From Rhodopirellula bahusiensis (GTDB lineage: Bacteria; Planctomycetota; Planctomycetia; Pirellulales; Pirellulaceae), in NCBI RefSeq assembly GCF_002727185.1, contig NZ_NIZW01000016.1, positions 62,001 through 126,000 on the forward strand: a stretch of 64,000 nt of DNA, read 5' to 3'. Under the pieces are notes generated by a model that did no database searches, was not told where the DNA came from, and saw nothing but the letters and a program-made list of their open reading frames with translations. Positions 1 through 64,000 of this stretch are shown here, one piece after another. The position numbers and the translations under genes were made by a program. Numbering within the stretch: position 1 is the stretch's first letter; each line of letters begins with the position of its first letter.

Positions 1-192
1 GTGGATTGCGGCAGCATCGATGTCTTCGAGCTGGTCCCAACCAGGGATCAACGATCCCCCGCTCGGTTCGTGGCGGGCTGATCCGAGCCGAGTTTCACAC
101 CAAAAACGCATTCAGGTGACTGGCTTTTTCGACTAAACTGGATGGTTGTCAAAAAGACCTCCGATCCACTCACTTGCTCAATTTGTCACACC

Positions 193-1431
193 ATGACGTT
201 TGATTTGAAACGCTCTCTCCGCCCACTCGGTATCGCTGCCGTCTGCTCGATGGCAGCGGGATCGATCCTTCCATCCGGTGCCCTGAACTCGGCTCACGGC
301 CAAGAAGCCGCTGCTGAATCCAGTCAAGCCGCCACGGTTGGGATCGCCAGCGAAAAGCCAGCCGAAGGCCCCTCCGTCGATTTGGGCGACGGTCGATTCA
401 TGGTCCCCTACACGCAAAAGATTCCCGGAACCGACATCACGTTCGAGATGATTCCTATTCCCGGTGGCAAGTTCACAATGGGCAGCCCCGAAGACGCGGA
501 CCCACGTGCCGACGACGAAGGGCCAACGGTTGAGATCAATGTCTCGCCGATGTGGGTCGCCAAAACGGAAACGACCTGGGCGATGTACAAGGAATACATG
601 CGAATGTATGCCGTCTTCAAATCATTTGAAGCCGAAGGCATTCGTACCGTCGACGATTCCAACTTGGCCGACTCGATCACCGCGCCGACGGAGTTGTACG
701 ACCCATCCTTCACCTACGAGTACGGCGAGGAACCCGAGCAACCTGCCGTGACGATGACGCAGTACGCGGCACAGCAATTCACGAAGTGGTTGAGCCTGAT
801 CACGGATCACCAGTACCGCTTGCCAACCGAGGCCGAGTGGGAATACGCCGCACGCGGTGGAACCACGACCGCTTACAGTTGGGGCGACAGTGCCGACGAC
901 ATCGAAGACTACGCTTGGTACTTCGACAATTCATACGACGGCCCGGCTCACGTGGGAACCAAAAAGCCCAACCCGTTTGGCCTGCATGACATGCACGGCA
1001 ACGCGGCCGAATGGACCGTCAACGAGTACTCGGAAGAAGGCTACCAGTGGCTGAAGGAATCGCCCGTCGACAACGCGATTGACGCGGTTCGTTGGCCAGA
1101 AAATCCTTGGCCGTGCGTCTCTCGTGGTGGCAGCTGGGAAAGCGATCCACCGGAACTTCGCAGTGCCGCTCGACTGGCATCGGACGATGATGAATGGAAG
1201 AACGAAGATCCGAACTTCCCCAAAAGCCCTTGGTGGTTCACCGACGATCCATCTCGCGGAGTCGGCTTCCGTTTGTTCCGTTCATTGGAACCACTCGATC
1301 GCGAAGCACTGAAAAACTTCTGGGAGCCCACCGCACTTGAAACCATGGACGATGTTCAAAGCCGCGTCGATGGCGGCCGTGGAGGATGGGGATGGGTCGA
1401 CAAAGACCTGCCCGAAGCCGCCGCGGAATGA
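193..1431 (+). CDS. exported FGE/SUMF1-fold protein, probably non-catalytic
   Basis: 412 aa. The ATG at 193 is preferred over the upstream one at 142 because it puts a short basic N-terminus (MTFDLKRS) directly before a hydrophobic signal segment ending near SAHGQ. The rest is a formylglycine-generating-enzyme-type domain: FEMIPIPGGKFTMGSP, the YRLPTEAEWEYAARGG block, a GLHDMHGNAAEW block, SRGGSW and a terminal GFRLF. True sulfatase-activating FGEs carry catalytic cysteines just after the GGSW motif. Here that stretch reads GGSWESDPPELRSAAR with no cysteine, so sulfatase activation is unlikely; a binding or structural role outside the cytoplasm is inferred. The family is greatly expanded in planctomycetes. 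A double hairpin lies just downstream. Fold call is secure, function is not. Confidence 0.85.
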   Translation: MTFDLKRSLRPLGIAAVCSMAAGSILPSGALNSAHGQEAAAESSQAATVGIASEKPAEGPSVDLGDGRFMVPYTQKIPGTDITFEMIPIPGGKFTMGSPEDADPRADDEGPTVEINVSPMWVAKTETTWAMYKEYMRMYAVFKSFEAEGIRTVDDSNLADSITAPTELYDPSFTYEYGEEPEQPAVTMTQYAAQQFTKWLSLITDHQYRLPTEAEWEYAARGGTTTAYSWGDSADDIEDYAWYFDNSYDGPAHVGTKKPNPFGLHDMHGNAAEWTVNEYSEEGYQWLKESPVDNAIDAVRWPENPWPCVSRGGSWESDPPELRSAARLASDDDEWKNEDPNFPKSPWWFTDDPSRGVGFRLFRSLEPLDREALKNFWEPTALETMDDVQSRVDGGRGGWGWVDKDLPEAAAE

Positions 1432-1453
1432 TCCATCACTCTAATGAAATCAA

Positions 1454-1476
1454 GCTGGCATGAATCCCATGCCAGC
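1454..1476 (+). other. perfect inverted repeat (hairpin) upstream of terminator
   Basis: GCTGGCATG and CATGCCAGC pair as a 9-bp stem around a 5-nt loop (AATCC). It lies 22 bp after the FGE-like stop codon and 6 bp before a second, terminator-like hairpin. It may stabilise the mRNA 3' end or help termination. Confidence 0.6.
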
Positions 1477-1482
1477 GACATC

Positions 1483-1510
1483 AGGCCCGAGTTCGCTCGG
1501 GCCTTTTTTA
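1483..1510 (+). terminator. intrinsic terminator of the FGE-like gene
   Basis: AGGCCCGAG, a TTCG tetraloop, CTCGGGCCT, then a run of T. The 9-bp GC-rich stem with T tract is a textbook rho-independent terminator for the plus strand. It sits just before the end of the convergent hydrolase gene. Confidence 0.85.
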
Positions 1511-1522
1511 TGCGCCGGCGAA

Positions 1523-3739
1523 TCATTGACTCGCTTGGCAACGAACTTGATCCGAGGCATCACGAGCCTGGTAGATCGCTTTCGTTGTCGCCCAATTTTT
1601 TCCACCTGAATCACGGATCGTCAGGGCATACGGCGCACGCCAAGCGGCCAGGGCATCGACGTCACCGTACTTCACCATGCCGGGAACAAAGTCCTCATCG
1701 TCTTGGTGAAGAAGATTCGCGAATCGGAAACCACTCACATCGATCACCGCGTCCTCCAAGAACGGCCCCGCGATCGCTGCAGCCGCCAAGGCATAAGCAG
1801 CGGAACCTTCCGGTGCGACTAAGCTCACGCCACCGGGCGGGTTTTGAAATGCGGAAACCACCGCGAGAACATCCGCGCATCGCGTGGAAGCCAACGGCCG
1901 GTTGTAACCATAAGTGAACGCAGCCGACGCTCGTCGAGGCTGCGGATTCGTTCGCTGCTTTCCTTCGTCGGCATCAGTTGGCATCTCCGCGATGTCGATC
2001 ACAACAATGGTGTTGAATCGATCCAACTGAGCCGCAAAAGCGTCCGACCATTCCGGTGTGTCTGTTGATTCGCCGGCAGCGGAATGAATCCAGATCGCAG
2101 TGCCCGCTGACGACGTCTCGCTGTCTGACTTTGCAACCCATTTCCGAATCGGGATCTCACGACGACGAGCCTCATCGATCACGACGCCAGAAACCACCAT
2201 TGCCCCCGAGTCGTGCTCGACTGGCGCCGAGTACTTCACCGACACACCCGAAGTTTCGGGCATCGGCAGATCGAACAAAGTCGCCAAGGCAGGGCGAATC
2301 TTTTGGTCAAATCCTTTCGCGGTGGCGGACTGGCCGAGGCAATCTTCGAGCAGTTGTCCACTCTCTCCGTTCCACCAACTCAACACCGATTGCTCGTGCT
2401 TGGGTCCACGCTCAGTTGGTGCAGGGTGTCCTTCGTCCCACACCGCGCCCTCTTCATCCGTGATGGCAGGAAAATCAATTTCGACGATCGGTGTCTCCAA
2501 ACCAAGATCGAGGTGCTCGTTCATCCATCCATACATGATCCGGCGAGTCACGTAGTTGTAATTGTGTTTGAACTGGACCAACGATTCACACAACACGTTC
2601 TCAGGTTGATTCATCATCGAATACAATTGCTTCAGCTCCGGGTACCCGTCCGACATCATCTCGATCGTCCAGTCGTCCGCCGCCGTCATTCCCATTGGCT
2701 TGGGAGCCATCAAAGCGGCCAGCTCGACATTCCCCGTTCCGATCCGAAGCAAGCAAGCATTCTCGCACGCACATCCGCCTTGCATCGATGTCGAAACCAT
2801 CCCATTGGGAAAGCTGGCCGCGATTCGTGGCTCCAACGCATCCAACAGAATGGTTTGGGTCCCGCCACCACTGCCACCCGTCACCGCCAAACGTTCCGGA
2901 TCGACTTCATCCAACGACGCCAAGAAATCAAATGATCGCAAAGCATTGTAGGTCTGAAGCCCCAGAATCGATTGCAAACGCGCATCGGCCGGAGTGCTAA
3001 AGAACAGCTCGGGATCCGATCCAGCGGGCACACTCTCTTCTTCTCGGGTGGCGTGCCGACGGTGAGCAAACTCATAGCTGAGCTGTACCGAATCCGCGTA
3101 GCCAACCATGTCAAAGATAAACGTCACGCATCCCATGCGAGCCAGTGTCGCACAACGAGCCAGTTTTGGATGACTGCCTGATTCCAAATGCATTTCATCG
3201 CCATTGGCGATCAACCTTTCCATCGTTTCGGCATCGTTCCGCATCATCCGGCCACCATGCCCGTGCGGGCACAACACAGCGGGACGCTTGCCAGCCGCAT
3301 TCAACCCACGTTCAGCATTCTCGCCGGCGGGACGGAACAACAACCCGGTGACGAAATGCCCGGGCAAACTCTCAAAGTAAACCTTTTCGATTTGGAAACC
3401 ATCTCGTTCCACAACGGAATGGATGGTCGCCTCGATCGGTGGCCGAGGCAGCATCGGATGCAACCCCGTCGCCATCGCAACTCGTGTTCGAAGCTTCTCC
3501 GCTCGTGACTCCCATTGCTGCAGCGTTTCAGGAACATCAAACGGAAAGTGCCCATCCAAAGTTTTCAGCTCCGGCAGGGTGTCGGAAGCATCGGCGTTCT
3601 CCACCGAAGTTTGTTCCGGCAATGTGTCTTCTGAGTGGACGGAAGCGACCGGTTGCAACACCCAACTGACCAGCAGGACAACAACACCGCTCCAAAGCAT
3701 CGAGTCGGCGATGTTGTTTTTCGTTCGTAGTTTCTTCAT
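1523..3739 (-). CDS. large secreted alpha/beta hydrolase (acetyl-xylan-esterase-like)
   Basis: 738 aa from the ATG at 3739. The frame stays open to 4009, but that extension overlaps the neighbouring membrane-protein gene and is low-complexity. Starting at MKKLRTKN gives a signal peptide (MLWSGVVVLLVSWVLQPVAS). An alpha/beta hydrolase core follows: RPAVLCPHGHGG as the oxyanion region, a D-x-x-G-Y segment, and the nucleophile elbow VTGGSGGGTQT. This resembles the secreted acetyl-xylan-esterase/Abhydrolase_7 group abundant in planctomycetes. The last 250 residues hold a second, degenerate hydrolase-like segment (SAAGESTD, SLVAPEGSAAYALAAAA), so a two-lobed enzyme is possible. Polysaccharide deacetylation is inferred from family habit only. 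Confidence 0.8.
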   Translation of the reverse strand: MKKLRTKNNIADSMLWSGVVVLLVSWVLQPVASVHSEDTLPEQTSVENADASDTLPELKTLDGHFPFDVPETLQQWESRAEKLRTRVAMATGLHPMLPRPPIEATIHSVVERDGFQIEKVYFESLPGHFVTGLLFRPAGENAERGLNAAGKRPAVLCPHGHGGRMMRNDAETMERLIANGDEMHLESGSHPKLARCATLARMGCVTFIFDMVGYADSVQLSYEFAHRRHATREEESVPAGSDPELFFSTPADARLQSILGLQTYNALRSFDFLASLDEVDPERLAVTGGSGGGTQTILLDALEPRIAASFPNGMVSTSMQGGCACENACLLRIGTGNVELAALMAPKPMGMTAADDWTIEMMSDGYPELKQLYSMMNQPENVLCESLVQFKHNYNYVTRRIMYGWMNEHLDLGLETPIVEIDFPAITDEEGAVWDEGHPAPTERGPKHEQSVLSWWNGESGQLLEDCLGQSATAKGFDQKIRPALATLFDLPMPETSGVSVKYSAPVEHDSGAMVVSGVVIDEARRREIPIRKWVAKSDSETSSAGTAIWIHSAAGESTDTPEWSDAFAAQLDRFNTIVVIDIAEMPTDADEGKQRTNPQPRRASAAFTYGYNRPLASTRCADVLAVVSAFQNPPGGVSLVAPEGSAAYALAAAAIAGPFLEDAVIDVSGFRFANLLHQDDEDFVPGMVKYGDVDALAAWRAPYALTIRDSGGKNWATTKAIYQARDASDQVRCQASQ

Positions 3740-3810
3740 AAGGATTCGTTGGCAGGAGGGATGCTGAAACAGCGGAGGGAGGAAGTGCTCGAAAGTTCGA
3801 CTTTGTGGAC

Positions 3811-4404
3811 CTAGGCTTCCAAGGCAGAAGCGATGCGGATTCGCATCCGACTGATCGTCGGAAACATCGCAACAACACCCAACAAAGCCACCAGGGCACA
3901 CAACAAGTTGACTGGCGAACGTGTCAAAAACATCATGACGAAATTGATGATCGCGGTGCCTTCCATGACCGACTGCCCGATCAAACGAGCTGTTTGATCC
4001 GTCTGGCAAAACTGACTCAGTGGCATCGGCATCGGTTCACGTTCGGGCCATTGCGACCAACTACGAGCGGAAGCAACGGCACCCTCAGCGGCTCTCAATT
4101 TGGTCGCCGCAGCGGATCGCTGCATCGCAGGCACGAGGAATGCAACCACCGTGTTTGCCACCAACGCCACAACACCAATCAGCACAAAGATCGTCTGATT
4201 GCCCTGGGGAGGTTCGTCTCCGCCGATCATCCAAAGGATCGCGCCCATGAACACACAACCCATGGTCAATCCAAACGTGACCACCATTCCTTGAAATGCC
4301 CAACCGGACAACGTTGTGCCACCGGAATCGATCGCTTGCGGATCCATCGAAGTCGCCGAATCTGGATGATGCACGTTTGGAGTGGAGGATGGGTCTGGAT
4401 TCAT
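3811..4404 (-). CDS. four-TM membrane protein of unknown function
   Basis: 197 aa. A hydrophilic N-terminal tail of about 33 residues precedes hydrophobic segments around residues 35-60 (MVVTFGLTMGCVFMGAILWMI), 70-92 (IFVLIGVVALVANTVVAFLV), 145-160 and 165-185 (LLCALVALLGVVAMF). There are no catalytic motifs and no family is recognised. It may share a transcript with the hydrolase 71 bp downstream, and it is divergent from the deacetylase gene, with 88 bp between the starts. The initiating ATG gives MNPDPSST. Confidence 0.7.
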   Translation of the reverse strand: MNPDPSSTPNVHHPDSATSMDPQAIDSGGTTLSGWAFQGMVVTFGLTMGCVFMGAILWMIGGDEPPQGNQTIFVLIGVVALVANTVVAFLVPAMQRSAAATKLRAAEGAVASARSWSQWPEREPMPMPLSQFCQTDQTARLIGQSVMEGTAIINFVMMFLTRSPVNLLCALVALLGVVAMFPTISRMRIRIASALEA

Positions 4405-4492
4405 TCGTCTTGTCGGGTGCGATAAGGTGTTGCAATGGAACGTGCTGTCGAGGTCACAGCACCAAGTTTAACCCTCAGCCAACTCGCCTGCA

Positions 4493-5410
4493 TTGCGTCT
4501 GTACTACACCGATCATTTCGATCTGCCTCTGCCTGACGGGCACCGGTTTCCGATGTCCAAGTATCGGCTGTTGCGGCAGAGGGTGGTCGAATCGGAATAT
4601 CACCGCGACGACGCTCTGATCGTTCCGCAAGCCGCGACGGACGAACAATTGCTGACCTGCCACACATCGGACTATGTCCAACGAGTTCAGGCAGGAGCGT
4701 TGACCAAGCAAGAAATCCGACGAATCGGATTTCCATGGTCGCCAAAGATGGTGGAGCGTTCTCGCCGGAGCACCGGGGCCACGATATCGGCCGCGCGGGC
4801 GGCACTCACCGAAGGAGTCTCCGCCAACCTCGCCGGCGGCACTCATCACGCTTTCGCGGGCGAAGGAGAAGGATACTGCGTGTTCAACGATGCCGCGGTC
4901 GCCATCCGAACGCTGCAGGCGGAGGGACTGATCGAGCGAGCCGCAATCATCGACTTGGATGTCCATCAAGGAAACGGAACCGCTTCGATCCTGAAGGACG
5001 ACCCCAGCGTTTTCACCTGTTCCGTTCACGGGGTCAAAAACTTTCCCCTGCGGAAGATGCCCAGCGATTTGGATGTCAGCCTGCCGGACGGAACGGGGGA
5101 CGAGGACTACTGCGAAGCGTTGCGAACCACCCTTGGGCAACTCGATTGCCATCAAACACAATCAGGTCAATTTGACTTGATCGTTTACCTCGCGGGCGCC
5201 GATCCGTTTCAAAACGATCGGCTTGGTCGTCTTTCGTTGACCATGCAAGGATTGCGTCAGCGAGACGAGATGGTCCTCAGGTGGTGTCGTCAGAACGATT
5301 TGCCGGTAGCAATCGCAATGGCAGGGGGTTACTCTGTAGAAGTCACTGAGATCGTTGACATTCACTCCCAAACCTTATCTGTCGCCAAAGTTTGGTCACT
5401 GTCCCACTGA
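4493..5410 (+). CDS. histone-deacetylase-family (AcuC/HDAC-like) deacetylase
   Basis: 305 aa from a TTG start; no in-frame ATG or GTG precedes the conserved N-terminus MRLYYTDHFDLPLP. It has the zinc-deacetylase signature: tandem histidines in GGTHHAF (His118/119), D-x-D-x-H in IIDLDVHQGNGT (zinc ligands Asp156 and His158), and the third zinc ligand in AGADPF (Asp237). All catalytic positions seem intact. Family members remove acetyl groups from lysines or small amines; the bacterial substrate cannot be read from sequence. The next gene, an ECF sigma factor, starts 9 bp downstream, so it may head the same operon. Confidence 0.88.
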   Translation: MRLYYTDHFDLPLPDGHRFPMSKYRLLRQRVVESEYHRDDALIVPQAATDEQLLTCHTSDYVQRVQAGALTKQEIRRIGFPWSPKMVERSRRSTGATISAARAALTEGVSANLAGGTHHAFAGEGEGYCVFNDAAVAIRTLQAEGLIERAAIIDLDVHQGNGTASILKDDPSVFTCSVHGVKNFPLRKMPSDLDVSLPDGTGDEDYCEALRTTLGQLDCHQTQSGQFDLIVYLAGADPFQNDRLGRLSLTMQGLRQRDEMVLRWCRQNDLPVAIAMAGGYSVEVTEIVDIHSQTLSVAKVWSLSH

Positions 5411-5419
5411 GCCTCGTTG

Positions 5420-6037
5420 ATGTCATCGATCACGCAAATCTTGCAAAGTAGTCAAAACGGTGACGCGGCTAAAACCGATCAGATGTTTTCGTTTCTGTAC
5501 GATGACTTGCGTCGGATGGCGGGCCGGTTCCTTCAATCTGAACCGCGGCGCGAGCGGCTGAGCAGTTCCTCACTCGTTCACCAAGCCTATGTGCGGATGG
5601 TCGATCAAGACCATGTGGACTGGCAGGGCAAGACGCATTTCTTTGCCATTGGTGCCACGGTCATGCGGCGAATCCTCGTCGACCACGCTCGCCGAACCCA
5701 AGCCCAGAAACGTGGCGGCGGCTGGATCCGACGTCAGCTCGACGACGAAGTCACCTTTCTTCTCGATCAAGATGACGATGTCGTCGCTTTGGACGAACTG
5801 CTGCTGCAATTGGCCAGCTTGAGCCCACGCCAAGCCCGTGTCGTTGAACTCCGGTTCTTCGGTGGCTTAGGCATGAAAGAGATTGCCGCAGAACTCAACC
5901 TGGGACTTCGCACCGTCGAAAAGGAATGGGCAATGGCTCGAGCCTGGATGCGACGCGAACTGCGTGATCCGGAGGAAGAAACCCAGGACGCCAGTGTCAA
6001 CCAAGCGAACGCCGACGACGAATCGCCCACCTCATGA
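5420..6037 (+). CDS. ECF-type RNA polymerase sigma factor (TIGR02999-like)
   Basis: 205 aa. The ATG at 5420 is chosen over a TTG three bases upstream. Region 2 is YDDLRRMAGRFLQSEPR with SSLVHQAYVRMV and FFAIGATVMRRILVDHAR. Region 4 is LSPRQARVVELRFFGGLGMKEIAAELNLGLRTVEKEW, a helix-turn-helix. This matches the ECF subgroup common in Planctomycetes and Acidobacteria, usually encoded just upstream of a Ser/Thr kinase, as here. The stop overlaps the kinase start by 4 bp (ATGA), implying translational coupling. No anti-sigma gene is adjacent; control through the neighbouring kinase is inferred. Confidence 0.92.
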   Translation: MSSITQILQSSQNGDAAKTDQMFSFLYDDLRRMAGRFLQSEPRRERLSSSSLVHQAYVRMVDQDHVDWQGKTHFFAIGATVMRRILVDHARRTQAQKRGGGWIRRQLDDEVTFLLDQDDDVVALDELLLQLASLSPRQARVVELRFFGGLGMKEIAAELNLGLRTVEKEWAMARAWMRRELRDPEEETQDASVNQANADDESPTS

Positions 6038-8688
6038 TGGATGCGGATCGTTACCAGCGTGTCCGCGACCTGTTCTGGGAAGCCGAGGAAATCGAGGAAG
6101 ACGCGAGAGAAAAATTCATTCGCGACCAAGCCTCCGGCGATGAAGAACTGATCCGGGAAGTTCTTTCCTTGTTGGCCGAACACGACCCCAACGCAGCTCG
6201 CGTCGAAGGCGCAGCCAACAGGCGAAAATCTGGTAGCGCGTCGTCTCCATTTGGCCAGGGACTTCCAACACCGCGAGAAACCACCGGTTCCGAAGTGGCT
6301 CGAGCGATCCGGTCGATGGCGGAGACAGCTTCGGGTTCAACGCCCGATTCCAACGGCGACCAATCGCCGACCGCTGACCCCATTTCCGCGTCTCGAGACG
6401 CCAGCGATGGGCATACGGTTCATGCCGCTCAACGCACCCACGCGATGCCGCGTCACGATTCCGATCGCCCGCAGCGGCCAGGCGGACAACATCGCAAAAC
6501 GTTGACCTCGATTGGCCCCATCGACCGAGCCAAGCAATACAACTGGTTGGTTTGGCTGCTCGCCGCAACCACCATCATTTGCATCTGGCTGGTGGCGGCT
6601 TGGGTCGACCGTCGGATTCAACAGCAAGCAGAAAAATCCGCTCAGCAATCACTGTCGCTGGCACTCGACTACTCCACCCTCAAAATCAAACAGCTTCTCC
6701 ATCGCGATCAACTATTCGCGATCGACTTGGCGGGACAACCTGACGTTCAAGAAGCGATTCAATCGCTAACAAGGTTCGACTCCACAGCAGAACTTTCCGG
6801 CTCAGCGGATGAAATCATCCAGCAGTTCTCGGATGCAGTGCGAAACTTGAAGTCGCAGTCATCGGAGTTGAGCTCTCACGGCTTGCCAGCTTTCCAAACC
6901 CCGGATGTCATTTTCTTCAGTCGGGACCTGCAACCGCTAGCGATCGTTTTTGCCAACGGAAACATCCGCTCGATGGTCGATCAAGCTTCCACTCGGCTTC
7001 CTCCCGACGGTGCGGCCGACTTGGCCAGAGCACTCAGCGGACGAACTGTTCTGCATGCTTCCGAACCCTTGGCAACGTTGCTGGGCGAAACGCTCGCCGA
7101 TGAACTGAATGCCTCTGAGATCAATCCGTTGGCATGGATCGTCCCGGTTCACGCACACACTGCAAAACCATCTGAAGGAACAAACGCTCGTCGTTCAGAT
7201 GTACTCGGTGCAGCGATTGTCATTTCACCGAACACCAACCGATGGCTGAATGAAGCTTTGTCTTCGATCAGCCATTCCAACTCGGTCGATGCGTTCATGG
7301 TCGACCGTGATGGGTTCATGCAGACGCATAGCGTGAATCTTCCCGAGGACGTTCCGCCAGCATTGAGAGCAAAGTTTCGGGTGACGGAGATCGCCACCTC
7401 ATCGGAGGCGGAAGCACGCTTGAATCAAATGGTCGATCAACAGGATCTATCGACCGAATCAGAGTCGTTCAATACCGAAGGCGGGTCGTCGCTTGGTCAC
7501 ACGGTCAACCCGCTAACCATCGCCGCAGCCTCGGTCTCTCACAGCCCAGAAGCTCAGTTGCATGGCCAGCGCTACCGCACTTACACCGGCAAGTGGTGCA
7601 TCGGCGTTTGGCAGTGGCTTCCTGAATTTGGCATGGGACTGATCGTCGAACGCGACTCCAACCAGGATGCGTACCCTCTTTCGTCAACTTGGCCTTGGGC
7701 GTTGCTGCTTTCGCTCGCCTCCGTCGCCCCCATTTTGGTAGCCAAACGACTAGCAAAAGGCCCTGCGCCCTCGGCACTCAAACAACCACTCGGGCGATAC
7801 CACATTCACGAGGAACTTGGTGCGGGCGGCATGGGGGTTGTTTACAGAGCCAGCCACACGGAACTTGGCCGCGACATTGCACTGAAAGTACTTCGGGTCG
7901 ATCGGCAAGACGACGACGATCATCGACGCTTTGACCGCGAGGCACGTTTGGCAGCCAGTTTGAGCAGTCCTCATAGCGTGACCATTTACGACTACGGTCG
8001 CAATGAACACGGAGAAGCGTTCTGTGTGATGAAGTTGCTCGACGGTCTCACGTTATCGGAGATCGTCGCACGAAGCGGCCACCAAAGTCCTGCTCGCGCG
8101 ATCTGGATCATGCGACAGGTTTGCCAAGCCGTCTTGGAGGCTCATTCCAAAGGCCTGATGCATCGCGATCTCAAGCCGCAAAACATCATGCTGAGCTTCG
8201 ACACCATCGTCGGCGACTGGGCGGTGGTGTTTGACTTTGGATTGGCTAAGCCGCTCGAACCCAACCAAGGTGTTTTTCAAACTGCCGAAACCGTGTGGGC
8301 GGGAACCCCCATGTACATGGCGCCCGAGCGATTTCGTGCTCCGTCGGTGATGGACCCGCGAAGCGATGTTTATTCGCTCGGCTGTGTCTTATACTTTTTA
8401 CTGACAGGTCGACCGCCTTTCGCAGAATGCGATCCCGAGTCCATGTTCGCCTTGATCCTGACGCAACAACCACTCGAGATCGAAACGCATCGCGGTGAGG
8501 CGATCGATTCCGAACTGGATACGTTGGTGCAAGCCTGCATGGCCAAGGACAAACACGACCGTGTGGGCTCGGTGGCGGATTTGATTCAGCGTTTGGATTC
8601 ATTTGCACCGCGATATCCCTGGACGCAAGAAGACGCACACCATTGGTGGCAACGTCACGCCGATGAAGAACTCGCTAAAAAGCTTTGA
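6034..8688 (+). CDS. two-TM sensor Ser/Thr protein kinase
   Basis: 884 aa. Residues 1-50 are the short helical module typical of kinases paired with this sigma group (RDLFWEAEEIEEDAREKFI). TM1 spans about 171-190 and TM2 about 551-568, enclosing a roughly 360-residue extracytoplasmic sensor region of Cache-like length; the sensor fold is not recognised by motif. The C-terminal Hanks kinase starts near residue 589 (LGAGGMGVVYRA) with a VAIK-like lysine (IALKVLRV), HRDLKPQN near 710, DFG near 735, GTPMYMAPE and DVYSLG. All catalytic residues are present. Unusually, the kinase lies after the second TM rather than before the only TM. Its start overlaps the sigma stop and a histidine kinase starts 4 bp after its stop. 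Confidence 0.9.
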   Translation: MMDADRYQRVRDLFWEAEEIEEDAREKFIRDQASGDEELIREVLSLLAEHDPNAARVEGAANRRKSGSASSPFGQGLPTPRETTGSEVARAIRSMAETASGSTPDSNGDQSPTADPISASRDASDGHTVHAAQRTHAMPRHDSDRPQRPGGQHRKTLTSIGPIDRAKQYNWLVWLLAATTIICIWLVAAWVDRRIQQQAEKSAQQSLSLALDYSTLKIKQLLHRDQLFAIDLAGQPDVQEAIQSLTRFDSTAELSGSADEIIQQFSDAVRNLKSQSSELSSHGLPAFQTPDVIFFSRDLQPLAIVFANGNIRSMVDQASTRLPPDGAADLARALSGRTVLHASEPLATLLGETLADELNASEINPLAWIVPVHAHTAKPSEGTNARRSDVLGAAIVISPNTNRWLNEALSSISHSNSVDAFMVDRDGFMQTHSVNLPEDVPPALRAKFRVTEIATSSEAEARLNQMVDQQDLSTESESFNTEGGSSLGHTVNPLTIAAASVSHSPEAQLHGQRYRTYTGKWCIGVWQWLPEFGMGLIVERDSNQDAYPLSSTWPWALLLSLASVAPILVAKRLAKGPAPSALKQPLGRYHIHEELGAGGMGVVYRASHTELGRDIALKVLRVDRQDDDDHRRFDREARLAASLSSPHSVTIYDYGRNEHGEAFCVMKLLDGLTLSEIVARSGHQSPARAIWIMRQVCQAVLEAHSKGLMHRDLKPQNIMLSFDTIVGDWAVVFDFGLAKPLEPNQGVFQTAETVWAGTPMYMAPERFRAPSVMDPRSDVYSLGCVLYFLLTGRPPFAECDPESMFALILTQQPLEIETHRGEAIDSELDTLVQACMAKDKHDRVGSVADLIQRLDSFAPRYPWTQEDAHHWWQRHADEELAKKL

Positions 8689-8692
8689 ACTC

Positions 8693-11600
8693 ATGCGACG
8701 ATGGTGGACACAACTTTGGCGACGTCCACGATCCTGGGTGATCCTTGTTCTTTTGGTCGCCATCGCTGATGCAATGACGCCGCCGGACTGGGCGGTCGTG
8801 GTCGCTCATTTGATTCTGCTACCGCTCGCTTGGCGGGTGCTTCACCGACGCTTCGTTACTTGGATGACCGCGATCCAAAGTGTTGCGGTTGCCGCGATTG
8901 GGTTGATGCATGTCTTTGGCCCGATTGCGCAGAGAATCACCGGTGCGGCCGGAGCGGAACCGTTTGCTTGGATCGAGCCTGTTCGCCTGTGGACTTTTTT
9001 CGCGTTGATGGCCACTGGCTATTTCCACATCTACTTGCAAGGCCGATTGCGCACGCGTCTCAAACACCAACGCATGCTGCAGCACCGTGTGCACCGGCGG
9101 TCACTGCAAATTCGTCGCGTCAATCGCGCCCTTCGCAATGAAGTCACGCGACGCCAGGAAACGCAACACCGACTCGATCAAAGCGAGACAACCTTTCAAT
9201 CGCTGATCGATCGCATGCATCTGCAAGTCGCTCGCAAAAGCACGGAGGGTGTCTTCACCTATGCCAACGAGCAATTCTGCGCCGACATTGGAATGACCGC
9301 AGTCGACGTCGTCGGCAGCACGGACGCAGAGTTGTTTGGCGAATCCATCGGAGAGAAATATCGCAACGACGACTTGTTGGTCATGTCGACCGGACACGCC
9401 GTCGACAAGGTCGAAGTGCATCCCGGATCCGATGGACGAATTGGCTTTGCACAAGTCTTCAAGGCGCCCGAGTACGACCAAAATGGAAAATGCGTCGGCG
9501 TTCAGATCATCTTTTGGGACATCACTGAAAAGCACCGCAATGAAATCGCACTTCGTGACAGCGAAGCGCGAAAGCGAGCGTTGTTCGATGCTGCCGGCGA
9601 CGCGGTGCTGTTGATCGACGCTCAACGTTCGATTGTGGAAGCCAACCCTTCGGCCAGCGAATTGTTGCAGGCAGGCGGCGGTCGATTGGTGGGACGACCA
9701 CTGAACGACTTAATTTCACCGGTGTCCGATCAGTGGGGCGGATTGCCGTTGGCTGAACGCCATCAATTGCGACTCCGACGTGGCGACGGCAGTTCGTTCG
9801 AAAGCGAAGTGTCCATTCACCATATCCCGGTGGGCGATGCGACCGGTCAAGCCGTCATCATTCGCGACGTCACGCTGCAACGCGCCGCATTCGAAGCCAT
9901 GCGGGAAGCGAAAGCGGCGGCCGAACAGGCCAACCGCACCAAGACGCAGTTCATGGCCGGCATCTCACACGAACTGAGAACACCACTGGGAGGCATCCGA
10001 GGCCTGACGGATCTGTTGGCCCAACAAACGCTTCCCAACTCGGCTCGACGCTATGTCAACTTGATCGCTCAAAACACGGAATTACTCCGTGACGTCATTG
10101 AAGACATTCTTGACTTTGCCGCCATCGAAGCCGGACGCGTTGCGATCGATCCAGTTCCTGTGGATTTACACGAGGTGATCGGAGATGCATTTGGATGCCT
10201 CGCCGTTCGAGTTGCCGACAAGCCCGTACGGCTGTGCCTGTCCATTGATCCGGACACCCCTCGCCGAGTCATCGCCGATCCAAAACGAATCCGTCAAATC
10301 GTGATCAACCTGGCAGGCAACGCGATCAAGTTCACCAACCAAGGCGAAGTGAGCCTCCGACTGAGCCCTATCGGCGACGCCCCAACCTCGAAGAACGATA
10401 GTGCTGCAACACCCCAGGACGACTCTGCCGATCCGTCGCAGATGGCTTGGTTTGAACTAACCGTCTCGGACACCGGCATCGGCATCGCCCCCGAAAATCA
10501 ATCGCGAATTTTTGATGCGTTTGAGCAAGCCGACCGCGGGACGAACAAGCAATTCGGTGGAACCGGTTTGGGCCTGGCAATTGCCCGTGGTTTGGCTGAA
10601 CGAATGGGTGGCGACATCACCGTGACCAGTCAAGTGAATCTGGGCAGCCAGTTCCAGTGTGCACTCGCATTGCCACTGGACGGACAATCCGGGAAAGACG
10701 AAGGGAGCAAGGTCGTAGCGGCTCCCCAGGGCGCCACCGCGGTGGTCTCCGTTGGCAACACGACCATGCAAGATGCAATTGCAGAAACGCTACTGCACTG
10801 TCGCTGGCCAATCCGCACACCATCCATGCTGGAACCTGGCTGTGTTCATTTGCACTGGATTTTGACCGACCAAACCGCGGATGCCGCCTTTCGAATCCGA
10901 GCCCGCAAGTCCAGCGATCGAGTGATTTGGATCACGCGAGCGGGCGAGTCCCCACCTCGGCGAGCCAAACGGGAAGACGCGGTTGTGATTGAACCGTTGC
11001 ACCCGGATGAACTTCGACGGTGGCTGCAAGGAAAACCGCTGCTGCAATCCAGCCGTGGCCAACGAAAGCGACGCCGCAGCAACCGACTAGCAACATCATC
11101 GAACGGTGATCGCACCGCGACGGAATCATACGCATCCGGCGTCAAACAGTTGGCGGATCCGAAACGATCCAACGACTCGCAGATCACTGCCTCCCACGAG
11201 CCCGCCAACGGATATCGACTGTTGGTTGTCGATGACAGTGCCACGAACCGCTTGGTCATTCACGATCAATTGGTGGCTTCCGGGCATCATGTGCAAACGG
11301 CTGATTCGGGCGAGGCTGCGGTCGAGCGATTGTCGACCAACACATTCGACTGCGTCATGATGGATCTGCAAATGCCTAACATGGACGGCACGGAAGCGAC
11401 TCGCATCATCCATGAACAGTTCTCCAAAGCGGGACGAACTCCGCCTCCAATCATCGCGTTGACCGCGCATGTCACGGACCAACATCGTCAACTTTGTCGC
11501 GAAGCAGGCATGGACGGTTACATCACCAAACCTGTCGACCTGGAGTTGCTTCTCGCTGAACTCGAACGTGTTTCAGCGGTTCCTCGAACATCAGAGCTCG

Positions 11601-12133
11601 ATGCAATGTTGCCCCCACAATTGCCTCAGGACGGTGATTTGCCAAAGCCCTCTGTTTCGGCCGAGGCGTCGACGGTGAATCAATCTTCCGCATCTTTGGA
11701 ATCGCCCCCTAATCAGACTGATTTAAAAACAACCGACCAAACGGACTGGGATTGGCGATCGCAGTTGTCCAAGCACTGTGGCGGGGACGCCGACACAATG
11801 GATTCTGTTTGCGATGCGTTCCTGATGGAGGTCCCCACGCTGCTGACCAACTTGAAACAAGGTGCCAAGCAAGGCGATACAAAGAAATTGCGATCGGCGT
11901 CTCACACGCTGAAGTCATGTCTGCGTTACTTCGCCCCCAAAGAAGACGTCGCGAAAGCTGCCGAAGTCGAATCCGCGATCCAAGATTCCCAGTGGGTCGA
12001 GCGTCTGAAACAAGCCACCAACGATTCCGATTCCGCGGCTTCCGACTCACCTGAATTTCAGGCGATCGCGAACCTTCGAATCACTGCAACGGATTGGGTC
12101 ACTCGCATTCGCGAATCGTCCAAGCAACGTTAA
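8693..12133 (+). CDS. membrane hybrid histidine kinase with pseudoreceiver, receiver and HPt
   Basis: 1146 aa from the ATG at 8693, just after the kinase stop; an in-frame ATG at 8663 would overlap that stop by 26 bp. Order: about four N-terminal TM segments in the first 120 residues; coiled coil (RRQETQHRLDQSETT); PAS1 (FQSLIDRM to DITEKHR); PAS2 (ALFDAAGDAVLLIDA); HisKA with phospho-acceptor His426 in GISHELRTPLGG; HATPase_c with N box (VINLAGNAIKFTN), G1 (DTGIGI) and G2 (GGTGLGLA); a degenerate receiver-like segment near 680-820; an intact receiver with Asp891 (CVMMDLQMPNMDG) and lysine in YITKPVD; and a C-terminal HPt with His1071 (SASHTLKSC). A full phosphorelay is thus in one chain. The output regulator is not adjacent. 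Confidence 0.92.
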   Translation: MRRWWTQLWRRPRSWVILVLLVAIADAMTPPDWAVVVAHLILLPLAWRVLHRRFVTWMTAIQSVAVAAIGLMHVFGPIAQRITGAAGAEPFAWIEPVRLWTFFALMATGYFHIYLQGRLRTRLKHQRMLQHRVHRRSLQIRRVNRALRNEVTRRQETQHRLDQSETTFQSLIDRMHLQVARKSTEGVFTYANEQFCADIGMTAVDVVGSTDAELFGESIGEKYRNDDLLVMSTGHAVDKVEVHPGSDGRIGFAQVFKAPEYDQNGKCVGVQIIFWDITEKHRNEIALRDSEARKRALFDAAGDAVLLIDAQRSIVEANPSASELLQAGGGRLVGRPLNDLISPVSDQWGGLPLAERHQLRLRRGDGSSFESEVSIHHIPVGDATGQAVIIRDVTLQRAAFEAMREAKAAAEQANRTKTQFMAGISHELRTPLGGIRGLTDLLAQQTLPNSARRYVNLIAQNTELLRDVIEDILDFAAIEAGRVAIDPVPVDLHEVIGDAFGCLAVRVADKPVRLCLSIDPDTPRRVIADPKRIRQIVINLAGNAIKFTNQGEVSLRLSPIGDAPTSKNDSAATPQDDSADPSQMAWFELTVSDTGIGIAPENQSRIFDAFEQADRGTNKQFGGTGLGLAIARGLAERMGGDITVTSQVNLGSQFQCALALPLDGQSGKDEGSKVVAAPQGATAVVSVGNTTMQDAIAETLLHCRWPIRTPSMLEPGCVHLHWILTDQTADAAFRIRARKSSDRVIWITRAGESPPRRAKREDAVVIEPLHPDELRRWLQGKPLLQSSRGQRKRRRSNRLATSSNGDRTATESYASGVKQLADPKRSNDSQITASHEPANGYRLLVVDDSATNRLVIHDQLVASGHHVQTADSGEAAVERLSTNTFDCVMMDLQMPNMDGTEATRIIHEQFSKAGRTPPPIIALTAHVTDQHRQLCREAGMDGYITKPVDLELLLAELERVSAVPRTSELDAMLPPQLPQDGDLPKPSVSAEASTVNQSSASLESPPNQTDLKTTDQTDWDWRSQLSKHCGGDADTMDSVCDAFLMEVPTLLTNLKQGAKQGDTKKLRSASHTLKSCLRYFAPKEDVAKAAEVESAIQDSQWVERLKQATNDSDSAASDSPEFQAIANLRITATDWVTRIRESSKQR

Positions 12134-12218
12134 AATATATGGGCAAGCGATTTCTCGATCTCTTATCCAGATCCAGAATCATTCCGTTCGATGAGTGTCT
12201 TTGCCAACGAGTTGCCCC

Positions 12219-13217
12219 ATGAAAGCCGCCTACATCACCGAACCAGGCCCCACTGATTCCATCCAAATCGGAGAACTTCCCGATCCCACGCCGGGCACCG
12301 GCCAAGTCGTGATTCGCGTCTACGCTTCGGCCATCAATCCAATCGACACGTACATCCGCTCCGGCACCATTGCGATGGAACTGCCGCTGCCGTTTGTACC
12401 TGGAAGCGATGCTGCGGGTGTCGTCGAAAGTGTTGGGCCCGGCGTCAAACGACTGTCGATCGGCGATCGCGTTTGGTGCACCAACCAAGGGTTGCTCGGA
12501 CGCCAAGGAACCTTGTCCGAGCTGATAGCCGTTGATGAGCATTGGGCGTTCAAAATACCGGAGCCGGTTCCCTACGAAGACGCCGCCGCGTGCGCCCTGG
12601 TCGGCGTCACCGCTCACCTCGGACTTTTTCGCGAAGCCCAACTGTCGCCCGGCGAAAGCATCCTGGTCATCGGTGGAAGTGGTGGCGTCGGATCGATGGT
12701 CGTGCAAATGGCCGCCGCCAAAGGTGCTCGCGTGATCACGACCGCGGGCAGCGAAGCCAAAGCACAAGTCTGTCGTGACCTGGGTGCGGAAGAAGTCATC
12801 CTCTACAAAGACGAATCCATCTCGGATCGAACCAAAGCGTTTGCTCCCGATGGAGTCAACGTGCTTTGGGAAACGCGTCGCGAACCAAACTTTGACGAAG
12901 CCATCGACCTGTTGGCCGGCCGCGGCCGCATGGTCTTGATGGCTGGACGAGATGCCAAGCCGGCGTTTCCAGTTGGTCCGTTCTACGTCAAGGAATGCTC
13001 GCTGCACGGCTTTGTCATGTTCAAAGCCACACCGATGGAAATGAAAACCGCCGCGGAGGACATTTCCAATTGGTTGGCGTCCGGCAAATTGTCCGCCAAC
13101 ATCAGTGCCAGATTCCCTCTGGACGAAGCGGCTCAAGCTCACGCACTGCAAGAATCCGCGACGCTCGAAGACAGCAGCCACCTGGCCGGCAAAATCATCG
13201 TCAAACTCAATACATAA
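12219..13217 (+). CDS. zinc-independent quinone oxidoreductase (MDR superfamily)
   Basis: 332 aa from ATG 12219 ([10 protein letters not shown]); an upstream in-frame GTG at 12195 adds 8 unlikely residues. GroES-like N-terminal part with [12 protein letters not shown] and [10 protein letters not shown]. The Rossmann fold carries [16 protein letters not shown] followed by VITTAGS, typical of NAD(P)H:quinone reductase-like enzymes rather than zinc alcohol dehydrogenases. No catalytic or structural zinc cysteine cluster is seen. Probable role is NADPH-dependent reduction of quinones or enones. The next gene, hisI, starts 9 bp after the stop. Confidence 0.88.
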
Positions 13218-13225
13218 TCACCTTC

Positions 13226-13606
13226 ATGTCATCCTCCATTCCAAACTTTGATGCTGGCGTCCCGTGCCCCAAGACCGGCCAACCATTGCTCCCCGCGATC
13301 GCCCAAGACGCGACAACAGGGCGAGTGCTGATGTTGGCATGGATGAACCGCGAAGCATGGGACGAAACCATCTCGGGCAACCGAGCCGTCTACTTCAGTC
13401 GTTCGCGAGGCAAACTCTGGCGGAAGGGCGACACCAGCGGGCACGCCCAAGTCGTTCGCGAAATCCGAGTGGACTGCGATGCGGACACGATTTTATTGTC
13501 CGTCGATCAAACCGGTGCCGCTTGTCACGAAAACTACGAAAGCTGCTTCTTCCGCCGCGTCGATCCAGACGGCACGGCCCACATCACTGAAGAACGCATC
13601 GCCTGA
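13226..13606 (+). CDS. hisI: phosphoribosyl-AMP cyclohydrolase
   Basis: 126 aa from ATG 13226; the open frame extends further upstream only by running through the quinone oxidoreductase gene. Conserved HisI features: [12 protein letters not shown] near the N-terminus, [20 protein letters not shown], and the metal-binding block [15 protein letters not shown] followed by GAACH and SCFFR. The enzyme opens the purine ring of phosphoribosyl-AMP, the third step of histidine synthesis. It is stand-alone (no fused HisE) and no other his gene is in the window, consistent with scattered biosynthetic genes in planctomycetes. Confidence 0.95.
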
Positions 13607-13658
13607 AGCACATTGATGCTGCGAAGTGGAGCGACGACTTATCGATTGAATCAAACCT

Positions 13659-14607
13659 TCAATCGGCGACAAGTTGCTCCGATGTCAATTGCAACGCGGC
13701 TGGCAAGTCACTGGGCAGCGGATGAACTTGCGGGTGCAGCGCATTGGCCAGGATCTCCAAACTATCGACCAACCTTGGCCCCGGACGACTGAAGTAAGCG
13801 GAACCGTCGACCACATAGACGCGTCCTTCGCGAACACACTTCATCTCCGACCAACCGGGATAGCTTCGCAAAATCGGCAGATCCTCCAACGTTCGTGCCA
13901 CGTTGAAACCACAGCAAGCGATGAACAACACATCGGGATCCGCCTCTCGAATGCGATCCCATGATGTCGTCACCGAACGTTCGCCTGCCTCGCCCACACA
14001 TTCTTTGCCGCCCGCAATCCGAACCAACTCGGGGCTCCAGTGCCCGGCGCTGAACGGCGGATCAATCCATTCCAACAACATCACATCCGGCACTTGGACT
14101 CCCGCCCGTGATTGCAACTCTGTGGTTCGTTCCCGCACCCGTTGAACTCGCAACCGCAAACTTTCAATCAGAGCCGATGCCCGGCCGGAACAATTCGCTG
14201 CTTCGCCGACCAAAGCGATGCAATCGAACATTTCCGACAGCGAGGTTGGTTCCAAGTTCACCACACGAGGTTGTCCGGGCAGGGAACACGCCGCCGCATT
14301 GACCTCTGACTCCGCCACCGCGCACACGTCGCACAAGGCCTGCGTCACGATCAAGTCGGGACGCAACGATTCCACCACTGGCATGTCCAGCGAGTACAAC
14401 GCTCGCTCGGTTTGTAACCGCTCCCGAACCATCGTGTCGATCTCGCCGCTGGTCGCATCATGCGGAATCAGAGTTCGGGTGACCTTCGGAAGCTGCTCAA
14501 CGCCAATTGGAAAGTCGCACTCATGCGTGACCCCCCACCAATTGGTCTGTCAGCCCCAACTCGCAAACAATCTCGGTCGCGCTGGGCAGAAGTGAAATGA
14601 TGTTCAT
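13659..14607 (-). pseudogene. BtuF-like cobalamin/metal-chelate binding protein, frameshifted
   Basis: ATG at 14607 opens MNIISLLPSATEIVCELG, the classical start of BtuF-like periplasmic binding domains. This frame stops at 14521, soon after DQLVGG. Dropping one base from a six-C run at 14531-14536 restores LVGVTHECDFPIGVEQLP and reads without interruption to 13659. The product would be about 315 aa, normal for the family, with SLRPDLIVTQALCDVC and a C-terminal SYPGWSEMKCVREGRVYVVDGSAYFSRPGPRL. The untouched frame alone gives only a headless fragment from about 14432. Either a sequencing/assembly indel, a recent inactivation or slippage can explain it. The intact part probably binds corrinoid for an ABC importer; no signal peptide or permease gene is adjacent. 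Confidence 0.8.
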
Positions 14608-14793
14608 GGTTGGTTCGTTTGGGCCGGAGTGAATGGGCCAGAAACTTATCACGCTCCCACGATCTTCCCACCCGTCACGATCACCCGACTGCCGGACTTG
14701 CTTGGCGTCTCTCCAGCAACGATGATCAGAGCCCCCTCTCGCGAACTTACGAGCGAGGATCCCTCCCCAATCCATCCCACCCAGCGATTCACC

Positions 14794-17445
14794 ATGCATC
14801 ACTCCACCGGTCCCCAGCCCACCTTTCAATCTGGGAAGCGTTTTGCTTCGTGGATCCGGCCATGCACTTATCTGCTGGTGCTAGCAGTCGCCTGTGTCTC
14901 TTCACTGACATCGCCCGCTCAAGCCGACGACGACACACTCCGAACGGTTCAGGAAGGCGTACCGAAAGGCAAAGTCACCAAGGGCGTGTTCGATGAGAGC
15001 AAAACGTTCCCGGGAACTCGACGCGATTACGCCGTCTATGTTCCATCGCAATACGATCCGAAGACACCAGCGAACTTAATGGTGTTCATGGATGGAATGA
15101 ACTACGCCAAACCAAACGGTTCGTTCCGCGTTCCGATCGTGCTGGACAACTTGATCGCCAACGGATCGTTGCCACCGACGATCGCGGTCTTCGTCAATCC
15201 TGGCACCGTTCCCGCCACCAAACCAGGTGCAAAAAATCGCAGCAACCGTTCGTTCGAGTACGACTCGTTGGGCGATCGCTACGCGGGATTTCTGATCGAT
15301 GAATTCCTTCCGGTTGCATTGAAAGATCGAAACATTTCTTCTGATCCCAAACGACGCGCCGTTGCTGGAATTTCCTCGGGAGGCATCTGTGCCTTCACTG
15401 TGGCTTGGGAACGCCCTGACCAGTTCGGCAAGGTGCTCAGCCACATCGGCAGTTACACCAACATTCGCGGTGGCTGGGCCTATCCCGCTTTGATTCGCAA
15501 AACCAAATCCGATCCCAAACCAATTCAGGTTTACCTGCAAGAAGGCCGCGATGACTTGAGCAACTTGCACGGCAACTGGCCGCTCGCAAACCGTGACATG
15601 GCCGCCGCACTTCAGTTCGCTGGCTACCAGTACAAATTCGTGATGACGGAAGGTGGGCACAGTGGCAAATGGGGCGGGGAAGAATTGCCTAACGCGTTGC
15701 AATGGCTGTGGAACGACGAAGCTGAATCCACGGTCATCCCTCCGGCTTCAACCAAGCCAAAATGGGAACCACATCCGCTCGCGGTCGTGAATGAAGACGT
15801 TCCGCAAGGCAAAGTCGAATCGATGCCACCTTGGAATTCAAAGATCTTCGACAACACGATTCGCGATTGGGCCGTTTATGTTCCAGCTCAATACAACGAG
15901 AACGAACCCGCCGCTCTGATGGTGTTCCAAGATGGCGAGCGGATGCGTGACGTCAAGGGCCGCTGGCGAATCCCGACCGTGTTTGACAACTTGATTGCCA
16001 GTGGCGACATGCCACCAACGATCGCAGTGTTCCTCAATCCGGGTCACGACAAATCGAAACCTCGCAGAGGCCGCAAATCATCCAACCGGGGTTTTGAGTA
16101 CGACAGCCTTGGCGATCGCTACAGCCGATTCCTGTTGGAAGAAATCCTTCCCGAGGTCGAGAAGAAATACAACCTTTCCGACGACCCAAACATGCGTGCG
16201 ATTGGAGGGTCCAGCTCCGGTGCAATCTGTGCTTTCACGGTCGCCTGGGAACGTCCCGATCAATTCCGCAAGGTCTACTCCAACGTCGGCAGCTTCGTGA
16301 ACTTGCGTGGTGGAGACCTTTATTCATCCTTGATCCGCAAGACCGAGCCCAAACCGATTCGCGTTTACATGTCGGACACCAGCGGCGACAACGACAATCC
16401 TTTCGGTCACTGGCCGATCGCCAATCAACGCATGGAATCGTCGCTGAACTACATGGGATACGATGTGCGATTGGATTGGGCCGAAGGCTACGGGCACAAC
16501 GCCGACTTCGGCAGCATGCAATTCCCCGAGGCGATGAAATGGTTGTGGCGGAGCGAATCGCACACGCCTACCGTCGACACCTCCGATGACCTGCGAGGCG
16601 ATTTGACGCTATTGAACCTGCTGGTTCCCGGCAAGTCTTGGGAAGTCGTCGCCGAGGATCTCGGATTCTCGGACGCACCATGCAGCGACGCAGATGGAAA
16701 CTTCTACTACTGCGACATGCGTGCTCCGGCCGTTGTCCGAGTCGATGCGAATGACCAAAGCAAGTCTGTCATTGCAAAAGAATCGGTCAGCGGTTTGATG
16801 TTTGGTCCAAACGATTTGCTCTACGCATGCCAAGGTTCTCAAAAGCGTGTGATCTCGATTGATCCCAAATCCGGCGAAGTGAAAACGATTGCCGAGAACG
16901 TTGCTCCGAATGATCTCGCAGTATCCGATGAAGGTTACTTGTTCATCACTGAGACTCGAACGCATCAAGTCACACGCATCGACATTCAATCCGGCGAAGT
17001 GACGTCCGTGGACGAAGGCATCACCCGCCCGAACGGAATCGCATTGTCCAACGATGGCGGCACGCTGGTTGTTTCGGATCACGGCGGCGAATCAAGCTGG
17101 ACTTTCCGAGTCAACGAAGGCGGAGTGCTCGATGCCAAGATGCCAACCTTGCCAATGCGATTGCCAATCGATCCCAAAGGCGAGTTCAAGTTCAATGAAC
17201 CGCCCCAATACCTGAAGGCATCCAAAGGTGATGGAACGGCCGTCGACAAGCTCGGTCGCTACTACATCACCAGTGACCTGGGCGTGCAAATCTTTGATCC
17301 GACGGGTCGCCCGTGTGGAGTGCTCCCGAAACCCGATGCGACAAAACCACTGACAAGCTGTGTGCTGGCCGGACCGGATCACTCGCACTTGTACGTGACC
17401 AACGGAACGACGATTTATCGACGCGAACTGACCGTCGAGAATTAG
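14794..17445 (+). CDS. secreted tandem esterase fused to SMP-30/gluconolactonase-like beta-propeller
   Basis: 883 aa from ATG 14794 (MHHSTGPQ). Starting at 14629 would add 55 residues ahead of the signal peptide IRPCTYLLVLAVACVSSLTS. Residues of about 45-310 form a first enterochelin-esterase-like alpha/beta hydrolase with YVPSQYD, VFMDGMNY, FEYDSLGDRY and nucleophile GISSGGICAFTVAWERPDQF. Residues of about 330-590 repeat the domain with YVPAQYN, VFQDGERM, FEYDSLGDRY and GGSSSGAICAFTVAWERP. The two copies are clearly homologous, so an internal duplication occurred. The C-terminal 290 residues are an SMP-30/gluconolactonase-like propeller (FSDAPCSDADGNFYYCDM, VAPNDLAVSDEG, RPNGIALSNDG). An exported sugar-ester or lactone-processing enzyme is inferred. 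Confidence 0.87.
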   Translation: MHHSTGPQPTFQSGKRFASWIRPCTYLLVLAVACVSSLTSPAQADDDTLRTVQEGVPKGKVTKGVFDESKTFPGTRRDYAVYVPSQYDPKTPANLMVFMDGMNYAKPNGSFRVPIVLDNLIANGSLPPTIAVFVNPGTVPATKPGAKNRSNRSFEYDSLGDRYAGFLIDEFLPVALKDRNISSDPKRRAVAGISSGGICAFTVAWERPDQFGKVLSHIGSYTNIRGGWAYPALIRKTKSDPKPIQVYLQEGRDDLSNLHGNWPLANRDMAAALQFAGYQYKFVMTEGGHSGKWGGEELPNALQWLWNDEAESTVIPPASTKPKWEPHPLAVVNEDVPQGKVESMPPWNSKIFDNTIRDWAVYVPAQYNENEPAALMVFQDGERMRDVKGRWRIPTVFDNLIASGDMPPTIAVFLNPGHDKSKPRRGRKSSNRGFEYDSLGDRYSRFLLEEILPEVEKKYNLSDDPNMRAIGGSSSGAICAFTVAWERPDQFRKVYSNVGSFVNLRGGDLYSSLIRKTEPKPIRVYMSDTSGDNDNPFGHWPIANQRMESSLNYMGYDVRLDWAEGYGHNADFGSMQFPEAMKWLWRSESHTPTVDTSDDLRGDLTLLNLLVPGKSWEVVAEDLGFSDAPCSDADGNFYYCDMRAPAVVRVDANDQSKSVIAKESVSGLMFGPNDLLYACQGSQKRVISIDPKSGEVKTIAENVAPNDLAVSDEGYLFITETRTHQVTRIDIQSGEVTSVDEGITRPNGIALSNDGGTLVVSDHGGESSWTFRVNEGGVLDAKMPTLPMRLPIDPKGEFKFNEPPQYLKASKGDGTAVDKLGRYYITSDLGVQIFDPTGRPCGVLPKPDATKPLTSCVLAGPDHSHLYVTNGTTIYRRELTVEN

Positions 17446-17462
17446 TCATTGCCAGTCCGAAC

Positions 17463-17497
17463 GCCCTCAAGGTATCCGCGTTGGGTTCCTTGAGGGC
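17463..17497. terminator. possible bidirectional hairpin terminator
   Basis: GCCCTCAAGG and CCTTGAGGGC form a perfect 10-bp stem with a 15-nt loop. It lies between the stop of the esterase/SMP-30 gene and the stop of the convergent zinc-ribbon gene. There is no strong T tract on either side, so termination activity is only probable. Confidence 0.5.
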
Positions 17498-17522
17498 TAT
17501 TCGGGTGCGGCTCACCGCTTGT

Positions 17523-17906
17523 TCAGGCGGACATATTCTTGGGCAACAGTGCTCGCAGGAACTGAGGCATCATGCCCATGTAGCAAGCACACTTTGGGCA
17601 CACCGTGGACTGATCGCTCACCAAGTACTCACACCGCGGGCACGGTCGGTGTGAATCCGAATTCGCCTCGCTGGATTCAGTTTCCGGTTGCTGAACGGGG
17701 GCCACGGTTGCGTCACCCAGAATTCGCATCACGCCCGTGTCCGACAGCGTATCGCGGGCAGGGGGTTCGGCAGCGACAGTCAATGCTTCTTCCCACGGAA
17801 TGGTGACCGCGACACCACATCGAGGGCAAGGAAGGGTTTTACCGGCCAGCGCCCCCGCGGCTCGTAGATGGTGCCCATTGCTGCAGGTGATTGATTTTCG
17901 ATCCAT
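17523..17906 (-). CDS. small double zinc-ribbon protein
   Basis: 127 aa starting MDRKSITCSNGHHLRAAG. It has two zinc-ribbon-like modules. The N-terminal one (C-x-N-G-H plus CPRCG) resembles the short ribbons placed before many planctomycete proteins. The C-terminal one uses CPRCEYL and CPKCACY. A low-complexity acidic linker joins them, and no catalytic domain or TM is visible. It is convergent with the esterase gene and divergent from the response regulator. Function unknown; nucleic-acid or protein binding is a guess. Confidence 0.75.
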   Translation of the reverse strand: MDRKSITCSNGHHLRAAGALAGKTLPCPRCGVAVTIPWEEALTVAAEPPARDTLSDTGVMRILGDATVAPVQQPETESSEANSDSHRPCPRCEYLVSDQSTVCPKCACYMGMMPQFLRALLPKNMSA

Positions 17907-18105
17907 TTTTCTCTCCCGTTGGTGAACCCTGTGAGTCTCCGCTCACGGCAATGCTTCAATGCCGATACCGGTGCAAGGTTCCGCCAAACCAATCGAAAAT
18001 TGGTACGACATCGGTTTCTCCGATGAGCTCCTATTGTGCCGAAACCTTTTGGCAGGACTGGGGTTCCAATCGCTGAACGTTCATGCCCGAGAAGGAAAAG
18101 ATGCA

Positions 18106-18786
18106 ATGCAAGATCGACTGCTATTGGTCGAAGATGACACCCATTTGGCAGCGATGGTCAGTGACTTCCTCCAAGAAAACGGTTTCTCGGTGGAGATCGA
18201 AAACGATGGCGAACTCGCCGCCAAACGAATTGTCCACAGTCGATTTGACGCGATTGTGTTGGACATCGGTTTACCTAGCATGAACGGGATCGATGTCTGC
18301 CGGGCCGTCCGAAATCACTTCTCTGGACCGATCATCGTTCTGACCGCTCGCGGGGAAGAAATTGACGAAGTCGTCGCGTTGGAAGTCGGCGCGGATGATT
18401 TCATGAGCAAACCGGTCCGCCCGCGTGCGCTGCTCGCTCGGTTGAAAAATCATTTGAGAAAGTCGGACTCACAGCTCACCGAAGAAGACCGAATCGTCGT
18501 TGGCGATATGATCGTCACACCCGCGAAACGTCAGGTAACGATCGCGGGCGACCAGGTCGATATGACCACTGCCGAATTCGACTTGATCGAATACCTTGCA
18601 TCGCGTGCTGGTTCGGTTGTCGCTCGCAAAGACATCTATGTCGATCTGCTGGGCCTGCCCTACGATGGCCTTGACCGTTCAATCGACTTGAGAGTCTCAC
18701 GGGTCCGACGCAAACTCGGCGACGACCCAAACCACCCCACGCGAATCAAATCGGTTCGCGGGGTTGGATACCTGATGGCAAAGTGA
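18106..18786 (+). CDS. orphan OmpR/RstA-type response regulator
   Basis: 226 aa. ATG 18106 is chosen because GAAGGA at 18091-18096 lies 9 bp upstream and the receiver begins at once (LLLVEDDTHLAAMV); the open frame upstream to 17959 has no receiver homology. Receiver: acidic pair ED, phosphorylation Asp in IVLDIGLPSMNG, Thr in VLTARG, Lys in DFMSKPVRP. The C-terminal winged helix has TTAEFDLIEYLA, YDGLDRSIDLRVSRVRRKLG and IKSVRGVGYL, closest in style to RstA. No histidine kinase is adjacent. It is convergent with the polyketide synthase gene, 30 bp between stops. Confidence 0.92.
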   Translation: MQDRLLLVEDDTHLAAMVSDFLQENGFSVEIENDGELAAKRIVHSRFDAIVLDIGLPSMNGIDVCRAVRNHFSGPIIVLTARGEEIDEVVALEVGADDFMSKPVRPRALLARLKNHLRKSDSQLTEEDRIVVGDMIVTPAKRQVTIAGDQVDMTTAEFDLIEYLASRAGSVVARKDIYVDLLGLPYDGLDRSIDLRVSRVRRKLGDDPNHPTRIKSVRGVGYLMAK

Positions 18787-18816
18787 ACGACGCCAATCAA
18801 ATCACTGGCGACTTCT

Positions 18817-21800
18817 TCACTTCGCCGTGGCGTGCTGTTCCATTCGCTTTGATAATTCGCGAGCTTGCTCGCCCATCAGCATCGTGAAGTGATCGCCATC
18901 GGCCTGTTCCACGATGACTTCTTTATCGAGCTGAGACGCCCAATCCAAGTGATCGGTCCAGCGTTCTCCCGACGAACCCTCCAACGCCGTCGTCTTCACC
19001 GGCAGGATCAATTGCACACTCGGGCCGGACGGGTCAATCTCATACGACTTGATGAACTGGACGTGTTGCCGACTGGTGTCAATCAACTTGCGAACCATCT
19101 CGGGTGACGCCGATTGACTGAGCACGCCCGCACGTTGAGCCTCTTCCAACACACGCTGCCAAATTCGGTCGGTACCACGGGCTTCTTCCAATTCTTCCGC
19201 AGGCAGATGCATGTCAGTCCCCGAGAACGCGTTGGAGAACTGAATCAGATCGGCGACGAACTGGACATCATCGTTTGGATCAACATTGCGATAAATCGAT
19301 GGAAGTGGTGTGTCCAACAAGGTCACCGACACGTCTTCGCGACCTTCCTTCTCCAAGCGATGGGCAAGCTCCAATGCAAAGATTCCGCCGGCAGACCATC
19401 CAATCAATCGAAGTTCGTCATCCGCGAATCGTTCTTGCACGAGAGCAACATACTCTTCCATCATGGCGTCCATCGACGCCGGTGGCTCGCTGACTCCGTC
19501 CGATCCACCGCCGACCAGAGCATGCACCGGTTGGTCTTCGTCCACTTGCTTCGAAAACTCCGTGTAGCATGCTGTTGATCCGCCAAGTGGGTGTATGCAT
19601 AGCCACGGCGATCGACTGCCCTCGGCTTTCAGCGGCACGATCAACGCGGTCTTGTCGCTTCCGGATTGCGCCGACTTCTCCGGTGCCTTTTTCATCTCGC
19701 CGTCTTCGTCGGCAAACTGCGACACGACATGTCCAACCAAGCTGTTGATGGATGGCGACTCGACGAGTGCTGACATCGGAATCGTGATCGCCAAGCGTTG
19801 CTCGAGATTGTTCTTCAATTCCATAGCGATCAAGGAATCCATGCCCAATTCGCTGAGTTTCTGCTTGACGTCAATTTGCTCCGCCTCCCACCCCATCAAT
19901 CGGGCGAGCTCGGAAGCGAAGTACTGACGCAACCGTTCCGTTCGTTCGGCTTCAGGAATCCCCGACAATTGCGATCGGAACTCGTGGTCAACCTGATCCG
20001 CCTTCGTTTTGGAATCACCTTGCGAGTGATCCGCAAACTCGGCGAAGAAAGGTCGGCTGCGACGCATACTTTTTGTCATCGCCGGCCAATCCACATCCAT
20101 CACGGCAACGTATCGATCCCCAGCTTCAATGAGTTGCTGCATGGTTTGCAGACACGCATCGGCGGGAAGCAGTCTCATTCCGCGAGATTCCAACTGCGAC
20201 GATCGGTCTTCCGTGGCGGCCATACCAGACTCGGCCCACGGGCCCCAGGCGATGCTGGTCGCTGGCAAACCTTGACCACGACGGTACTCGGCCAAAGAAT
20301 CCAAAAAGCTATTGGCCGCGGCATAGTTGGCTTGGCCAGGCGACCCCAGGCAAGCGGCGATGGACGAGAACAACACGAACGATTCGATCGGCAAGTCTTT
20401 CGTTGCGACGTGCAAGTTCCAGCCGCCTCGGACCTTGGGACTCATCGGAACGAGCAACTGATCCGATGTCATGTCCATCAACAACCCATCCTGCAAAACA
20501 CCGGCGGCGTGATAAACGTGACCAATCGGAGGCAGACCTCTGGGCAATTGCTCAAGCGCCGATCGCAGCGAGTCGAGGTCACCCACGTCACCTTGCAGCA
20601 CGGTCACTTTCGCGGAATCAGAATCCTTTGTCAGAGCTTCGATCTTTGCGGCGATTTCTCCGACCGGCTGACGACGAGAAAGCAATGCGATGCTGGTCGC
20701 GCCGTCGTCGATCAATTGTTTGGCTAGCTTCAACCCAATCGCACCGGTACCGCCAGTGATCAAGACAGTCGAATCAACCGGTTCTTCTTTCGCCCCGTCC
20801 GCATCAGCAGAATCAAGATCCACCTGCGTCGACATTCGCGTGATGACTTTGCCGATGTTCTTTCGCTGTGCCATGTAGCGGAACGTCTCGACCATTTCGG
20901 TTTGATCAAACTCGGTGCAAGCGATCGGTTGCAGGTCGCCCGCTTCGAATCGTTCAGCTAACTCGGCCCACAATTTTTCGATCTTCGCGGGACGTTGTCT
21001 CAACACGCGATCCAAATCGATCGCGTGGTAGGACAGATTGTCCTGGAACGGCAACAACCCCACTTTGCGATCTTGGTAAATGTCGGTCTTGCCGATCTCC
21101 AGGAAGCGACCGTAGGCATTGAGCACACTCAGGCTTTTCGGTATCGCTTCGCCCGGCAAGGAATTCAACACCACGTCCACTCCGTCGCCAGCAAAAACGC
21201 GTCGGATATCGTCCGCGAATTCGGTGGTCCGAGAGTTGAAGACATGCTTCACGCCACTGTTGCGCAGAAATTCGCGTTTCTCGTCGCTGCCCGCCGTCGC
21301 GATGATTTCGGCACCCAAATACTTCGCGATCTGCGTGGCGGCCAAACCAACTCCACCGGCCCCGGCGTGAATCAACACGCGTTCGCCGGGTTGAACATCG
21401 GCCAAATGCACAAGCCCATACCACGCGGTTAGAAACGCGATCGGGATTGTTGCGGCCTCAACGTCGTCAATATTGGCCGGGCGTTTGATCAGCGTGTACT
21501 CCGGCGTTTTGGCATGTGATCCAAAGCTGAACGGAGCGACTCCCATCACGTGGTCGCCAACTTGGAAGTGCTTTGCGTCCTTGCCGATCGCGGTGACGAC
21601 GCCCGAGCACTCGATGCCCAATGGCACGACCTTGTCGGTGATCCCGGGGTACAACCCCATCACTTTCAGCACATCGCTGAAGTTCAAACCCGCCGCATTC
21701 ACCCGCAGTTGAACTTCGCTTCCTTGAGGAGCATCAAGTTCCATTGGCTCGAAGTACAACGAATCGAAACTACCGGTTTGGCGGAATCGCAAACGGTGAG

Positions 21801-24800
21801 GCTGCGATGGAATCGCAACCGACGTCTCGCCGTCCGAATTCGCGGGAGCGTTTCGCTTCACCAATCGTCCCACGTGACGCGTGTCGTTCCGGTAGGCGAT
21901 GTGATCTTCTTCATCGGCCGCGACAATTTCAGCGATGGTCGCCGACGCATTGCCCTCTTCCGAAGCGGACGGATCCAAATCCAACAACGATGGTTTCAGA
22001 TCCGCGAGCTCCATCATCGCGACACGAATCATTCCCCACAATGGAGCATGAGCCAAATCGATCTTCGTCTCCGATTCGGAAACCGTTTGGGCTGCCTTCG
22101 TGCAATGCCACCAACCGCGAAAATGCTTCCCGACCGTGACGTGCTGAATGGCGGATCGAATTTGCTTCAGCGCCGACTGGCAAGCGACTTCCGCGTCGCC
22201 CGCCGGGTCACTTGGATCGCCGATGGAATCCCAGAGTGTGATGATCGCGGCGAGTGCGGACGTCGATTCCGATCGTTCGGCGAGCGACTTGAAGTCTCCC
22301 GTCAGATCGCCGGTGACAACCTCGGCCCCGAGACCAGCCAACTGCTTGGAAAGGGACTCTTGCAGCGACCCACCTTCGCCCAACAACCAAACTTGCTGCC
22401 CGCTCAAGTCACCTTCACCGTCGAGCGATTCAGTGGCCTGCCATTCAATCTGGTAGAGCGAATCATCCAGCGACTCCGCTGCACCACCGACGCGTCCGAC
22501 ACGAGTCACGCGAACGCCAGTCCACTCGGCGACGACCTCGTTCTGTTCATTGACCAGCCAAACGTCGCCTTCAACAAACTCGGGGTCGAGGACATCTCCC
22601 GGAGAAGTTCTTTTGCCGTAGGTGCGAAGTGTTCCGCTGGGTTGTTGATGCACCACTGCTCGCGAAACTTTCGTGGGCATGTAGGTTGCTTCGCTGAACG
22701 TGTCGTGATCAGGTCGCGGAACCAAAGCCGAGAATGTTTGCATCAGCGCATCGCCAAGAACGGGATGCAAAATGTAATCACCAAACTCAGCTCGCGTGGC
22801 TTCGTCACATTGGACTTGCCCCAACGCCTCGTCAATCGAGTAGTCGACGCGGTGCAACATTCGGAATCGCGGTCCGTACTCCAGTCGCCGATGCGACATC
22901 AAGTCATAGAACTCATCGTGATCCTTGCCACCAACAAATCGGTCAGCAACCGTTGCCATGCTTGTTGGTGAACCGACAGCATCCACCTTCGATGTTTCAT
23001 CAGCTTGTTCCGCGGGCACCAGCGATGCGGACATGTGCCGCTGCCATGGTTCCGTTGTATCGGAACGATCACGCGAGAACACTTCGAGAGACAAGCTCTC
23101 ATCAACGATGGTCTGGAAAGTTTTCCAACGGTCTTCGCTGACAAACATAGCCTGTTCGATATTCGCATCCGTGACCGCATGCGAGCCAGCACCGAAGCGA
23201 TCTCGGGCAGCGGCAAAAGCGACCTCCATGAACGCAGCACCGGGCAAGTTGACCGATCCTTGCACCGCGTGATCGGCCAAGAACTCTGGCGAACGGGCCG
23301 ACAACGCGTTTTCATACAAACGGCTCTGCAGTGCCGAGGGCAGCAACCTCCCCAGCATTGGATGCAACAATTCGCCGGATCCGGAACGACGCCGAGATGG
23401 ATCCTCGACGATTTCATCCGTTGGATCCAACCAGTAACGTTGGCGATCAAATGGGTAGGTCGGCAAAACCAATCGCTGTCGTTTCCAAGGTCGATCAAAC
23501 GCCCTCCAATCAATCTTGCCGCCGCGAGCGTGAACGTCGCCCACCGCTTCGTACAAAATTGATTCGTCATCCTTGCCCGACCGTAGCGACGTCGTCCAGG
23601 TTGCAGAAGAATCCGGCAAACAACGCTTCCCCATGCCAGTCAAAATGGGCGACGGCCCAACTTCCAACATGACATCGATGTCCATCTCCGCCAGCGTTCG
23701 CATGCTGGGTTCAAAACGGACCGCGTTGCGAATGTGATCGCACAAATAATTCGCGTCCCACGCCTTGTTCCACTGCTCACCAGTCAAATTGCTGATCAAT
23801 GGAATGCGAGGTGATTTGAATTCGCATTGCTCTGCAAGCTCACGGAATTCATCCAGCATCGGCTCCATCAATTGCGAATGAAACGCGTGCGATACTTGCA
23901 ACGCTTTCGAAGCGACACCGGCTTCCTCGCAGTGCTTTGCGAAAGCATCGAGTTCCGATTGCGGGCCGGAAACGACGGTGTTCTGCGGCCCATTCTCCGC
24001 GGCGATCGAAAGCGACCCACCACCTGATGTTTCAAATTCTCGAAGATGCTTCGCGATGACATCCGTCGATTCAAACATGGCTGTCATGCCACCGCCGGCG
24101 GGCAACTCGCCCATCAAACGACCGCGATGAGCGATCAAGTTCAACGCATCTTCCAACGAAACGACCCCGGCAATGCAAGCCGCGGCAAATTCTCCGACGC
24201 TGTGTCCCAAAACAACGTTTGGTTTCAAGCCCCACGACAACCAAAGCTGAGCAAGTGAATACTCAATCGCGAACAGTGCGGGTTGGGTGTATCGGGTTTG
24301 ATGGACCAGTTCCGAATCGGGTCCGTCACCGTACAGCACATCTAGCAAGCGTTTGGGCAGGACCTTCGAAAGGAGTTCGTCGCACCGCGTCATCGCCTCG
24401 CGAAAAACGGGCTGAGTTTCGAACAAACCTTTTCCCATGCCCGGCGATTGCGCACCTTGGCCGGTGAACAAAAACGCGGTGCGAGTCGCTCGGCTCGTCA
24501 CGGTTTGCCCGTTGCGGATGCCGGGACCTTTCTTGCCTTTGCTCAACTGAGTCAACTGCTCACCGAGTTGAGCCGCGTCCTCGAATACAACGGCAGTTCG
24601 ATGGGTGTGATGAACACGTCCGACGTTCATCGTGTGGGCGACATCCACGACGTTGTCATCCGTGCGGTCGAGATGCTGTTTCAAACGCGATGCAACGTCG
24701 GCGATGGCGGCTTCGCTTTTGCCACTCAGGTTCAACACATGCCGGGTGCGATCCTTTAATTTTGAATCAGCTGAACCGGCGGGCTCAACCGTATCCGTCG

Positions 24801-26241
24801 CCACATACTGCTGCATCACCAAGTGCGTGTTCGCACCACCGAACCCGAACGAACTGACTCCGGCAACAAGCGGTTCATCATCGACCGGCCAAGGTGGTGA
24901 CTGAGCAGGGATCACGATGCGCGAACGCTTCAACGACATTCGCGGGTTGAGCTTTTTCAAATGAAGCTGGCCGGGAATGGTTTGGTGACGCATCATCAGC
25001 AACAGTTTGATGATGCCAGCCACGCCCGAGACCGTTTCCATGTGGCCCACGTTGGCTTTGACACTGGTCACATAGCACGGCGGGTCGACGCCAGGTTTTC
25101 CGGAGAAGACTTGCGTCAGTGCGTCGACTTCGATCGGGTCGCCCAACGGCGTTCCGGTTCCATGCGCTTCGATGTAGTTGACTCGAGACGCAGGCAAGCC
25201 CGCTTCGCGAAGGGCGGTGCGAATGACGGCTTGTTGCGACACACCATTGGGAGCGGTGATGCCGCTTGTTCGACCGTCTTGGTTGGTCGCGCTAGCCAGG
25301 ATGGTTCCCCAAATGTGATCGCCATCGCGTTCCGCATCACTCAATCGCTTCAACAACAGCATGCCGCAGCCTTCGCCGCGAACGTAGCCGTTGGCATCAG
25401 CATCGAAAGGACGGCATTGACCATCCGGTGACAACATTCGTGCTTTGGAAAACGCGATCGTTGTTTCAGGGGTCAAGATCGCGTTCACGCCACCGGCGAG
25501 CGCCGCATCGCACTCACCCGCACGCAAACTTTGCACGGCCAGATGAATGGCCATCGTCGATGATGAACACGCAGTGTCGATTGCCATGCTGGGACCGCGA
25601 AGGTCCATGATGTAGGACAGCCGATTGGCCGCGATCGACAGCGCGTTGCCTGTCCCGACGTGCGCATCGATGTACTGGTAGTAGCCGTCGTAGGTCGACG
25701 GGACTTTGGAATAGTCGGTGCCACCAATTCCGACATAAGCACCAACGGGAGTGCCCGCCAAACTGGACACCGGGATGCCGGCGACCTCAAACGCTTCCCA
25801 GCTGACTTCCAACAGCAATCGTTGCTGGGGATCCATCCGCGCCGCTTCGCGAGGCGAGATCCCAAAGAACTTGGGGTCGAACTGATCGATGTTGTCGACC
25901 ATCCCCGCTCGACGGACCGACATGCGTCCGGCTTTTTGACCGGTTGGATCGTAGAGTTCATCCACGTCCCAGCGTTCTGGCGGGATCTCGGCGGTTGCAT
26001 CGATCCCTTCCGAAATCACCTTCCAATACGCATCCAAATCCGGCGCCCCCGGAAACCGACACGACACTCCCACGATCGCAATCGCCTCGGCGGACGATTT
26101 CAATTGGCCGGAAACAGCGGGTTTGACGGCGGGAGAGGGCGTCGACGACGACGAACGGGCCAAGCGTTTTCGCAGTGCTGCTCTCTGGTCTGGAGAGAGC
26201 TTCGCGAGACGTTCGGAAAGGTCACGTTCGGGTGAATTCAC
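18817..26241 (-). CDS. single-module highly reducing type I polyketide synthase with thioesterase
   Basis: 2474 aa in one chain. KS: Cys225 (DTACSSS), His360 (EAHGTGT), His400 (NVGHME). AT: Ser681 in GHSVGE, with HAFH at 785-788, which predicts malonyl-CoA. DH: His991 in HAVQGSVNLPG and Asp1164 in HPVLGDALMQ. A non-catalytic stretch of about 230 residues (1250-1480) follows. ER near 1480-1800: NADPH loop HAGAGGVGLAATQ. KR near 1825-2020: TGGTGAIG, Ser1960, Tyr1973, Asn1977. ACP: Ser2136 in LGMDSL. TE: Ser2283 in GWSAGG with a late His in DHFTM. No methyltransferase motif is seen. All domains look active, so iterative synthesis of a saturated or partly reduced polyketide or fatty acid released by the TE is predicted. 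No phosphopantetheinyl transferase or tailoring gene is adjacent. Confidence 0.95.
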   Translation of the reverse strand: MNSPERDLSERLAKLSPDQRAALRKRLARSSSSTPSPAVKPAVSGQLKSSAEAIAIVGVSCRFPGAPDLDAYWKVISEGIDATAEIPPERWDVDELYDPTGQKAGRMSVRRAGMVDNIDQFDPKFFGISPREAARMDPQQRLLLEVSWEAFEVAGIPVSSLAGTPVGAYVGIGGTDYSKVPSTYDGYYQYIDAHVGTGNALSIAANRLSYIMDLRGPSMAIDTACSSSTMAIHLAVQSLRAGECDAALAGGVNAILTPETTIAFSKARMLSPDGQCRPFDADANGYVRGEGCGMLLLKRLSDAERDGDHIWGTILASATNQDGRTSGITAPNGVSQQAVIRTALREAGLPASRVNYIEAHGTGTPLGDPIEVDALTQVFSGKPGVDPPCYVTSVKANVGHMETVSGVAGIIKLLLMMRHQTIPGQLHLKKLNPRMSLKRSRIVIPAQSPPWPVDDEPLVAGVSSFGFGGANTHLVMQQYVATDTVEPAGSADSKLKDRTRHVLNLSGKSEAAIADVASRLKQHLDRTDDNVVDVAHTMNVGRVHHTHRTAVVFEDAAQLGEQLTQLSKGKKGPGIRNGQTVTSRATRTAFLFTGQGAQSPGMGKGLFETQPVFREAMTRCDELLSKVLPKRLLDVLYGDGPDSELVHQTRYTQPALFAIEYSLAQLWLSWGLKPNVVLGHSVGEFAAACIAGVVSLEDALNLIAHRGRLMGELPAGGGMTAMFESTDVIAKHLREFETSGGGSLSIAAENGPQNTVVSGPQSELDAFAKHCEEAGVASKALQVSHAFHSQLMEPMLDEFRELAEQCEFKSPRIPLISNLTGEQWNKAWDANYLCDHIRNAVRFEPSMRTLAEMDIDVMLEVGPSPILTGMGKRCLPDSSATWTTSLRSGKDDESILYEAVGDVHARGGKIDWRAFDRPWKRQRLVLPTYPFDRQRYWLDPTDEIVEDPSRRRSGSGELLHPMLGRLLPSALQSRLYENALSARSPEFLADHAVQGSVNLPGAAFMEVAFAAARDRFGAGSHAVTDANIEQAMFVSEDRWKTFQTIVDESLSLEVFSRDRSDTTEPWQRHMSASLVPAEQADETSKVDAVGSPTSMATVADRFVGGKDHDEFYDLMSHRRLEYGPRFRMLHRVDYSIDEALGQVQCDEATRAEFGDYILHPVLGDALMQTFSALVPRPDHDTFSEATYMPTKVSRAVVHQQPSGTLRTYGKRTSPGDVLDPEFVEGDVWLVNEQNEVVAEWTGVRVTRVGRVGGAAESLDDSLYQIEWQATESLDGEGDLSGQQVWLLGEGGSLQESLSKQLAGLGAEVVTGDLTGDFKSLAERSESTSALAAIITLWDSIGDPSDPAGDAEVACQSALKQIRSAIQHVTVGKHFRGWWHCTKAAQTVSESETKIDLAHAPLWGMIRVAMMELADLKPSLLDLDPSASEEGNASATIAEIVAADEEDHIAYRNDTRHVGRLVKRNAPANSDGETSVAIPSQPHRLRFRQTGSFDSLYFEPMELDAPQGSEVQLRVNAAGLNFSDVLKVMGLYPGITDKVVPLGIECSGVVTAIGKDAKHFQVGDHVMGVAPFSFGSHAKTPEYTLIKRPANIDDVEAATIPIAFLTAWYGLVHLADVQPGERVLIHAGAGGVGLAATQIAKYLGAEIIATAGSDEKREFLRNSGVKHVFNSRTTEFADDIRRVFAGDGVDVVLNSLPGEAIPKSLSVLNAYGRFLEIGKTDIYQDRKVGLLPFQDNLSYHAIDLDRVLRQRPAKIEKLWAELAERFEAGDLQPIACTEFDQTEMVETFRYMAQRKNIGKVITRMSTQVDLDSADADGAKEEPVDSTVLITGGTGAIGLKLAKQLIDDGATSIALLSRRQPVGEIAAKIEALTKDSDSAKVTVLQGDVGDLDSLRSALEQLPRGLPPIGHVYHAAGVLQDGLLMDMTSDQLLVPMSPKVRGGWNLHVATKDLPIESFVLFSSIAACLGSPGQANYAAANSFLDSLAEYRRGQGLPATSIAWGPWAESGMAATEDRSSQLESRGMRLLPADACLQTMQQLIEAGDRYVAVMDVDWPAMTKSMRRSRPFFAEFADHSQGDSKTKADQVDHEFRSQLSGIPEAERTERLRQYFASELARLMGWEAEQIDVKQKLSELGMDSLIAMELKNNLEQRLAITIPMSALVESPSINSLVGHVVSQFADEDGEMKKAPEKSAQSGSDKTALIVPLKAEGSRSPWLCIHPLGGSTACYTEFSKQVDEDQPVHALVGGGSDGVSEPPASMDAMMEEYVALVQERFADDELRLIGWSAGGIFALELAHRLEKEGREDVSVTLLDTPLPSIYRNVDPNDDVQFVADLIQFSNAFSGTDMHLPAEELEEARGTDRIWQRVLEEAQRAGVLSQSASPEMVRKLIDTSRQHVQFIKSYEIDPSGPSVQLILPVKTTALEGSSGERWTDHLDWASQLDKEVIVEQADGDHFTMLMGEQARELSKRMEQHATAK

Positions 26242-26498
26242 GATGCAGTGTTCAGGTTAGATGTTCAGGCGGAAGGCGAACGAATTCGCGAAGCCAAGAT
26301 TACTTCACAAGTTTGCTTAAGCGACGAAGAATTACCAGCACGGAGGCGACTTCTCAAAGCCTTGATTGTGAGTCGTCGTTTGGATCATTTGCATCTATAC
26401 TAACGCCCAAACCGCCTGACCAATCGGCCCGCGTCCCGTCGGAGCGGTCCGCCAAGTTTCGCCAGACGTCTTCCTTCCCTTTTGCCAACGATTTCTTG
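26242..26498. other. divergent intergenic region between PKS and zinc-ribbon membrane protein
   Basis: 257 bp with no credible ORF. It must hold promoters for both divergent genes. The octamer TGTTCAGG occurs twice, 13 bp apart (26249-26256 and 26262-26269), just upstream of the PKS start, and an AT-richer stretch lies near 26295-26345. No confident -35/-10 pair could be assigned. Confidence 0.4.
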
Positions 26499-27320
26499 AT
26501 GCCGATTCGCTTGCAATGCTCCTGTGGCAAACAACTCAGCGTCCGCGACGAATTTGCCGGAAAAGCGGTGAAATGCCCCAGCTGCAGCAAGGCAATTCGC
26601 GTGCCGGCAGCAGGAGGGGGGGGTAAGCCGGCTGCGGCACGAGCCGCCAAGCCAAAAGCAGCAGCCGCTCGTCCGGCCGCAGCTCGCCCCGCACCCGCGG
26701 CGTCTCAATCGGACTCTCTGGACGATTTATTCGCGGAAGAAGGCTTCGATCGCCAGGTTTTCGCGGTCTGCCCGGCCTGCAAATCCGAGATGGCAGCCGG
26801 CGCGGTGCTTTGCACCAAATGCGGCTACAACAAAGAGACCGGCACCAGCGTCGAAAGCCACAAAGTTGCCGGCGTCGACATCGACATGGGCACACTGGCC
26901 CTGATGAAGGCCGAACAAGACATGGTTCGCGATGTGGCGTTGCAAGAAAAAATGCAAAAAGGCGCCGGCATGCCGCCGTGGATGCTGGCGTTGATCCTCT
27001 TCATCCTCGGCAGCGCCGTCACGATCGCGGTTTTGGCAGTGAACGCTTCCCGCCGAGTCGAACAATTGCAGTTCAAACCGCTGCAAATGTTCTGCAACCT
27101 CGGTGGCGCCGCGTTTGCGATGGTCGCCATCGGATCGGTGCTGACCCTGATCGCTCGTGCTTTCAAAGTCAGCCGCAACGAAGGGTTGCTGTCGCTGACA
27201 ATTCTGTACGTTCCGATCTTTGTCATCCGACACTTCCGAGACAACTGGAAAGCGGCGATGACCGCCATCATCTGCGGCGGTTGCGCCGGCGGTTTCTTTG
27301 CCGCCGCCTCTCGCATGTGA
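26499..27320 (+). CDS. zinc-ribbon membrane protein
   Basis: 273 aa from ATG 26499 (MPIRLQCSCGKQL); the frame is open further upstream but that part overlaps the PKS start. Residues 1-35 form a ribbon with CSCG and CPSCSKAIRVP, as commonly seen at the front of planctomycete proteins. An Ala/Lys/Pro-rich linker follows, then a second ribbon (CPACKSE, CTKCGYNKETG). The C-terminal half has about three TM segments (MLALILFILGSAVTIAVLAV, FAMVAIGSVLTLIARAF, MTAIICGGCAGGFFAA). Function unknown. The stop lies 4 bp from the stop of the convergent ATP-grasp gene. Confidence 0.8.
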   Translation: MPIRLQCSCGKQLSVRDEFAGKAVKCPSCSKAIRVPAAGGGGKPAAARAAKPKAAAARPAAARPAPAASQSDSLDDLFAEEGFDRQVFAVCPACKSEMAAGAVLCTKCGYNKETGTSVESHKVAGVDIDMGTLALMKAEQDMVRDVALQEKMQKGAGMPPWMLALILFILGSAVTIAVLAVNASRRVEQLQFKPLQMFCNLGGAAFAMVAIGSVLTLIARAFKVSRNEGLLSLTILYVPIFVIRHFRDNWKAAMTAIICGGCAGGFFAAASRM

Positions 27321-27324
27321 TCCA

Positions 27325-28467
27325 TCAGCAATCGCTGCTTGACTTCCGGTCCGTTTGGACTTCCCCACTCGTGGCCCAGCGAACTTGATTCGAACCAGTT
27401 CGAAACGAAAAGCTGGCTTCCGGCTGTTCGGTGATCAGCGACGGGTTCCAGATGGAGGTCAGGTTCTGATCTGTCAGATGTCGAACACCGATGTACGACG
27501 TGGTCAGCCGCGGATTGATCTCGATCACGCAGTCATCCTCCGGACGATCACCTAAGACGAAGTCGATCCCCAAGAACCCACGTGGTGACGCGGGCAAAGC
27601 TTGCAAGACTTGCTTGGCGAGCTTGAATCCTCGCGATTGCAATTCGATATCGATCGGTCCGCTACCGCCAGTGTAGTGAGTCGACCGACCAGCGGATTGA
27701 TTATCAGCCGCCGTGTCGTCGTTGCGCCGCTGACAATGCTGCCACACCGCCGGACAGATGACTGGTTCCGCGATCGCGTTCTTCGCTTCGCCGACAACCA
27801 AGATTGATGCGGGCCGGCCTTCGATCCATGCTTGCGCAACTTCGTTGTCTTGGAGTGCGGAACATGCAAGCTCCCAATCATCAAAAACACGAATGGCTTC
27901 GGAACCACATCCGTCTCTCGGCTTTCGAACCCAACGATTCGCCGTCAATCCAACGGAACCGAGCCTGCTCGACTGACGCTTGAGCTCGTCCGTGCTTGAA
28001 TCCTTGTTTGACCAAGTCAGCGGTGTGGGGATGGCGTGTTCCGTCAACCATTTCGCAGTCAACCATTTGTCGCTGGCCATCTGCATCGTCGGCTCATCAA
28101 CCGCCAACACATCGATATCTGCGTCGCGGAAGGCGGCAACGAGTCTCGCAAGTTCACCATCCGTTTCGGGTGCAACCAGAATTGCGACGTCGCATTTTTT
28201 TGCGAGCCTCAACCATTGTTCACAAACGGTTTCCGCTAGTTCGAGAGCGACGCATCGAACGGCATCCGGCACGTCGGCCACCAAATCGATGCCTGGCAAA
28301 CCGAACCGAGGATCGATCGGCGTGACCACCTCCGCCCAGTCCGCGAAATCGGTGACCAAGGCTTGCCACATCGCTCGGCCTTCACTCAAAAGCGAAGACG
28401 GGATCTGGTTTTGGGGTGTGGACAGCATGCCGCCGCCACACAGAAATTCGCCAACAAAGACTCGCAT
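27325..28467 (-). CDS. ATP-grasp ligase, MfnD-like (possible tyramine-glutamate ligase)
   Basis: 380 aa from ATG 28467 (MRVFVGEFLCGGGM). It has ATP-grasp architecture: N-terminal strand and Gly-rich FLCGGGM, SLLSEGRAMWQALVTDF, a SDKWLTAKWL segment, lysine in VRKPRDGCGSEAI, and the metal-binding C-terminal VIEINPRLTTSYIG. The opening motif resembles the MfnD/COG1821 group, which joins tyramine to glutamate in methanofuran synthesis. Planctomycetes are known to carry H4MPT/methanofuran C1 enzymes, so this role is plausible but rests on recall of family style. The start is 13 bp downstream of the thioesterase stop, suggesting one transcript with the next two genes. Confidence 0.78.
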   Translation of the reverse strand: MRVFVGEFLCGGGMLSTPQNQIPSSLLSEGRAMWQALVTDFADWAEVVTPIDPRFGLPGIDLVADVPDAVRCVALELAETVCEQWLRLAKKCDVAILVAPETDGELARLVAAFRDADIDVLAVDEPTMQMASDKWLTAKWLTEHAIPTPLTWSNKDSSTDELKRQSSRLGSVGLTANRWVRKPRDGCGSEAIRVFDDWELACSALQDNEVAQAWIEGRPASILVVGEAKNAIAEPVICPAVWQHCQRRNDDTAADNQSAGRSTHYTGGSGPIDIELQSRGFKLAKQVLQALPASPRGFLGIDFVLGDRPEDDCVIEINPRLTTSYIGVRHLTDQNLTSIWNPSLITEQPEASFSFRTGSNQVRWATSGEVQTDRKSSSDC

Positions 28468-28480
28468 ACGGAAACCTCCG

Positions 28481-28873
28481 TCAGCGAGCTTCCAGGTTTG
28501 GCAACCGAGCCAATTTGCCAGTTCGATCGACACAGGCGATCACCGAGTCCGCTTCGACGATCAATTGATCGTCGCGGTGAATTTGATAGAGGTGTCGCAT
28601 TCGAACCTTGCGTATTTCCACGACCGTGGTCGTCAGCTCCAGCCAGTCATCGAATTCGGCAGGAGCGAAATACTTCACGTTCATCTCGGCGACGACCAGC
28701 ATCCGCCCTTCGTCTTCGATTGTTTTGTAGTTGAAACCGAGATCGCGCAGCATCTCGACCCGACCACGCTCGAAGTAGTTCAGGTAGTTGGCATGATGGA
28801 CTCGACGCTGGCCGTCAGTTTCCTGGTAGGCCACGCGGAATCCATACTTATGCGATGTCTTCGAATCCGTCAC
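28481..28873 (-). CDS. hot-dog acyl-CoA thioesterase (YbgC/FadM-like)
   Basis: 130 aa from GTG 28873 (MTDSKTSHKYG), 5 bp after the stop of the upstream SufT-like gene; the longer open frame overlaps that gene. The 4HBT signature is clear: FRVAYQETDGQRRVHHANYLNYFERGR, with the catalytic-type Asp in ETD, then VAEMNVKYFAPAEFDDWLEL. It probably hydrolyses an acyl-CoA thioester; substrate unknown. It is in the same tight run as the ATP-grasp and SufT-like genes. Confidence 0.88.
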   Translation of the reverse strand: MTDSKTSHKYGFRVAYQETDGQRRVHHANYLNYFERGRVEMLRDLGFNYKTIEDEGRMLVVAEMNVKYFAPAEFDDWLELTTTVVEIRKVRMRHLYQIHRDDQLIVEADSVIACVDRTGKLARLPNLEAR

Positions 28874-28878
28874 CGCGA

Positions 28879-29199
28879 CTAAAAGATGCCGAGGTGATCG
28901 CGAGCTTCGTCGGTCATACAATCCGGAGTCCAAGCCGGTTCCATGACGACCTTCACGTCGCAAGTGTCAACTTCTTCGAGCGATTCCGCAGCGTTTTTGG
29001 TTCCAGCGACCAGCTGTGGACCGGCTGGGCACATGGGGCTGGTCATCGTCATTTCGACGTTGACGTCGTAGCGGCCGTCTTCTTTTTCCTCGCCGACTTG
29101 AACGACGTACACCAATCCCAGGTCGACGATATTGACGTACAACTCGGGATCGATGACCTCTTTGAGGGCTTCGCGGACTTTGTCTTCAGCCAGAGCCAT
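28879..29199 (-). CDS. SufT/MIP18-family (DUF59) Fe-S assembly protein
   Basis: 106 aa from ATG 29199 (MALAEDKVREALKEVIDPEL). It has the DUF59/MIP18 hallmarks: VIDPELYVNIVDLGLVY, VEMTMTSPMCPAG with the conserved cysteine, and VVMEPAWTPDCMTDEARDHLG. Members help maturation of Fe-S proteins (SufT) or form part of phenylacetate hydroxylase systems (PaaD). With no paa genes around, the Fe-S role is favoured. The open frame upstream lacks homology. Confidence 0.9.
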   Translation of the reverse strand: MALAEDKVREALKEVIDPELYVNIVDLGLVYVVQVGEEKEDGRYDVNVEMTMTSPMCPAGPQLVAGTKNAAESLEEVDTCDVKVVMEPAWTPDCMTDEARDHLGIF

Positions 29200-29260
29200 T
29201 GGAATGCTCGTTGAATCTCGTGGTTGGAAATCGTTTGCCGACGTCGACGTACGGACGCGG

Positions 29261-29749
29261 TCAGTCAGAAAGTCGGCCGGAGACGACTCTCGCGAGACGT
29301 TCATCATGGCCACCGCCCCCGAAATCGTCAAACCGATCCGTTACCCGCCGCCGGTTGACGTGCACCCAAGGCCGCAGGGACTGCAATAGTTTCGGGCCGA
29401 CGCCGTGAACCGCCAACAAATCCTCGACGGATCCAAACGGACCGTGAGAATCGCGGTGCCGGACAACCCGATCGGCCAGTTTGGGACCGATTCCAGGCAA
29501 CAATGACAATTCACGAGCGTCGGACGAGTTCAACGCGATGCTCAATTGCGGAAAAGCATCCGGCGATCGCCCACTCGCTTCAGACTGGGATCGCGTTGAT
29601 GTCGTTTGCATCCATGAGACCGCCGCCAGCAGAACCAACAGGCTCACTGCCAGCTGCAACCCGGAGTGAGTTAGAACGCACGTTGTCCGATTGGCGGAGT
29701 GGCCTCCTGCAGCGGTCTCGGCTTGGCCTTCGGTGGCGGACATCAACAT
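29261..29749 (-). CDS. ComEA-like helix-hairpin-helix membrane-anchored protein
   Basis: 162 aa from ATG 29749; TTG 29755 and ATG 29743 are close alternatives. One hydrophobic segment (LQLAVSLLVLLAAVSWM) anchors or exports it. The C-terminal domain has two HhH motifs, LSLLPGIGPKLADRVV and LLAVHGVGPKLLQSL, as in ComEA DNA receptors. Non-sequence-specific DNA binding at the cell surface during uptake is the family role; no other competence gene is visible. It lies 61 bp upstream of the SufT-like gene on the same strand. Confidence 0.82.
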   Translation of the reverse strand: MLMSATEGQAETAAGGHSANRTTCVLTHSGLQLAVSLLVLLAAVSWMQTTSTRSQSEASGRSPDAFPQLSIALNSSDARELSLLPGIGPKLADRVVRHRDSHGPFGSVEDLLAVHGVGPKLLQSLRPWVHVNRRRVTDRFDDFGGGGHDERLARVVSGRLSD

Positions 29750-29969
29750 TCCCAATCGAGCTTCCTATCCGGATAACTCATGTTGGGTCCGGGGCAGGGC
29801 GTGGCAATGTGCAAGAGTCGCAAGGCTCCATTCAAAGATGAATGTCGCCACGAAAAGCGAGGTCGCTGGCGTGCGATCGTCCGACCTGTTGGTTCGTTTG
29901 TGCGAGCGTTAGATTGAGGCATTGGCGGCGTGATCGCAGTTCATTTCCTCTCGCAGACGGTTCAATTCG

Positions 29970-30812
29970 GTGGCAGATTCAACAGGCCCGATTTCCCTCA
30001 CAGTTCATGGTGCAGCCGGTCGCATGGGACGCCGCGTCGTGGCTCTCGGTTTGGCGGATCCCAGCTTCCAATTGGTCGGTGCCATCGATCACGCCGAGTC
30101 CCCCGAACTCGGAAAAGACTCGGGTGCCGTGGCCGGTGAAGCCCCCTCTGGCGTTGAAATTTCTTCGCATTGGCCAGCACTGGACGAAAAATCCATCAAG
30201 CGAGCCGTCATTGATTTCTCGCTTCCCGAAGCCATCGACGGATGCGTGCAACACTGCGTCGAAGCCGGCTCGCCACTGGTCGTTGCGACAACTGGTTTGA
30301 CGGAAGAACAGAAGCAAGGTTTGTCCGAAGCTGCGAAGTCGATCCCAGTTGTTTGGGCTCCGAGCATGTCGTTGGCGGTCAACTTGTCGATGAAAATCGC
30401 GGAGCAGATCACCGCGGCACTCAAAGACGTATCCGGCGGTTTGGACGTTGAGATTTTGGAACGACATCACCGGTTCAAGGCAGACGCTCCCAGCGGCACC
30501 GCGTTGAAGTTTGGTGAACTGATTGCTGGACAGTTGGGTGAATCCACCTCGCATGTTCACGGTCGAGAAGGACACACGGGCGCTCGAACTCGCGAAGAAA
30601 TTGGCTACCACGCGATTCGCGTGGGCGACAATCCGGGTGAGCACACGATCGTGTTTGGCATGTTGGGCGAGAAAATCGAACTCAACGTCGCCGCCAGTAA
30701 CCGCGACTGCTACGCGTCCGGTGCCCTGGCAGCAGCCAAGTGGTTGATCCAACAAGACAAGGGTCCCGGCCTGTACAGCATGTTCGATGTACTGGGCATG
30801 TCGCAGGGCTGA
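29970..30812 (+). CDS. dapB: 4-hydroxy-tetrahydrodipicolinate reductase
   Basis: 280 aa from GTG 29970 (MADSTGPISLTVHGAAGRMG). The dinucleotide loop GAAGRMGRRV, the FSLPEAI and ATTGLT segments, and the catalytic signature HHRFKADAPSGTALKFGE with His pair and Lys identify DapB. It reduces hydroxy-tetrahydrodipicolinate in lysine and diaminopimelate synthesis; the presence of DAP enzymes fits recent evidence for peptidoglycan in planctomycetes. Length is normal. mqnD follows 62 bp downstream. Confidence 0.96.
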   Translation: MADSTGPISLTVHGAAGRMGRRVVALGLADPSFQLVGAIDHAESPELGKDSGAVAGEAPSGVEISSHWPALDEKSIKRAVIDFSLPEAIDGCVQHCVEAGSPLVVATTGLTEEQKQGLSEAAKSIPVVWAPSMSLAVNLSMKIAEQITAALKDVSGGLDVEILERHHRFKADAPSGTALKFGELIAGQLGESTSHVHGREGHTGARTREEIGYHAIRVGDNPGEHTIVFGMLGEKIELNVAASNRDCYASGALAAAKWLIQQDKGPGLYSMFDVLGMSQG

Positions 30813-30874
30813 GCCAGCCCAGTTCCGAGTCAGTGTCGAACCGGTGAATTCCAATCAGCGAATCCAATAAGTCT

Positions 30875-31783
30875 GTGAATCCAATCGAGTCTGTCCCCCA
30901 CGAACTTCGGATCGGCGAAGGTCCCGAACTGCATCTGGGAATCTCCACGTGCCCCAATGACACCTTCGCATTTTCGCGGTTGCTGGACGCGGCGATGCAG
31001 CCCGGCGAATCGACGCTGGATACCGGCGGATTCACATGGCGGATCGAGTTGCTGGACATCGACGAGCTGAATCAACGGCTGCTGGCTGGCGAATTTGACC
31101 TGGCGAAGACGAGCTTCCACGCGGCGCTGTTGATGGCCGATCAGACGCGGGTGCTGCCCGTTGGGTCGGCGCTTGGGTTCGGCGTTGGCCCGTTGCTTTT
31201 GGCGGCTCGAGAAGGCGAAAAACCACAGAATCCCGACCAAATCACGCTCTGCCCGGGCGAGCACACGACCGCTCACTTGCTGTTTCGACTGTTTTACCCA
31301 GACTCGACTTCGGTGCGTCAGGTTGTGTTTTCGGAGATCATGCCGGCGCTGCAGCGGGGTGAAGCCGATTTTGGCGTTTGCATTCACGAAGGGCGGTTCA
31401 CCTACGCCGAATCGGACCTCCATTTGGCCGCGGATCTTGGAAATTTGTGGGAAAACGCGACGAAACGGCCTTTGCCCTTGGGCGGGTTGGTGATGCGTGA
31501 TCGGCACGCTCCCGCCACCATGGCAGCGGCTTGTGATGTGATTGGCAGATCGCTGAAATCAGCTCGCCAAACGCCCAACTCGGCCCTGCCCGCGATGCGT
31601 CGATACGCTCAAGAAATGGACGATTCGGTGCTGATGCAGCACGTCGAGCTGTACGTCAACGACTGGACCGAGGACCTCGGATCGGTCGGGCAAGACGCGT
31701 TGACGACACTCTCGGAAATGGCCCAGCAAGTCGGCCTCGGAGCGGCGAAGCTACGTTTTTTCTGCGGTGAAACCGGTATCTGA
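30875..31783 (+). CDS. mqnD: 1,4-dihydroxy-6-naphthoate synthase (futalosine menaquinone pathway)
   Basis: 302 aa from GTG 30875. MqnD motifs: LGISTCPNDTFAFSRLL at the substrate cleft, LLDIDELNQRLLAGEFDLAKTSFHAA, GFGVGPLLLA, the CPGEHTTAHLLFRLF block and GEADFGVCIHEGRFTY. It converts cyclic dehypoxanthine futalosine to dihydroxynaphthoate, so menaquinone in this organism is made by the futalosine route. No other mqn gene is in the window. Confidence 0.93.
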   Translation: MNPIESVPHELRIGEGPELHLGISTCPNDTFAFSRLLDAAMQPGESTLDTGGFTWRIELLDIDELNQRLLAGEFDLAKTSFHAALLMADQTRVLPVGSALGFGVGPLLLAAREGEKPQNPDQITLCPGEHTTAHLLFRLFYPDSTSVRQVVFSEIMPALQRGEADFGVCIHEGRFTYAESDLHLAADLGNLWENATKRPLPLGGLVMRDRHAPATMAAACDVIGRSLKSARQTPNSALPAMRRYAQEMDDSVLMQHVELYVNDWTEDLGSVGQDALTTLSEMAQQVGLGAAKLRFFCGETGI

Positions 31784-31876
31784 GCGCCGAGATTGTTTGC
31801 CCGAACCGGGGGAAAGAACTATCCTGAAAGGGAACGGATTGCCTCTTTTCTCTTGTCTTTTCCGCCGCTGCGTCGC

Positions 31877-34800
31877 ATGGATTCCCGGTCGCTCTCATCT
31901 TCCGATTCCTCGTATCCGGACCGTTCAGCGGTTTTGCCGGAGGGATCGACGGTGCACCGACCGAAACCAGCACCGGGCTCAAAACCAGCACCGGGCTCAA
32001 AACCAGCACCGGGCTCAAAACCAGCACCGGGCTCAGCAGAGAAGGGCGACTCGCCGCAAGATTCATCGGACCCGTCGTTGGTGGAACCGATTGTTGAGCC
32101 ATCGGATGAATCATCCGACGACGACCAAAGAAGCTCCGGCGGGTCACGAAGATCTGATTCCCAGCCGCCTCGTCCCCCGGACGATGTGATCGAGGGTGCC
32201 GAGACTGTGATCCGGGCCGGTTCGAGCCGCTCGCATATTTCCGCCACACGATCCCATCGAATGGCCGGCGACTCGTTCCGCCTTCGAGACTCGTCCCACG
32301 CATCGCACCGACACAACACGCCAGCGTCCATCACGCGAGACCTGGGCGGTCAGCGGCTCAATCACTTCTTGCTGCTCGATCAAATCGGTGGCGGCGGAAT
32401 GGGCGCCGTCTTCCGTGCTCGCGACGAACAACTTGGTCGAACGGTGGCGGTGAAGGTCATTCCGTTCGCGGCCGACGACCCCGACTTGCAACGACGGTTC
32501 CGCAACGAAGCCCAAAGTGCAGCGAAGCTGGATCATCCACTGATCGCTCGCGTGTTCGATGTTGGCAACGACGGCCCGTGGCACTACATCGTCTTTGAAT
32601 ACATCGACGGTGCCAACGTTCGCGACATGGTTGCCAACGACGGTCCATTGTCGCTGGACGATGCGTTGTTCTTCACCACGCAAGTCGCCGAAGCAATCGG
32701 CCACGCTTCGCGTCGTGGCATCGTTCACCGAGACATCAAACCGTCCAACGTGATCGTGACGACCGAAGGCGAGGTCAAACTCGTCGACATGGGGTTGGCT
32801 CGGTCGGATAACTTCGACACCAGCGAAGACATGACGGCCAGCGGCGTCACGCTGGGAACGTTTGATTACATCTCACCTGAACAAGCTCGCGACCCACGAC
32901 TCGCTGATATACGAAGCGACTTGTACTCGCTCGGTTGCACGCTGTTTTACATGCTGACCGGTTCGCCACCGTTCCCCGGTGGGACGATGCTGCAGAAACT
33001 GCTCAGCCACGGCAACGCAGCGATCCCGGACATCCGCGAACACCGCGAAGACGTTCCGCCGGAGATGACGGCGATTCTGAACAAGATGCTCGCGAAGCTT
33101 CCGGAGGAACGCTATCAACGCAGCGAAACGCTGATCGCCGACCTGCGAGAACTTGCAACGCGAGAGAACTTGCCACGCAGTCGTGGCGTCACCGTTCCGA
33201 CCGTGGAAGACGATGATCACCGCGAATCCATGCGGCGATTGCGTCGCCATTTGCCCTGGATGATCGCCGCCGGCATCTTGCTCTTCAGTGCGCTCGCCGT
33301 GGAGTTGCTATCGCTCCCATCGCGCAGGGACATCAGTCTCGCGATCGACAATTCGGTCTCACCGGAGGCCACTGAGTCTATTGCGCCGCGATCGAGTGCA
33401 AACATCGAAGACGCCATCGGCGCGGCCGAAACAGACTCGCCGCAGCCATTTGCGCAAGGTCCCGCGAACAGGTCTTCGATCAATTCACCCGCGACCGGTG
33501 CCGACGAAACACCAGATTCGCGAAGCGTGCTTGGGGCGGGGCAGGGTGCGTTGTTGCCGCCGGGACAACTTCCCGAAACATCGGTCGGGGATCGTTTGCC
33601 CAGCGGAGCTTCCCTGGCCTCGATGGGCACGGCTGCCGACCAAGCGAGTTCCACCGGCGCCGAATCCATGACGGCGATCGAGCAAATCGGTGAAGACTCG
33701 GCGACGGGACTCAGCACGACTCCGCGAGACCCATCGATGCCGCCCTCGATCGATCCCGATTCCGTCGTCTCAGGCACGACGCCACTCGCCGGTGGAATGA
33801 CGGTCAACGATTCAGCGACTTCGGCCGTTGGTGTTGGCATCACCGGACCCGACGGCGCGTTTCCTTCGCTCGCTCCTGATCCGCCGCGCATCAGCGGATT
33901 GCCTTTGCCGCCAGGGATGGCGAACGAGAACTACCAAACGTTGCCTTTGGCGCCGACCGTTCCCAGCGTTGTCAATCGCGATGGCGAAAGAGGTACGAAC
34001 CCGATCTACACGGCCACTCCCATGACCGGTGGTCCAATGATCGGCCCCGTCAACGCCCGCCCGCTGACTGGCGATCTCGCTGGCTCGCCAATCGCTCCAG
34101 ACTCGATCGCCGGGAGCATGCTGAGCCCGAATGCGACCGGCACTACAAGACCTCGTTCAACCGGCGACGCGACGGGTGATTCCGTCACCGCGATGGAGCA
34201 AGAAACCAGTCGCCCGGTCGCCACGACACCGCCGGAACCCGTTCGAGTGCAAATCGTTTCGACGGAAGCACTGCGAGTCCCACAGCTTCGCGAAGAAGCC
34301 GCGCGGGCTGGCGTGCAACTGGCCACGACATTGGCCGATGCGTTGGAACTGGCTGATGAACTGGAAATCGATCGCATCGACATCGCGACGCCGCAATTGG
34401 TCTCTGCACCGGTCACCATCCCTCGCAGCGATTTGATCCTTTCATCGAGCCTGCCGGGCGGAACCGAGATCACATTCCGGTCGACTGAGAATGTGGACAT
34501 GCAACGCAGCGAGATGATGACCATTGGCTCGCATCGCATCGAAATGTCGGGACTGCATTTCTTCTGGACTGTTCCGGCGACCGAAACGGACGGCGGCGCT
34601 CTGTTTGCAATCAACGACAACCGTCGTGTTCGACTTCGTGACTGCACGGTGACGATCGACAACGCATCGCGGCGTGACGACGTGCAAGCCTTCAGCATTG
34701 TCACCGATCCAGAACGATTGCCTTACGACCGAGTCGACAACGGCGGCGTGTCGGATACCAGCGGTGCATTGCCGTTGGTTTCCATTGAACTGTCCAACGT

Positions 34801-35452
34801 GATTGTTCGCGGCCAAATCACGATGGTCCGATTGGATGTGGCCGCCGAACTGCAACTGCTCTGGGAAAACGGGTTGCTGGCGGTTTCTCGTCGAATGATC
34901 GAAATGGGAGGTGCACTTCAACCGCCTCACCCGTCGTCTGGGTCCGTTCGATTGTCGCTGGAGCAACTGACCGCGATCACTCCGAAAGGTTTGCTGCAGA
35001 TGCGGATGGGCGTCAGTGCTCGCTATCCGGTGGAAATTGAGCGTCGAGCCGAGGAATGCGTGTTCGTCGTTGACGCAGGAATTCCTCACATCGAATTAAC
35101 GGGAATCCCACGTGTCGACCGGGATGAGATTTGGGTGCGACTTCGTGGATCCGGAAACGCCTACGACACCGACACCACCCTGGACGACCCGATGTTGCTG
35201 ATTCGCGATGAATTGGGCCAAACGCGACTCACGACGATGAGCGATATCCTGGAAGATCCGCCGCCTTGGATGAATGAACGCCCGCCTCGCTGGACAGTCC
35301 GCTGGACCGAACAATTGCCCGAATCGACCCCCTCCAGCCGGTGGTCTCCACGTGACTTTAGGCAAGATGGATCGGTTGTGGGTGGATTCCAAGAAAGGTC
35401 CCTGCCTAGAATGCCGATGGAACGTACATTTGACTTTCCCCCCACACCGTGA
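31877..35452 (+). CDS. Ser/Thr protein kinase with repeat linker and long exported C-terminal region
   Basis: 1191 aa from ATG 31877 (MDSRSLSSSDSS); a longer frame from 31793 lacks homology. Residues 1-155 are disordered and include four KPAPGS repeats. Kinase domain about 160-425: IGGGGMGAVFRARD, VAVKVIPF, HRDIKPSN near 284, then DMG where DFG is usual, GTFDYISPEQ and DLYSLG. TM about 460-480 (MIAAGILLFSALAVELL). The outer 710 residues start with a long Ser/Thr/Pro/Gly-rich stretch (480-780). They continue with a region of repeated short beta-strands (ATTLADALELADELEIDRIDI onward; IGSHRIEMSGLHFFW; RRVRLRDCTVTIDN) resembling a right-handed beta-helix. It may sense cell-envelope carbohydrates; this is inference. 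Confidence 0.88.
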   Translation: MDSRSLSSSDSSYPDRSAVLPEGSTVHRPKPAPGSKPAPGSKPAPGSKPAPGSAEKGDSPQDSSDPSLVEPIVEPSDESSDDDQRSSGGSRRSDSQPPRPPDDVIEGAETVIRAGSSRSHISATRSHRMAGDSFRLRDSSHASHRHNTPASITRDLGGQRLNHFLLLDQIGGGGMGAVFRARDEQLGRTVAVKVIPFAADDPDLQRRFRNEAQSAAKLDHPLIARVFDVGNDGPWHYIVFEYIDGANVRDMVANDGPLSLDDALFFTTQVAEAIGHASRRGIVHRDIKPSNVIVTTEGEVKLVDMGLARSDNFDTSEDMTASGVTLGTFDYISPEQARDPRLADIRSDLYSLGCTLFYMLTGSPPFPGGTMLQKLLSHGNAAIPDIREHREDVPPEMTAILNKMLAKLPEERYQRSETLIADLRELATRENLPRSRGVTVPTVEDDDHRESMRRLRRHLPWMIAAGILLFSALAVELLSLPSRRDISLAIDNSVSPEATESIAPRSSANIEDAIGAAETDSPQPFAQGPANRSSINSPATGADETPDSRSVLGAGQGALLPPGQLPETSVGDRLPSGASLASMGTAADQASSTGAESMTAIEQIGEDSATGLSTTPRDPSMPPSIDPDSVVSGTTPLAGGMTVNDSATSAVGVGITGPDGAFPSLAPDPPRISGLPLPPGMANENYQTLPLAPTVPSVVNRDGERGTNPIYTATPMTGGPMIGPVNARPLTGDLAGSPIAPDSIAGSMLSPNATGTTRPRSTGDATGDSVTAMEQETSRPVATTPPEPVRVQIVSTEALRVPQLREEAARAGVQLATTLADALELADELEIDRIDIATPQLVSAPVTIPRSDLILSSSLPGGTEITFRSTENVDMQRSEMMTIGSHRIEMSGLHFFWTVPATETDGGALFAINDNRRVRLRDCTVTIDNASRRDDVQAFSIVTDPERLPYDRVDNGGVSDTSGALPLVSIELSNVIVRGQITMVRLDVAAELQLLWENGLLAVSRRMIEMGGALQPPHPSSGSVRLSLEQLTAITPKGLLQMRMGVSARYPVEIERRAEECVFVVDAGIPHIELTGIPRVDRDEIWVRLRGSGNAYDTDTTLDDPMLLIRDELGQTRLTTMSDILEDPPPWMNERPPRWTVRWTEQLPESTPSSRWSPRDFRQDGSVVGGFQERSLPRMPMERTFDFPPTP
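31964..32035 (+). repeat. 18-bp tandem repeat x4 (encodes KPAPGS)
   Basis: Four back-to-back copies of aaaccagcaccgggctca, essentially identical at the DNA level, giving KPAPGS four times in the kinase N-terminus. Near-perfect DNA identity suggests recent slippage expansion rather than old protein repeats. Confidence 0.9.
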
Positions 35453-35527
35453 CTTTAATGGTGCGTCGGCGGTCTCGTCGACTCCCGCCTGAAAACCTAC
35501 CTGATCTTTACTTGAGGAACCTGCTTG

Positions 35528-35923
35528 ATGAAACGCTTGGCTCTTGTTCTGGGCATCGCTGCCTGCTTTTCCACCCCATCGTTCGCGATCAGCGAATTCG
35601 GCAAACAGTGGAAAGCTGACTACATCACTGAAGACACCGACGCTGATTTCGTGAAAGCATCTCGCAAAGCCGGTTGCAACCTCTGCCACGTCAAAGGCGC
35701 ACCAGAGAAGAAAGAAGCTCGCAACGAGTACGGACGTGCATTGAGCAAACATCTCGATAAGAAGGACTTCCCCAAGGAATACTTCAAAGAGAACCCAGAA
35801 GAAGCCGCCGCGAAAATCTCGGCTGCCTTCAAAAAGGTTGCTGAAGTGAAAAGCAAAGACGGCAATGCCTTCGGCGAAAAGATCAAGAACAACGAATTGC
35901 CAGCGACCGACGCTGGTCTTTGA
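35528..35923 (+). CDS. small exported CxxCH (monoheme cytochrome-like) protein
   Basis: 131 aa. ATG 35528 is supported by GAGGAA at 35514-35519; TTG 35525 is adjacent. The signal peptide is MKRLALVLGIAACFSTPSFA. One CNLCH heme-binding site lies near residue 50, then a Lys/Glu-rich helical body (KKDFPKEYFKENPEEAAAKI) ends in NNELPATDAGL. No obvious distal methionine ligand is seen, so heme coordination is unclear. It is probably periplasmic, with electron transfer or heme/metal handling possible. A strong terminator follows. It lies 75 bp downstream of the large kinase. Confidence 0.82.
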   Translation: MKRLALVLGIAACFSTPSFAISEFGKQWKADYITEDTDADFVKASRKAGCNLCHVKGAPEKKEARNEYGRALSKHLDKKDFPKEYFKENPEEAAAKISAAFKKVAEVKSKDGNAFGEKIKNNELPATDAGL

Positions 35924-35990
35924 TCGCTTCGACCACTGAGTGACGTTCCAACGGAACTCATGACGGGTCCTGAATTCGACTAAACTACGA

Positions 35991-36027
35991 AGCCCGATGA
36001 GTGTCTCACTCATCGGGCTTTTTTTAT
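35991..36027 (+). terminator. intrinsic terminator after the CxxCH protein gene
   Basis: AGCCCGATGAGTG, loop TCT, CACTCATCGGGCT, followed by a run of seven or more T. The 13-bp perfect stem with T tract is a strong rho-independent terminator. It also shows that the apparent upstream start of the next ORF at 36001 lies in the terminator and is not used. Confidence 0.93.
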
Positions 36028-36066
36028 GAGATGCCCCACCATTCTTCCCACCCGGATCCCCACACC

Positions 36067-38214
36067 ATGCGTCCCGCCCCTTGGTCGCGCCATCGCCTGC
36101 CGATGTGCTCGATGATTCTCACCGCGTTGCTGTTCTTTCCAACGTCGCAATCCAGCGCCGAAACCTCCCATGACGTCGTCGTCTATGGCGGGACCGCGGC
36201 AGCCGTCACCGCGGCGATCCAATCCGCTCGCATGGGCCAATCGGTCATCATGGTCTCGCCCGATGTGCATTTGGGCGGCCTGACCAGCGGCGGACTCGGA
36301 TGGACCGACACTGGCAACAAAGGCGTGATCGGTGGCCTCGCGAAGGACTTCTACCACCGCGTCTACAAGCACTACCAAAACGACGCATCCTGGAAGTTTC
36401 AAACTCGCGAAAAATATGGCAACCGCGCACAAGGGCACCGAGCCAGCGACGATGACCAAGCGACGATGTGGGTCTTCGAACCGCATGTCGCCGAAGACAT
36501 CCTCGATGAGATGCTGGCCGAACACGACATCACAGTCATTCGCGACGCATGGCTGGATCGCGAAAAGGGTGTGACAAAGACACAGGGCCGCATCAAATCG
36601 ATTCAAACCCTGGATGGCAAAACATACCCGGGCAAGATGTTCATCGACGCCACTTACGAAGGTGACTTGATCGCCGCGGCAGGTGTCGCGACGGCTCACG
36701 GTCGCGAAGGAATCGACGACTACAACGAACCCCACGCAGGCGTTCAAACCGGCGTCCTTCATCACTCGCACCATTTTGATGTGCTGCCCAAGCGAGTCGA
36801 TCCGTACGTTGTGCCGGGCGATCCAAGCAGTGGCGTGATCCCGCTGGTCAGCCCCGATCCACCCGGCGAATTTGGATCCGCAGATGATCGTGTCCAAGCC
36901 TATTGCTTCCGAACCTGCATGACCAACCATCCGGAAAACCGCGTCGTGTGGAAGCGTCCTGAAGGCTACGACCCGTCAACGTACGAACTGATGGCTCGAA
37001 CCTTCGAAGCGGGTTGGCGAAATGTGTTCAACAAGTTTGATCCGTTGCCGAATTACAAAACGGACACGAACAACCATGGACCAGTCAGCTTCGACAACAT
37101 TGGTGCCAACTACGATTACCCCGAAGCCACCTACGAGCGTCGCCAAGAAATCATCAAACAGCACGAACGCTACCAACGCGGGTTGCTGTACTTCATTGCC
37201 ACCGATCCTCGGGTGCCGAAGGAAGTCCAAGACAAGATCAACGAGTGGGGTTTGTCGGCGGATGAGTTCACCGACAACGACCACTGGCCGCACCAAATCT
37301 ACGTTCGCGAAGCTCGACGGATGGTGGGTCAATTCGTGATGACCGAGAATCACCTTCGCAAGGATTTGCCCACGCCCGATTCCGTCGGCATGGGTTCCTA
37401 TGGAATTGATTCGCACAACACTCAGCGATACATCACACCCGAAGGCTACGTGCAAAACGAGGGTGACCTCGGCGTTTCAACTCGCGGTCCCTACAAAATC
37501 GCGATGGGCGCGTTGCTGCCCAAACGCGACGAGTGCGAAAACCTTCTCTCGCCGGTTTGTGTATCAGCCACGCACGTTGCGTTTGGTTCGATTCGCATGG
37601 AACCAGTGTTTATGATTCTTGGTCAATCCGCAGCGACCATTGCCGCGCTCGCCAACCAAACGGAACGAGCCGTTCAAGAGGTTCCCTACGCCGACCTCCG
37701 CAAACGCCTGCTCGACGACCAACAAATCCTGGAAACACCGGCGGGTGTCGCTAAATCCAGCCACCCGGAATCACTGGACCTGAAATCAGTCGAAGGCGTC
37801 AGTGTCGATGACACGCAAGCCGATCGCATCGGAGGCTGGATCCAAAGCCATGCGTCGGGCGACTTCTACGGCTCGGGCTATCACCACGACGGCAAGGATG
37901 CTGACCGTGCCAAAAAGGCGATCTACCAAACGGACCTGCCCCAAACAGGCTTGTACGAGGTGCGATTAAGTTACCCAACCAACGCCAATCGATCCAAGCG
38001 AACTCGCGTCGACATTCATCACAGTGCGGGCGTGACGACTCACCGAATCGATCAAACACAAATCAAATCTGAGTCCAAGGCGGACAAACTGCTGGCCCTT
38101 GGCAGGTTCGCTTTCGACAAGTCACAACCCGCGAAAGTTGTGATTTCGAACGAGGACGCCAACGGCTATGTCGTGATCGACTTGGTCAATTGGTTGCCGC
38201 TCGAGGCTGAGTGA
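36067..38214 (+). CDS. secreted FAD-dependent oxidoreductase
   Basis: 715 aa from ATG 36067 (MRPAPWSRHRLPM), which gives a signal peptide (MCSMILTALLFFPTSQSSAE); upstream start codons fall in or next to the terminator. The FAD-binding loop is VVVYGGTAAAVTAAIQSARMG, followed by SPDVHLGGLTSGGLGWTD and a second dinucleotide region FIDATYEGDLIAAAG, as in the FAD_oxidored (PF12831) group of exported planctomycete enzymes. The C-terminal 140 residues (GGWIQSHASGDFYGSGYHHDG onward) look like a beta-sandwich carbohydrate-binding-type module. Substrate unknown; polysaccharide breakdown is often suggested for this family. Confidence 0.86.
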   Translation: MRPAPWSRHRLPMCSMILTALLFFPTSQSSAETSHDVVVYGGTAAAVTAAIQSARMGQSVIMVSPDVHLGGLTSGGLGWTDTGNKGVIGGLAKDFYHRVYKHYQNDASWKFQTREKYGNRAQGHRASDDDQATMWVFEPHVAEDILDEMLAEHDITVIRDAWLDREKGVTKTQGRIKSIQTLDGKTYPGKMFIDATYEGDLIAAAGVATAHGREGIDDYNEPHAGVQTGVLHHSHHFDVLPKRVDPYVVPGDPSSGVIPLVSPDPPGEFGSADDRVQAYCFRTCMTNHPENRVVWKRPEGYDPSTYELMARTFEAGWRNVFNKFDPLPNYKTDTNNHGPVSFDNIGANYDYPEATYERRQEIIKQHERYQRGLLYFIATDPRVPKEVQDKINEWGLSADEFTDNDHWPHQIYVREARRMVGQFVMTENHLRKDLPTPDSVGMGSYGIDSHNTQRYITPEGYVQNEGDLGVSTRGPYKIAMGALLPKRDECENLLSPVCVSATHVAFGSIRMEPVFMILGQSAATIAALANQTERAVQEVPYADLRKRLLDDQQILETPAGVAKSSHPESLDLKSVEGVSVDDTQADRIGGWIQSHASGDFYGSGYHHDGKDADRAKKAIYQTDLPQTGLYEVRLSYPTNANRSKRTRVDIHHSAGVTTHRIDQTQIKSESKADKLLALGRFAFDKSQPAKVVISNEDANGYVVIDLVNWLPLEAE

Positions 38215-38276
38215 TCTCCGCGTAGTTGGTTGGAAGCGGGAGACGCCTCGATTTGTTCCAAAGCATTGGCTTGGGT

Positions 38277-38294
38277 GCCAGGTTGAAACCTGGC
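38277..38294. repeat. short inverted repeat in intergenic space
   Basis: GCCAGGT and ACCTGGC flank TGAA. It lies in the 118-bp gap between the convergent FAD oxidoreductase and sigma-54 activator genes, so it may act as a weak bidirectional terminator or be one copy of a dispersed intergenic palindrome. Confidence 0.45.
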
Positions 38295-38332
38295 CTACGT
38301 CGGCCGGATGCACCAGTCCAGCGGACTTAAAA

Positions 38333-39517
38333 TCAGTCGTCCAGGTTCAGACCGTAGTCCTTCATCTTCTTGGACAACGTGTTTCGATTCATCCCCAAAC
38401 GCGAAGCGGTCTTGGTTTGGACGCCGCCGCATCGCAACAGTAATTGCGAGATCAACTCTCGTTCGACTTGATCGACGACGACCGAATGCAAATCTTCGGC
38501 GTCGTCGGCTTCGTCCAATCCACGCTGAACAACGATCCGTGCGAGCGTCTTCAGATCCATGCGATTGATATCGAGCGCCGCCGAACCCACGGGAGCACCC
38601 GGGGCGGCTTCGCTTTGATGCGGTTCAACAAAACCGTTGCCCGCCGGCACCGATTTCAATCCACCCGCTGGACCAGCCATTTCACGAACCGGTGCGCTGT
38701 GGTGAGGGTCGCGAACACAGAGCGGCAGAGCATCGAGCACCAACTCATCGGTGTCGCTCATCACGACCGCACGCTCAACATAGTTTTGAAGTTCGCGAAC
38801 GTTTCCGGGCCAGTGATAATCCTGCAATGCCCGCATCACACCGCTGCCGAGGTGCGACACATAGCGGTCATTGACTTCGTTGTAGTGATCCAGAAAGAAC
38901 GCGACGAGCGCCGGAATGTCTTCGCGACGGTGACGCAGTGCCGGCAAATCGATCGGCACCACATTCAAACGCCAATAAAGGTCTTCCCGAAACTCCTCCA
39001 ACTGCACCTGACGCATGAGATCGCGGTTGCTGGCGGCGATGATTCTCGCGTCGGTGCGATGGCTTGATGTGTCACCGACTCGCTCAAATTCTTTCTCCTG
39101 CAAAACACGCAAAAGCTTGACTTGCAACGTCAACGTCGTGGAGTTGATCTCATCGAGAAAAATGCTGCCCCCGTCGGCTGCTTCGAAGCGGCCGGCACGG
39201 TTGGCAACGGCGCCGGTGAAGGCTCCACGAACGTGCCCGAACAACTCGCTTTCCAGCAAACTTTCACTCAGCGCGCCGCAGTTGACTTTGACGAACGGCC
39301 CGCCACTGCGGTGACTCAACCGGTGCACCGCCGATGCGATCAGTTCTTTGCCCGTTCCGGTCTCTCCGAGAATCAGCACCGACGCATTGCTCACCGCGAC
39401 CTTTCGCGTCACGCGATCGACTTCACGCATCGCGGGCGAATGGCCGATGACGCCTGGCAGGAGCTGTCCTCGAGAACTCACGAAATCACAACCAAGGTGC
39501 GGTTTGCCCGAATGCAT
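38333..39517 (-). CDS. sigma-54-dependent activator without receiver domain
   Basis: 394 aa from ATG 39517, overlapping the nitroreductase stop by 32 bp; GTG 39481, 5 bp after that stop, is an alternative. AAA+ core: Walker A GETGTGKE, sigma-54 contact loop GAFTGA, Walker B GGSIFLDEI, arginine-finger region FREDLYWRLNVVPIDLP, and WPGNVRELQNYVERAV. The C-terminal Fis-type HTH is TASRLGMNRNTLSKKMKDYGL. There is no N-terminal receiver, GAF or PAS domain, only about 20 residues before the AAA+ fold, so control must come from a partner protein or expression level. Target promoters are unknown. Confidence 0.92.
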   Translation of the reverse strand: MHSGKPHLGCDFVSSRGQLLPGVIGHSPAMREVDRVTRKVAVSNASVLILGETGTGKELIASAVHRLSHRSGGPFVKVNCGALSESLLESELFGHVRGAFTGAVANRAGRFEAADGGSIFLDEINSTTLTLQVKLLRVLQEKEFERVGDTSSHRTDARIIAASNRDLMRQVQLEEFREDLYWRLNVVPIDLPALRHRREDIPALVAFFLDHYNEVNDRYVSHLGSGVMRALQDYHWPGNVRELQNYVERAVVMSDTDELVLDALPLCVRDPHHSAPVREMAGPAGGLKSVPAGNGFVEPHQSEAAPGAPVGSAALDINRMDLKTLARIVVQRGLDEADDAEDLHSVVVDQVERELISQLLLRCGGVQTKTASRLGMNRNTLSKKMKDYGLNLDD

Positions 39518-40091
39518 CCATGAAGACTTGATTCTTCAATGGGGTTCGCTCTCGGACACCGCTTTGGCGATCTTCCAAGACTTGTTCGGCATCGGTGTTG
39601 GGTTCGCGTTCGTCGGCGTAGCCCAGTGCGATCGCGGTGGCCGGCTCGTGACCTTCCGGGAGCTGGTACTGGCCGCGAACTTGGCTCAGATTGACACCGG
39701 CCATTTGGTGCACCTGCAAACCCAGCGATGTCGCTTGCAAAGACATGTGGGCCGCTGCGGCGCCGAGGTCATGCAGGGCGACTCGGTTTGGTTTTTGGTT
39801 GTACGAAAAATTGGTGCGAATGACGGTGCAAATCAACACGCCGGCACGCGAGGCCCAATCACGATTGGCTTCTAATAGGCACTGCAACATCGCCTCGAAC
39901 GCCTCACCGTCTTGGCGACGTGCGACAATCCACGACCACGGTTGATCGTTGAAACTGCTGGCGGCCCAACGAGCGGCTTCCAAGCACTGACGCAATTTGT
40001 CATCTTCGACCTCACGCCCATCAAATCGATACGGGCTCCATCGATCAGCGATGACGGGCAATACTTCCAGATCCGTTTCGTTGACTGCCAT
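39486..40091 (-). CDS. nitroreductase-family flavoprotein
   Basis: 201 aa from ATG 40091 (MAVNETDLEVLPVIADRWSPYRF); an upstream GTG adds 18 residues. Nitroreductase fold signatures: RWSPYRFDGREV, AARWAASSFNDQPWSWIVA for FMN and phosphate contacts, DLGAAAAHMSLQATSLGL and PATAIALGYAD. It probably reduces nitro or quinone compounds, or an unknown natural substrate, with FMN and NAD(P)H. It is divergent from the aldehyde dehydrogenase and overlaps the sigma-54 activator gene start, hinting at co-transcription. Confidence 0.88.
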   Translation of the reverse strand: MAVNETDLEVLPVIADRWSPYRFDGREVEDDKLRQCLEAARWAASSFNDQPWSWIVARRQDGEAFEAMLQCLLEANRDWASRAGVLICTVIRTNFSYNQKPNRVALHDLGAAAAHMSLQATSLGLQVHQMAGVNLSQVRGQYQLPEGHEPATAIALGYADEREPNTDAEQVLEDRQSGVRERTPLKNQVFMDAFGQTAPWL

Positions 40092-40119
40092 CTTCCATCC
40101 AACGCTTTGCAAGATTGTT

Positions 40120-41619
40120 TTGAACAACGCACCCCAGGTCGCCACGTCAGAAAACGCGAAGTCAGACCGCCCTGGTGCGGAGCGGATAGATTATCACGGC
40201 GGCTCAAAGTGGGCTACGTGGTCGATTCGCCAGCGATGTCAGATTATTGATCGAGCAAGGCACGAAATCGCTTCACGAGTTGATCAGTTGACACGTTTGA
40301 GCCGGAGCGAACAACGCACGGACGACGCAGAAACGGTGGCGTCGGAATTGATCCCCTTGTGCGACGCATTGCGGTGGATCGGCAAGCACGGGAGGAAAAC
40401 GCTCGCACCCCGGAAAGTCGGACTTGCCGGCCGCCCCGTATGGATGTGGGGTGTTCGCAGCGTCGTTCAACGAGTGGCATTGGGGCAAGTTCTCATCCTG
40501 GGAACTTGGAACTACCCGCTGCTTCTGCCGGGTGTGCAGATGGCACAGGCTCTGGCCGCCGGAAATCACGTTTGGCTCAAACCCGCCGCCGGATCCGAAG
40601 CGGTCTCGGCCGAATTGGTCGCCTGCTTCATCGCGGCGGGCGTCCCCGACGAAGCCATCAGGCTGCTGGATTCATCCACCGAAGCGGCGATCGAAGCGCA
40701 AGCCAAAGGCGTCGACCTCGTCGTCCTGACCGGATCCGCTCAAACCGGCAAACTGGTCCTGCATCAATCGGCTGAAACGCTGACTCCATCAATCATGGAA
40801 CTCTCCGGTGTCGATGCCGCCATCGTTCTCCCGGACTCCGACCTCGACCGCGTCGTCGATGCCCTGAAGTTTGGGTTGCTGTTCAACAGCGGAGCCACCT
40901 GCATCGGCCCACGTCGGCTGATTGTCCCGAACCATTCATCGACCTCCGCACTGACAGATCAACTGCTCAACGGCCTGCGAAACGCCAGCCAAGTCACGGT
41001 TCATCCGGCGGCTCGTTCGAACGTCGCTGACTTGATCGAAGATTCATTGCAAAAGGGTGCCAAGGATTGCCTCGGCAAATTCGACGCAACCAGTCTTCGA
41101 ACCACTGGGAAATTGCACCCCGTCGTGCTTCGAGATGTCCCGAGCGACCACGCGATTCTGCAAAGTGACGTGTTCGCACCCGTTATCTCGATCATCCCGG
41201 TTGAGCATCCCGATCAAGCCATCCAGTTGGTCAACGAATGCCCGTATCGATTGGCGGCCTCTGTGTTTGGCCCAACGTCTCACGCTCAAGCGATCGCGGA
41301 GAAACTGGACGCCGGGGTGGTGACCGTCAACGACATGGTCGCGCCCACCGCTGATCCACGATTGCCGTTCGGCGGCCGAGGCAAGAGTGGCTTTGGAGTG
41401 ACCCGCGGCCCGGAAGGATTGCTGGCAATGACGGCGCCGCGAGTCATCGCGACTCGGCGTGGCCGCGTGGCAATGCACTTGTCACCTCGAAACGATGCTG
41501 ACGCCGAGTTGCTGTCAGGCGTGTTGCAATGGTCAAACAGCGGCAATTGGGGGCGGCGAATTGCAGCCCTCCGCCGCGTCACCACTGCCGCCTCTCAGTG
41601 GCGTGCATTAAAAAAGTAA
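40120..41619 (+). CDS. aldehyde dehydrogenase, likely carotenoid aldehyde oxidising
   Basis: 499 aa from TTG 40120; the frame is open to 39997 but that part lies inside the divergent nitroreductase gene, and no in-frame ATG follows before the conserved region begins (WSIRQRCQIID). ALDH motifs: LILGTWNYPLLLP, WLKPAAGSEAVSAEL, VVLTGSAQTGKLV, MELSGVDAAIVLPD, the nucleophile Cys in NSGATCIGPRRL, and LPFGGRGKSGFGV. The class-3-like architecture resembles AldH of staphyloxanthin synthesis. The desaturase/oxidase-family gene follows 56 bp downstream, supporting oxidation of a diapocarotenal to the acid. The start codon is uncertain. Confidence 0.85.
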   Translation: MNNAPQVATSENAKSDRPGAERIDYHGGSKWATWSIRQRCQIIDRARHEIASRVDQLTRLSRSEQRTDDAETVASELIPLCDALRWIGKHGRKTLAPRKVGLAGRPVWMWGVRSVVQRVALGQVLILGTWNYPLLLPGVQMAQALAAGNHVWLKPAAGSEAVSAELVACFIAAGVPDEAIRLLDSSTEAAIEAQAKGVDLVVLTGSAQTGKLVLHQSAETLTPSIMELSGVDAAIVLPDSDLDRVVDALKFGLLFNSGATCIGPRRLIVPNHSSTSALTDQLLNGLRNASQVTVHPAARSNVADLIEDSLQKGAKDCLGKFDATSLRTTGKLHPVVLRDVPSDHAILQSDVFAPVISIIPVEHPDQAIQLVNECPYRLAASVFGPTSHAQAIAEKLDAGVVTVNDMVAPTADPRLPFGGRGKSGFGVTRGPEGLLAMTAPRVIATRRGRVAMHLSPRNDADAELLSGVLQWSNSGNWGRRIAALRRVTTAASQWRALKK

Positions 41620-41675
41620 CCTGAGCTTGCAATCACATTTGCCCGGAACGTTTCCCCACGGATCGAAAGCCCTCG

Positions 41676-43280
41676 ATGATCGCCCCCCAAGCCGCCGCAA
41701 ATGAACCCTACGCCCCCGCCGAGAAAACATCCAATCCACAAAACGTGGTTGTCGTCGGTGGTGGTTTAGCCGGATTGTCATCCGCGTGTGTGTTGGCCGC
41801 CCGCGGTCACAAGGTCACGCTTTGCGACAAAAACGATTGGGTCGGCGGCAAAGCGGCCGTGCATCAAACCGACGGCTACCGATTCGACATGGGGCCGACG
41901 ATCCTGACACTGCCGAGTGTTCTGCGTCGTGTCTTCACCGAAGCTGGTCGAAAGATGGAGGACTACCTCGATCTCGTCGCTTTGGATCCGCAGTGGCGTT
42001 GTTTCTTCGAAGGCACACCGCAATCGGGCACTTCGGAAAACACGGTGTTGGATTTGGTCGCTGACGTCGAACAAATGAAACGACACCTGCATGACTTCAC
42101 CGGAGGCGACTCAACCGGGCAAGGTTATGAATCTTTCATTGAACGCAGTAAGCAACTGCACGGTGTCTCCGATCGTTTCTTCTTTTGGCGCTCGATCGGC
42201 GGCTTGGCGGACACAATGGAAGTCGGTGGTGCGTTCTCGGCCGCCGTTTTGAAAGACGTCTTGTCACTGAAAATGGGACGCAGCGTCGCATCCATCGTCC
42301 GGTCACACGTTCCCGAACATCGCGTGTCGCAGATGATGGATCACTTCACACAATACGTTGGCTCATCGCCGTATGCGTCGCCCGCGGTGTTGTGCAGCAT
42401 CGCTCACATGCAAACCGAAGAAGGCATTTGGTATCCGATCGGCGGCACACGAGCGGTCCCCGAAGCACTGTCAAAACTCGCTGGTGAGCTCGGCGTCGAC
42501 ATCCGCACCGGAACCGACATCCTCCGCATCGAGACCGCAGGCGGATCCGTTAGTGGAGTGACCACAGCGGGTGGCGAAACGATTGCCTGCGACGCCGTGG
42601 TCAGCAACTGCGACGCGGTTCGCACCTACCGCGAATTACTCAGCGGTACACCGGAGTCGACCAAATTTGAAAAGTCCAATCGCTACGAAGCCGCCTGCAG
42701 CGGCGTGGTGCTGTACTTGGGGCTGAACCGTCGCTACGAACAATTGCTGCACCACAACTTTGTGTTCTCAAAGGATCCAGAAGAAGAGTTCGACTACATC
42801 TACAAAAAGGGCCAACCCGCTCCCGATCCGACCGCCTACGTCTGTGCTCCCACGATCAGCGAACCTGAAGTGGCACCCGACGGCTGTGAGTCGCTCTACA
42901 TCTTGGTGCACACGCCTTATCTGCGTCCCGGTCACGATTGGAAATCAATGCTGCCCGATTACCGCGACGTGATCCTGGACAAGCTGGAGCGAACCGCCGG
43001 GATGGAGGGCATCCGCGACGCGATCGTGACGGAAGATTCTCTGACGCCCGAGGGCATCCACAACCGCTACCGAGTCCTCAATGGCGCGATATATGGTTTG
43101 GCCAGCCACGGAAAATTCACCGGCGCATTCAAACCAGGTAACCGACGCAAGGATCTTCGCGGGTTGTACTTGGCCGGCGGAGCGGCTCACCCCGGACCTG
43201 GAATGCCGATGGTTTTAATGAGCGGTTGGATCGCGGCGGATTCACTTGACCAAGACGTCACCAACGGAAAATTCGCGTGA
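41676..43280 (+). CDS. CrtN/CrtP-family carotenoid desaturase or terminal oxidase
   Basis: 534 aa starting MIAPQAAANEPY. FAD-binding VVVVGGGLAGLSSACVLAARG, the phytoene-desaturase signature KNDWVGGKAAV and YRFDMGPTILTLPSVLRRVF, and the C-terminal YLAGGAAHPGPGMPMVLMSG. This family contains diapophytoene desaturase (CrtN) and diaponeurosporene oxygenase (CrtP). The adjacent aldehyde dehydrogenase and glycosyl/acyl transferases favour the oxidase role, but motif reading alone cannot decide. The stop overlaps the next start by 4 bp (GTGA). Confidence 0.88.
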   Translation: MIAPQAAANEPYAPAEKTSNPQNVVVVGGGLAGLSSACVLAARGHKVTLCDKNDWVGGKAAVHQTDGYRFDMGPTILTLPSVLRRVFTEAGRKMEDYLDLVALDPQWRCFFEGTPQSGTSENTVLDLVADVEQMKRHLHDFTGGDSTGQGYESFIERSKQLHGVSDRFFFWRSIGGLADTMEVGGAFSAAVLKDVLSLKMGRSVASIVRSHVPEHRVSQMMDHFTQYVGSSPYASPAVLCSIAHMQTEEGIWYPIGGTRAVPEALSKLAGELGVDIRTGTDILRIETAGGSVSGVTTAGGETIACDAVVSNCDAVRTYRELLSGTPESTKFEKSNRYEAACSGVVLYLGLNRRYEQLLHHNFVFSKDPEEEFDYIYKKGQPAPDPTAYVCAPTISEPEVAPDGCESLYILVHTPYLRPGHDWKSMLPDYRDVILDKLERTAGMEGIRDAIVTEDSLTPEGIHNRYRVLNGAIYGLASHGKFTGAFKPGNRRKDLRGLYLAGGAAHPGPGMPMVLMSGWIAADSLDQDVTNGKFA

Positions 43281-44128
43281 CGGCAGACTCCGACGTCATC
43301 GCGAAACCGGCGGACTGGTTTCAAAATGGGTTTCATCGATTTCTGCATTCTTACTTGCGACGCAATTTTCACGCGATCGCGTTCGCTCGCGAAACAGAAC
43401 TGCAGAAGCAGTTTCAATCTTTGGCCGAAGCAAACCCGCAGCACGCCCAAGCCTCGCCACTGCAGGACGGTGACCTTCCGCTCATCGTCTACAGCAATCA
43501 CGCGTCTTGGTGGGATCCGCTGTTGGCTCACGAGATCAACGCACGATTGCTGGCACCGCGTCAGTTCTATGCGCCAATCGATGCGGAAGCTCTCGAGCAA
43601 TACAAGGTCTTTGAAAAGCTGGGCTTCTTCGGCGTTCAATCGGATTCTAACCAAGGTGCGGCTCAGTTCCTGAAGACAACGGCGGCACTTTTCAAACGAG
43701 AACACAGTGCATTGTGGGTAACCCCCGAAGGACGCTTCGCCGACGTCCGCGATCACGAAGCGGAACTGATGCCCGGCCTGGCTCACGTGTGCTCGAAACT
43801 GGATCGGGGCTGGGTTGTGCCGTTGGCGATGGAATACGTTTTTTGGGACGAGCGTTTGCCGTTGGTCCTGTTCCGCTTCGGCGATGTGATCTCGATCCCG
43901 ACAGTGAACGACTGGGACAAATCGCATTGGTCGACCGAACTAACGCGGCGACTTCGAACCAGCCAATTGAGATTGGCGGAACTGTGTATCCAGCGATCCA
44001 GCGAACCGTTCGAAAATCTGCTGCGGGGCAAACGCGGAGCCTCGGGAATGTATGACGCGGCTCGGCGTTTGAAATCGTGGATGACCGGCCAATCGTTTCA
44101 GGCCAGCCATGGAGATCAATTTCAATGA
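43277..44128 (+). CDS. PlsC-type acyltransferase (CrtO-like, inferred)
   Basis: 283 aa from GTG 43277, overlapping the desaturase stop. Lysophospholipid-acyltransferase motif I is YSNHASWWDPLL with His75 and Asp80, and motif III is WVTPEGRFADVRDHEAELMPG. Family members acylate glycerol-phosphates or, as CrtO, the sugar of a glycosylated carotenoid. Its place between the carotenoid oxidase and the glycosyltransferase supports the latter. No obvious TM apart from a weak N-terminal amphipathic segment. Confidence 0.85.
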   Translation: MTADSDVIAKPADWFQNGFHRFLHSYLRRNFHAIAFARETELQKQFQSLAEANPQHAQASPLQDGDLPLIVYSNHASWWDPLLAHEINARLLAPRQFYAPIDAEALEQYKVFEKLGFFGVQSDSNQGAAQFLKTTAALFKREHSALWVTPEGRFADVRDHEAELMPGLAHVCSKLDRGWVVPLAMEYVFWDERLPLVLFRFGDVISIPTVNDWDKSHWSTELTRRLRTSQLRLAELCIQRSSEPFENLLRGKRGASGMYDAARRLKSWMTGQSFQASHGDQFQ

Positions 44129-45342
44129 TCGCTTGGATGGAATGGTTCATCATCGCTGTGCTTCCGTTTGTCTCGCTGGCTCTGGCCGCGTTGGCGGCGG
44201 GCATGTTCGTTTCCAATTTGCCGCTGTTCATGGACGGCGAATCAGCCAGTCGCTGTGACGCATCTGAATCGAACAACGCCGATTCTCCTCGAGTGTCGGT
44301 GTTGATCCCAGCGAGAAACGAAGAGAGCTCGATCGCAGCTTGCTTGGAATCGGTTTTGCAATCCGTGCAGGTCGACCTGGAGGCTATCGTGCTGGACGAT
44401 GGATCGACGGATCAAACAAGTGCAATCGTTCGCGAGATCGCTCAGCGTGATTCACGCGTGAGGTTGATCGAAGGCATCGAGCTTCCAGACGGTTGGAATG
44501 GCAAGCAGCACGCATGTTACCGGTTGGCTCAGCATTCCAAGCACGAGCACCTGTTGTTCCTGGATGCCGACGTGCGTTTGAATCCGATTGCAATCATCGA
44601 TCTTTGGCATCGTTTTTCAGCGGAGCAGGATGGTGGCAAAATAGGTTTGCTCAGTGCCTTCCCTCGACAAGAAACGGGCACGTTGGCCGAAAAATTGTTG
44701 ATCCCGATGATGCACTTCATCTTGCTTTCGTACCTGCCTTTCTCTCGCATGCGAGGCAGCGCGCACCCGGCCTACGCGTCAGGATGTGGGCAACTGTTTT
44801 TCACCACGCAAGCTTCTTACCAAGCCGCTGGGACTCATGCTGCGATTCGATCGAGTCGCCACGATGGGCTGAAGCTGCCCAAGGCCTTTCGCGAAAACGG
44901 GATGCTGACCGATTGCGTGGACGGGTCGCGGTGGGCGGCGTGCCGGATGTACACGTCGGCTGGTGAGGTGGTGCAGGGGCTGCTCAAGAATGCAGACGAA
45001 GGCATCGCGAATTCTCGGTTGTTGATTCCGTTCACGGTTCTGTTGGGCGGAGCCAATGTGTTGCCGTGGATCACGCTGGCGATTGCTTTTTCGAAGCGGT
45101 CAAGTTTGATCGCGGAAGGTCTGCCAGTCTCAACCTCAGTCGCGATTGGAATCCTAACTAGCTCGATCGCGATCCTAGTCAGCTACGTGCCTCGATTGAC
45201 CGCCGCGATCCGCTTGCGTCACAGCATCACGGGAGCAGTCCTGCACCCGCTCGCCATCCTCGCCTTCCTACTGATTCAGTGGTGGGCATTCGCAAACCAT
45301 CTCCGAGGCCGACAAGTCACCTGGCGTGGCCGCACGAATTGA
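44125..45342 (+). CDS. membrane GT2 glycosyltransferase (CrtQ-like, inferred)
   Basis: 405 aa from ATG 44125, overlapping the acyltransferase stop by 4 bp. An N-terminal TM (about 5-33) precedes the GT-A domain: VSVLIPARNEESSI, IVLDDGSTDQT, GWNGKQHACYRLA, D-x-D in LFLDADVRL (Asp147/Asp149), and ASGCGQLFFTT. Two to three C-terminal TM segments follow (FTVLLGGANVLPWITLAIA, VAIGILTSSIAILVSYV, LHPLAILAFLLIQWWAF). The layout matches CrtQ and HpnI-like enzymes; in this operon glycosylation of a C30 carotenoid acid is the best inference. Confidence 0.87.
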   Translation: MIAWMEWFIIAVLPFVSLALAALAAGMFVSNLPLFMDGESASRCDASESNNADSPRVSVLIPARNEESSIAACLESVLQSVQVDLEAIVLDDGSTDQTSAIVREIAQRDSRVRLIEGIELPDGWNGKQHACYRLAQHSKHEHLLFLDADVRLNPIAIIDLWHRFSAEQDGGKIGLLSAFPRQETGTLAEKLLIPMMHFILLSYLPFSRMRGSAHPAYASGCGQLFFTTQASYQAAGTHAAIRSSRHDGLKLPKAFRENGMLTDCVDGSRWAACRMYTSAGEVVQGLLKNADEGIANSRLLIPFTVLLGGANVLPWITLAIAFSKRSSLIAEGLPVSTSVAIGILTSSIAILVSYVPRLTAAIRLRHSITGAVLHPLAILAFLLIQWWAFANHLRGRQVTWRGRTN

Positions 45343-45453
45343 CACGGTTCACTTCATTTGAGATCAAGTTCCCGGGGCAAAAGGTGCACTTTCGGCTATA
45401 ATCGTGGAAGCGTTCGCCACCCGTGTGCATTGATCCAATCGATAGGTTTTCGT

Positions 45454-45684
45454 ATGAATGAATTGCAAATCGACTCGAGCAACGCTTCACTTGCCGGATT
45501 GCTTGCTGGCTTAAAACCCGGTGAAGAGGTCGTCCTGGTTGAAGAGGGGAAGCGGGTGGCAGTGCTTCGCAAAGAGCCGACTCAGGATTTCTCTTGCAAA
45601 GCCGGATCAGCGAAAGGCAAAATCCTCAACATGGCTGACGACTTCGATTCGCCACTCGACGATTTTGCCGAGTACATGCAGTGA
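45454..45684 (+). CDS. small antitoxin (Phd/YefM-like, type II TA)
   Basis: 76 aa from ATG 45454 (MNELQIDSSNASLAGLLAG); an upstream frame to 45358 has no homology. LKPGEEVVLVEEGKRVAVLRK matches the short N-terminal DNA-binding fold of antitoxins paired with VapC-type toxins, followed by an acidic tail (MADDFDSPLDDFAEYM) that would wrap the toxin. The stop overlaps the PIN toxin start (GTGA), the usual translational coupling. Confidence 0.85.
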   Translation: MNELQIDSSNASLAGLLAGLKPGEEVVLVEEGKRVAVLRKEPTQDFSCKAGSAKGKILNMADDFDSPLDDFAEYMQ

Positions 45685-46067
45685 ACTTGCTTTTGGACAC
45701 GCATGCGTTTCTTTGGTTTGTCGCCGACGATGCTCGCTTGAGTTTCGATGCTCGCACTGCGATCGAATCACCAAAGAATCAGAAGTGGGTGAGTGTCGCG
45801 AGCTGCTGGGAGATCTCGATCAAAACCGGACTGGGGAAATTGACCTTGAGTGATCCGGTGGAGGAGTTCCTGCCTCGCGAGATCTCCGCCAATCACTTCT
45901 CTCTGCTACCCATTCAGCTCGCGCACGCGACGTTCGTTTCCGGAATGCCGAATCATCATCGCGATCCGTTCGATCGACTTTTGATTTCACAAGTGATGCT
46001 TGAGTCGTTCGAGATGGTCAGTTGTGACGCCGCTTTTGATGCATATGGCATCGAGCGGATTTGGTGA
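45681..46067 (+). CDS. VapC-like PIN-domain toxin
   Basis: 128 aa from GTG 45681. PIN nuclease acidic residues are all present: Asp6 (LLLDTHAFLW), Glu44 (SCWEISIKTG), Asp95/Asp98 (RDPFDRLLISQ) and Asp116 (SCDAAFDAYG). LDTHAFLWF with HRDPFDRLL is typical of one VapC subgroup. It would cleave RNA unless bound by the antitoxin. The pair lies between the carotenoid and oxidase-assembly clusters and shows no flanking repeats. Confidence 0.93.
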   Translation: MNLLLDTHAFLWFVADDARLSFDARTAIESPKNQKWVSVASCWEISIKTGLGKLTLSDPVEEFLPREISANHFSLLPIQLAHATFVSGMPNHHRDPFDRLLISQVMLESFEMVSCDAAFDAYGIERIW

Positions 46068-46214
46068 GCCATTGGATCGAGTCTTTTCAGATCCTTGGCG
46101 AGCTGGCGGATTGACGCACCCCGTTTCCCTGCGTCTTTTTATCCGGTTGGCTCGTTGGGGCAAATGTGCTCCGATTTGGGTGTTCGACTCGTTTTCAAGT
46201 GCAAGGGTTTTTCG

Positions 46215-47609
46215 TTGACTGGGCCTCATTCACGTCTTTGGTTGCTGGCTGTTGCGTGCTGCCTTCCCGTGGGGATCGGCTGCCAAGACGGCGAAATGGA
46301 GTTTGAATCCAATCGCGTTCATGCGATGGCTCTGGAACGATCTCGCGACGTGCCCACCGAGACGGCGCTCGCTGATGTCGAATTGGTCCTCGCAGAGCTT
46401 TTCGGAACGCCCGAAGAACCCGCGTGGCCGGCGGATCGACTCACCGGCGAACAAGCCGAATTGGTTTCGCTGCAGCGTCTGCAACAAGCCTCCGGGTCGG
46501 TCGAGAGCGATGCAGCGAACGTGCACCGCGGGCTGTACACCGAACACTGCGTGATCTGCCACGGTGTCTCCGGCAGTGGCACCGGTCCTGCATCGATGTA
46601 TCAATGGCCTTACCCACGCGATTTCCGGGCTGGCGTCTTCAAGTGGAAATCGACGCAGCGGGCAGACAAACCGACTCGCGATGATTTGCGGCGATTGCTG
46701 GAAAATGGCGTCCCGGGTTCCCCGATGCCATCGTTTGCGACCGTGTCACCGAGCGACCGCGAGACATTGATCGACTACCTGATTTACCTCTCGATTCGCG
46801 GCGAGGTCGAACGTCAACTGCTGGCCCTTGCAATCGACGATCTCGGATACGAGGAGACTGCTCCTGCGGATGACTTGCGTCTACGTGTGACGGTGAGCGA
46901 GGAACAGGATCCGGGGAGAAACGAAGATGGGGAGCTCATTTTCACTGATCTGACTCAGTCCAGCCGTGATGAACCGGCGGATGAGTCACCGGTCGAGGAT
47001 CAGCCATCCGTTCCGACCGAAGGCGAACTCGCGGTTGCCGAGATCCTGCAAGAAGTTGTCGGCGAGTGGATGCGGCCCCAAACCTCCCCGGTCCCAACCG
47101 ACCTTTTTCGCGGAGAAGCCGATGAGCTTCACGCATCGATCGCTCGTGGGTCCAAGCTGTTCGGCGGCCAAATCGCGAATTGTGCGGGGTGCCATGGGCC
47201 GGCAGGGCAGGGCGGCATGCCTCTGAACGACCTGGATGATTGGACCAAAGAATTCACGACTCGGATTGGTATCACGCCGACGGATGTGGACGCGGTCAAA
47301 CCGTTTCGGAAAGCCGGGGCATTGCCTCCGCGGACGATTCAGCCCCGCCGATTGGCGGGCGGGGTGCTGAGAGGCGGCGACGATCCCGAGACGATTTTCC
47401 GCCGAATTCAGCATGGAATCGCGGGAACTCCAATGCCTGGGATCGAACTGAGCGAATCAGCAGCGGGCGGAACGGGACTAACCCCTGGAGACGTTTGGGA
47501 CTTGGTTCATTACGTTCAGTCTTTGGTCCACCCCACCCCCAAACCGTCCGTGAGCGTGGTGGACGACGAAAATCTCTCCGCCGCCGCAGAAACAGGTGTT
47601 TCCTCATGA
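46215..47609 (+). CDS. di-CxxCH cytochrome c lipoprotein
   Basis: 464 aa from TTG 46215, chosen because it places MTGPHSRLWLLAVACCLPVGIGC right at a lipobox-like cysteine; ATG 46164 would give a 17-residue longer leader. The first cytochrome c domain has CVICHGVSG and a downstream Met in GSPMPSFATVS. The second has CAGCHGPAGQGGMPLND and GTPMPGIE. An acidic, disordered linker (QSSRDEPADESPVEDQP) separates them. It is probably attached to the membrane outside the cytoplasm and transfers electrons near cytochrome oxidase, given the downstream heme A and heme O genes. Overlaps the next start by 4 bp. Confidence 0.85.
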   Translation: MTGPHSRLWLLAVACCLPVGIGCQDGEMEFESNRVHAMALERSRDVPTETALADVELVLAELFGTPEEPAWPADRLTGEQAELVSLQRLQQASGSVESDAANVHRGLYTEHCVICHGVSGSGTGPASMYQWPYPRDFRAGVFKWKSTQRADKPTRDDLRRLLENGVPGSPMPSFATVSPSDRETLIDYLIYLSIRGEVERQLLALAIDDLGYEETAPADDLRLRVTVSEEQDPGRNEDGELIFTDLTQSSRDEPADESPVEDQPSVPTEGELAVAEILQEVVGEWMRPQTSPVPTDLFRGEADELHASIARGSKLFGGQIANCAGCHGPAGQGGMPLNDLDDWTKEFTTRIGITPTDVDAVKPFRKAGALPPRTIQPRRLAGGVLRGGDDPETIFRRIQHGIAGTPMPGIELSESAAGGTGLTPGDVWDLVHYVQSLVHPTPKPSVSVVDDENLSAAAETGVSS

Positions 47610-47782
47610 GTCGCGATAACTATCGAACCATCGGTGCGATCGTGGGTTTAGGGCTGGGAATCGGTGCCATGTTCCTGTTTGGCATGTCCGGTGTCGTCCC
47701 CGGGGCCGCGTTTGGTGCTGGCGGATGCGTGATCGGCGGAATTGCAGGAGAACAGATTTTCGATCGACGAGGGCCGCGATGA
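47606..47782 (+). CDS. 58-aa Gly-rich membrane protein
   Basis: ATG 47606 overlaps the cytochrome stop (ATGA) and its own stop overlaps the COX15 start (ATGA), strong evidence that this tiny frame is translated. Two short hydrophobic, Gly-rich segments (IGAIVGLGLGIGAMFLFGM and GAAFGAGGCVIGGIAG) end in a charged tail (EQIFDRRGPR). No family is recognised; a small subunit or assembly partner of the oxidase locus is a guess. Confidence 0.75.
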   Translation: MSRDNYRTIGAIVGLGLGIGAMFLFGMSGVVPGAAFGAGGCVIGGIAGEQIFDRRGPR

Positions 47783-48786
47783 GCGACGTTGCTGACGCCG
47801 ATCGAGCCGATTTGCAAATTGCTGCTCCATGGCCGGGCCGCTTGGCCCGCGTGATGGTTTGTTTGACTTGGCCGCTGATCTGGGTCGGCGGGCTGGTCAC
47901 GACTTACGACGCGGGAATGTCGGTCCCGGATTGGCCGGGAACGTACGGGTACAACCTGCTTCTCTATCCAATTTCGACTTGGTTGCTCGGGCCGTTCGAC
48001 CTCTTCATTGAACACGGGCACCGATTGCTGGCCGCTCTGGTTGGCTTCATCGCCATCGGGCTGGTCATTGCCTCGTTCAAGACCGAAACGCGTCGCTGGG
48101 CGATCGGGTTGTCGGTGCTGGTCCTAGCCGCTGTGATCGGGCAGGGCGTTCTCGGTGGCCTGCGAGTGACGCTGAGTGCTCGGACGCTGGCGATGATTCA
48201 CGGCTGCGTCGGACCCGCATTCTTTGTGTTGTGTGTGATCGCTGCCTGCGTGACCGGTCGAAAGTGGCTGGCCGCGTCGGTGCGACAATCTGCCGAAGGA
48301 ACTTCCGAGCGGACACCGACGGCGTTTTGGCCGATCGCGTTGCTGGTGATGGCCTACATGCAGTTGGTCCTAGGAGCAATGATGCGGCACGCTTTGCCAG
48401 GTTTCAGCCCGGTTGGATTCGCTCATATCGTCAAGACGCACATCACGATCGCGTTCGTTTTGTGGCTGACCACGGCACTGGCGTACTGGCGAATGCGTCG
48501 GTGCGGCGATTTGACGCTGTCGCGACCGGCGGGAGCCTTGATATGCTTTGTGGCCATTCAAATCGGCTTGGGGTTCGCGACTTGGATCGTCAACTACGGC
48601 TACCCACAGATGCTGGCGTCGCTTTCAGCTTCTGACTCGTACCTCCTGCACAGCAAGAACGTCTTGGACGCGTGGATCGTCACCGGTCACGTTGCGACGG
48701 GATCGCTGATATTGGCCGTTTCGTCAATGCTGCTGGTCCGGTTGTTACGCCGACGCCGCGTTTTATCCTTTTCTGTCTCATCCTGA
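47779..48786 (+). CDS. ctaA: heme A synthase (COX15/CtaA)
   Basis: 335 aa from ATG 47779, overlapping the previous stop. Eight hydrophobic segments. Signature motifs: WVGGLVTTYDAGMSVPDWPGTYG, heme-ligating histidine in FIEHGHRLLAALVG, MIHGCVGPAFF, FAHIVKTHITIAF and a last His in WIVTGHVATGS. It oxidises the heme O methyl group to heme A for aa3-type cytochrome oxidase. The heme O synthase gene follows 13 bp downstream, as expected. Confidence 0.93.
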   Translation: MSDVADADRADLQIAAPWPGRLARVMVCLTWPLIWVGGLVTTYDAGMSVPDWPGTYGYNLLLYPISTWLLGPFDLFIEHGHRLLAALVGFIAIGLVIASFKTETRRWAIGLSVLVLAAVIGQGVLGGLRVTLSARTLAMIHGCVGPAFFVLCVIAACVTGRKWLAASVRQSAEGTSERTPTAFWPIALLVMAYMQLVLGAMMRHALPGFSPVGFAHIVKTHITIAFVLWLTTALAYWRMRRCGDLTLSRPAGALICFVAIQIGLGFATWIVNYGYPQMLASLSASDSYLLHSKNVLDAWIVTGHVATGSLILAVSSMLLVRLLRRRRVLSFSVSS

Positions 48787-48799
48787 ATCCGGAACGATC

Positions 48800-50008
48800 A
48801 TGGCATCTGATTGCCGCGAAACGCTCGAGATTGTCACCGGGAATGGCTTGTCCCTCGATGGTGCTGGGTCCCTCAATCACACTGGGCCCGTCCAAAGCTC
48901 GGGTTCGCTCTTAGGCTCCGGTTCGCCTGCGAGCGGGTCGACCGCCGTGCTGGAACCATCGCCGCGGATGAAAACCGCTTCCCGCCCGCGTCCCTCGACC
49001 GATCGAGTCAGCACGTTGAATGACGAAATTCCCGTGCCAGAATCCACCACGTCCGAAATCAATGCGAATTCGCAAACTTCGGATGCAACCGCCGAAGCAA
49101 AATCGGATGCGGCCTCGAACTCCGATCGCGGTGTCTTCGCCGACGTCATCGAGCTGACCAAACCTCGCATCGTCACGATGATCCTGGTCACCACCGTTGC
49201 CTCCGCATTGATCGCCGGCAGTGCGACGCTGACATTGGTCGATTGGTTGTGGCTGATGATCGGAACCGCTTTGATCGCAGGCAGTGCGGGCGCAGCCAAC
49301 CAAGTTTGGGAATGCAAGATCGATCGGAACATGCCGCGGACGGCGAATCGTCCGGTCCCCGGTGGCCGAATGAGCTACGCCGTTGCAGCCGCGTTGACCG
49401 CAGCCAGCGGAATCGCGGGGGGAGCCATCCTGTGGCTGGGCAATGGAATGATCCCCGCGTGCGTCGGTATCGCGACTTGGCTGATTTACGTTTTGATCTA
49501 CACGCCGATGAAAACCCGAACCGCTTGGAACACCACGGTTGGTGCAATCGCGGGTGCTCTTCCCGTGTTCATCGGTTACACCGCTGCGGGAGGAACGCTG
49601 ACGGAACTTCCCGGTTGGATGCTGTTTGGTGTGCTGGCGTGTTGGCAGTACCCGCACTTCATGGCCATCGCTTGGTTGTACCGAACCCAGTACGCAAAGG
49701 CCGGTTTCTGCATGACAACAACGGTTGAACCGACGGGACGACACGCGGCTTGGCAAAGCATTCTCGGCAGCCTCGCGTTGGCGACCTGCGGCGTGGTTCT
49801 GGCTTGGTTCCCCGATGGCCAATGGGTCGCATCGGCCGCAAGCGTTCTGGCCACGGTCCTGATCCTGGCTGCGTCGTGGCCTTTACTGCGAGCCTCTCTA
49901 AACTTCCGTGCGAACCCCAACGACACCACTGCTCGCAAGATGCTGCGTTGGTCGCTGGTTGTTCTGCCCGCCGTGCTTCTGGTGATGACTCTTCGAGCTT
50001 CACTGTAG
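48800..50008 (+). CDS. ctaB: protoheme IX farnesyltransferase (heme O synthase) with N-terminal extension
   Basis: 402 aa. The UbiA-type core begins near residue 112: ELTKPRIVTMILVTTVA, the prenyl-diphosphate motif NQVWECKIDRNMPRTANRPVP, IYTPMKTRTAWNT, and WQYPHFMAIAWLYRTQYAKAG. It adds a farnesyl group to heme B. Typical homologues are near 290-300 aa; here the first 110 residues form a Ser/Thr/Gly-rich, apparently disordered cytoplasmic tail. An internal start closer to the core cannot be excluded (for example Met57 in the PSPRMKTASRP segment), but ATG 48800 sits 13 bp after ctaA. Confidence 0.93.
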   Translation: MASDCRETLEIVTGNGLSLDGAGSLNHTGPVQSSGSLLGSGSPASGSTAVLEPSPRMKTASRPRPSTDRVSTLNDEIPVPESTTSEINANSQTSDATAEAKSDAASNSDRGVFADVIELTKPRIVTMILVTTVASALIAGSATLTLVDWLWLMIGTALIAGSAGAANQVWECKIDRNMPRTANRPVPGGRMSYAVAAALTAASGIAGGAILWLGNGMIPACVGIATWLIYVLIYTPMKTRTAWNTTVGAIAGALPVFIGYTAAGGTLTELPGWMLFGVLACWQYPHFMAIAWLYRTQYAKAGFCMTTTVEPTGRHAAWQSILGSLALATCGVVLAWFPDGQWVASAASVLATVLILAASWPLLRASLNFRANPNDTTARKMLRWSLVVLPAVLLVMTLRASL

Positions 50009-50018
50009 AAAATCATTC

Positions 50019-50993
50019 ATGACTACGACCTCGGCTGACTCCAGCCCCACCGACGCACTCGATCAGTCCGCGTCATCGCTGGGTGACGTCCTCTGCGACG
50101 TTTGTGACCTACATCATCGTTACGGCGAGAACGTTGCCGTCGACGGAATCGATCTCTCAGTCCGTGCCGGCGAGATCGTTGCGGTGCTGGGAAAAAACGG
50201 CAGCGGCAAGACGACTTTGTTTCGAGTCCTCAGCACCCTGCTGCCAATCCAACGTGGCAGCGTGACGGTTGATGGGCTGAACATTGCCGAACAAGTCGAT
50301 GCGGTTCGCAGCCGGATCGGAATCATTTTTCAGTCGCCCAGTTTGGACATCAAACTGACGGTCGACGAAAACCTTCGCTGCCAAGGTGCGTTGTACGGAC
50401 TATCAGGACGCGAACTCAGCAATCGCTGCGACGCTTTATTGGAACAGTTCTCGCTGACGGACCGGCGTCGCGATCTGTGTCAAACACTTTCCGGCGGTCT
50501 GAAGCGTCGTGTTGAACTGGCCAAAGGCTTGCTGCATCGACCGCGAGTCATGCTGTTGGACGAACCTAGCACGGGCCTCGACCCGGGAGCTCGGCTGTCG
50601 CTTTGGGATGCACTGCAGCAATTGGCCAACGACGGCGTGGCCGTGCTGCTGACGACTCACTTGATGGAAGAGGCCGCCAAGGCCAACCGAGTTGTCTTGC
50701 TGGATCAAGGAAAAAAGATCGCCGATGACGCCCCATCACGCTTGCGAGCGGACTTGGGCGGCGGCGTGCTAACGATCGTGCCAGACGACCTGGCATCCGC
50801 TCAAGCGATCTTGAAGCAGGAGCTGAATCTGGAGACACAAATCGTGGGCGAGACCCTTCGCATGCCATGCGATACACCGGAGATCGTCGCCAAGGTTTCC
50901 ACCGTGCTGGGTGATGCTGTGCAATCCATCAGCATCGGACGCCCCAACTTAGAAGATGTTTTTGTCGCTCGAACGGGGAAACAATTCCAATGA
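50019..50993 (+). CDS. ABC transporter ATP-binding protein
   Basis: 324 aa. Walker A GKNGSGKTTLFRVL, Q-loop IIFQSPSLD, signature LSGGLKRRVELAKGL, Walker B RVMLLDEPSTGLDPGAR and H-loop LLTTHLMEEA. It is DrrA/ABC-2 exporter-like with a C-terminal extension (VSTVLGDAVQSISIGRPNLEDVFVARTG). It pairs with the permease whose start overlaps its stop by 4 bp. In several bacteria an ABC-2 pair follows ctaB in oxidase assembly clusters; the cargo is unknown. Confidence 0.93.
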   Translation: MTTTSADSSPTDALDQSASSLGDVLCDVCDLHHRYGENVAVDGIDLSVRAGEIVAVLGKNGSGKTTLFRVLSTLLPIQRGSVTVDGLNIAEQVDAVRSRIGIIFQSPSLDIKLTVDENLRCQGALYGLSGRELSNRCDALLEQFSLTDRRRDLCQTLSGGLKRRVELAKGLLHRPRVMLLDEPSTGLDPGARLSLWDALQQLANDGVAVLLTTHLMEEAAKANRVVLLDQGKKIADDAPSRLRADLGGGVLTIVPDDLASAQAILKQELNLETQIVGETLRMPCDTPEIVAKVSTVLGDAVQSISIGRPNLEDVFVARTGKQFQ

Positions 50994-51871
50994 GTTCTCC
51001 TGTGATGACCGACACTGGCATGACCACTTCCGCTCGCATGGGCGCCGCGTGGATGCTGGCTCGCCGCGAATGGACACGGTTCTTTCGCCAACGCAACCGC
51101 GTGACGGCTGCAATCGTGCAACCGCTGTTGTTCTGGCTGCTGTTTGGAACCGGCCTACGAGGCTCGTTTGAGTCCGCCGGCGGCGAGAGCTTTTCGCAAT
51201 TCTTTCTGCCTGGCACCATCGGCCTGATCGTTCTGTTCACGGCCATCTTCGCAACGATTTCGGTGATCGAAGACCGTCGCGAAGGCTTCATGCAATCGGT
51301 GCTGGTCTCGCCCGCGGGACGTTTTCCTGTCTTGGTGGGCAAAGTGCTTGGCGGTGCGGCGATCGCGTGGGCACAGGCTTTGATTTTCCTGTTGCTGGTT
51401 TACTTGGTCGGCGCAGCTTCGATCGCCTGGACTTTCCCCTGGCTGCTGTTGCTGCTGGCGATCATCGCGATCGCCATGTGTGCTCTCGGAATGATCGTGG
51501 CTTGGCCGATGGAAAGCACACAAGGTTTCCACGCGATCATGATGCTGGGTTTGATGCCGATGTGGCTGTTGGCCGGAACGTTCTTTCCAATCCCTGCCTG
51601 GAGTGTCTCGGGACCGGTGGTCGAAACCGGTGCAGCAACGATGGGTGATTGGGGAGGCTGGTTGCTCGCGGGAATCATGCAGCTCAATCCACTCAGCTAT
51701 TCGATGTTGGAACTACGTCGACTACTGAATCCCACGCTCGACCTTTCCTCGGCTGGCTTTGCTCCTTCATCGATGACTTGTTGGACAGTGACCGTGGTCG
51801 CAACAATCGTGGTCGTCGTCATCGCATGGCGGTTGATGCGAGGAAGCCGCAAGGCCGATACAATGGTTTGA
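50990..51871 (+). CDS. ABC-2 type transporter permease
   Basis: 293 aa from ATG 50990, overlapping the ATPase stop. Six TM segments are visible: around RVTAAIVQPLLFWLLFG, GTIGLIVLFTAIFATISVI, IAWAQALIFLLLVYLVGAA, FPWLLLLLAIIAIAMCALGMIV, AIMMLGLMPMWLLAGTFFPI and WTVTVVATIVVVVIAWRLM. EDRREGFMQSVLVSPAGR is the ABC-2 conserved cytoplasmic loop. It forms an exporter with the preceding ATPase. Confidence 0.92.
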   Translation: MSSPVMTDTGMTTSARMGAAWMLARREWTRFFRQRNRVTAAIVQPLLFWLLFGTGLRGSFESAGGESFSQFFLPGTIGLIVLFTAIFATISVIEDRREGFMQSVLVSPAGRFPVLVGKVLGGAAIAWAQALIFLLLVYLVGAASIAWTFPWLLLLLAIIAIAMCALGMIVAWPMESTQGFHAIMMLGLMPMWLLAGTFFPIPAWSVSGPVVETGAATMGDWGGWLLAGIMQLNPLSYSMLELRRLLNPTLDLSSAGFAPSSMTCWTVTVVATIVVVVIAWRLMRGSRKADTMV

Positions 51872-51956
51872 ACGATCGGCGTCGTTAAACGACGACTCTC
51901 ATTCGTCGTTTGTTCCCGCTTGCCAGCCACTCCTTTCAAGCCACCTCGACTAAGCC

Positions 51957-53150
51957 ATGGAATTCATCTGGAACGACGGCGGACGATCTTCAGCAGGATT
52001 CGTTGGCCTTGCTGGAGACTGCGTCACGCGTTCCATCGCAATCGCAACGGGAACTAGCTATCGCGACGTTTATCAATCATTGGGCAAGTCGGCCAACAAG
52101 ACGGTTCGCAACGGAGTCAGCAGCTCGGTCGCCGACGACTACCTTCACAAGAACCAGTGGCAGCGACACTCGGGCGACGAACAAGTCTTCTGCGCAGAGC
52201 ATCTGCCTCGCGGCGTCGTGATCACGCACCTCGAGAAACGCAATTCGGGACGAGGTGGTCACTTCAGTTGCTTGATCGATCACGAAATCCATGACACATG
52301 GAACCCGATGGACGATGGCGACTACGTCGTCGTGAACTACTGGACGCACGCGGGTGCACAATCGGATTCAACATTGCCCGCAGTTGGTCCACAACGCCCA
52401 CAGAACAACGAGCAAGTCCTCACGCAGAACGCGTTCGAGAAGATCCTTCGTCGCCTGCGGGCTCTCGACACGACGGCGAGCAACCATGCCAGCACGGAAG
52501 GCGAGAAGCGCAACGCGTTGCGAATGATGCAGAGCCTGATGTTGCGTCACAATTTGTCTCGCGAAGACATCACCGAAGACGACAACATCGAAAGCGTTTC
52601 CTACACCCGGATGGCTTGTCCGGTGAACGGACGCCGAGCCTGCGCATGGGAAAAATCGCTTGCCGCTTATGTCACGGAAGAGATCTTTCCGATGGTGCAG
52701 TGGTACTACGGTCGCAAACAAAACCGAACGTTGTTTTGGTTCTACGGACCTGTCGACGACGTGCGAAACTGCATCCTGCTTTTTCGTGAATTGTTGCTGA
52801 CCATCGCGACAGCGGCCCACCTGCAATACGGCGGACATTCGCGCGGCAGCGGAGCATCGTACGCCGAGGGCTATGTTCGCGGAATGCCCAAACAGGCCAC
52901 GCAAACTCCGGACAACACGCCCGAGAACCAAGCCTTCAGCCAATCCGCATTGATTCACGCTCGAACGCTAGCCGTCCAACAAGCCGCGGTGGATTGGTTG
53001 AAACTCGAGTGCGGCGTTTCGCTGGTGATGTCGCGGGGCAACGGCCGAGACCAACACGATCCCGACGCCGCCAATCGCGGAAAGCGTCACGGCTCCAAGC
53101 ACGACCTGTCCACCGTCAATGGACGCAAACGAATCGGCCACTCGAACTAG
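51957..53150 (+). CDS. cysteine-peptidase-like domain fused to DUF2786-type domain
   Basis: 397 aa. Residues 1-125 resemble a papain-fold domain often seen in phage or plasmid proteins: GDCVTRSIAIATGTSYRDVY with Cys22, GRGGHFSCLID with His102, and HDTWNP with Asp113, a complete Cys-His-Asp set. Residues about 157-206 look like the DUF2786 helical motif (FEKILRRLRALD, EGEKRNALRMMQSLMLRHNLS). The rest (220-340) matches the associated downstream region (YVTEEIFPMVQWYYGRKQ, ASYAEGYVRGM). A basic tail ends the protein. Both domains are assigned by motif memory. It lies 85 bp after the ABC permease, in an otherwise oxidase-related gene set; its role is unknown. Confidence 0.75.
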   Translation: MEFIWNDGGRSSAGFVGLAGDCVTRSIAIATGTSYRDVYQSLGKSANKTVRNGVSSSVADDYLHKNQWQRHSGDEQVFCAEHLPRGVVITHLEKRNSGRGGHFSCLIDHEIHDTWNPMDDGDYVVVNYWTHAGAQSDSTLPAVGPQRPQNNEQVLTQNAFEKILRRLRALDTTASNHASTEGEKRNALRMMQSLMLRHNLSREDITEDDNIESVSYTRMACPVNGRRACAWEKSLAAYVTEEIFPMVQWYYGRKQNRTLFWFYGPVDDVRNCILLFRELLLTIATAAHLQYGGHSRGSGASYAEGYVRGMPKQATQTPDNTPENQAFSQSALIHARTLAVQQAAVDWLKLECGVSLVMSRGNGRDQHDPDAANRGKRHGSKHDLSTVNGRKRIGHSN

Positions 53151-53161
53151 CCCATCAAATC

Positions 53162-54292
53162 TCAGTGGATGAGCGATCGAATGAACTCGATGGCGTCGTT
53201 GTTGTAAGTCGCGTCGTCAAACTTCTCGTCGCCGTGGCGGGCGCCTTCGACTTCGACCAATCGGCTTTCAACGCCGTGAGCTTTCAGCATCGAATTCAGA
53301 TAGATGCTTTGCATCATTGGAACTCGAGCGTCGAGGTCGCCATGAAAGATCAGAAAGGGCGGTGAGTTCTTGGTAACGTAGGTGATCGGCGACGCAGCCT
53401 GTGCGAGATCCGGACGCATCAATGGCGAATGCCCGAGAAAGCGTGCCTCAGGTGACATGTCATTCTCAAAGTCGATCTCTCCTCGTTTGGTTTGCAACAT
53501 CACCAAATCGATTGGACCATAGAAATCGACGACACCGAGTATCTTGCCCATTGGCTGGGATTCATCAGTGACGAAATCCGACGCGTCGCTGGTCAGGCTC
53601 GTTCCAATCAACGATGCCAAGTGACCACCCGCGGAGGTTCCTAAAATGATCATTCGGTCCGTGTCCAACCCATACTTTTCACGGTTGCGGTTCAGAAACG
53701 CGATTGCATCGCTGCAATCCACAACGGGACCTGGGAAAGCAGCTTGGCCGGACAAGCGATACTCGATCGAAACGAACGCCATTCCTTCCGACAGAATTCG
53801 CGACGTCAGCTGATCAAATCGGTGAAGGTCACGGGCTTTGTTGCCACGCATCCAAGCGCCTCCGTGAATCCAGATCGCTGTCGGCAGAGGTGACTTGGCT
53901 TCGTTCTTGGGCAGCAACAAATCCAGCTTCAAATCCAGACCGTCGACTTCTTTGAAGACAACGTCGCTGATGTACTCGGTGCCGCTCGGCAGTTTTGTTT
54001 TGATGAATTCGGAGTCCAACACCGGTGGGGTCTCAGTGCGTGAGCGACCGCCGGAACGTTCTCCACCACCGCCGCGTTGACCGCGTGCGGACTCACCTTC
54101 ACCGCCGCCTCGCCCCCTGCGGTCGCCGCCGCGTTGCCCCCGATCACGACGGCCCTCCTCGGAAGACTCCGCGTTGGGTGATCCCGAATCGGGTCGCTGA
54201 GCCAAACTGATGTTGGCGCAGCAGCAAACGATTAGGATGCAGACCAAGAAGCGAACGGGCAAACAATGGGACAGTCGGGGTGTGGAATTCAT
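53162..54292 (-). CDS. secreted carboxylesterase/BD-FAE-like hydrolase
   Basis: 376 aa from ATG 54292. Signal peptide (VRFLVCILIVCCCANISLAQ). Residues 33-88 are a low-complexity Arg/Gly-rich stretch (RRDRGQRGGDRRGRGGGEGE). The alpha/beta hydrolase core has AIWIHGGAWMRGNK as oxyanion HGG, nucleophile ILGTSAGGHLAS, Asp in FHGDLDARVP and His in GARHGDEKF. It is like the hormone-sensitive-lipase/feruloyl-esterase group. It is on the opposite strand to the oxidase-assembly genes and convergent with the peptidase-like gene, stops 11 bp apart. Confidence 0.87.
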   Translation of the reverse strand: MNSTPRLSHCLPVRFLVCILIVCCCANISLAQRPDSGSPNAESSEEGRRDRGQRGGDRRGRGGGEGESARGQRGGGGERSGGRSRTETPPVLDSEFIKTKLPSGTEYISDVVFKEVDGLDLKLDLLLPKNEAKSPLPTAIWIHGGAWMRGNKARDLHRFDQLTSRILSEGMAFVSIEYRLSGQAAFPGPVVDCSDAIAFLNRNREKYGLDTDRMIILGTSAGGHLASLIGTSLTSDASDFVTDESQPMGKILGVVDFYGPIDLVMLQTKRGEIDFENDMSPEARFLGHSPLMRPDLAQAASPITYVTKNSPPFLIFHGDLDARVPMMQSIYLNSMLKAHGVESRLVEVEGARHGDEKFDDATYNNDAIEFIRSLIH

Positions 54293-54347
54293 GAGTCTTC
54301 GGGGCAGGCGTACTTCGGTGGAACCCAGGCAATTTCACCTGTCTGGG

Positions 54348-54372
54348 ATTTTGTCTCGAACTGCGACAAAAT
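54348..54372. promoter_or_regulatory. palindrome, possible operator
   Basis: ATTTTGTC and GACAAAAT form perfect 8-bp arms around a 9-nt spacer, 55 bp upstream of the esterase start. The dyad shape fits a dimeric repressor site or a weak terminator; there is no direct support for either. Confidence 0.35.
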
Positions 54373-54552
54373 GACTTGCGTCATCCATCCTTGGAAGGGT
54401 AGCCCACCAGTTTGCTACATGCCCCCAATTTGGCGATTTCGATTAGCCAATTGCAGGCGTGGAACTTTGATGCGACTAACTGTCCATCCGTTCTAGCAAT
54501 CGAAAATCGACGGTTAAGCAAAACTCCGGTCGGCACTACAATATGAAATTCT

Positions 54553-54578
54553 GATTCAACCGCTTCAAAGCGTGAATC
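54553..54578 (+). promoter_or_regulatory. hairpin in the SCO1 leader
   Basis: GATTCA-AC-CGCTT-CA-AAGCG-TGAATC folds as a 6-bp plus 5-bp stem with a 2-nt bulge, about 40 bp upstream of the SCO1 start. It could affect mRNA stability or mark a binding site. Confidence 0.4.
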
Positions 54579-54618
54579 GGAGCTCAACGAAATAACAACT
54601 CCGTCAGGGCTATTCGCC

Positions 54619-55314
54619 ATGAAGACATTCACTCACATCGCACTGATTCTCGTCGCTGGAGTCGTCTTGGGACTGGTCGTTCGCCAGTTCCGCAATTCAG
54701 CGGTTCGAACCGACGGTCCAGGCGCGGACGAAGTGGTTTACGGAAACGACAACGCCGTGGTCGACAATGCAACGCTTCGACCGGAAGACGTTGCCAACGA
54801 CACGCCCTCCAAACCACCTGAAGATGTCGAATGGCTCAGTGAGTTCGAACTGCTCGAACGCAGTGGCGAAATGGTTTCCACCGACGACTTGAAGGGTGCC
54901 CCCTACGTCGTCAGTTTTTTCTTCAGCACGTGCCCCAGCATCTGTGTCTCTCAGAACCAAAAGCTAAAAGAATTGCAGGACGAATTTGAAGGTCGTGGCG
55001 TTCGCTTTGTAGCAATCTCGGTCGACCCAGAAACGGACACGCCCGAAGTCCTTCGCGAGTACGCCGCACGGTTTGGAGCCGATCAGGACCAGTGGTTGTT
55101 CCTGACCGGTGAGTTGAATTACATCCGTCGCATCGGTGCAGAAATCTTTCAACAACCGGTCAACAAGCAATTTCACACCGAGCGGTTTGTGCTGGTGGAT
55201 CCGGACGGGAAAATTGAGGGCTTCTACAACTGGCCTGAAAAACGTCAACTGGAGAAATTGAAAGAGAGCATCGAATCGATGCTCCAAGAAGAAGCCTCCT
55301 CGAAGAAGTCTTGA
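54619..55314 (+). CDS. SCO1/SenC-family copper chaperone for cytochrome oxidase
   Basis: 231 aa. N-terminal anchor IALILVAGVVLGLVV. Thioredoxin fold with the copper-binding CxxxC (Cys105 and Cys109 in STCPSICV) and His186 in NKQFHTERFVLVD; also FFFSTCPSIC and VAISVDPETDTPEVL. It delivers copper to the CuA centre of cytochrome c oxidase. The DUF420 gene starts 3 bp after its stop, an arrangement seen in oxidase assembly operons. Confidence 0.94.
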   Translation: MKTFTHIALILVAGVVLGLVVRQFRNSAVRTDGPGADEVVYGNDNAVVDNATLRPEDVANDTPSKPPEDVEWLSEFELLERSGEMVSTDDLKGAPYVVSFFFSTCPSICVSQNQKLKELQDEFEGRGVRFVAISVDPETDTPEVLREYAARFGADQDQWLFLTGELNYIRRIGAEIFQQPVNKQFHTERFVLVDPDGKIEGFYNWPEKRQLEKLKESIESMLQEEASSKKS

Positions 55315-55317
55315 TTC

Positions 55318-55770
55318 ATGTGGGATACCCTGGCGGCCAACTTGCCGCACCTCAACGCCGCCTTGAATTTGATCGCCACAATCTTTCTCGGTCTCGGCCT
55401 GTACTACATCAAAAATGGCCGAGCCAAGATTCACAAGCAGATGATGCTGCGTGCCTTTGGCGTCAGCATGCTGTTCCTGCTGTGCTACTTGCTCCACAAA
55501 TTCGCGTTGTATCAATCGACGGGTGAGTTCAATCGACGATTTCCCAAGGACGCTCCCGATGCGGCCCGCTACACCTATTTGTCGATTTTGATCCCTCACA
55601 TCCTGTTGGCCATCGCGGTGCCGTTTTTGGCTCTGCGAGCAATCTACTTGGCCAAAAACGGTCGTATCGTGGCCCACAAAAAGCTGGTTCGGATCGCCTA
55701 CCCGATCTGGATGTACGTGTCTGTCACGGGCGTCCTGGTCTATCTGATGCTTTATCAGTTGTACGCGTGA
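55318..55770 (+). CDS. DUF420 membrane protein (cytochrome oxidase assembly-associated)
   Basis: 150 aa from ATG 55318. Four TM segments: LNLIATIFLGLGLYYI, LRAFGVSMLFLLCYLLHKF, LSILIPHILLAIAVPFLAL and IAYPIWMYVSVTGVLVYLML. Conserved DUF420 features include NGRAKIHKQMMLRAF, HILLAI and HKKLVRIAYPIWMYVSVTG. The family often sits beside SCO1 and heme A genes and is thought to take part in oxidase biogenesis; the biochemical role is unknown. Confidence 0.9.
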   Translation: MWDTLAANLPHLNAALNLIATIFLGLGLYYIKNGRAKIHKQMMLRAFGVSMLFLLCYLLHKFALYQSTGEFNRRFPKDAPDAARYTYLSILIPHILLAIAVPFLALRAIYLAKNGRIVAHKKLVRIAYPIWMYVSVTGVLVYLMLYQLYA

Positions 55771-55786
55771 CAATCTGAAACAATGG

Positions 55787-55812
55787 ATTGCCGCGAACGT
55801 TGGTGCGGCAAT
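55787..55812 (+). terminator. possible terminator after the SCO1-DUF420 pair
   Basis: ATTGCCGC and GCGGCAAT form a perfect 8-bp stem with a 10-nt loop, 16 bp after the DUF420 stop. It has no T tract, so it is only a candidate factor-dependent terminator. Confidence 0.45.
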
Positions 55813-55916
55813 TGCGTACTAAAGGTCATGGTGCAGCGAGTGTCTGCCCAATTGGCTTTTTGATGTCGCGAACAAACGTTTCCGGCTGTCAAAACGGCTG
55901 ATTCTCGGCGTTTCGC

Positions 55917-55939
55917 GGTCTGTTCATCAAAAACAGACC
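55917..55939 (+). promoter_or_regulatory. hairpin upstream of the zinc peptidase gene
   Basis: GGTCTGTT and AACAGACC pair as a perfect 8-bp stem around CATCAAA, 48 bp upstream of the peptidase ATG. It could be an operator dyad or a leader hairpin. Confidence 0.35.
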
Positions 55940-55987
55940 AAGCGGCCGAACGCGTTTGCTATCGATGTTTCAGGGAACAATCCTTCG

Positions 55988-56662
55988 ATGGGTATCTACT
56001 TCCTTTTCGTTTTGCCTCCGTTTCTGTTGGGCTTGTATGCTCAGTGGAAGGTGAAATCGTCGTTCGCAGCGATGGCGCAGGTGCCCGCACGCATGTCAGG
56101 CGCCGAAGCCGCCCGACGTATGCTCGACCACGGCGGTTTGCAGTCGGTTGGCATCGAACGAATCGCTGGTCAACTGTCGGACCATTATGACCCTCGATCC
56201 AAAGTGCTGCGTCTCAGTGAAGACGTCTACTCAGGGCGTTCGATGGCAGCACTTGGTGTGGCATGCCACGAGGCTGGCCATGCCTTTCAAGATGCCAAGC
56301 ATTACGCTCCGTTGGTGGTTCGCAACCTGGCAGTTCCCGCCGCGAATTTCGGCAGCGGAATCGGTGCGACGTTGCTGATGGTCGGTGTGTTGTTGTCGCT
56401 TCCACCGTTGATGTGGATCGGCGTGATCCTGTTTTCGGCCGTCGTGTTTTTCCAAGTCGTCAATTTGCCGGTGGAATTCAACGCGTCCAGTCGTGCTCGA
56501 GAGCACTTGGTCGAGTATGGTTTGATCACGGCGCAGGAAGAACAATATGTTGCAAAGGTTCTGAATGCTGCCGCATTGACTTATGTTGCCGCGACATTGC
56601 AATCGATCATGACGCTGGCGTATTACCTTTTGATTCTCACCGGTGGCCGACGTAGTGATTGA
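55988..56662 (+). CDS. YugP-type neutral zinc metallopeptidase
   Basis: 224 aa. An N-terminal TM ([15 protein letters not shown]) precedes a catalytic domain with HEAGH (His94, Glu95, His98) in [13 protein letters not shown] and the downstream glutamate in [15 protein letters not shown]. Two further TM hairpins surround it ([32 protein letters not shown]). This is the PF04298 pattern: membrane proteases with few known substrates. Its last 20 bases overlap the dehydratase ORF start, suggesting coupling. Confidence 0.92.
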
Positions 56663-58658
56663 CCCTTCTGATTACTTTGCCGCTTTGGATGCCCCCGAGA
56701 CGCTGGCAACCAAAGCGGATGGTCCCGATGGCAAACTTCCGCTTTCCGATGAGATCCTTCGATCTTGGACCAGCGGTGACCTGTTCGGACTGACCCAAAG
56801 TGTCGGAATGGGATTCGACCCACGTCGAGTCCTCGGCGATCAGTACTTGATCCTCAGCACCCAAGGCGGGGTGCGCAACCCGGACGGCACGCCACAGGCT
56901 CTCGGTTATCACACCGGGCACTGGGAAGTCGGCCTGCTTGGCCAAGCCGCCGCGGAACAAATCGAACGTGACGGCGGAGTTCCCTTCGCCGCGTTTGTCA
57001 GCGACCCGTGCGATGGTCGTACGCAAGGCACGCACGGCATGTTTGACTCGCTGCCGTATCGCAACGACGCCGCAATCGTGATGCGCCGGTTGATTCGATC
57101 GCTTCCGCGTCGCAAAGGCGTGATCGGAATCGCGACGTGCGACAAAGGCTTGCCCGCCATGATGATGGCCCTCGCTGGAACCGGGCACCTGGCCAATGTG
57201 CTGGTTCCCGGAGGCGTGACTTTGCCGCCGACCGTTGGTGAGGACGCCGGCAAAGTTCAAACCATCGGAGCACGCTACAGCCGTGGTGAGATGAGTCTGG
57301 AAGAAGCTTCCGTGGCCGGCTGCAAGGCTTGCGGAACACCCGGCGGAGGATGCCAGTTCCTGGGCACGGCGGCGACCAGTCAAGTGATCGCGGAAGCCCT
57401 CGGCATGACGGTTCCACACGCGGCTCTGGCTCCCAGCGGACAACCAATCTGGACTCGGCTGGCTCGCGATGCGGCCGCAACCGCCGCGGCGATGCATACT
57501 TCGGGATTGTCGCTGCATGATGTCCTGACCGACAAAGCATTTGAAAACGCGATGCTGATGCACGCGGCAGTGGGTGGCAGCACAAACCTTTTGCTGCACA
57601 TTCCAGCCGTGGCCGCAGCGGCGGGAAGACGTCGCCCGACCGCAGAGGACTTCCGCCGGATCAATCAATCAGTCCCGCGATTTGTCGACTGTTTGCCCAA
57701 CGGCCCGGTTGGGCATCCAACCGTTCGATTGTTCTTGGCCGGCGGTGTTCCGGAGGTCGCTTGGCACCTACGCGAAGCAGGGCTGTGGAACGCGGACGAA
57801 AAAACCGTGACCGGTTTGACTTGGAATGAGCTACTCGATCAGTGGCAAAATTCAGAACGCCGCGAAGTGTGTCGTGAGCGTTTGCGAGCGGCGGACGGAG
57901 TCGATCCCGATGAAGTCATCTTGCCACCCGCGATTGCGAAAGAGCGTGGGCTGACAAGCACGGTTTGTTTCCCATCCGGAAACCTTTGTCCCGAAGGCTC
58001 GGTTATCAAAGCCACTTCGATCGATCCAACGGTGATCGATGATGACGGAGTCTATCGCAAACGCGGACGGGCTCGAGTTTTTTCAAAAGAAAGCGACGCC
58101 ATCGCCGCGGTGAAGGGGCAATCCGAAAAACCGATCGAAGCCGGCGACGTGATTGTCTTGATCGGTCGCGGTCCAATCGGATGCGGCATGGAGGAGACTT
58201 ACCAAATCACATCGGCACTGAAGTATCTGTCCTTTGGCAAGCATGTCGCTCTTGTCACCGATGCACGCTTCTCGGGCGTCAGCACGGGCGCCTGCGTCGG
58301 ACACGTTGGCCCCGAGGCTCTCGCCGGTGGTCCGATCGGACGAGTGCGTGATGGCGACACGGTCGAGCTCATCATCGACCGCAACACGCTGGATGGACAA
58401 GTTGACCTGGTCGCCACGGTCGACGGAATCGATCCTGTCGAAGCTTTGCGAACACGCTCGATTGCAGAAGGATTGGATCGCGATGAAAACATCCCCGATG
58501 ACACTCGATTGTGGGCGGCTCTACAGCAGGTTGGCGGTGGGTCTTGGGGCGGATGCACTTATGACGTGGACAAGATCATTGAAACGTTGAATGCAGGCCA
58601 AGCCGCACTCGCGGCGAAGAGCTCCGAGAAGTCTCAGGAAGAGGTCAACGCGAAATGA
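56643..58658 (+). CDS. IlvD/Edd-superfamily dehydratase, YjhG/YagF type
   Basis: 671 aa from GTG 56643, overlapping the peptidase end by 20 bp; GTG 56655 is an alternative. Fe-S dehydratase features: [96 protein letters not shown] and [20 protein letters not shown]. Length and motif wording fit the YjhG/YagF sugar-acid (D-xylonate-type) dehydratase branch better than IlvD (about 560 aa) or Edd. It would dehydrate an aldonic acid; the exact sugar is unknown. Confidence 0.88.
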
Positions 58659-59059
58659 GTGCTCCTGAACGCAACATACAAGACCCAATCGCGTATTCTC
58701 CCTCCGCGATTGAACGGGAAGGCGAACGCGGCATCCGGATCGTCTGGAGTGACGGCGAGTCGACCTCCTGGACCGCTCGCGAATTGCGAGACGCTTGTCC
58801 TTGTGCGACTTGCCGTGAAAAACGCGGCGAGACCGGCGGGCATGAAGCGGTGACGCTCACGGACAAAAATGCCGAATCCGCGAGCGGCAAGAAATCGCCT
58901 CAGCCACTCGGGTTGCCAGTCTTGAGTGCTGCAGAAGCTCGTCCGCTCACGATTGAATCGATGCGGCCCGTGGGAACCTATGCCTACAACATCGGCTTCA
59001 GCGATGGACACTCATCCGGCCTGTTCACGTTTGAACGACTGCGACGTTCTTCCGAGTGA
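58655..59059 (+). CDS. DUF971 (GBBH-like N-terminal domain) protein
   Basis: 134 aa from ATG 58655, overlapping the dehydratase stop by 4 bp. DUF971 hallmarks: [29 protein letters not shown] with a three-Cys metal-binding cluster, then [25 protein letters not shown]. The domain occurs near Fe-S enzymes and MRP/ApbC proteins, so help for the dehydratase Fe-S cluster is a reasonable guess. Its 3' end overlaps the convergent transglutaminase gene by 35 bp. Confidence 0.9.
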
Positions 59060-61283
59060 GTGACGCCGTCACGGGGTCCCCGCGGTAGCACTGAACCGCA
59101 TGATCACGGTACCAATTCGCAGCTCTCAACAACTCCTCGTGAAATTGGCTGGCGATCGCTTCTGACTCGAGCCGGCCGGCAAACGCATGAAGCGTTTCGC
59201 TGGGACGTCGCACCCAACCGAGTCGTCGAATGCGTCGATCCATCCGCCGCCGTTCCGCTGCCAACAGAACGCTGCGTTGATCATCGGTTTTCTTTCGGTT
59301 GCGTCGCCACAGCACCGTCACCAAAAAAATCAACAACGGAACTTGCAACCACCGGAACAACGTCACCAACGTGTCAGTCGTTCTCACCGAAGCCCACCAA
59401 CTTAGAATCGGCGCAAACCAACTCGTCGTGATATCCTCGGCTTGCTCGCTGCTTCCGCCACCTCCAGCACTCGCCAGCAAAACCTCTTCGTGTTGCATGG
59501 AGAGATAAGACCGCCCCGGAGTCGACTCCACCGGCAACCATCGAGAAACCTCTTTGTCGTAGTACTCCACCCAAGCGTGAGCGTCCCGGTTGCGAGCCAA
59601 GAACGTGTCGCCCGCATCATTGAGCTCATCCATGATGTATCCCGTCACATAGCGTGTCGGGATATCAACGGTTCGCAACATCAATGCCGTCGCACTGGCA
59701 AACAACTCGCAGTGAGCCGGATGTCGATTTTGAATGAAGTAGGTCAGCGGATCGATTTTTCTCGAAACGGTCACCGGATCGAGCGAGTATTCGTAGTTAT
59801 TTTGAAAATAAAGAGCGACTCGCTCGGCGCGTTCGGCATCCGTTTTCGCACCATTCATCAAACTTTCCGTCAGAGCTTCGATCTCAGAATGGATCTCAGA
59901 TTCCACACGAACCAAGGCTTCCCGATCTTCTTCGCTCAAGTTTTCCGCCGGCGGGTTTTCTTGGACTCCGACCACCCAGGGCCAGCGAACTTCGACGCCG
60001 TAGCCGAGCAAGCCGTGCGGCGTGATACCAACACCATCGCCCGCCAATTCAACCCAGCGAGCTGACGCGGGCAAGAACACTTTCTGGCCTTTGGTTGGCT
60101 CGCCATGAATTTCAACCGTTCCAACAAACCGCCCGCCACCCAGGTCGTTGCCTTCGACACCGTTCCAGTTCATCAATTCAATGGAGGTATCAACCTCGTC
60201 GTCCAACGACCCGAATCGCATCGAATAGCGTTGGCGAACGTGATCGTCCGGATTCTGAAGCGGCATGGTTGCAACACCACTGGGTCGCAAAAAGCGAGCT
60301 TCCGCGATCCGCCGGACACCGCTGCCGGGAGGCGACTGGAAGATCCACTTGCGAGACGTTCTCCAACGTCCGTTGCTATAGGAATCGTAGACATTCCCGC
60401 GAAGGTACCCGGGCTCGGTCTTTGCAAAACCTCTCAACGCAACCGCCGCAGGATCGCTGAGAATGGACTCACGAACGTTGCCCAGTCGCGACCCGCTGAC
60501 GTAACGGTCGGTTCCGCCCCAACCTCGGCTGGTGGTCGCCTCCAATCGATCATTGAGTTGAGCCATCACCCCGGCTTGAACATCCGGCAAAAACCAAATC
60601 GTGGCGTGGGTCGTCGCGGAGGCCGCGATCAGCATGGCGAATAGCGCCATGAACCGATACAGCCCACCACCAATCCGCTTCGGTGTGTCTTCGTACGACG
60701 GAAGGCCCGCGACAGACTGACTCTTCAGCTTTTCGTGGTTCATCGCCCGTGTGGCCAGCACGAACCCGATGCACACCATCAAACCCAATGCCGTTTGTGC
60801 GGTGACGGTTGTGCTGAGTCCGCCACCCGCGACGGACATCAACATCACGAGCATCCCTAGCACCAACATCATGACGTGACCTCTTCGAGGCCAGTGCATC
60901 CACAACACGCACATCAACATGAAGGCCGCGTGACCGATCGAATCCACCGCCACCAACAGCACGTTGGGCGTTCCTTGCAAGGCAGGATAAAAACGCCATG
61001 CGAAGACAATCAGAACCGAGCCCAAGAGCGAACCAAAGAGCACGACACCGCGAGCCATGCGAATTTTCCAATTCGCGATCGAAACGACCGGCTCCGGCCA
61101 ACGAAGGCGAATCGAGACCACAACTATGAGAGTGATCGTGGCGACGAAAAGACAGGCCGGCGAAGTCACGAACGTGCTGCCCAAGAACCACGCCAGTGCA
61201 AGCGTCAATGCACCCAGCACCACTCGATCATCCGCAAACCAATCTCGCCATTCCTTCGGCTCTTCGTGCGTCAAAGATGTCAT
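59025..61283 (-). CDS. TgpA-like membrane transglutaminase (DUF3488 + transglutaminase core)
   Basis: 752 aa. Six to seven N-terminal TM segments in the first 230 residues (VLGALTLALAWFLGSTFV, MLVLGMLVMLMSVAGG, FMALFAMLIAASATT). A large outer domain contains the transglutaminase core PAHCELFASATALMLRT (Cys), RDAHAWVEYYD (His) and WLPVESTPG (Asp-type position filled by Glu/Ser), so catalysis is possible but the third residue should be checked. A C-terminal TM (VPLLIFLVTVLWRR) leads to a short cytoplasmic tail. The start overlaps the DUF58 stop by 4 bp. MoxR-DUF58-TgpA sets are common; their job is unsettled. Confidence 0.9.
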   Translation of the reverse strand: MTSLTHEEPKEWRDWFADDRVVLGALTLALAWFLGSTFVTSPACLFVATITLIVVVSIRLRWPEPVVSIANWKIRMARGVVLFGSLLGSVLIVFAWRFYPALQGTPNVLLVAVDSIGHAAFMLMCVLWMHWPRRGHVMMLVLGMLVMLMSVAGGGLSTTVTAQTALGLMVCIGFVLATRAMNHEKLKSQSVAGLPSYEDTPKRIGGGLYRFMALFAMLIAASATTHATIWFLPDVQAGVMAQLNDRLEATTSRGWGGTDRYVSGSRLGNVRESILSDPAAVALRGFAKTEPGYLRGNVYDSYSNGRWRTSRKWIFQSPPGSGVRRIAEARFLRPSGVATMPLQNPDDHVRQRYSMRFGSLDDEVDTSIELMNWNGVEGNDLGGGRFVGTVEIHGEPTKGQKVFLPASARWVELAGDGVGITPHGLLGYGVEVRWPWVVGVQENPPAENLSEEDREALVRVESEIHSEIEALTESLMNGAKTDAERAERVALYFQNNYEYSLDPVTVSRKIDPLTYFIQNRHPAHCELFASATALMLRTVDIPTRYVTGYIMDELNDAGDTFLARNRDAHAWVEYYDKEVSRWLPVESTPGRSYLSMQHEEVLLASAGGGGSSEQAEDITTSWFAPILSWWASVRTTDTLVTLFRWLQVPLLIFLVTVLWRRNRKKTDDQRSVLLAAERRRMDRRIRRLGWVRRPSETLHAFAGRLESEAIASQFHEELLRAANWYRDHAVQCYRGDPVTASLTRKNVAVVQT

Positions 61284-62611
61284 GAAAGCACCTCCGCCGA
61301 TTTCTTTTCATTGCTAGAAACGGCCATTCCACCAAATACGTCCCGCGGTTCTTCGTTGATATCCAGCCACATCAAATCGGGCAGATGAGAGAGGTCAGCT
61401 GCATCGCGATCGCGACGAGAAAAAACGACCCCATGAAAAGTGCCACCGGCCTGCGGCATCGCGTGCAGGACATCCTGAGCAGTGGACGCATCCACCGGTT
61501 CGGCTTCGGCGAGTGCCATCAACAAGGGCATCGGGTCGGAAGCTCCTTCGCACAACACCGACCGCAAGTCCCCATTGCGTTCCTGACTTTGAATCACCGA
61601 AGGCGCCCGCCAAGGAACGATCAAACGCACTTGCACGTTGGCTCCCACCAAAGTTTCCAATCCCGCCGAAGCGATCGACAACAAACGTTCCAACGACGCG
61701 TCTTCATCGTCCGTATAGCGACGCCAACGCGAAACCGACACAACACTCGCCTCCGACTCAACGGGAGTCGTGTCGATGAATACAGTCACGGTTTGTTTGG
61801 CCGCTGAATTGAACTCACGCAGGATGGGTTTGCCCAATCGAGCCCACGAGGCAAAGTCCCAACGGCGAACCGGCATCCCGGCTCGATATTCGCGACTGCC
61901 GACGTAGTGCTGGTGATCACCTTGAGACAAACCGACCGCCAGTCCTCTCAGACTTGTATGTATGACTTGCCATGCCGTCTCGCTGTCCCAATCGAGCCTC
62001 CTCGGTGTGATCACCATCGACTCGCCACTGTCGATCCACTGCGTCGACCGAAACAAATGAAAGGGAAACAACGATTCGACTCGCGCAGGCGGCATCTCAT
62101 GCACACCCCGCCTGAGAAACGTCAACGATTGCTCCAACGTTGCCGTCGCACCCGAGGCGATCTCAGGAATCCACTGCATCGCCGACGCATCCAAGGGCAT
62201 CTCAATGTCTCGCCGACCATTTTTTCGGCGGCTCGGATCCAATCCCACACACAAGCTCATTGCGGGCAAGCGACCTTGGTGAATCAGTGAGACGCGAGCC
62301 ACAAAGCTCTCACCCGCTCGAACCGCCAATGGAACATCCAACGTCACCTTCAAACGAGGTGACATGATTCGGTTGATCACCCAACCAACCACGAACATTG
62401 CGAAACAGGCGGCGAACGTTCCCATCCATGGATAGCCCCAGACAATGTTCAGCGACACGATTCCCATTAGCAGCAAGGTCACCGATCCACCGGTCATGCT
62501 CCGGCGCAGCGCCAACCACCAAACGATGGGATTGCACCATCGAAGGGCTTTCAACAACAAGCGTCTTCGCGACCAATGCGTTTTCCGCGATGCAGAGGCT
62601 TCCCGTTTCAT
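61280..62611 (-). CDS. DUF58 domain membrane protein
   Basis: 443 aa. Two TM segments near residues 42-78 (MTGGSVTLLLMGIVSLNIVW and MGTFAACFAMFVVGWVI). The DUF58 motif is the modified SREYRAGMPVRRWDFASWARLGKPILREF, followed by VTVFIDTTPVE with a degenerate MIDAS-like site. Partner of the MoxR ATPase and the transglutaminase in the same minus-strand operon; 10 bp from the MoxR stop. Confidence 0.9.
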   Translation of the reverse strand: MKREASASRKTHWSRRRLLLKALRWCNPIVWWLALRRSMTGGSVTLLLMGIVSLNIVWGYPWMGTFAACFAMFVVGWVINRIMSPRLKVTLDVPLAVRAGESFVARVSLIHQGRLPAMSLCVGLDPSRRKNGRRDIEMPLDASAMQWIPEIASGATATLEQSLTFLRRGVHEMPPARVESLFPFHLFRSTQWIDSGESMVITPRRLDWDSETAWQVIHTSLRGLAVGLSQGDHQHYVGSREYRAGMPVRRWDFASWARLGKPILREFNSAAKQTVTVFIDTTPVESEASVVSVSRWRRYTDDEDASLERLLSIASAGLETLVGANVQVRLIVPWRAPSVIQSQERNGDLRSVLCEGASDPMPLLMALAEAEPVDASTAQDVLHAMPQAGGTFHGVVFSRRDRDAADLSHLPDLMWLDINEEPRDVFGGMAVSSNEKKSAEVLS

Positions 62612-62621
62612 TGGTCACCTT

Positions 62622-63638
62622 TCAAACCGGGACGGGGACTTGATCCACGATGGACGCAACGATTTGACGACTCTCGTTCGATGTCGCGGTTCCGTGACGC
62701 GTGCTCACTCGGTGAGCCAAGACCGCCGTTGCCAATTGCTGCACATCATCGGGTAAGACAAAGTCACGGCCCATCAACACAGCGCGAGCCTGGGATGCAC
62801 GCATCAACATTTTGCTGCCCCGTGGACTGCATCCCACACGCAATCGAGAATCTTGTCGCGTCGCGGTGGCCAAGGCGACGACATAGGCCGCGACCTTTCG
62901 ATCCGTTTGAATTTGACGCACCCAGGTTTGCAAGTGCGTCAGCTCTTCGGCCTGCATGACTGGCTGCAGACCTTCGACTGGTTCAGCTTCGGATTGCTCC
63001 AGCAACAAATCGATTTCGCTATCCGTGTCGGGGTAATCCATCGACAAACGAAACAAAAACCGGTCAAGCTGTGATTCCGGCAACGGGAAAGTGCCTTCGA
63101 ATCCGGCTGGGTTCTGCGTCGCAATCACCATGAATGGATGCTTCAAGTCATAGCGGTCACCATCGATCGTGACCTGAGATTCCGCCATCGCTTCCAACAA
63201 CGCACTTTGCGTTCGCGGTGAAGCTCGGTTGACTTCATCCGCCACCAACAGATTGCAAAACACCGGTCCGGGTCGAAACTCAAACTCGCCTTTGGACTGC
63301 AAGTAGATCGGGCCACCTAAGATGTCCGCCGGCAACAAGTCAGGGGTGCACTGAATACGTTGATATTCCAGATCGATCAGTCGCGAAACAGATTTCGCGA
63401 GCGTCGTCTTGCCCACGCCAGGGACGTCTTCGAGCAACACGGATCCTTCCGCCAAGAGTGCGATCAAGACGGCCTCGATCACATCATCTTTCCCGCGGAT
63501 GACCTGACGCAATCGCGTGGAAACCTCTTGAAGATGACGCCAAGGGAGCTGCAGCTCGTCCGGCAAATTGGACTTGGGACTTTGGGACGCTGTCAACGTT
63601 TCCGTTTCAGGCGTCACTTGTTGAGCAGGAGAATACAA
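62622..63638 (-). CDS. MoxR-family AAA+ ATPase
   Basis: 338 aa from TTG 63638 (MYSPAQQVTPET); the GTG for Val8 is an alternative. AAA+ signatures: VIRGKDDVIEAVLIALLAEGSVLLEDVPGVGKTTLAK (Walker A GVGKTT), GPVFCNLLVADEVNRASPRTQSALLEAM (Walker B LVADEVNR), sensor 1 VIATQNP and a C-terminal lid with SRQIVASIVDQ. It heads the MoxR-DUF58-TgpA set; MoxR ATPases act as chaperone-like remodelers. Confidence 0.93.
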   Translation of the reverse strand: MYSPAQQVTPETETLTASQSPKSNLPDELQLPWRHLQEVSTRLRQVIRGKDDVIEAVLIALLAEGSVLLEDVPGVGKTTLAKSVSRLIDLEYQRIQCTPDLLPADILGGPIYLQSKGEFEFRPGPVFCNLLVADEVNRASPRTQSALLEAMAESQVTIDGDRYDLKHPFMVIATQNPAGFEGTFPLPESQLDRFLFRLSMDYPDTDSEIDLLLEQSEAEPVEGLQPVMQAEELTHLQTWVRQIQTDRKVAAYVVALATATRQDSRLRVGCSPRGSKMLMRASQARAVLMGRDFVLPDDVQQLATAVLAHRVSTRHGTATSNESRQIVASIVDQVPVPV

Positions 63639-63722
63639 AACGAATCACTCAAGATGAGAGGACAAGTGAAATGCAAAGGAGTTCCGGTTGAACCAGGGCT
63701 TCGTAAAAGACGCCGGATTCAA

Positions 63723-64000
63723 TCAATTCGTTCGAGTTTGTTCCGCCTTGTCTGTGCTTGCCTGGTCCATGCTTTTCTGTTCGATGCCTGCCTGGTCGGT
63801 GCCCGGTTGTCCCTTTTCGGCCTTTGTTTTGACCAAGCAATGAAAACCATAGCAACGTTCTTCGTCTTCACGTTCTTCCACGGAGGAGTCGAGGATCTCT
63901 TGCACTTGGCTCATGCGATCAGAGTCCAGAGCCATCGACAAGACACGTTGCTGACCATCCGGTCCCAAGACCGCGGTGGTCAACACAGCGACGCAACCTG
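63723..64000 (-). CDS. C-terminal part of a gene cut by the window edge, function unknown
   Basis: The frame is open from the window edge to a stop at 63723, about 92 residues: a hydrophobic-to-neutral stretch (AVLTTAVLGPDGQQRVLSMAL), an acidic helix (SQVQEILDSSVEEREDEE) and a Lys/Gln/Asp-rich tail with TDQA and MDQA wording. It lies upstream of the MoxR operon on the same strand, 84 bp away. No family is recognised from this fragment. Confidence 0.5.
   Translation of the reverse strand, partial: GCVAVLTTAVLGPDGQQRVLSMALDSDRMSQVQEILDSSVEEREDEERCYGFHCLVKTKAEKGQPGTDQAGIEQKSMDQASTDKAEQTRTN

Follow-up and report, generated by a model that had tools for sequence, protein, structure and literature searches.

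Planctomycetes carry many orphan PKS genes without an assigned product. A gene of this kind, encoding a fully reducing PKS module with its own TE, is located in the window studied here, i.e. the whole 64,000-nucleotide stretch of DNA that was analysed from Rhodopirellula bahusiensis (contig NZ_NIZW01000016.1, positions 62,001 to 126,000). It raises the question of whether such an enzyme works on its own, as had been assumed in a preliminary description of the DNA, or as one component of a pathway whose other genes lie elsewhere. The features relevant to this question are compiled in Table 1.

Table 1. Coordinates of the PKS, its domains, the adjacent genes, and the partner loci (window positions unless a contig is given).
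Feature	Position	Strand	Basis or remark
Single-module highly reducing type I PKS, 2474 aa, GTG start	18817..26241	-	ORF, Pfam, motifs
N-terminal segment with family-conserved helix LSERLAKLSPDQRAALRKRLA	26089..26241	-	consensus of A1
KS domain, aa 52-478	24808..26088	-	Pfam, motifs, tree
AT domain, aa 587-877	23611..24483	-	Pfam, motifs
DH domain, aa 960-1255	22477..23364	-	Pfam, motifs
Structural (pseudo) KR region (psiKR), aa 1262-1480	21802..22458	-	placed between DH and ER
ER domain, aa 1487-1800	20842..21783	-	Pfam, motifs
KR domain, aa 1824-2010	20212..20772	-	Pfam, motifs
ACP domain, aa 2103-2174	19720..19935	-	Pfam, motifs
Type I thioesterase (TE) domain, aa 2212-2466	18844..19608	-	Pfam, motifs
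OmpR/PhoB-type response regulator, convergent with PKS	17959..18786	+	syntenic in five close relatives
Zinc-ribbon protein, divergent from PKS	26499..27320	+	synteny
ATP-grasp_3 protein, ATP-grasp family differing from that of the pathway	27325..28533	-	46-59% identical in close relatives
GH3-PanE-ATP-grasp locus of the window's genome	contig C17, L151:10682-14884		
SDR-MR/MLE-hydrolase locus of the window's genome	contig C38, L213:8418-11552		

The gene encodes a single intact chain with the domain order KS-AT-DH-psiKR-ER-KR-ACP-TE, and the plus-strand frame across the same interval was riddled with stops. Pfam analysis gave very strong scores, in this order, to the N- and C-terminal ketoacyl-synt domains, Acyl_transf_1, PKS_DH_N and PS-DH, ADH_N/ADH_zinc_N, KR, PP-binding, and Thioesterase; CurL-like_PKS_C was also matched. 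The KS active site comprised C225 (TACSS), H360 (HGTGT), and H400 (KANVGH), and the DH contained H991 (HAVQGSVNLP) and D1164. The motif HAGAGGVG was read in the ER, the KR exhibited GGTGAIG, FSS, and YAAAN with the catalytic S/Y/N residues present, and the ACP carried S2136 in GMDSL. The TE triad of S2283 (GWSAG), D2310, and H2451 was conserved across the family. In the AT, S681 was found in GHSVG together with an HAFH motif, a combination that is a sign of malonyl-CoA use. With KS, AT, DH, ER, KR, and ACP united in one chain with intact residues, the protein is a single-module highly reducing type I PKS. Pfam and motif analyses thus bore out the preliminary description insofar as it had read all catalytic residues, including those of the TE, in one 2474-residue chain, and had derived from them one complete fully reducing module of malonyl type plus a TE.

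The catalytic residues were kept in the orthologues and even in homologues that were merely 40-48% identical. In a 44% identity subfamily, the AT, DH, and TE motifs seemed to be lost only because the search patterns were overly stringent; the actual forms were HAMH, HxxxQxxxxP, and GWSTG. Comparison with the orthologue of G004, a congener, gave a dN/dS of 0.061 for the whole chain (2470 codons), with 0.012 for the KS, 0.005 for the ACP, 0.027 for the ER, and 0.028 for the TE; the psiKR region was the least conserved part (0.134). The low values in the domains indicate that every PKS domain is maintained under strong purifying selection. Two phosphopantetheinyl transferases encoded in the genome could activate the ACP.

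The PKS gene lies between a convergent response regulator gene and a divergent zinc-ribbon gene and is thus presumably transcribed alone. Its contig contained no other KS, the remaining KS matches of the genome being located on other contigs. Five congeners (G002, G004, G006, G009, and G011) had a PKS orthologue (78-89% identity) in a syntenic neighbourhood, and the PKS-TE type was found in 11 of the 13 genomes of the genus, the window's genome counted. The ATP-grasp_3, response regulator, and zinc-ribbon genes did not accompany distant PKS homologues. In seven congeners without the PKS orthologue, the zinc-ribbon gene had neither of the other two genes in its vicinity. The ATP-grasp_3 gene had diverged among the close relatives (Table 1), and its neighbours were mostly 80-98% identical. 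A 938-aa fusion of an enterochelin-esterase-like domain with an SMP-30/gluconolactonase-like propeller is encoded at window positions 14629-17445.

In a subfamily of 42-44% identity to the window PKS (L051-L054), a GH3-family gene adjoined the PKS gene, and the same arrangement was found in further genera (L049, L059, L084, L176, and L178-L184). In these GH3-linked clusters a FAAL-ACP was usually encoded immediately upstream of the PKS, and varying subsets of PanE/ApbA, SDR, MR/MLE, alpha/beta-hydrolase, ATP-grasp, and MMPL exporter genes were also present. The conserved helix in the N-terminal segment of the PKS appears docking-like and might perhaps serve the receipt of the chain from the FAAL-ACP. 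Four loci of the 44% subfamily (L158-L160 and L166) contained a second GH3 gene beside an ATP-grasp and a VTT-domain gene, in three of the four together with a class-III aminotransferase gene. In the FAAL-PKS cluster L059:7583-22841, an HMGL-like gene (homocitrate/isopropylmalate synthase type) and an asparagine-synthase gene preceded the GH3 gene.

The window's genome encodes, in addition to the PKS-TE of the planctomycete clade, six of these cluster families (GH3, PanE-like, ATP-grasp, SDR, MR/MLE, and hydrolase) at two loci away from the PKS (Table 1). The claim of the preliminary description that the PKS stands alone without partner genes consequently held within the window, but neither for the clusters of the relatives nor for the organism's own genome. 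In G004, the PKS is located at 6.45 Mb, the GH3 locus at 6.81 Mb, and the SDR-MR/MLE-hydrolase locus at 5.90 Mb, leaving a gap of approximately 0.36 Mb between PKS and GH3. Because the PKS and GH3 genes of the window's genome are on different contigs, the link between them rests on the relatives and on co-occurrence. GH3 was present in exactly those 13 of 27 genomes that encode a PKS-TE (Fisher 5e-8, ancestry ignored). Among 296 genomes of the order, a strong GH3 match was found in 13 of the 21 with PKS-TE versus 2 of the 275 without (p 1e-15, ancestry ignored); PKS-TE were called manually by a TE match of E <= 1e-27 plus either a long frame or the edge of a contig, and some of the genomes with one of the two genes but not the other were incomplete. 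The pathway ATP-grasp gene occurred only in GH3 genomes of this sample (13/15 versus 0/281). Its substrate could not be assigned from the fold, to which purine-biosynthesis, biotin-carboxylase, and amino-acid-ligase enzymes fitted alike, rendering the fold uninformative. Within the genus (g1), G005 and G007, which are devoid of a PKS-TE, were also devoid of GH3, the cluster-type MR/MLE, and the cluster-type SDR. Such absences within the genus and the repeated physical linkage across genera carry more weight than the p-values.

The pathway GH3 kept the nucleotide-binding motifs SGTT...K, SASEG, and YRYD and matched plant acyl-acid amido synthetases. GH3 enzymes activate carboxylic acids by adenylation and then hand the acyl group to an amine. 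With 94.5 bits, the pathway GH3 scored far below the curated cut-off of 620 bits for OlsH (NF052613). OlsH, a planctomycete GH3 from Singulisphaera, forms N-acyl ornithine from a free fatty acid independently of ACP and CoA (PMC12493201), in keeping with hydrolytic release of the chain by the TE of the PKS. The likeness to the OlsH/OlsI system is at the family level and comprises a GH3 amidating a free fatty acid and an alpha/beta-hydrolase partner; no PKS or FAAL is described for that system in PMC12493201, and PanE, ATP-grasp, MR/MLE, and SDR are additional here.

According to the sequence data, the window PKS probably does not act in isolation but belongs to an amino-lipid pathway encoded at at least three genomic sites, in which the predicted product most likely arises by coupling of the completed chain to an amino acid. 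With moderate confidence, we consider that the PKS lengthens a chain with malonyl units, probably iteratively, and that the resulting saturated acid is freed by the TE, coupled to an amino acid by GH3, and tailored further. A putative starter would be activated and loaded by the FAAL-ACP that adjoins the PKS in most relatives, and in the window's organism by a FAAL or another loader. The PKS would extend this acyl starter by malonyl-derived C2 units with full reduction, most likely in several rounds, and the TE would hydrolyse the chain to a free saturated long-chain acid. The GH3 encoded elsewhere in the genome would then activate the free acid with ATP and couple it to an amino acid, presumably as an amide. 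The PanE-like reductase and the ATP-grasp ligase of the GH3 operon, together with the SDR, MR/MLE, and alpha/beta-hydrolase enzymes of the third locus, would complete an amino-lipid or lipo-dipeptide. The order of these steps and the identity of the amino acid are presumptive. The chances appear even for the fuller version, according to which a FAAL-primed iterative PKS, a TE, a plant-hormone-type GH3, and an ATP-grasp enzyme, encoded by genes scattered over three sites in the R. baltica lineage, produce a lipo-amino acid or lipo-dipeptide with no NRPS involved.

An IQ-TREE analysis of 84 KS sequences from the contig scan and relatives, covering many phyla but not LovB and mammalian FAS, placed the window KS in a clade of 21 planctomycete-only single-module fully reducing synthases (UFBoot/SH-aLRT 94/90), or of 23 members with two larger FAAL-fused sisters added (99/95). 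MAS and CurL fell outside this clade. Versus PDB chains, the KS scored highest with CurL (474 bits), then with PksJ, PikA, DEBS, Pks13, MAS (383), LovB (347), and mammalian FAS (286); the nominal top match was a chain with two KS domains that scored 335 and 364 bits singly. The exclusion of REF_MAS from the clade and the lower MAS score argue against membership in the MAS family, and the LovB and FAS scores below those of CurL and DEBS against the fungal HR-PKS and animal FAS families. By its sequence, the KS represents a separate lineage of modular-PKS type, distinct from the MAS, fungal, and animal lineages. The preliminary description had regarded a position within the assembly-line PKSs as speaking against its reading; the KS was not located inside such a clade. 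Its inference of iteration from the layout is plausible and compatible with the data, but the layout is not diagnostic, and the KS phylogeny would likewise accommodate iteration while proving neither iteration nor its absence. Bacterial single FAAL-fed modules of both the iterative (MAS) and the single-use kind exist. CurL, a cyanobacterial modular cis-AT PKS and the closest characterised relative in KS and KS-AT architecture, is an assembly-line module, whereas the window PKS is a single module with its own TE outside the CurL lineage.

The foremost alternative, which we regard as unlikely, is that the PKS performs a single C2 extension of a special loaded starter, with TE release to GH3. The proximity of the KS to modular CurL rather than to MAS, LovB, or mammalian FAS and the precedent of FAAL-fed modules acting once would suit it, as would the assembly-line-like build of an approximately 5000-aa sister synthase (L056:2-14911), which unites FAAL, a CMAS-type methyltransferase, ACP, the PKS module, C-A-PCP, and a terminal thioester reductase in one chain. 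This sister also speaks for the proposed amino-lipid pathway, as it follows the same logic of FAAL priming, elongation, and amide formation with an amino acid, using another amide-forming machinery. Against single use, no multi-module member was present in the sampled KS clade, and a single reducing round adds just two carbons to a normal fatty acid, which requires no dedicated synthase; iteration is favoured by this argument of economy. In a further sister synthase of approximately 5000 aa (L097:6776-22318), this PKS module was accompanied by flanking domains.

FAAL homologues of the window's genome were located on contigs C1 and C2, and no cluster-type FAAL-ACP loader was found among these matches. 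A role of the FAAL on C2 as the loader of the cluster was not supported; the tree assigned it to another FAAL clade, common to genomes without PKS-TE. A self-contained iterative synthase, comparable to MAS or a type I FAS of microbes, self-primed with acetyl- or malonyl-CoA and forming a saturated fatty acid separately from the GH3 set, would be in line with the missing cluster-type FAAL, the presumably solitary transcription of the PKS, the eight PKS-TE genomes without strong GH3, and MAS as the top PDB match for the full-length chain (947 bits, aa 49-2184). We nevertheless consider it rather improbable, given that PKS genes of several genera repeatedly cluster with those for FAAL-ACP and GH3 and that PKS-TE and GH3 are jointly present or absent. 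The mycobacterial MAS, an iterative FAAL-fed HR-PKS, has no TE and uses methylmalonyl-CoA. It shares with the window PKS the single KS-AT-DH-psiKR-ER-KR-ACP chain, and with the relatives of the latter the pairing with FAAL; the window PKS differs by its TE, its malonyl-type AT, and a KS outside the MAS lineage.

The window's genome (G000) contains a second multi-domain type I PKS, a 3666-aa PKS-NRPS-TE hybrid on contig C10 (L040:7953-18953; KS-AT-DH-ER-KR-ACP-C-A-PCP-TE), and, on contig C12 (L041:2571-11378), a PfaA-like protein of 2935 aa that combines tandem KS-type domains with an AT and a KR and is probably a secondary-lipid (PUFA-like) synthase. Although both type I systems are present, an assembly line composed of them and the window PKS is highly improbable, since the latter has its own terminal TE, the loci differ, and its orthologues cluster with FAAL and GH3 and not with those synthases. 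In agreement with the preliminary description, which had named feeding by other PKS genes as contrary to its reading, there was no sign of either feeding the window PKS.

Two monomodular PKSs were noted earlier in R. baltica (Donadio 2007, as quoted in PMC4982196), and a KS amplicon from R. baltica was assigned to genome segment 22/24 by Graca 2016 (PMC4982196), so that the existence of the PKS gene was already on record. The R. baltica monomodular PKS is very probably the orthologue of the window PKS, as the segment fits the G004 position of 6.45 out of 7.15 Mb. The available portions of PMC4982196 treat the gene or amplicon only, with neither product nor partners. A chlorinated fatty acid was reported from R. 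baltica, as cited in PMC12078418; we claim no tie to the window PKS. In the literature searched, no description linking GH3 with FAAL/PKS in planctomycetes was found. The domains are ordinary; what is new is that the PKS has a conserved set of partners and that their genes are dispersed.

Since the pathway genes are dispersed in R. baltica, genome mining based on single loci would miss the pathway. With its partner genes named, the product of the window PKS can now be sought directly. If true, the proposed pathway would provide an example of a bacterial PKS that is partnered by a GH3 amide synthetase instead of an NRPS.
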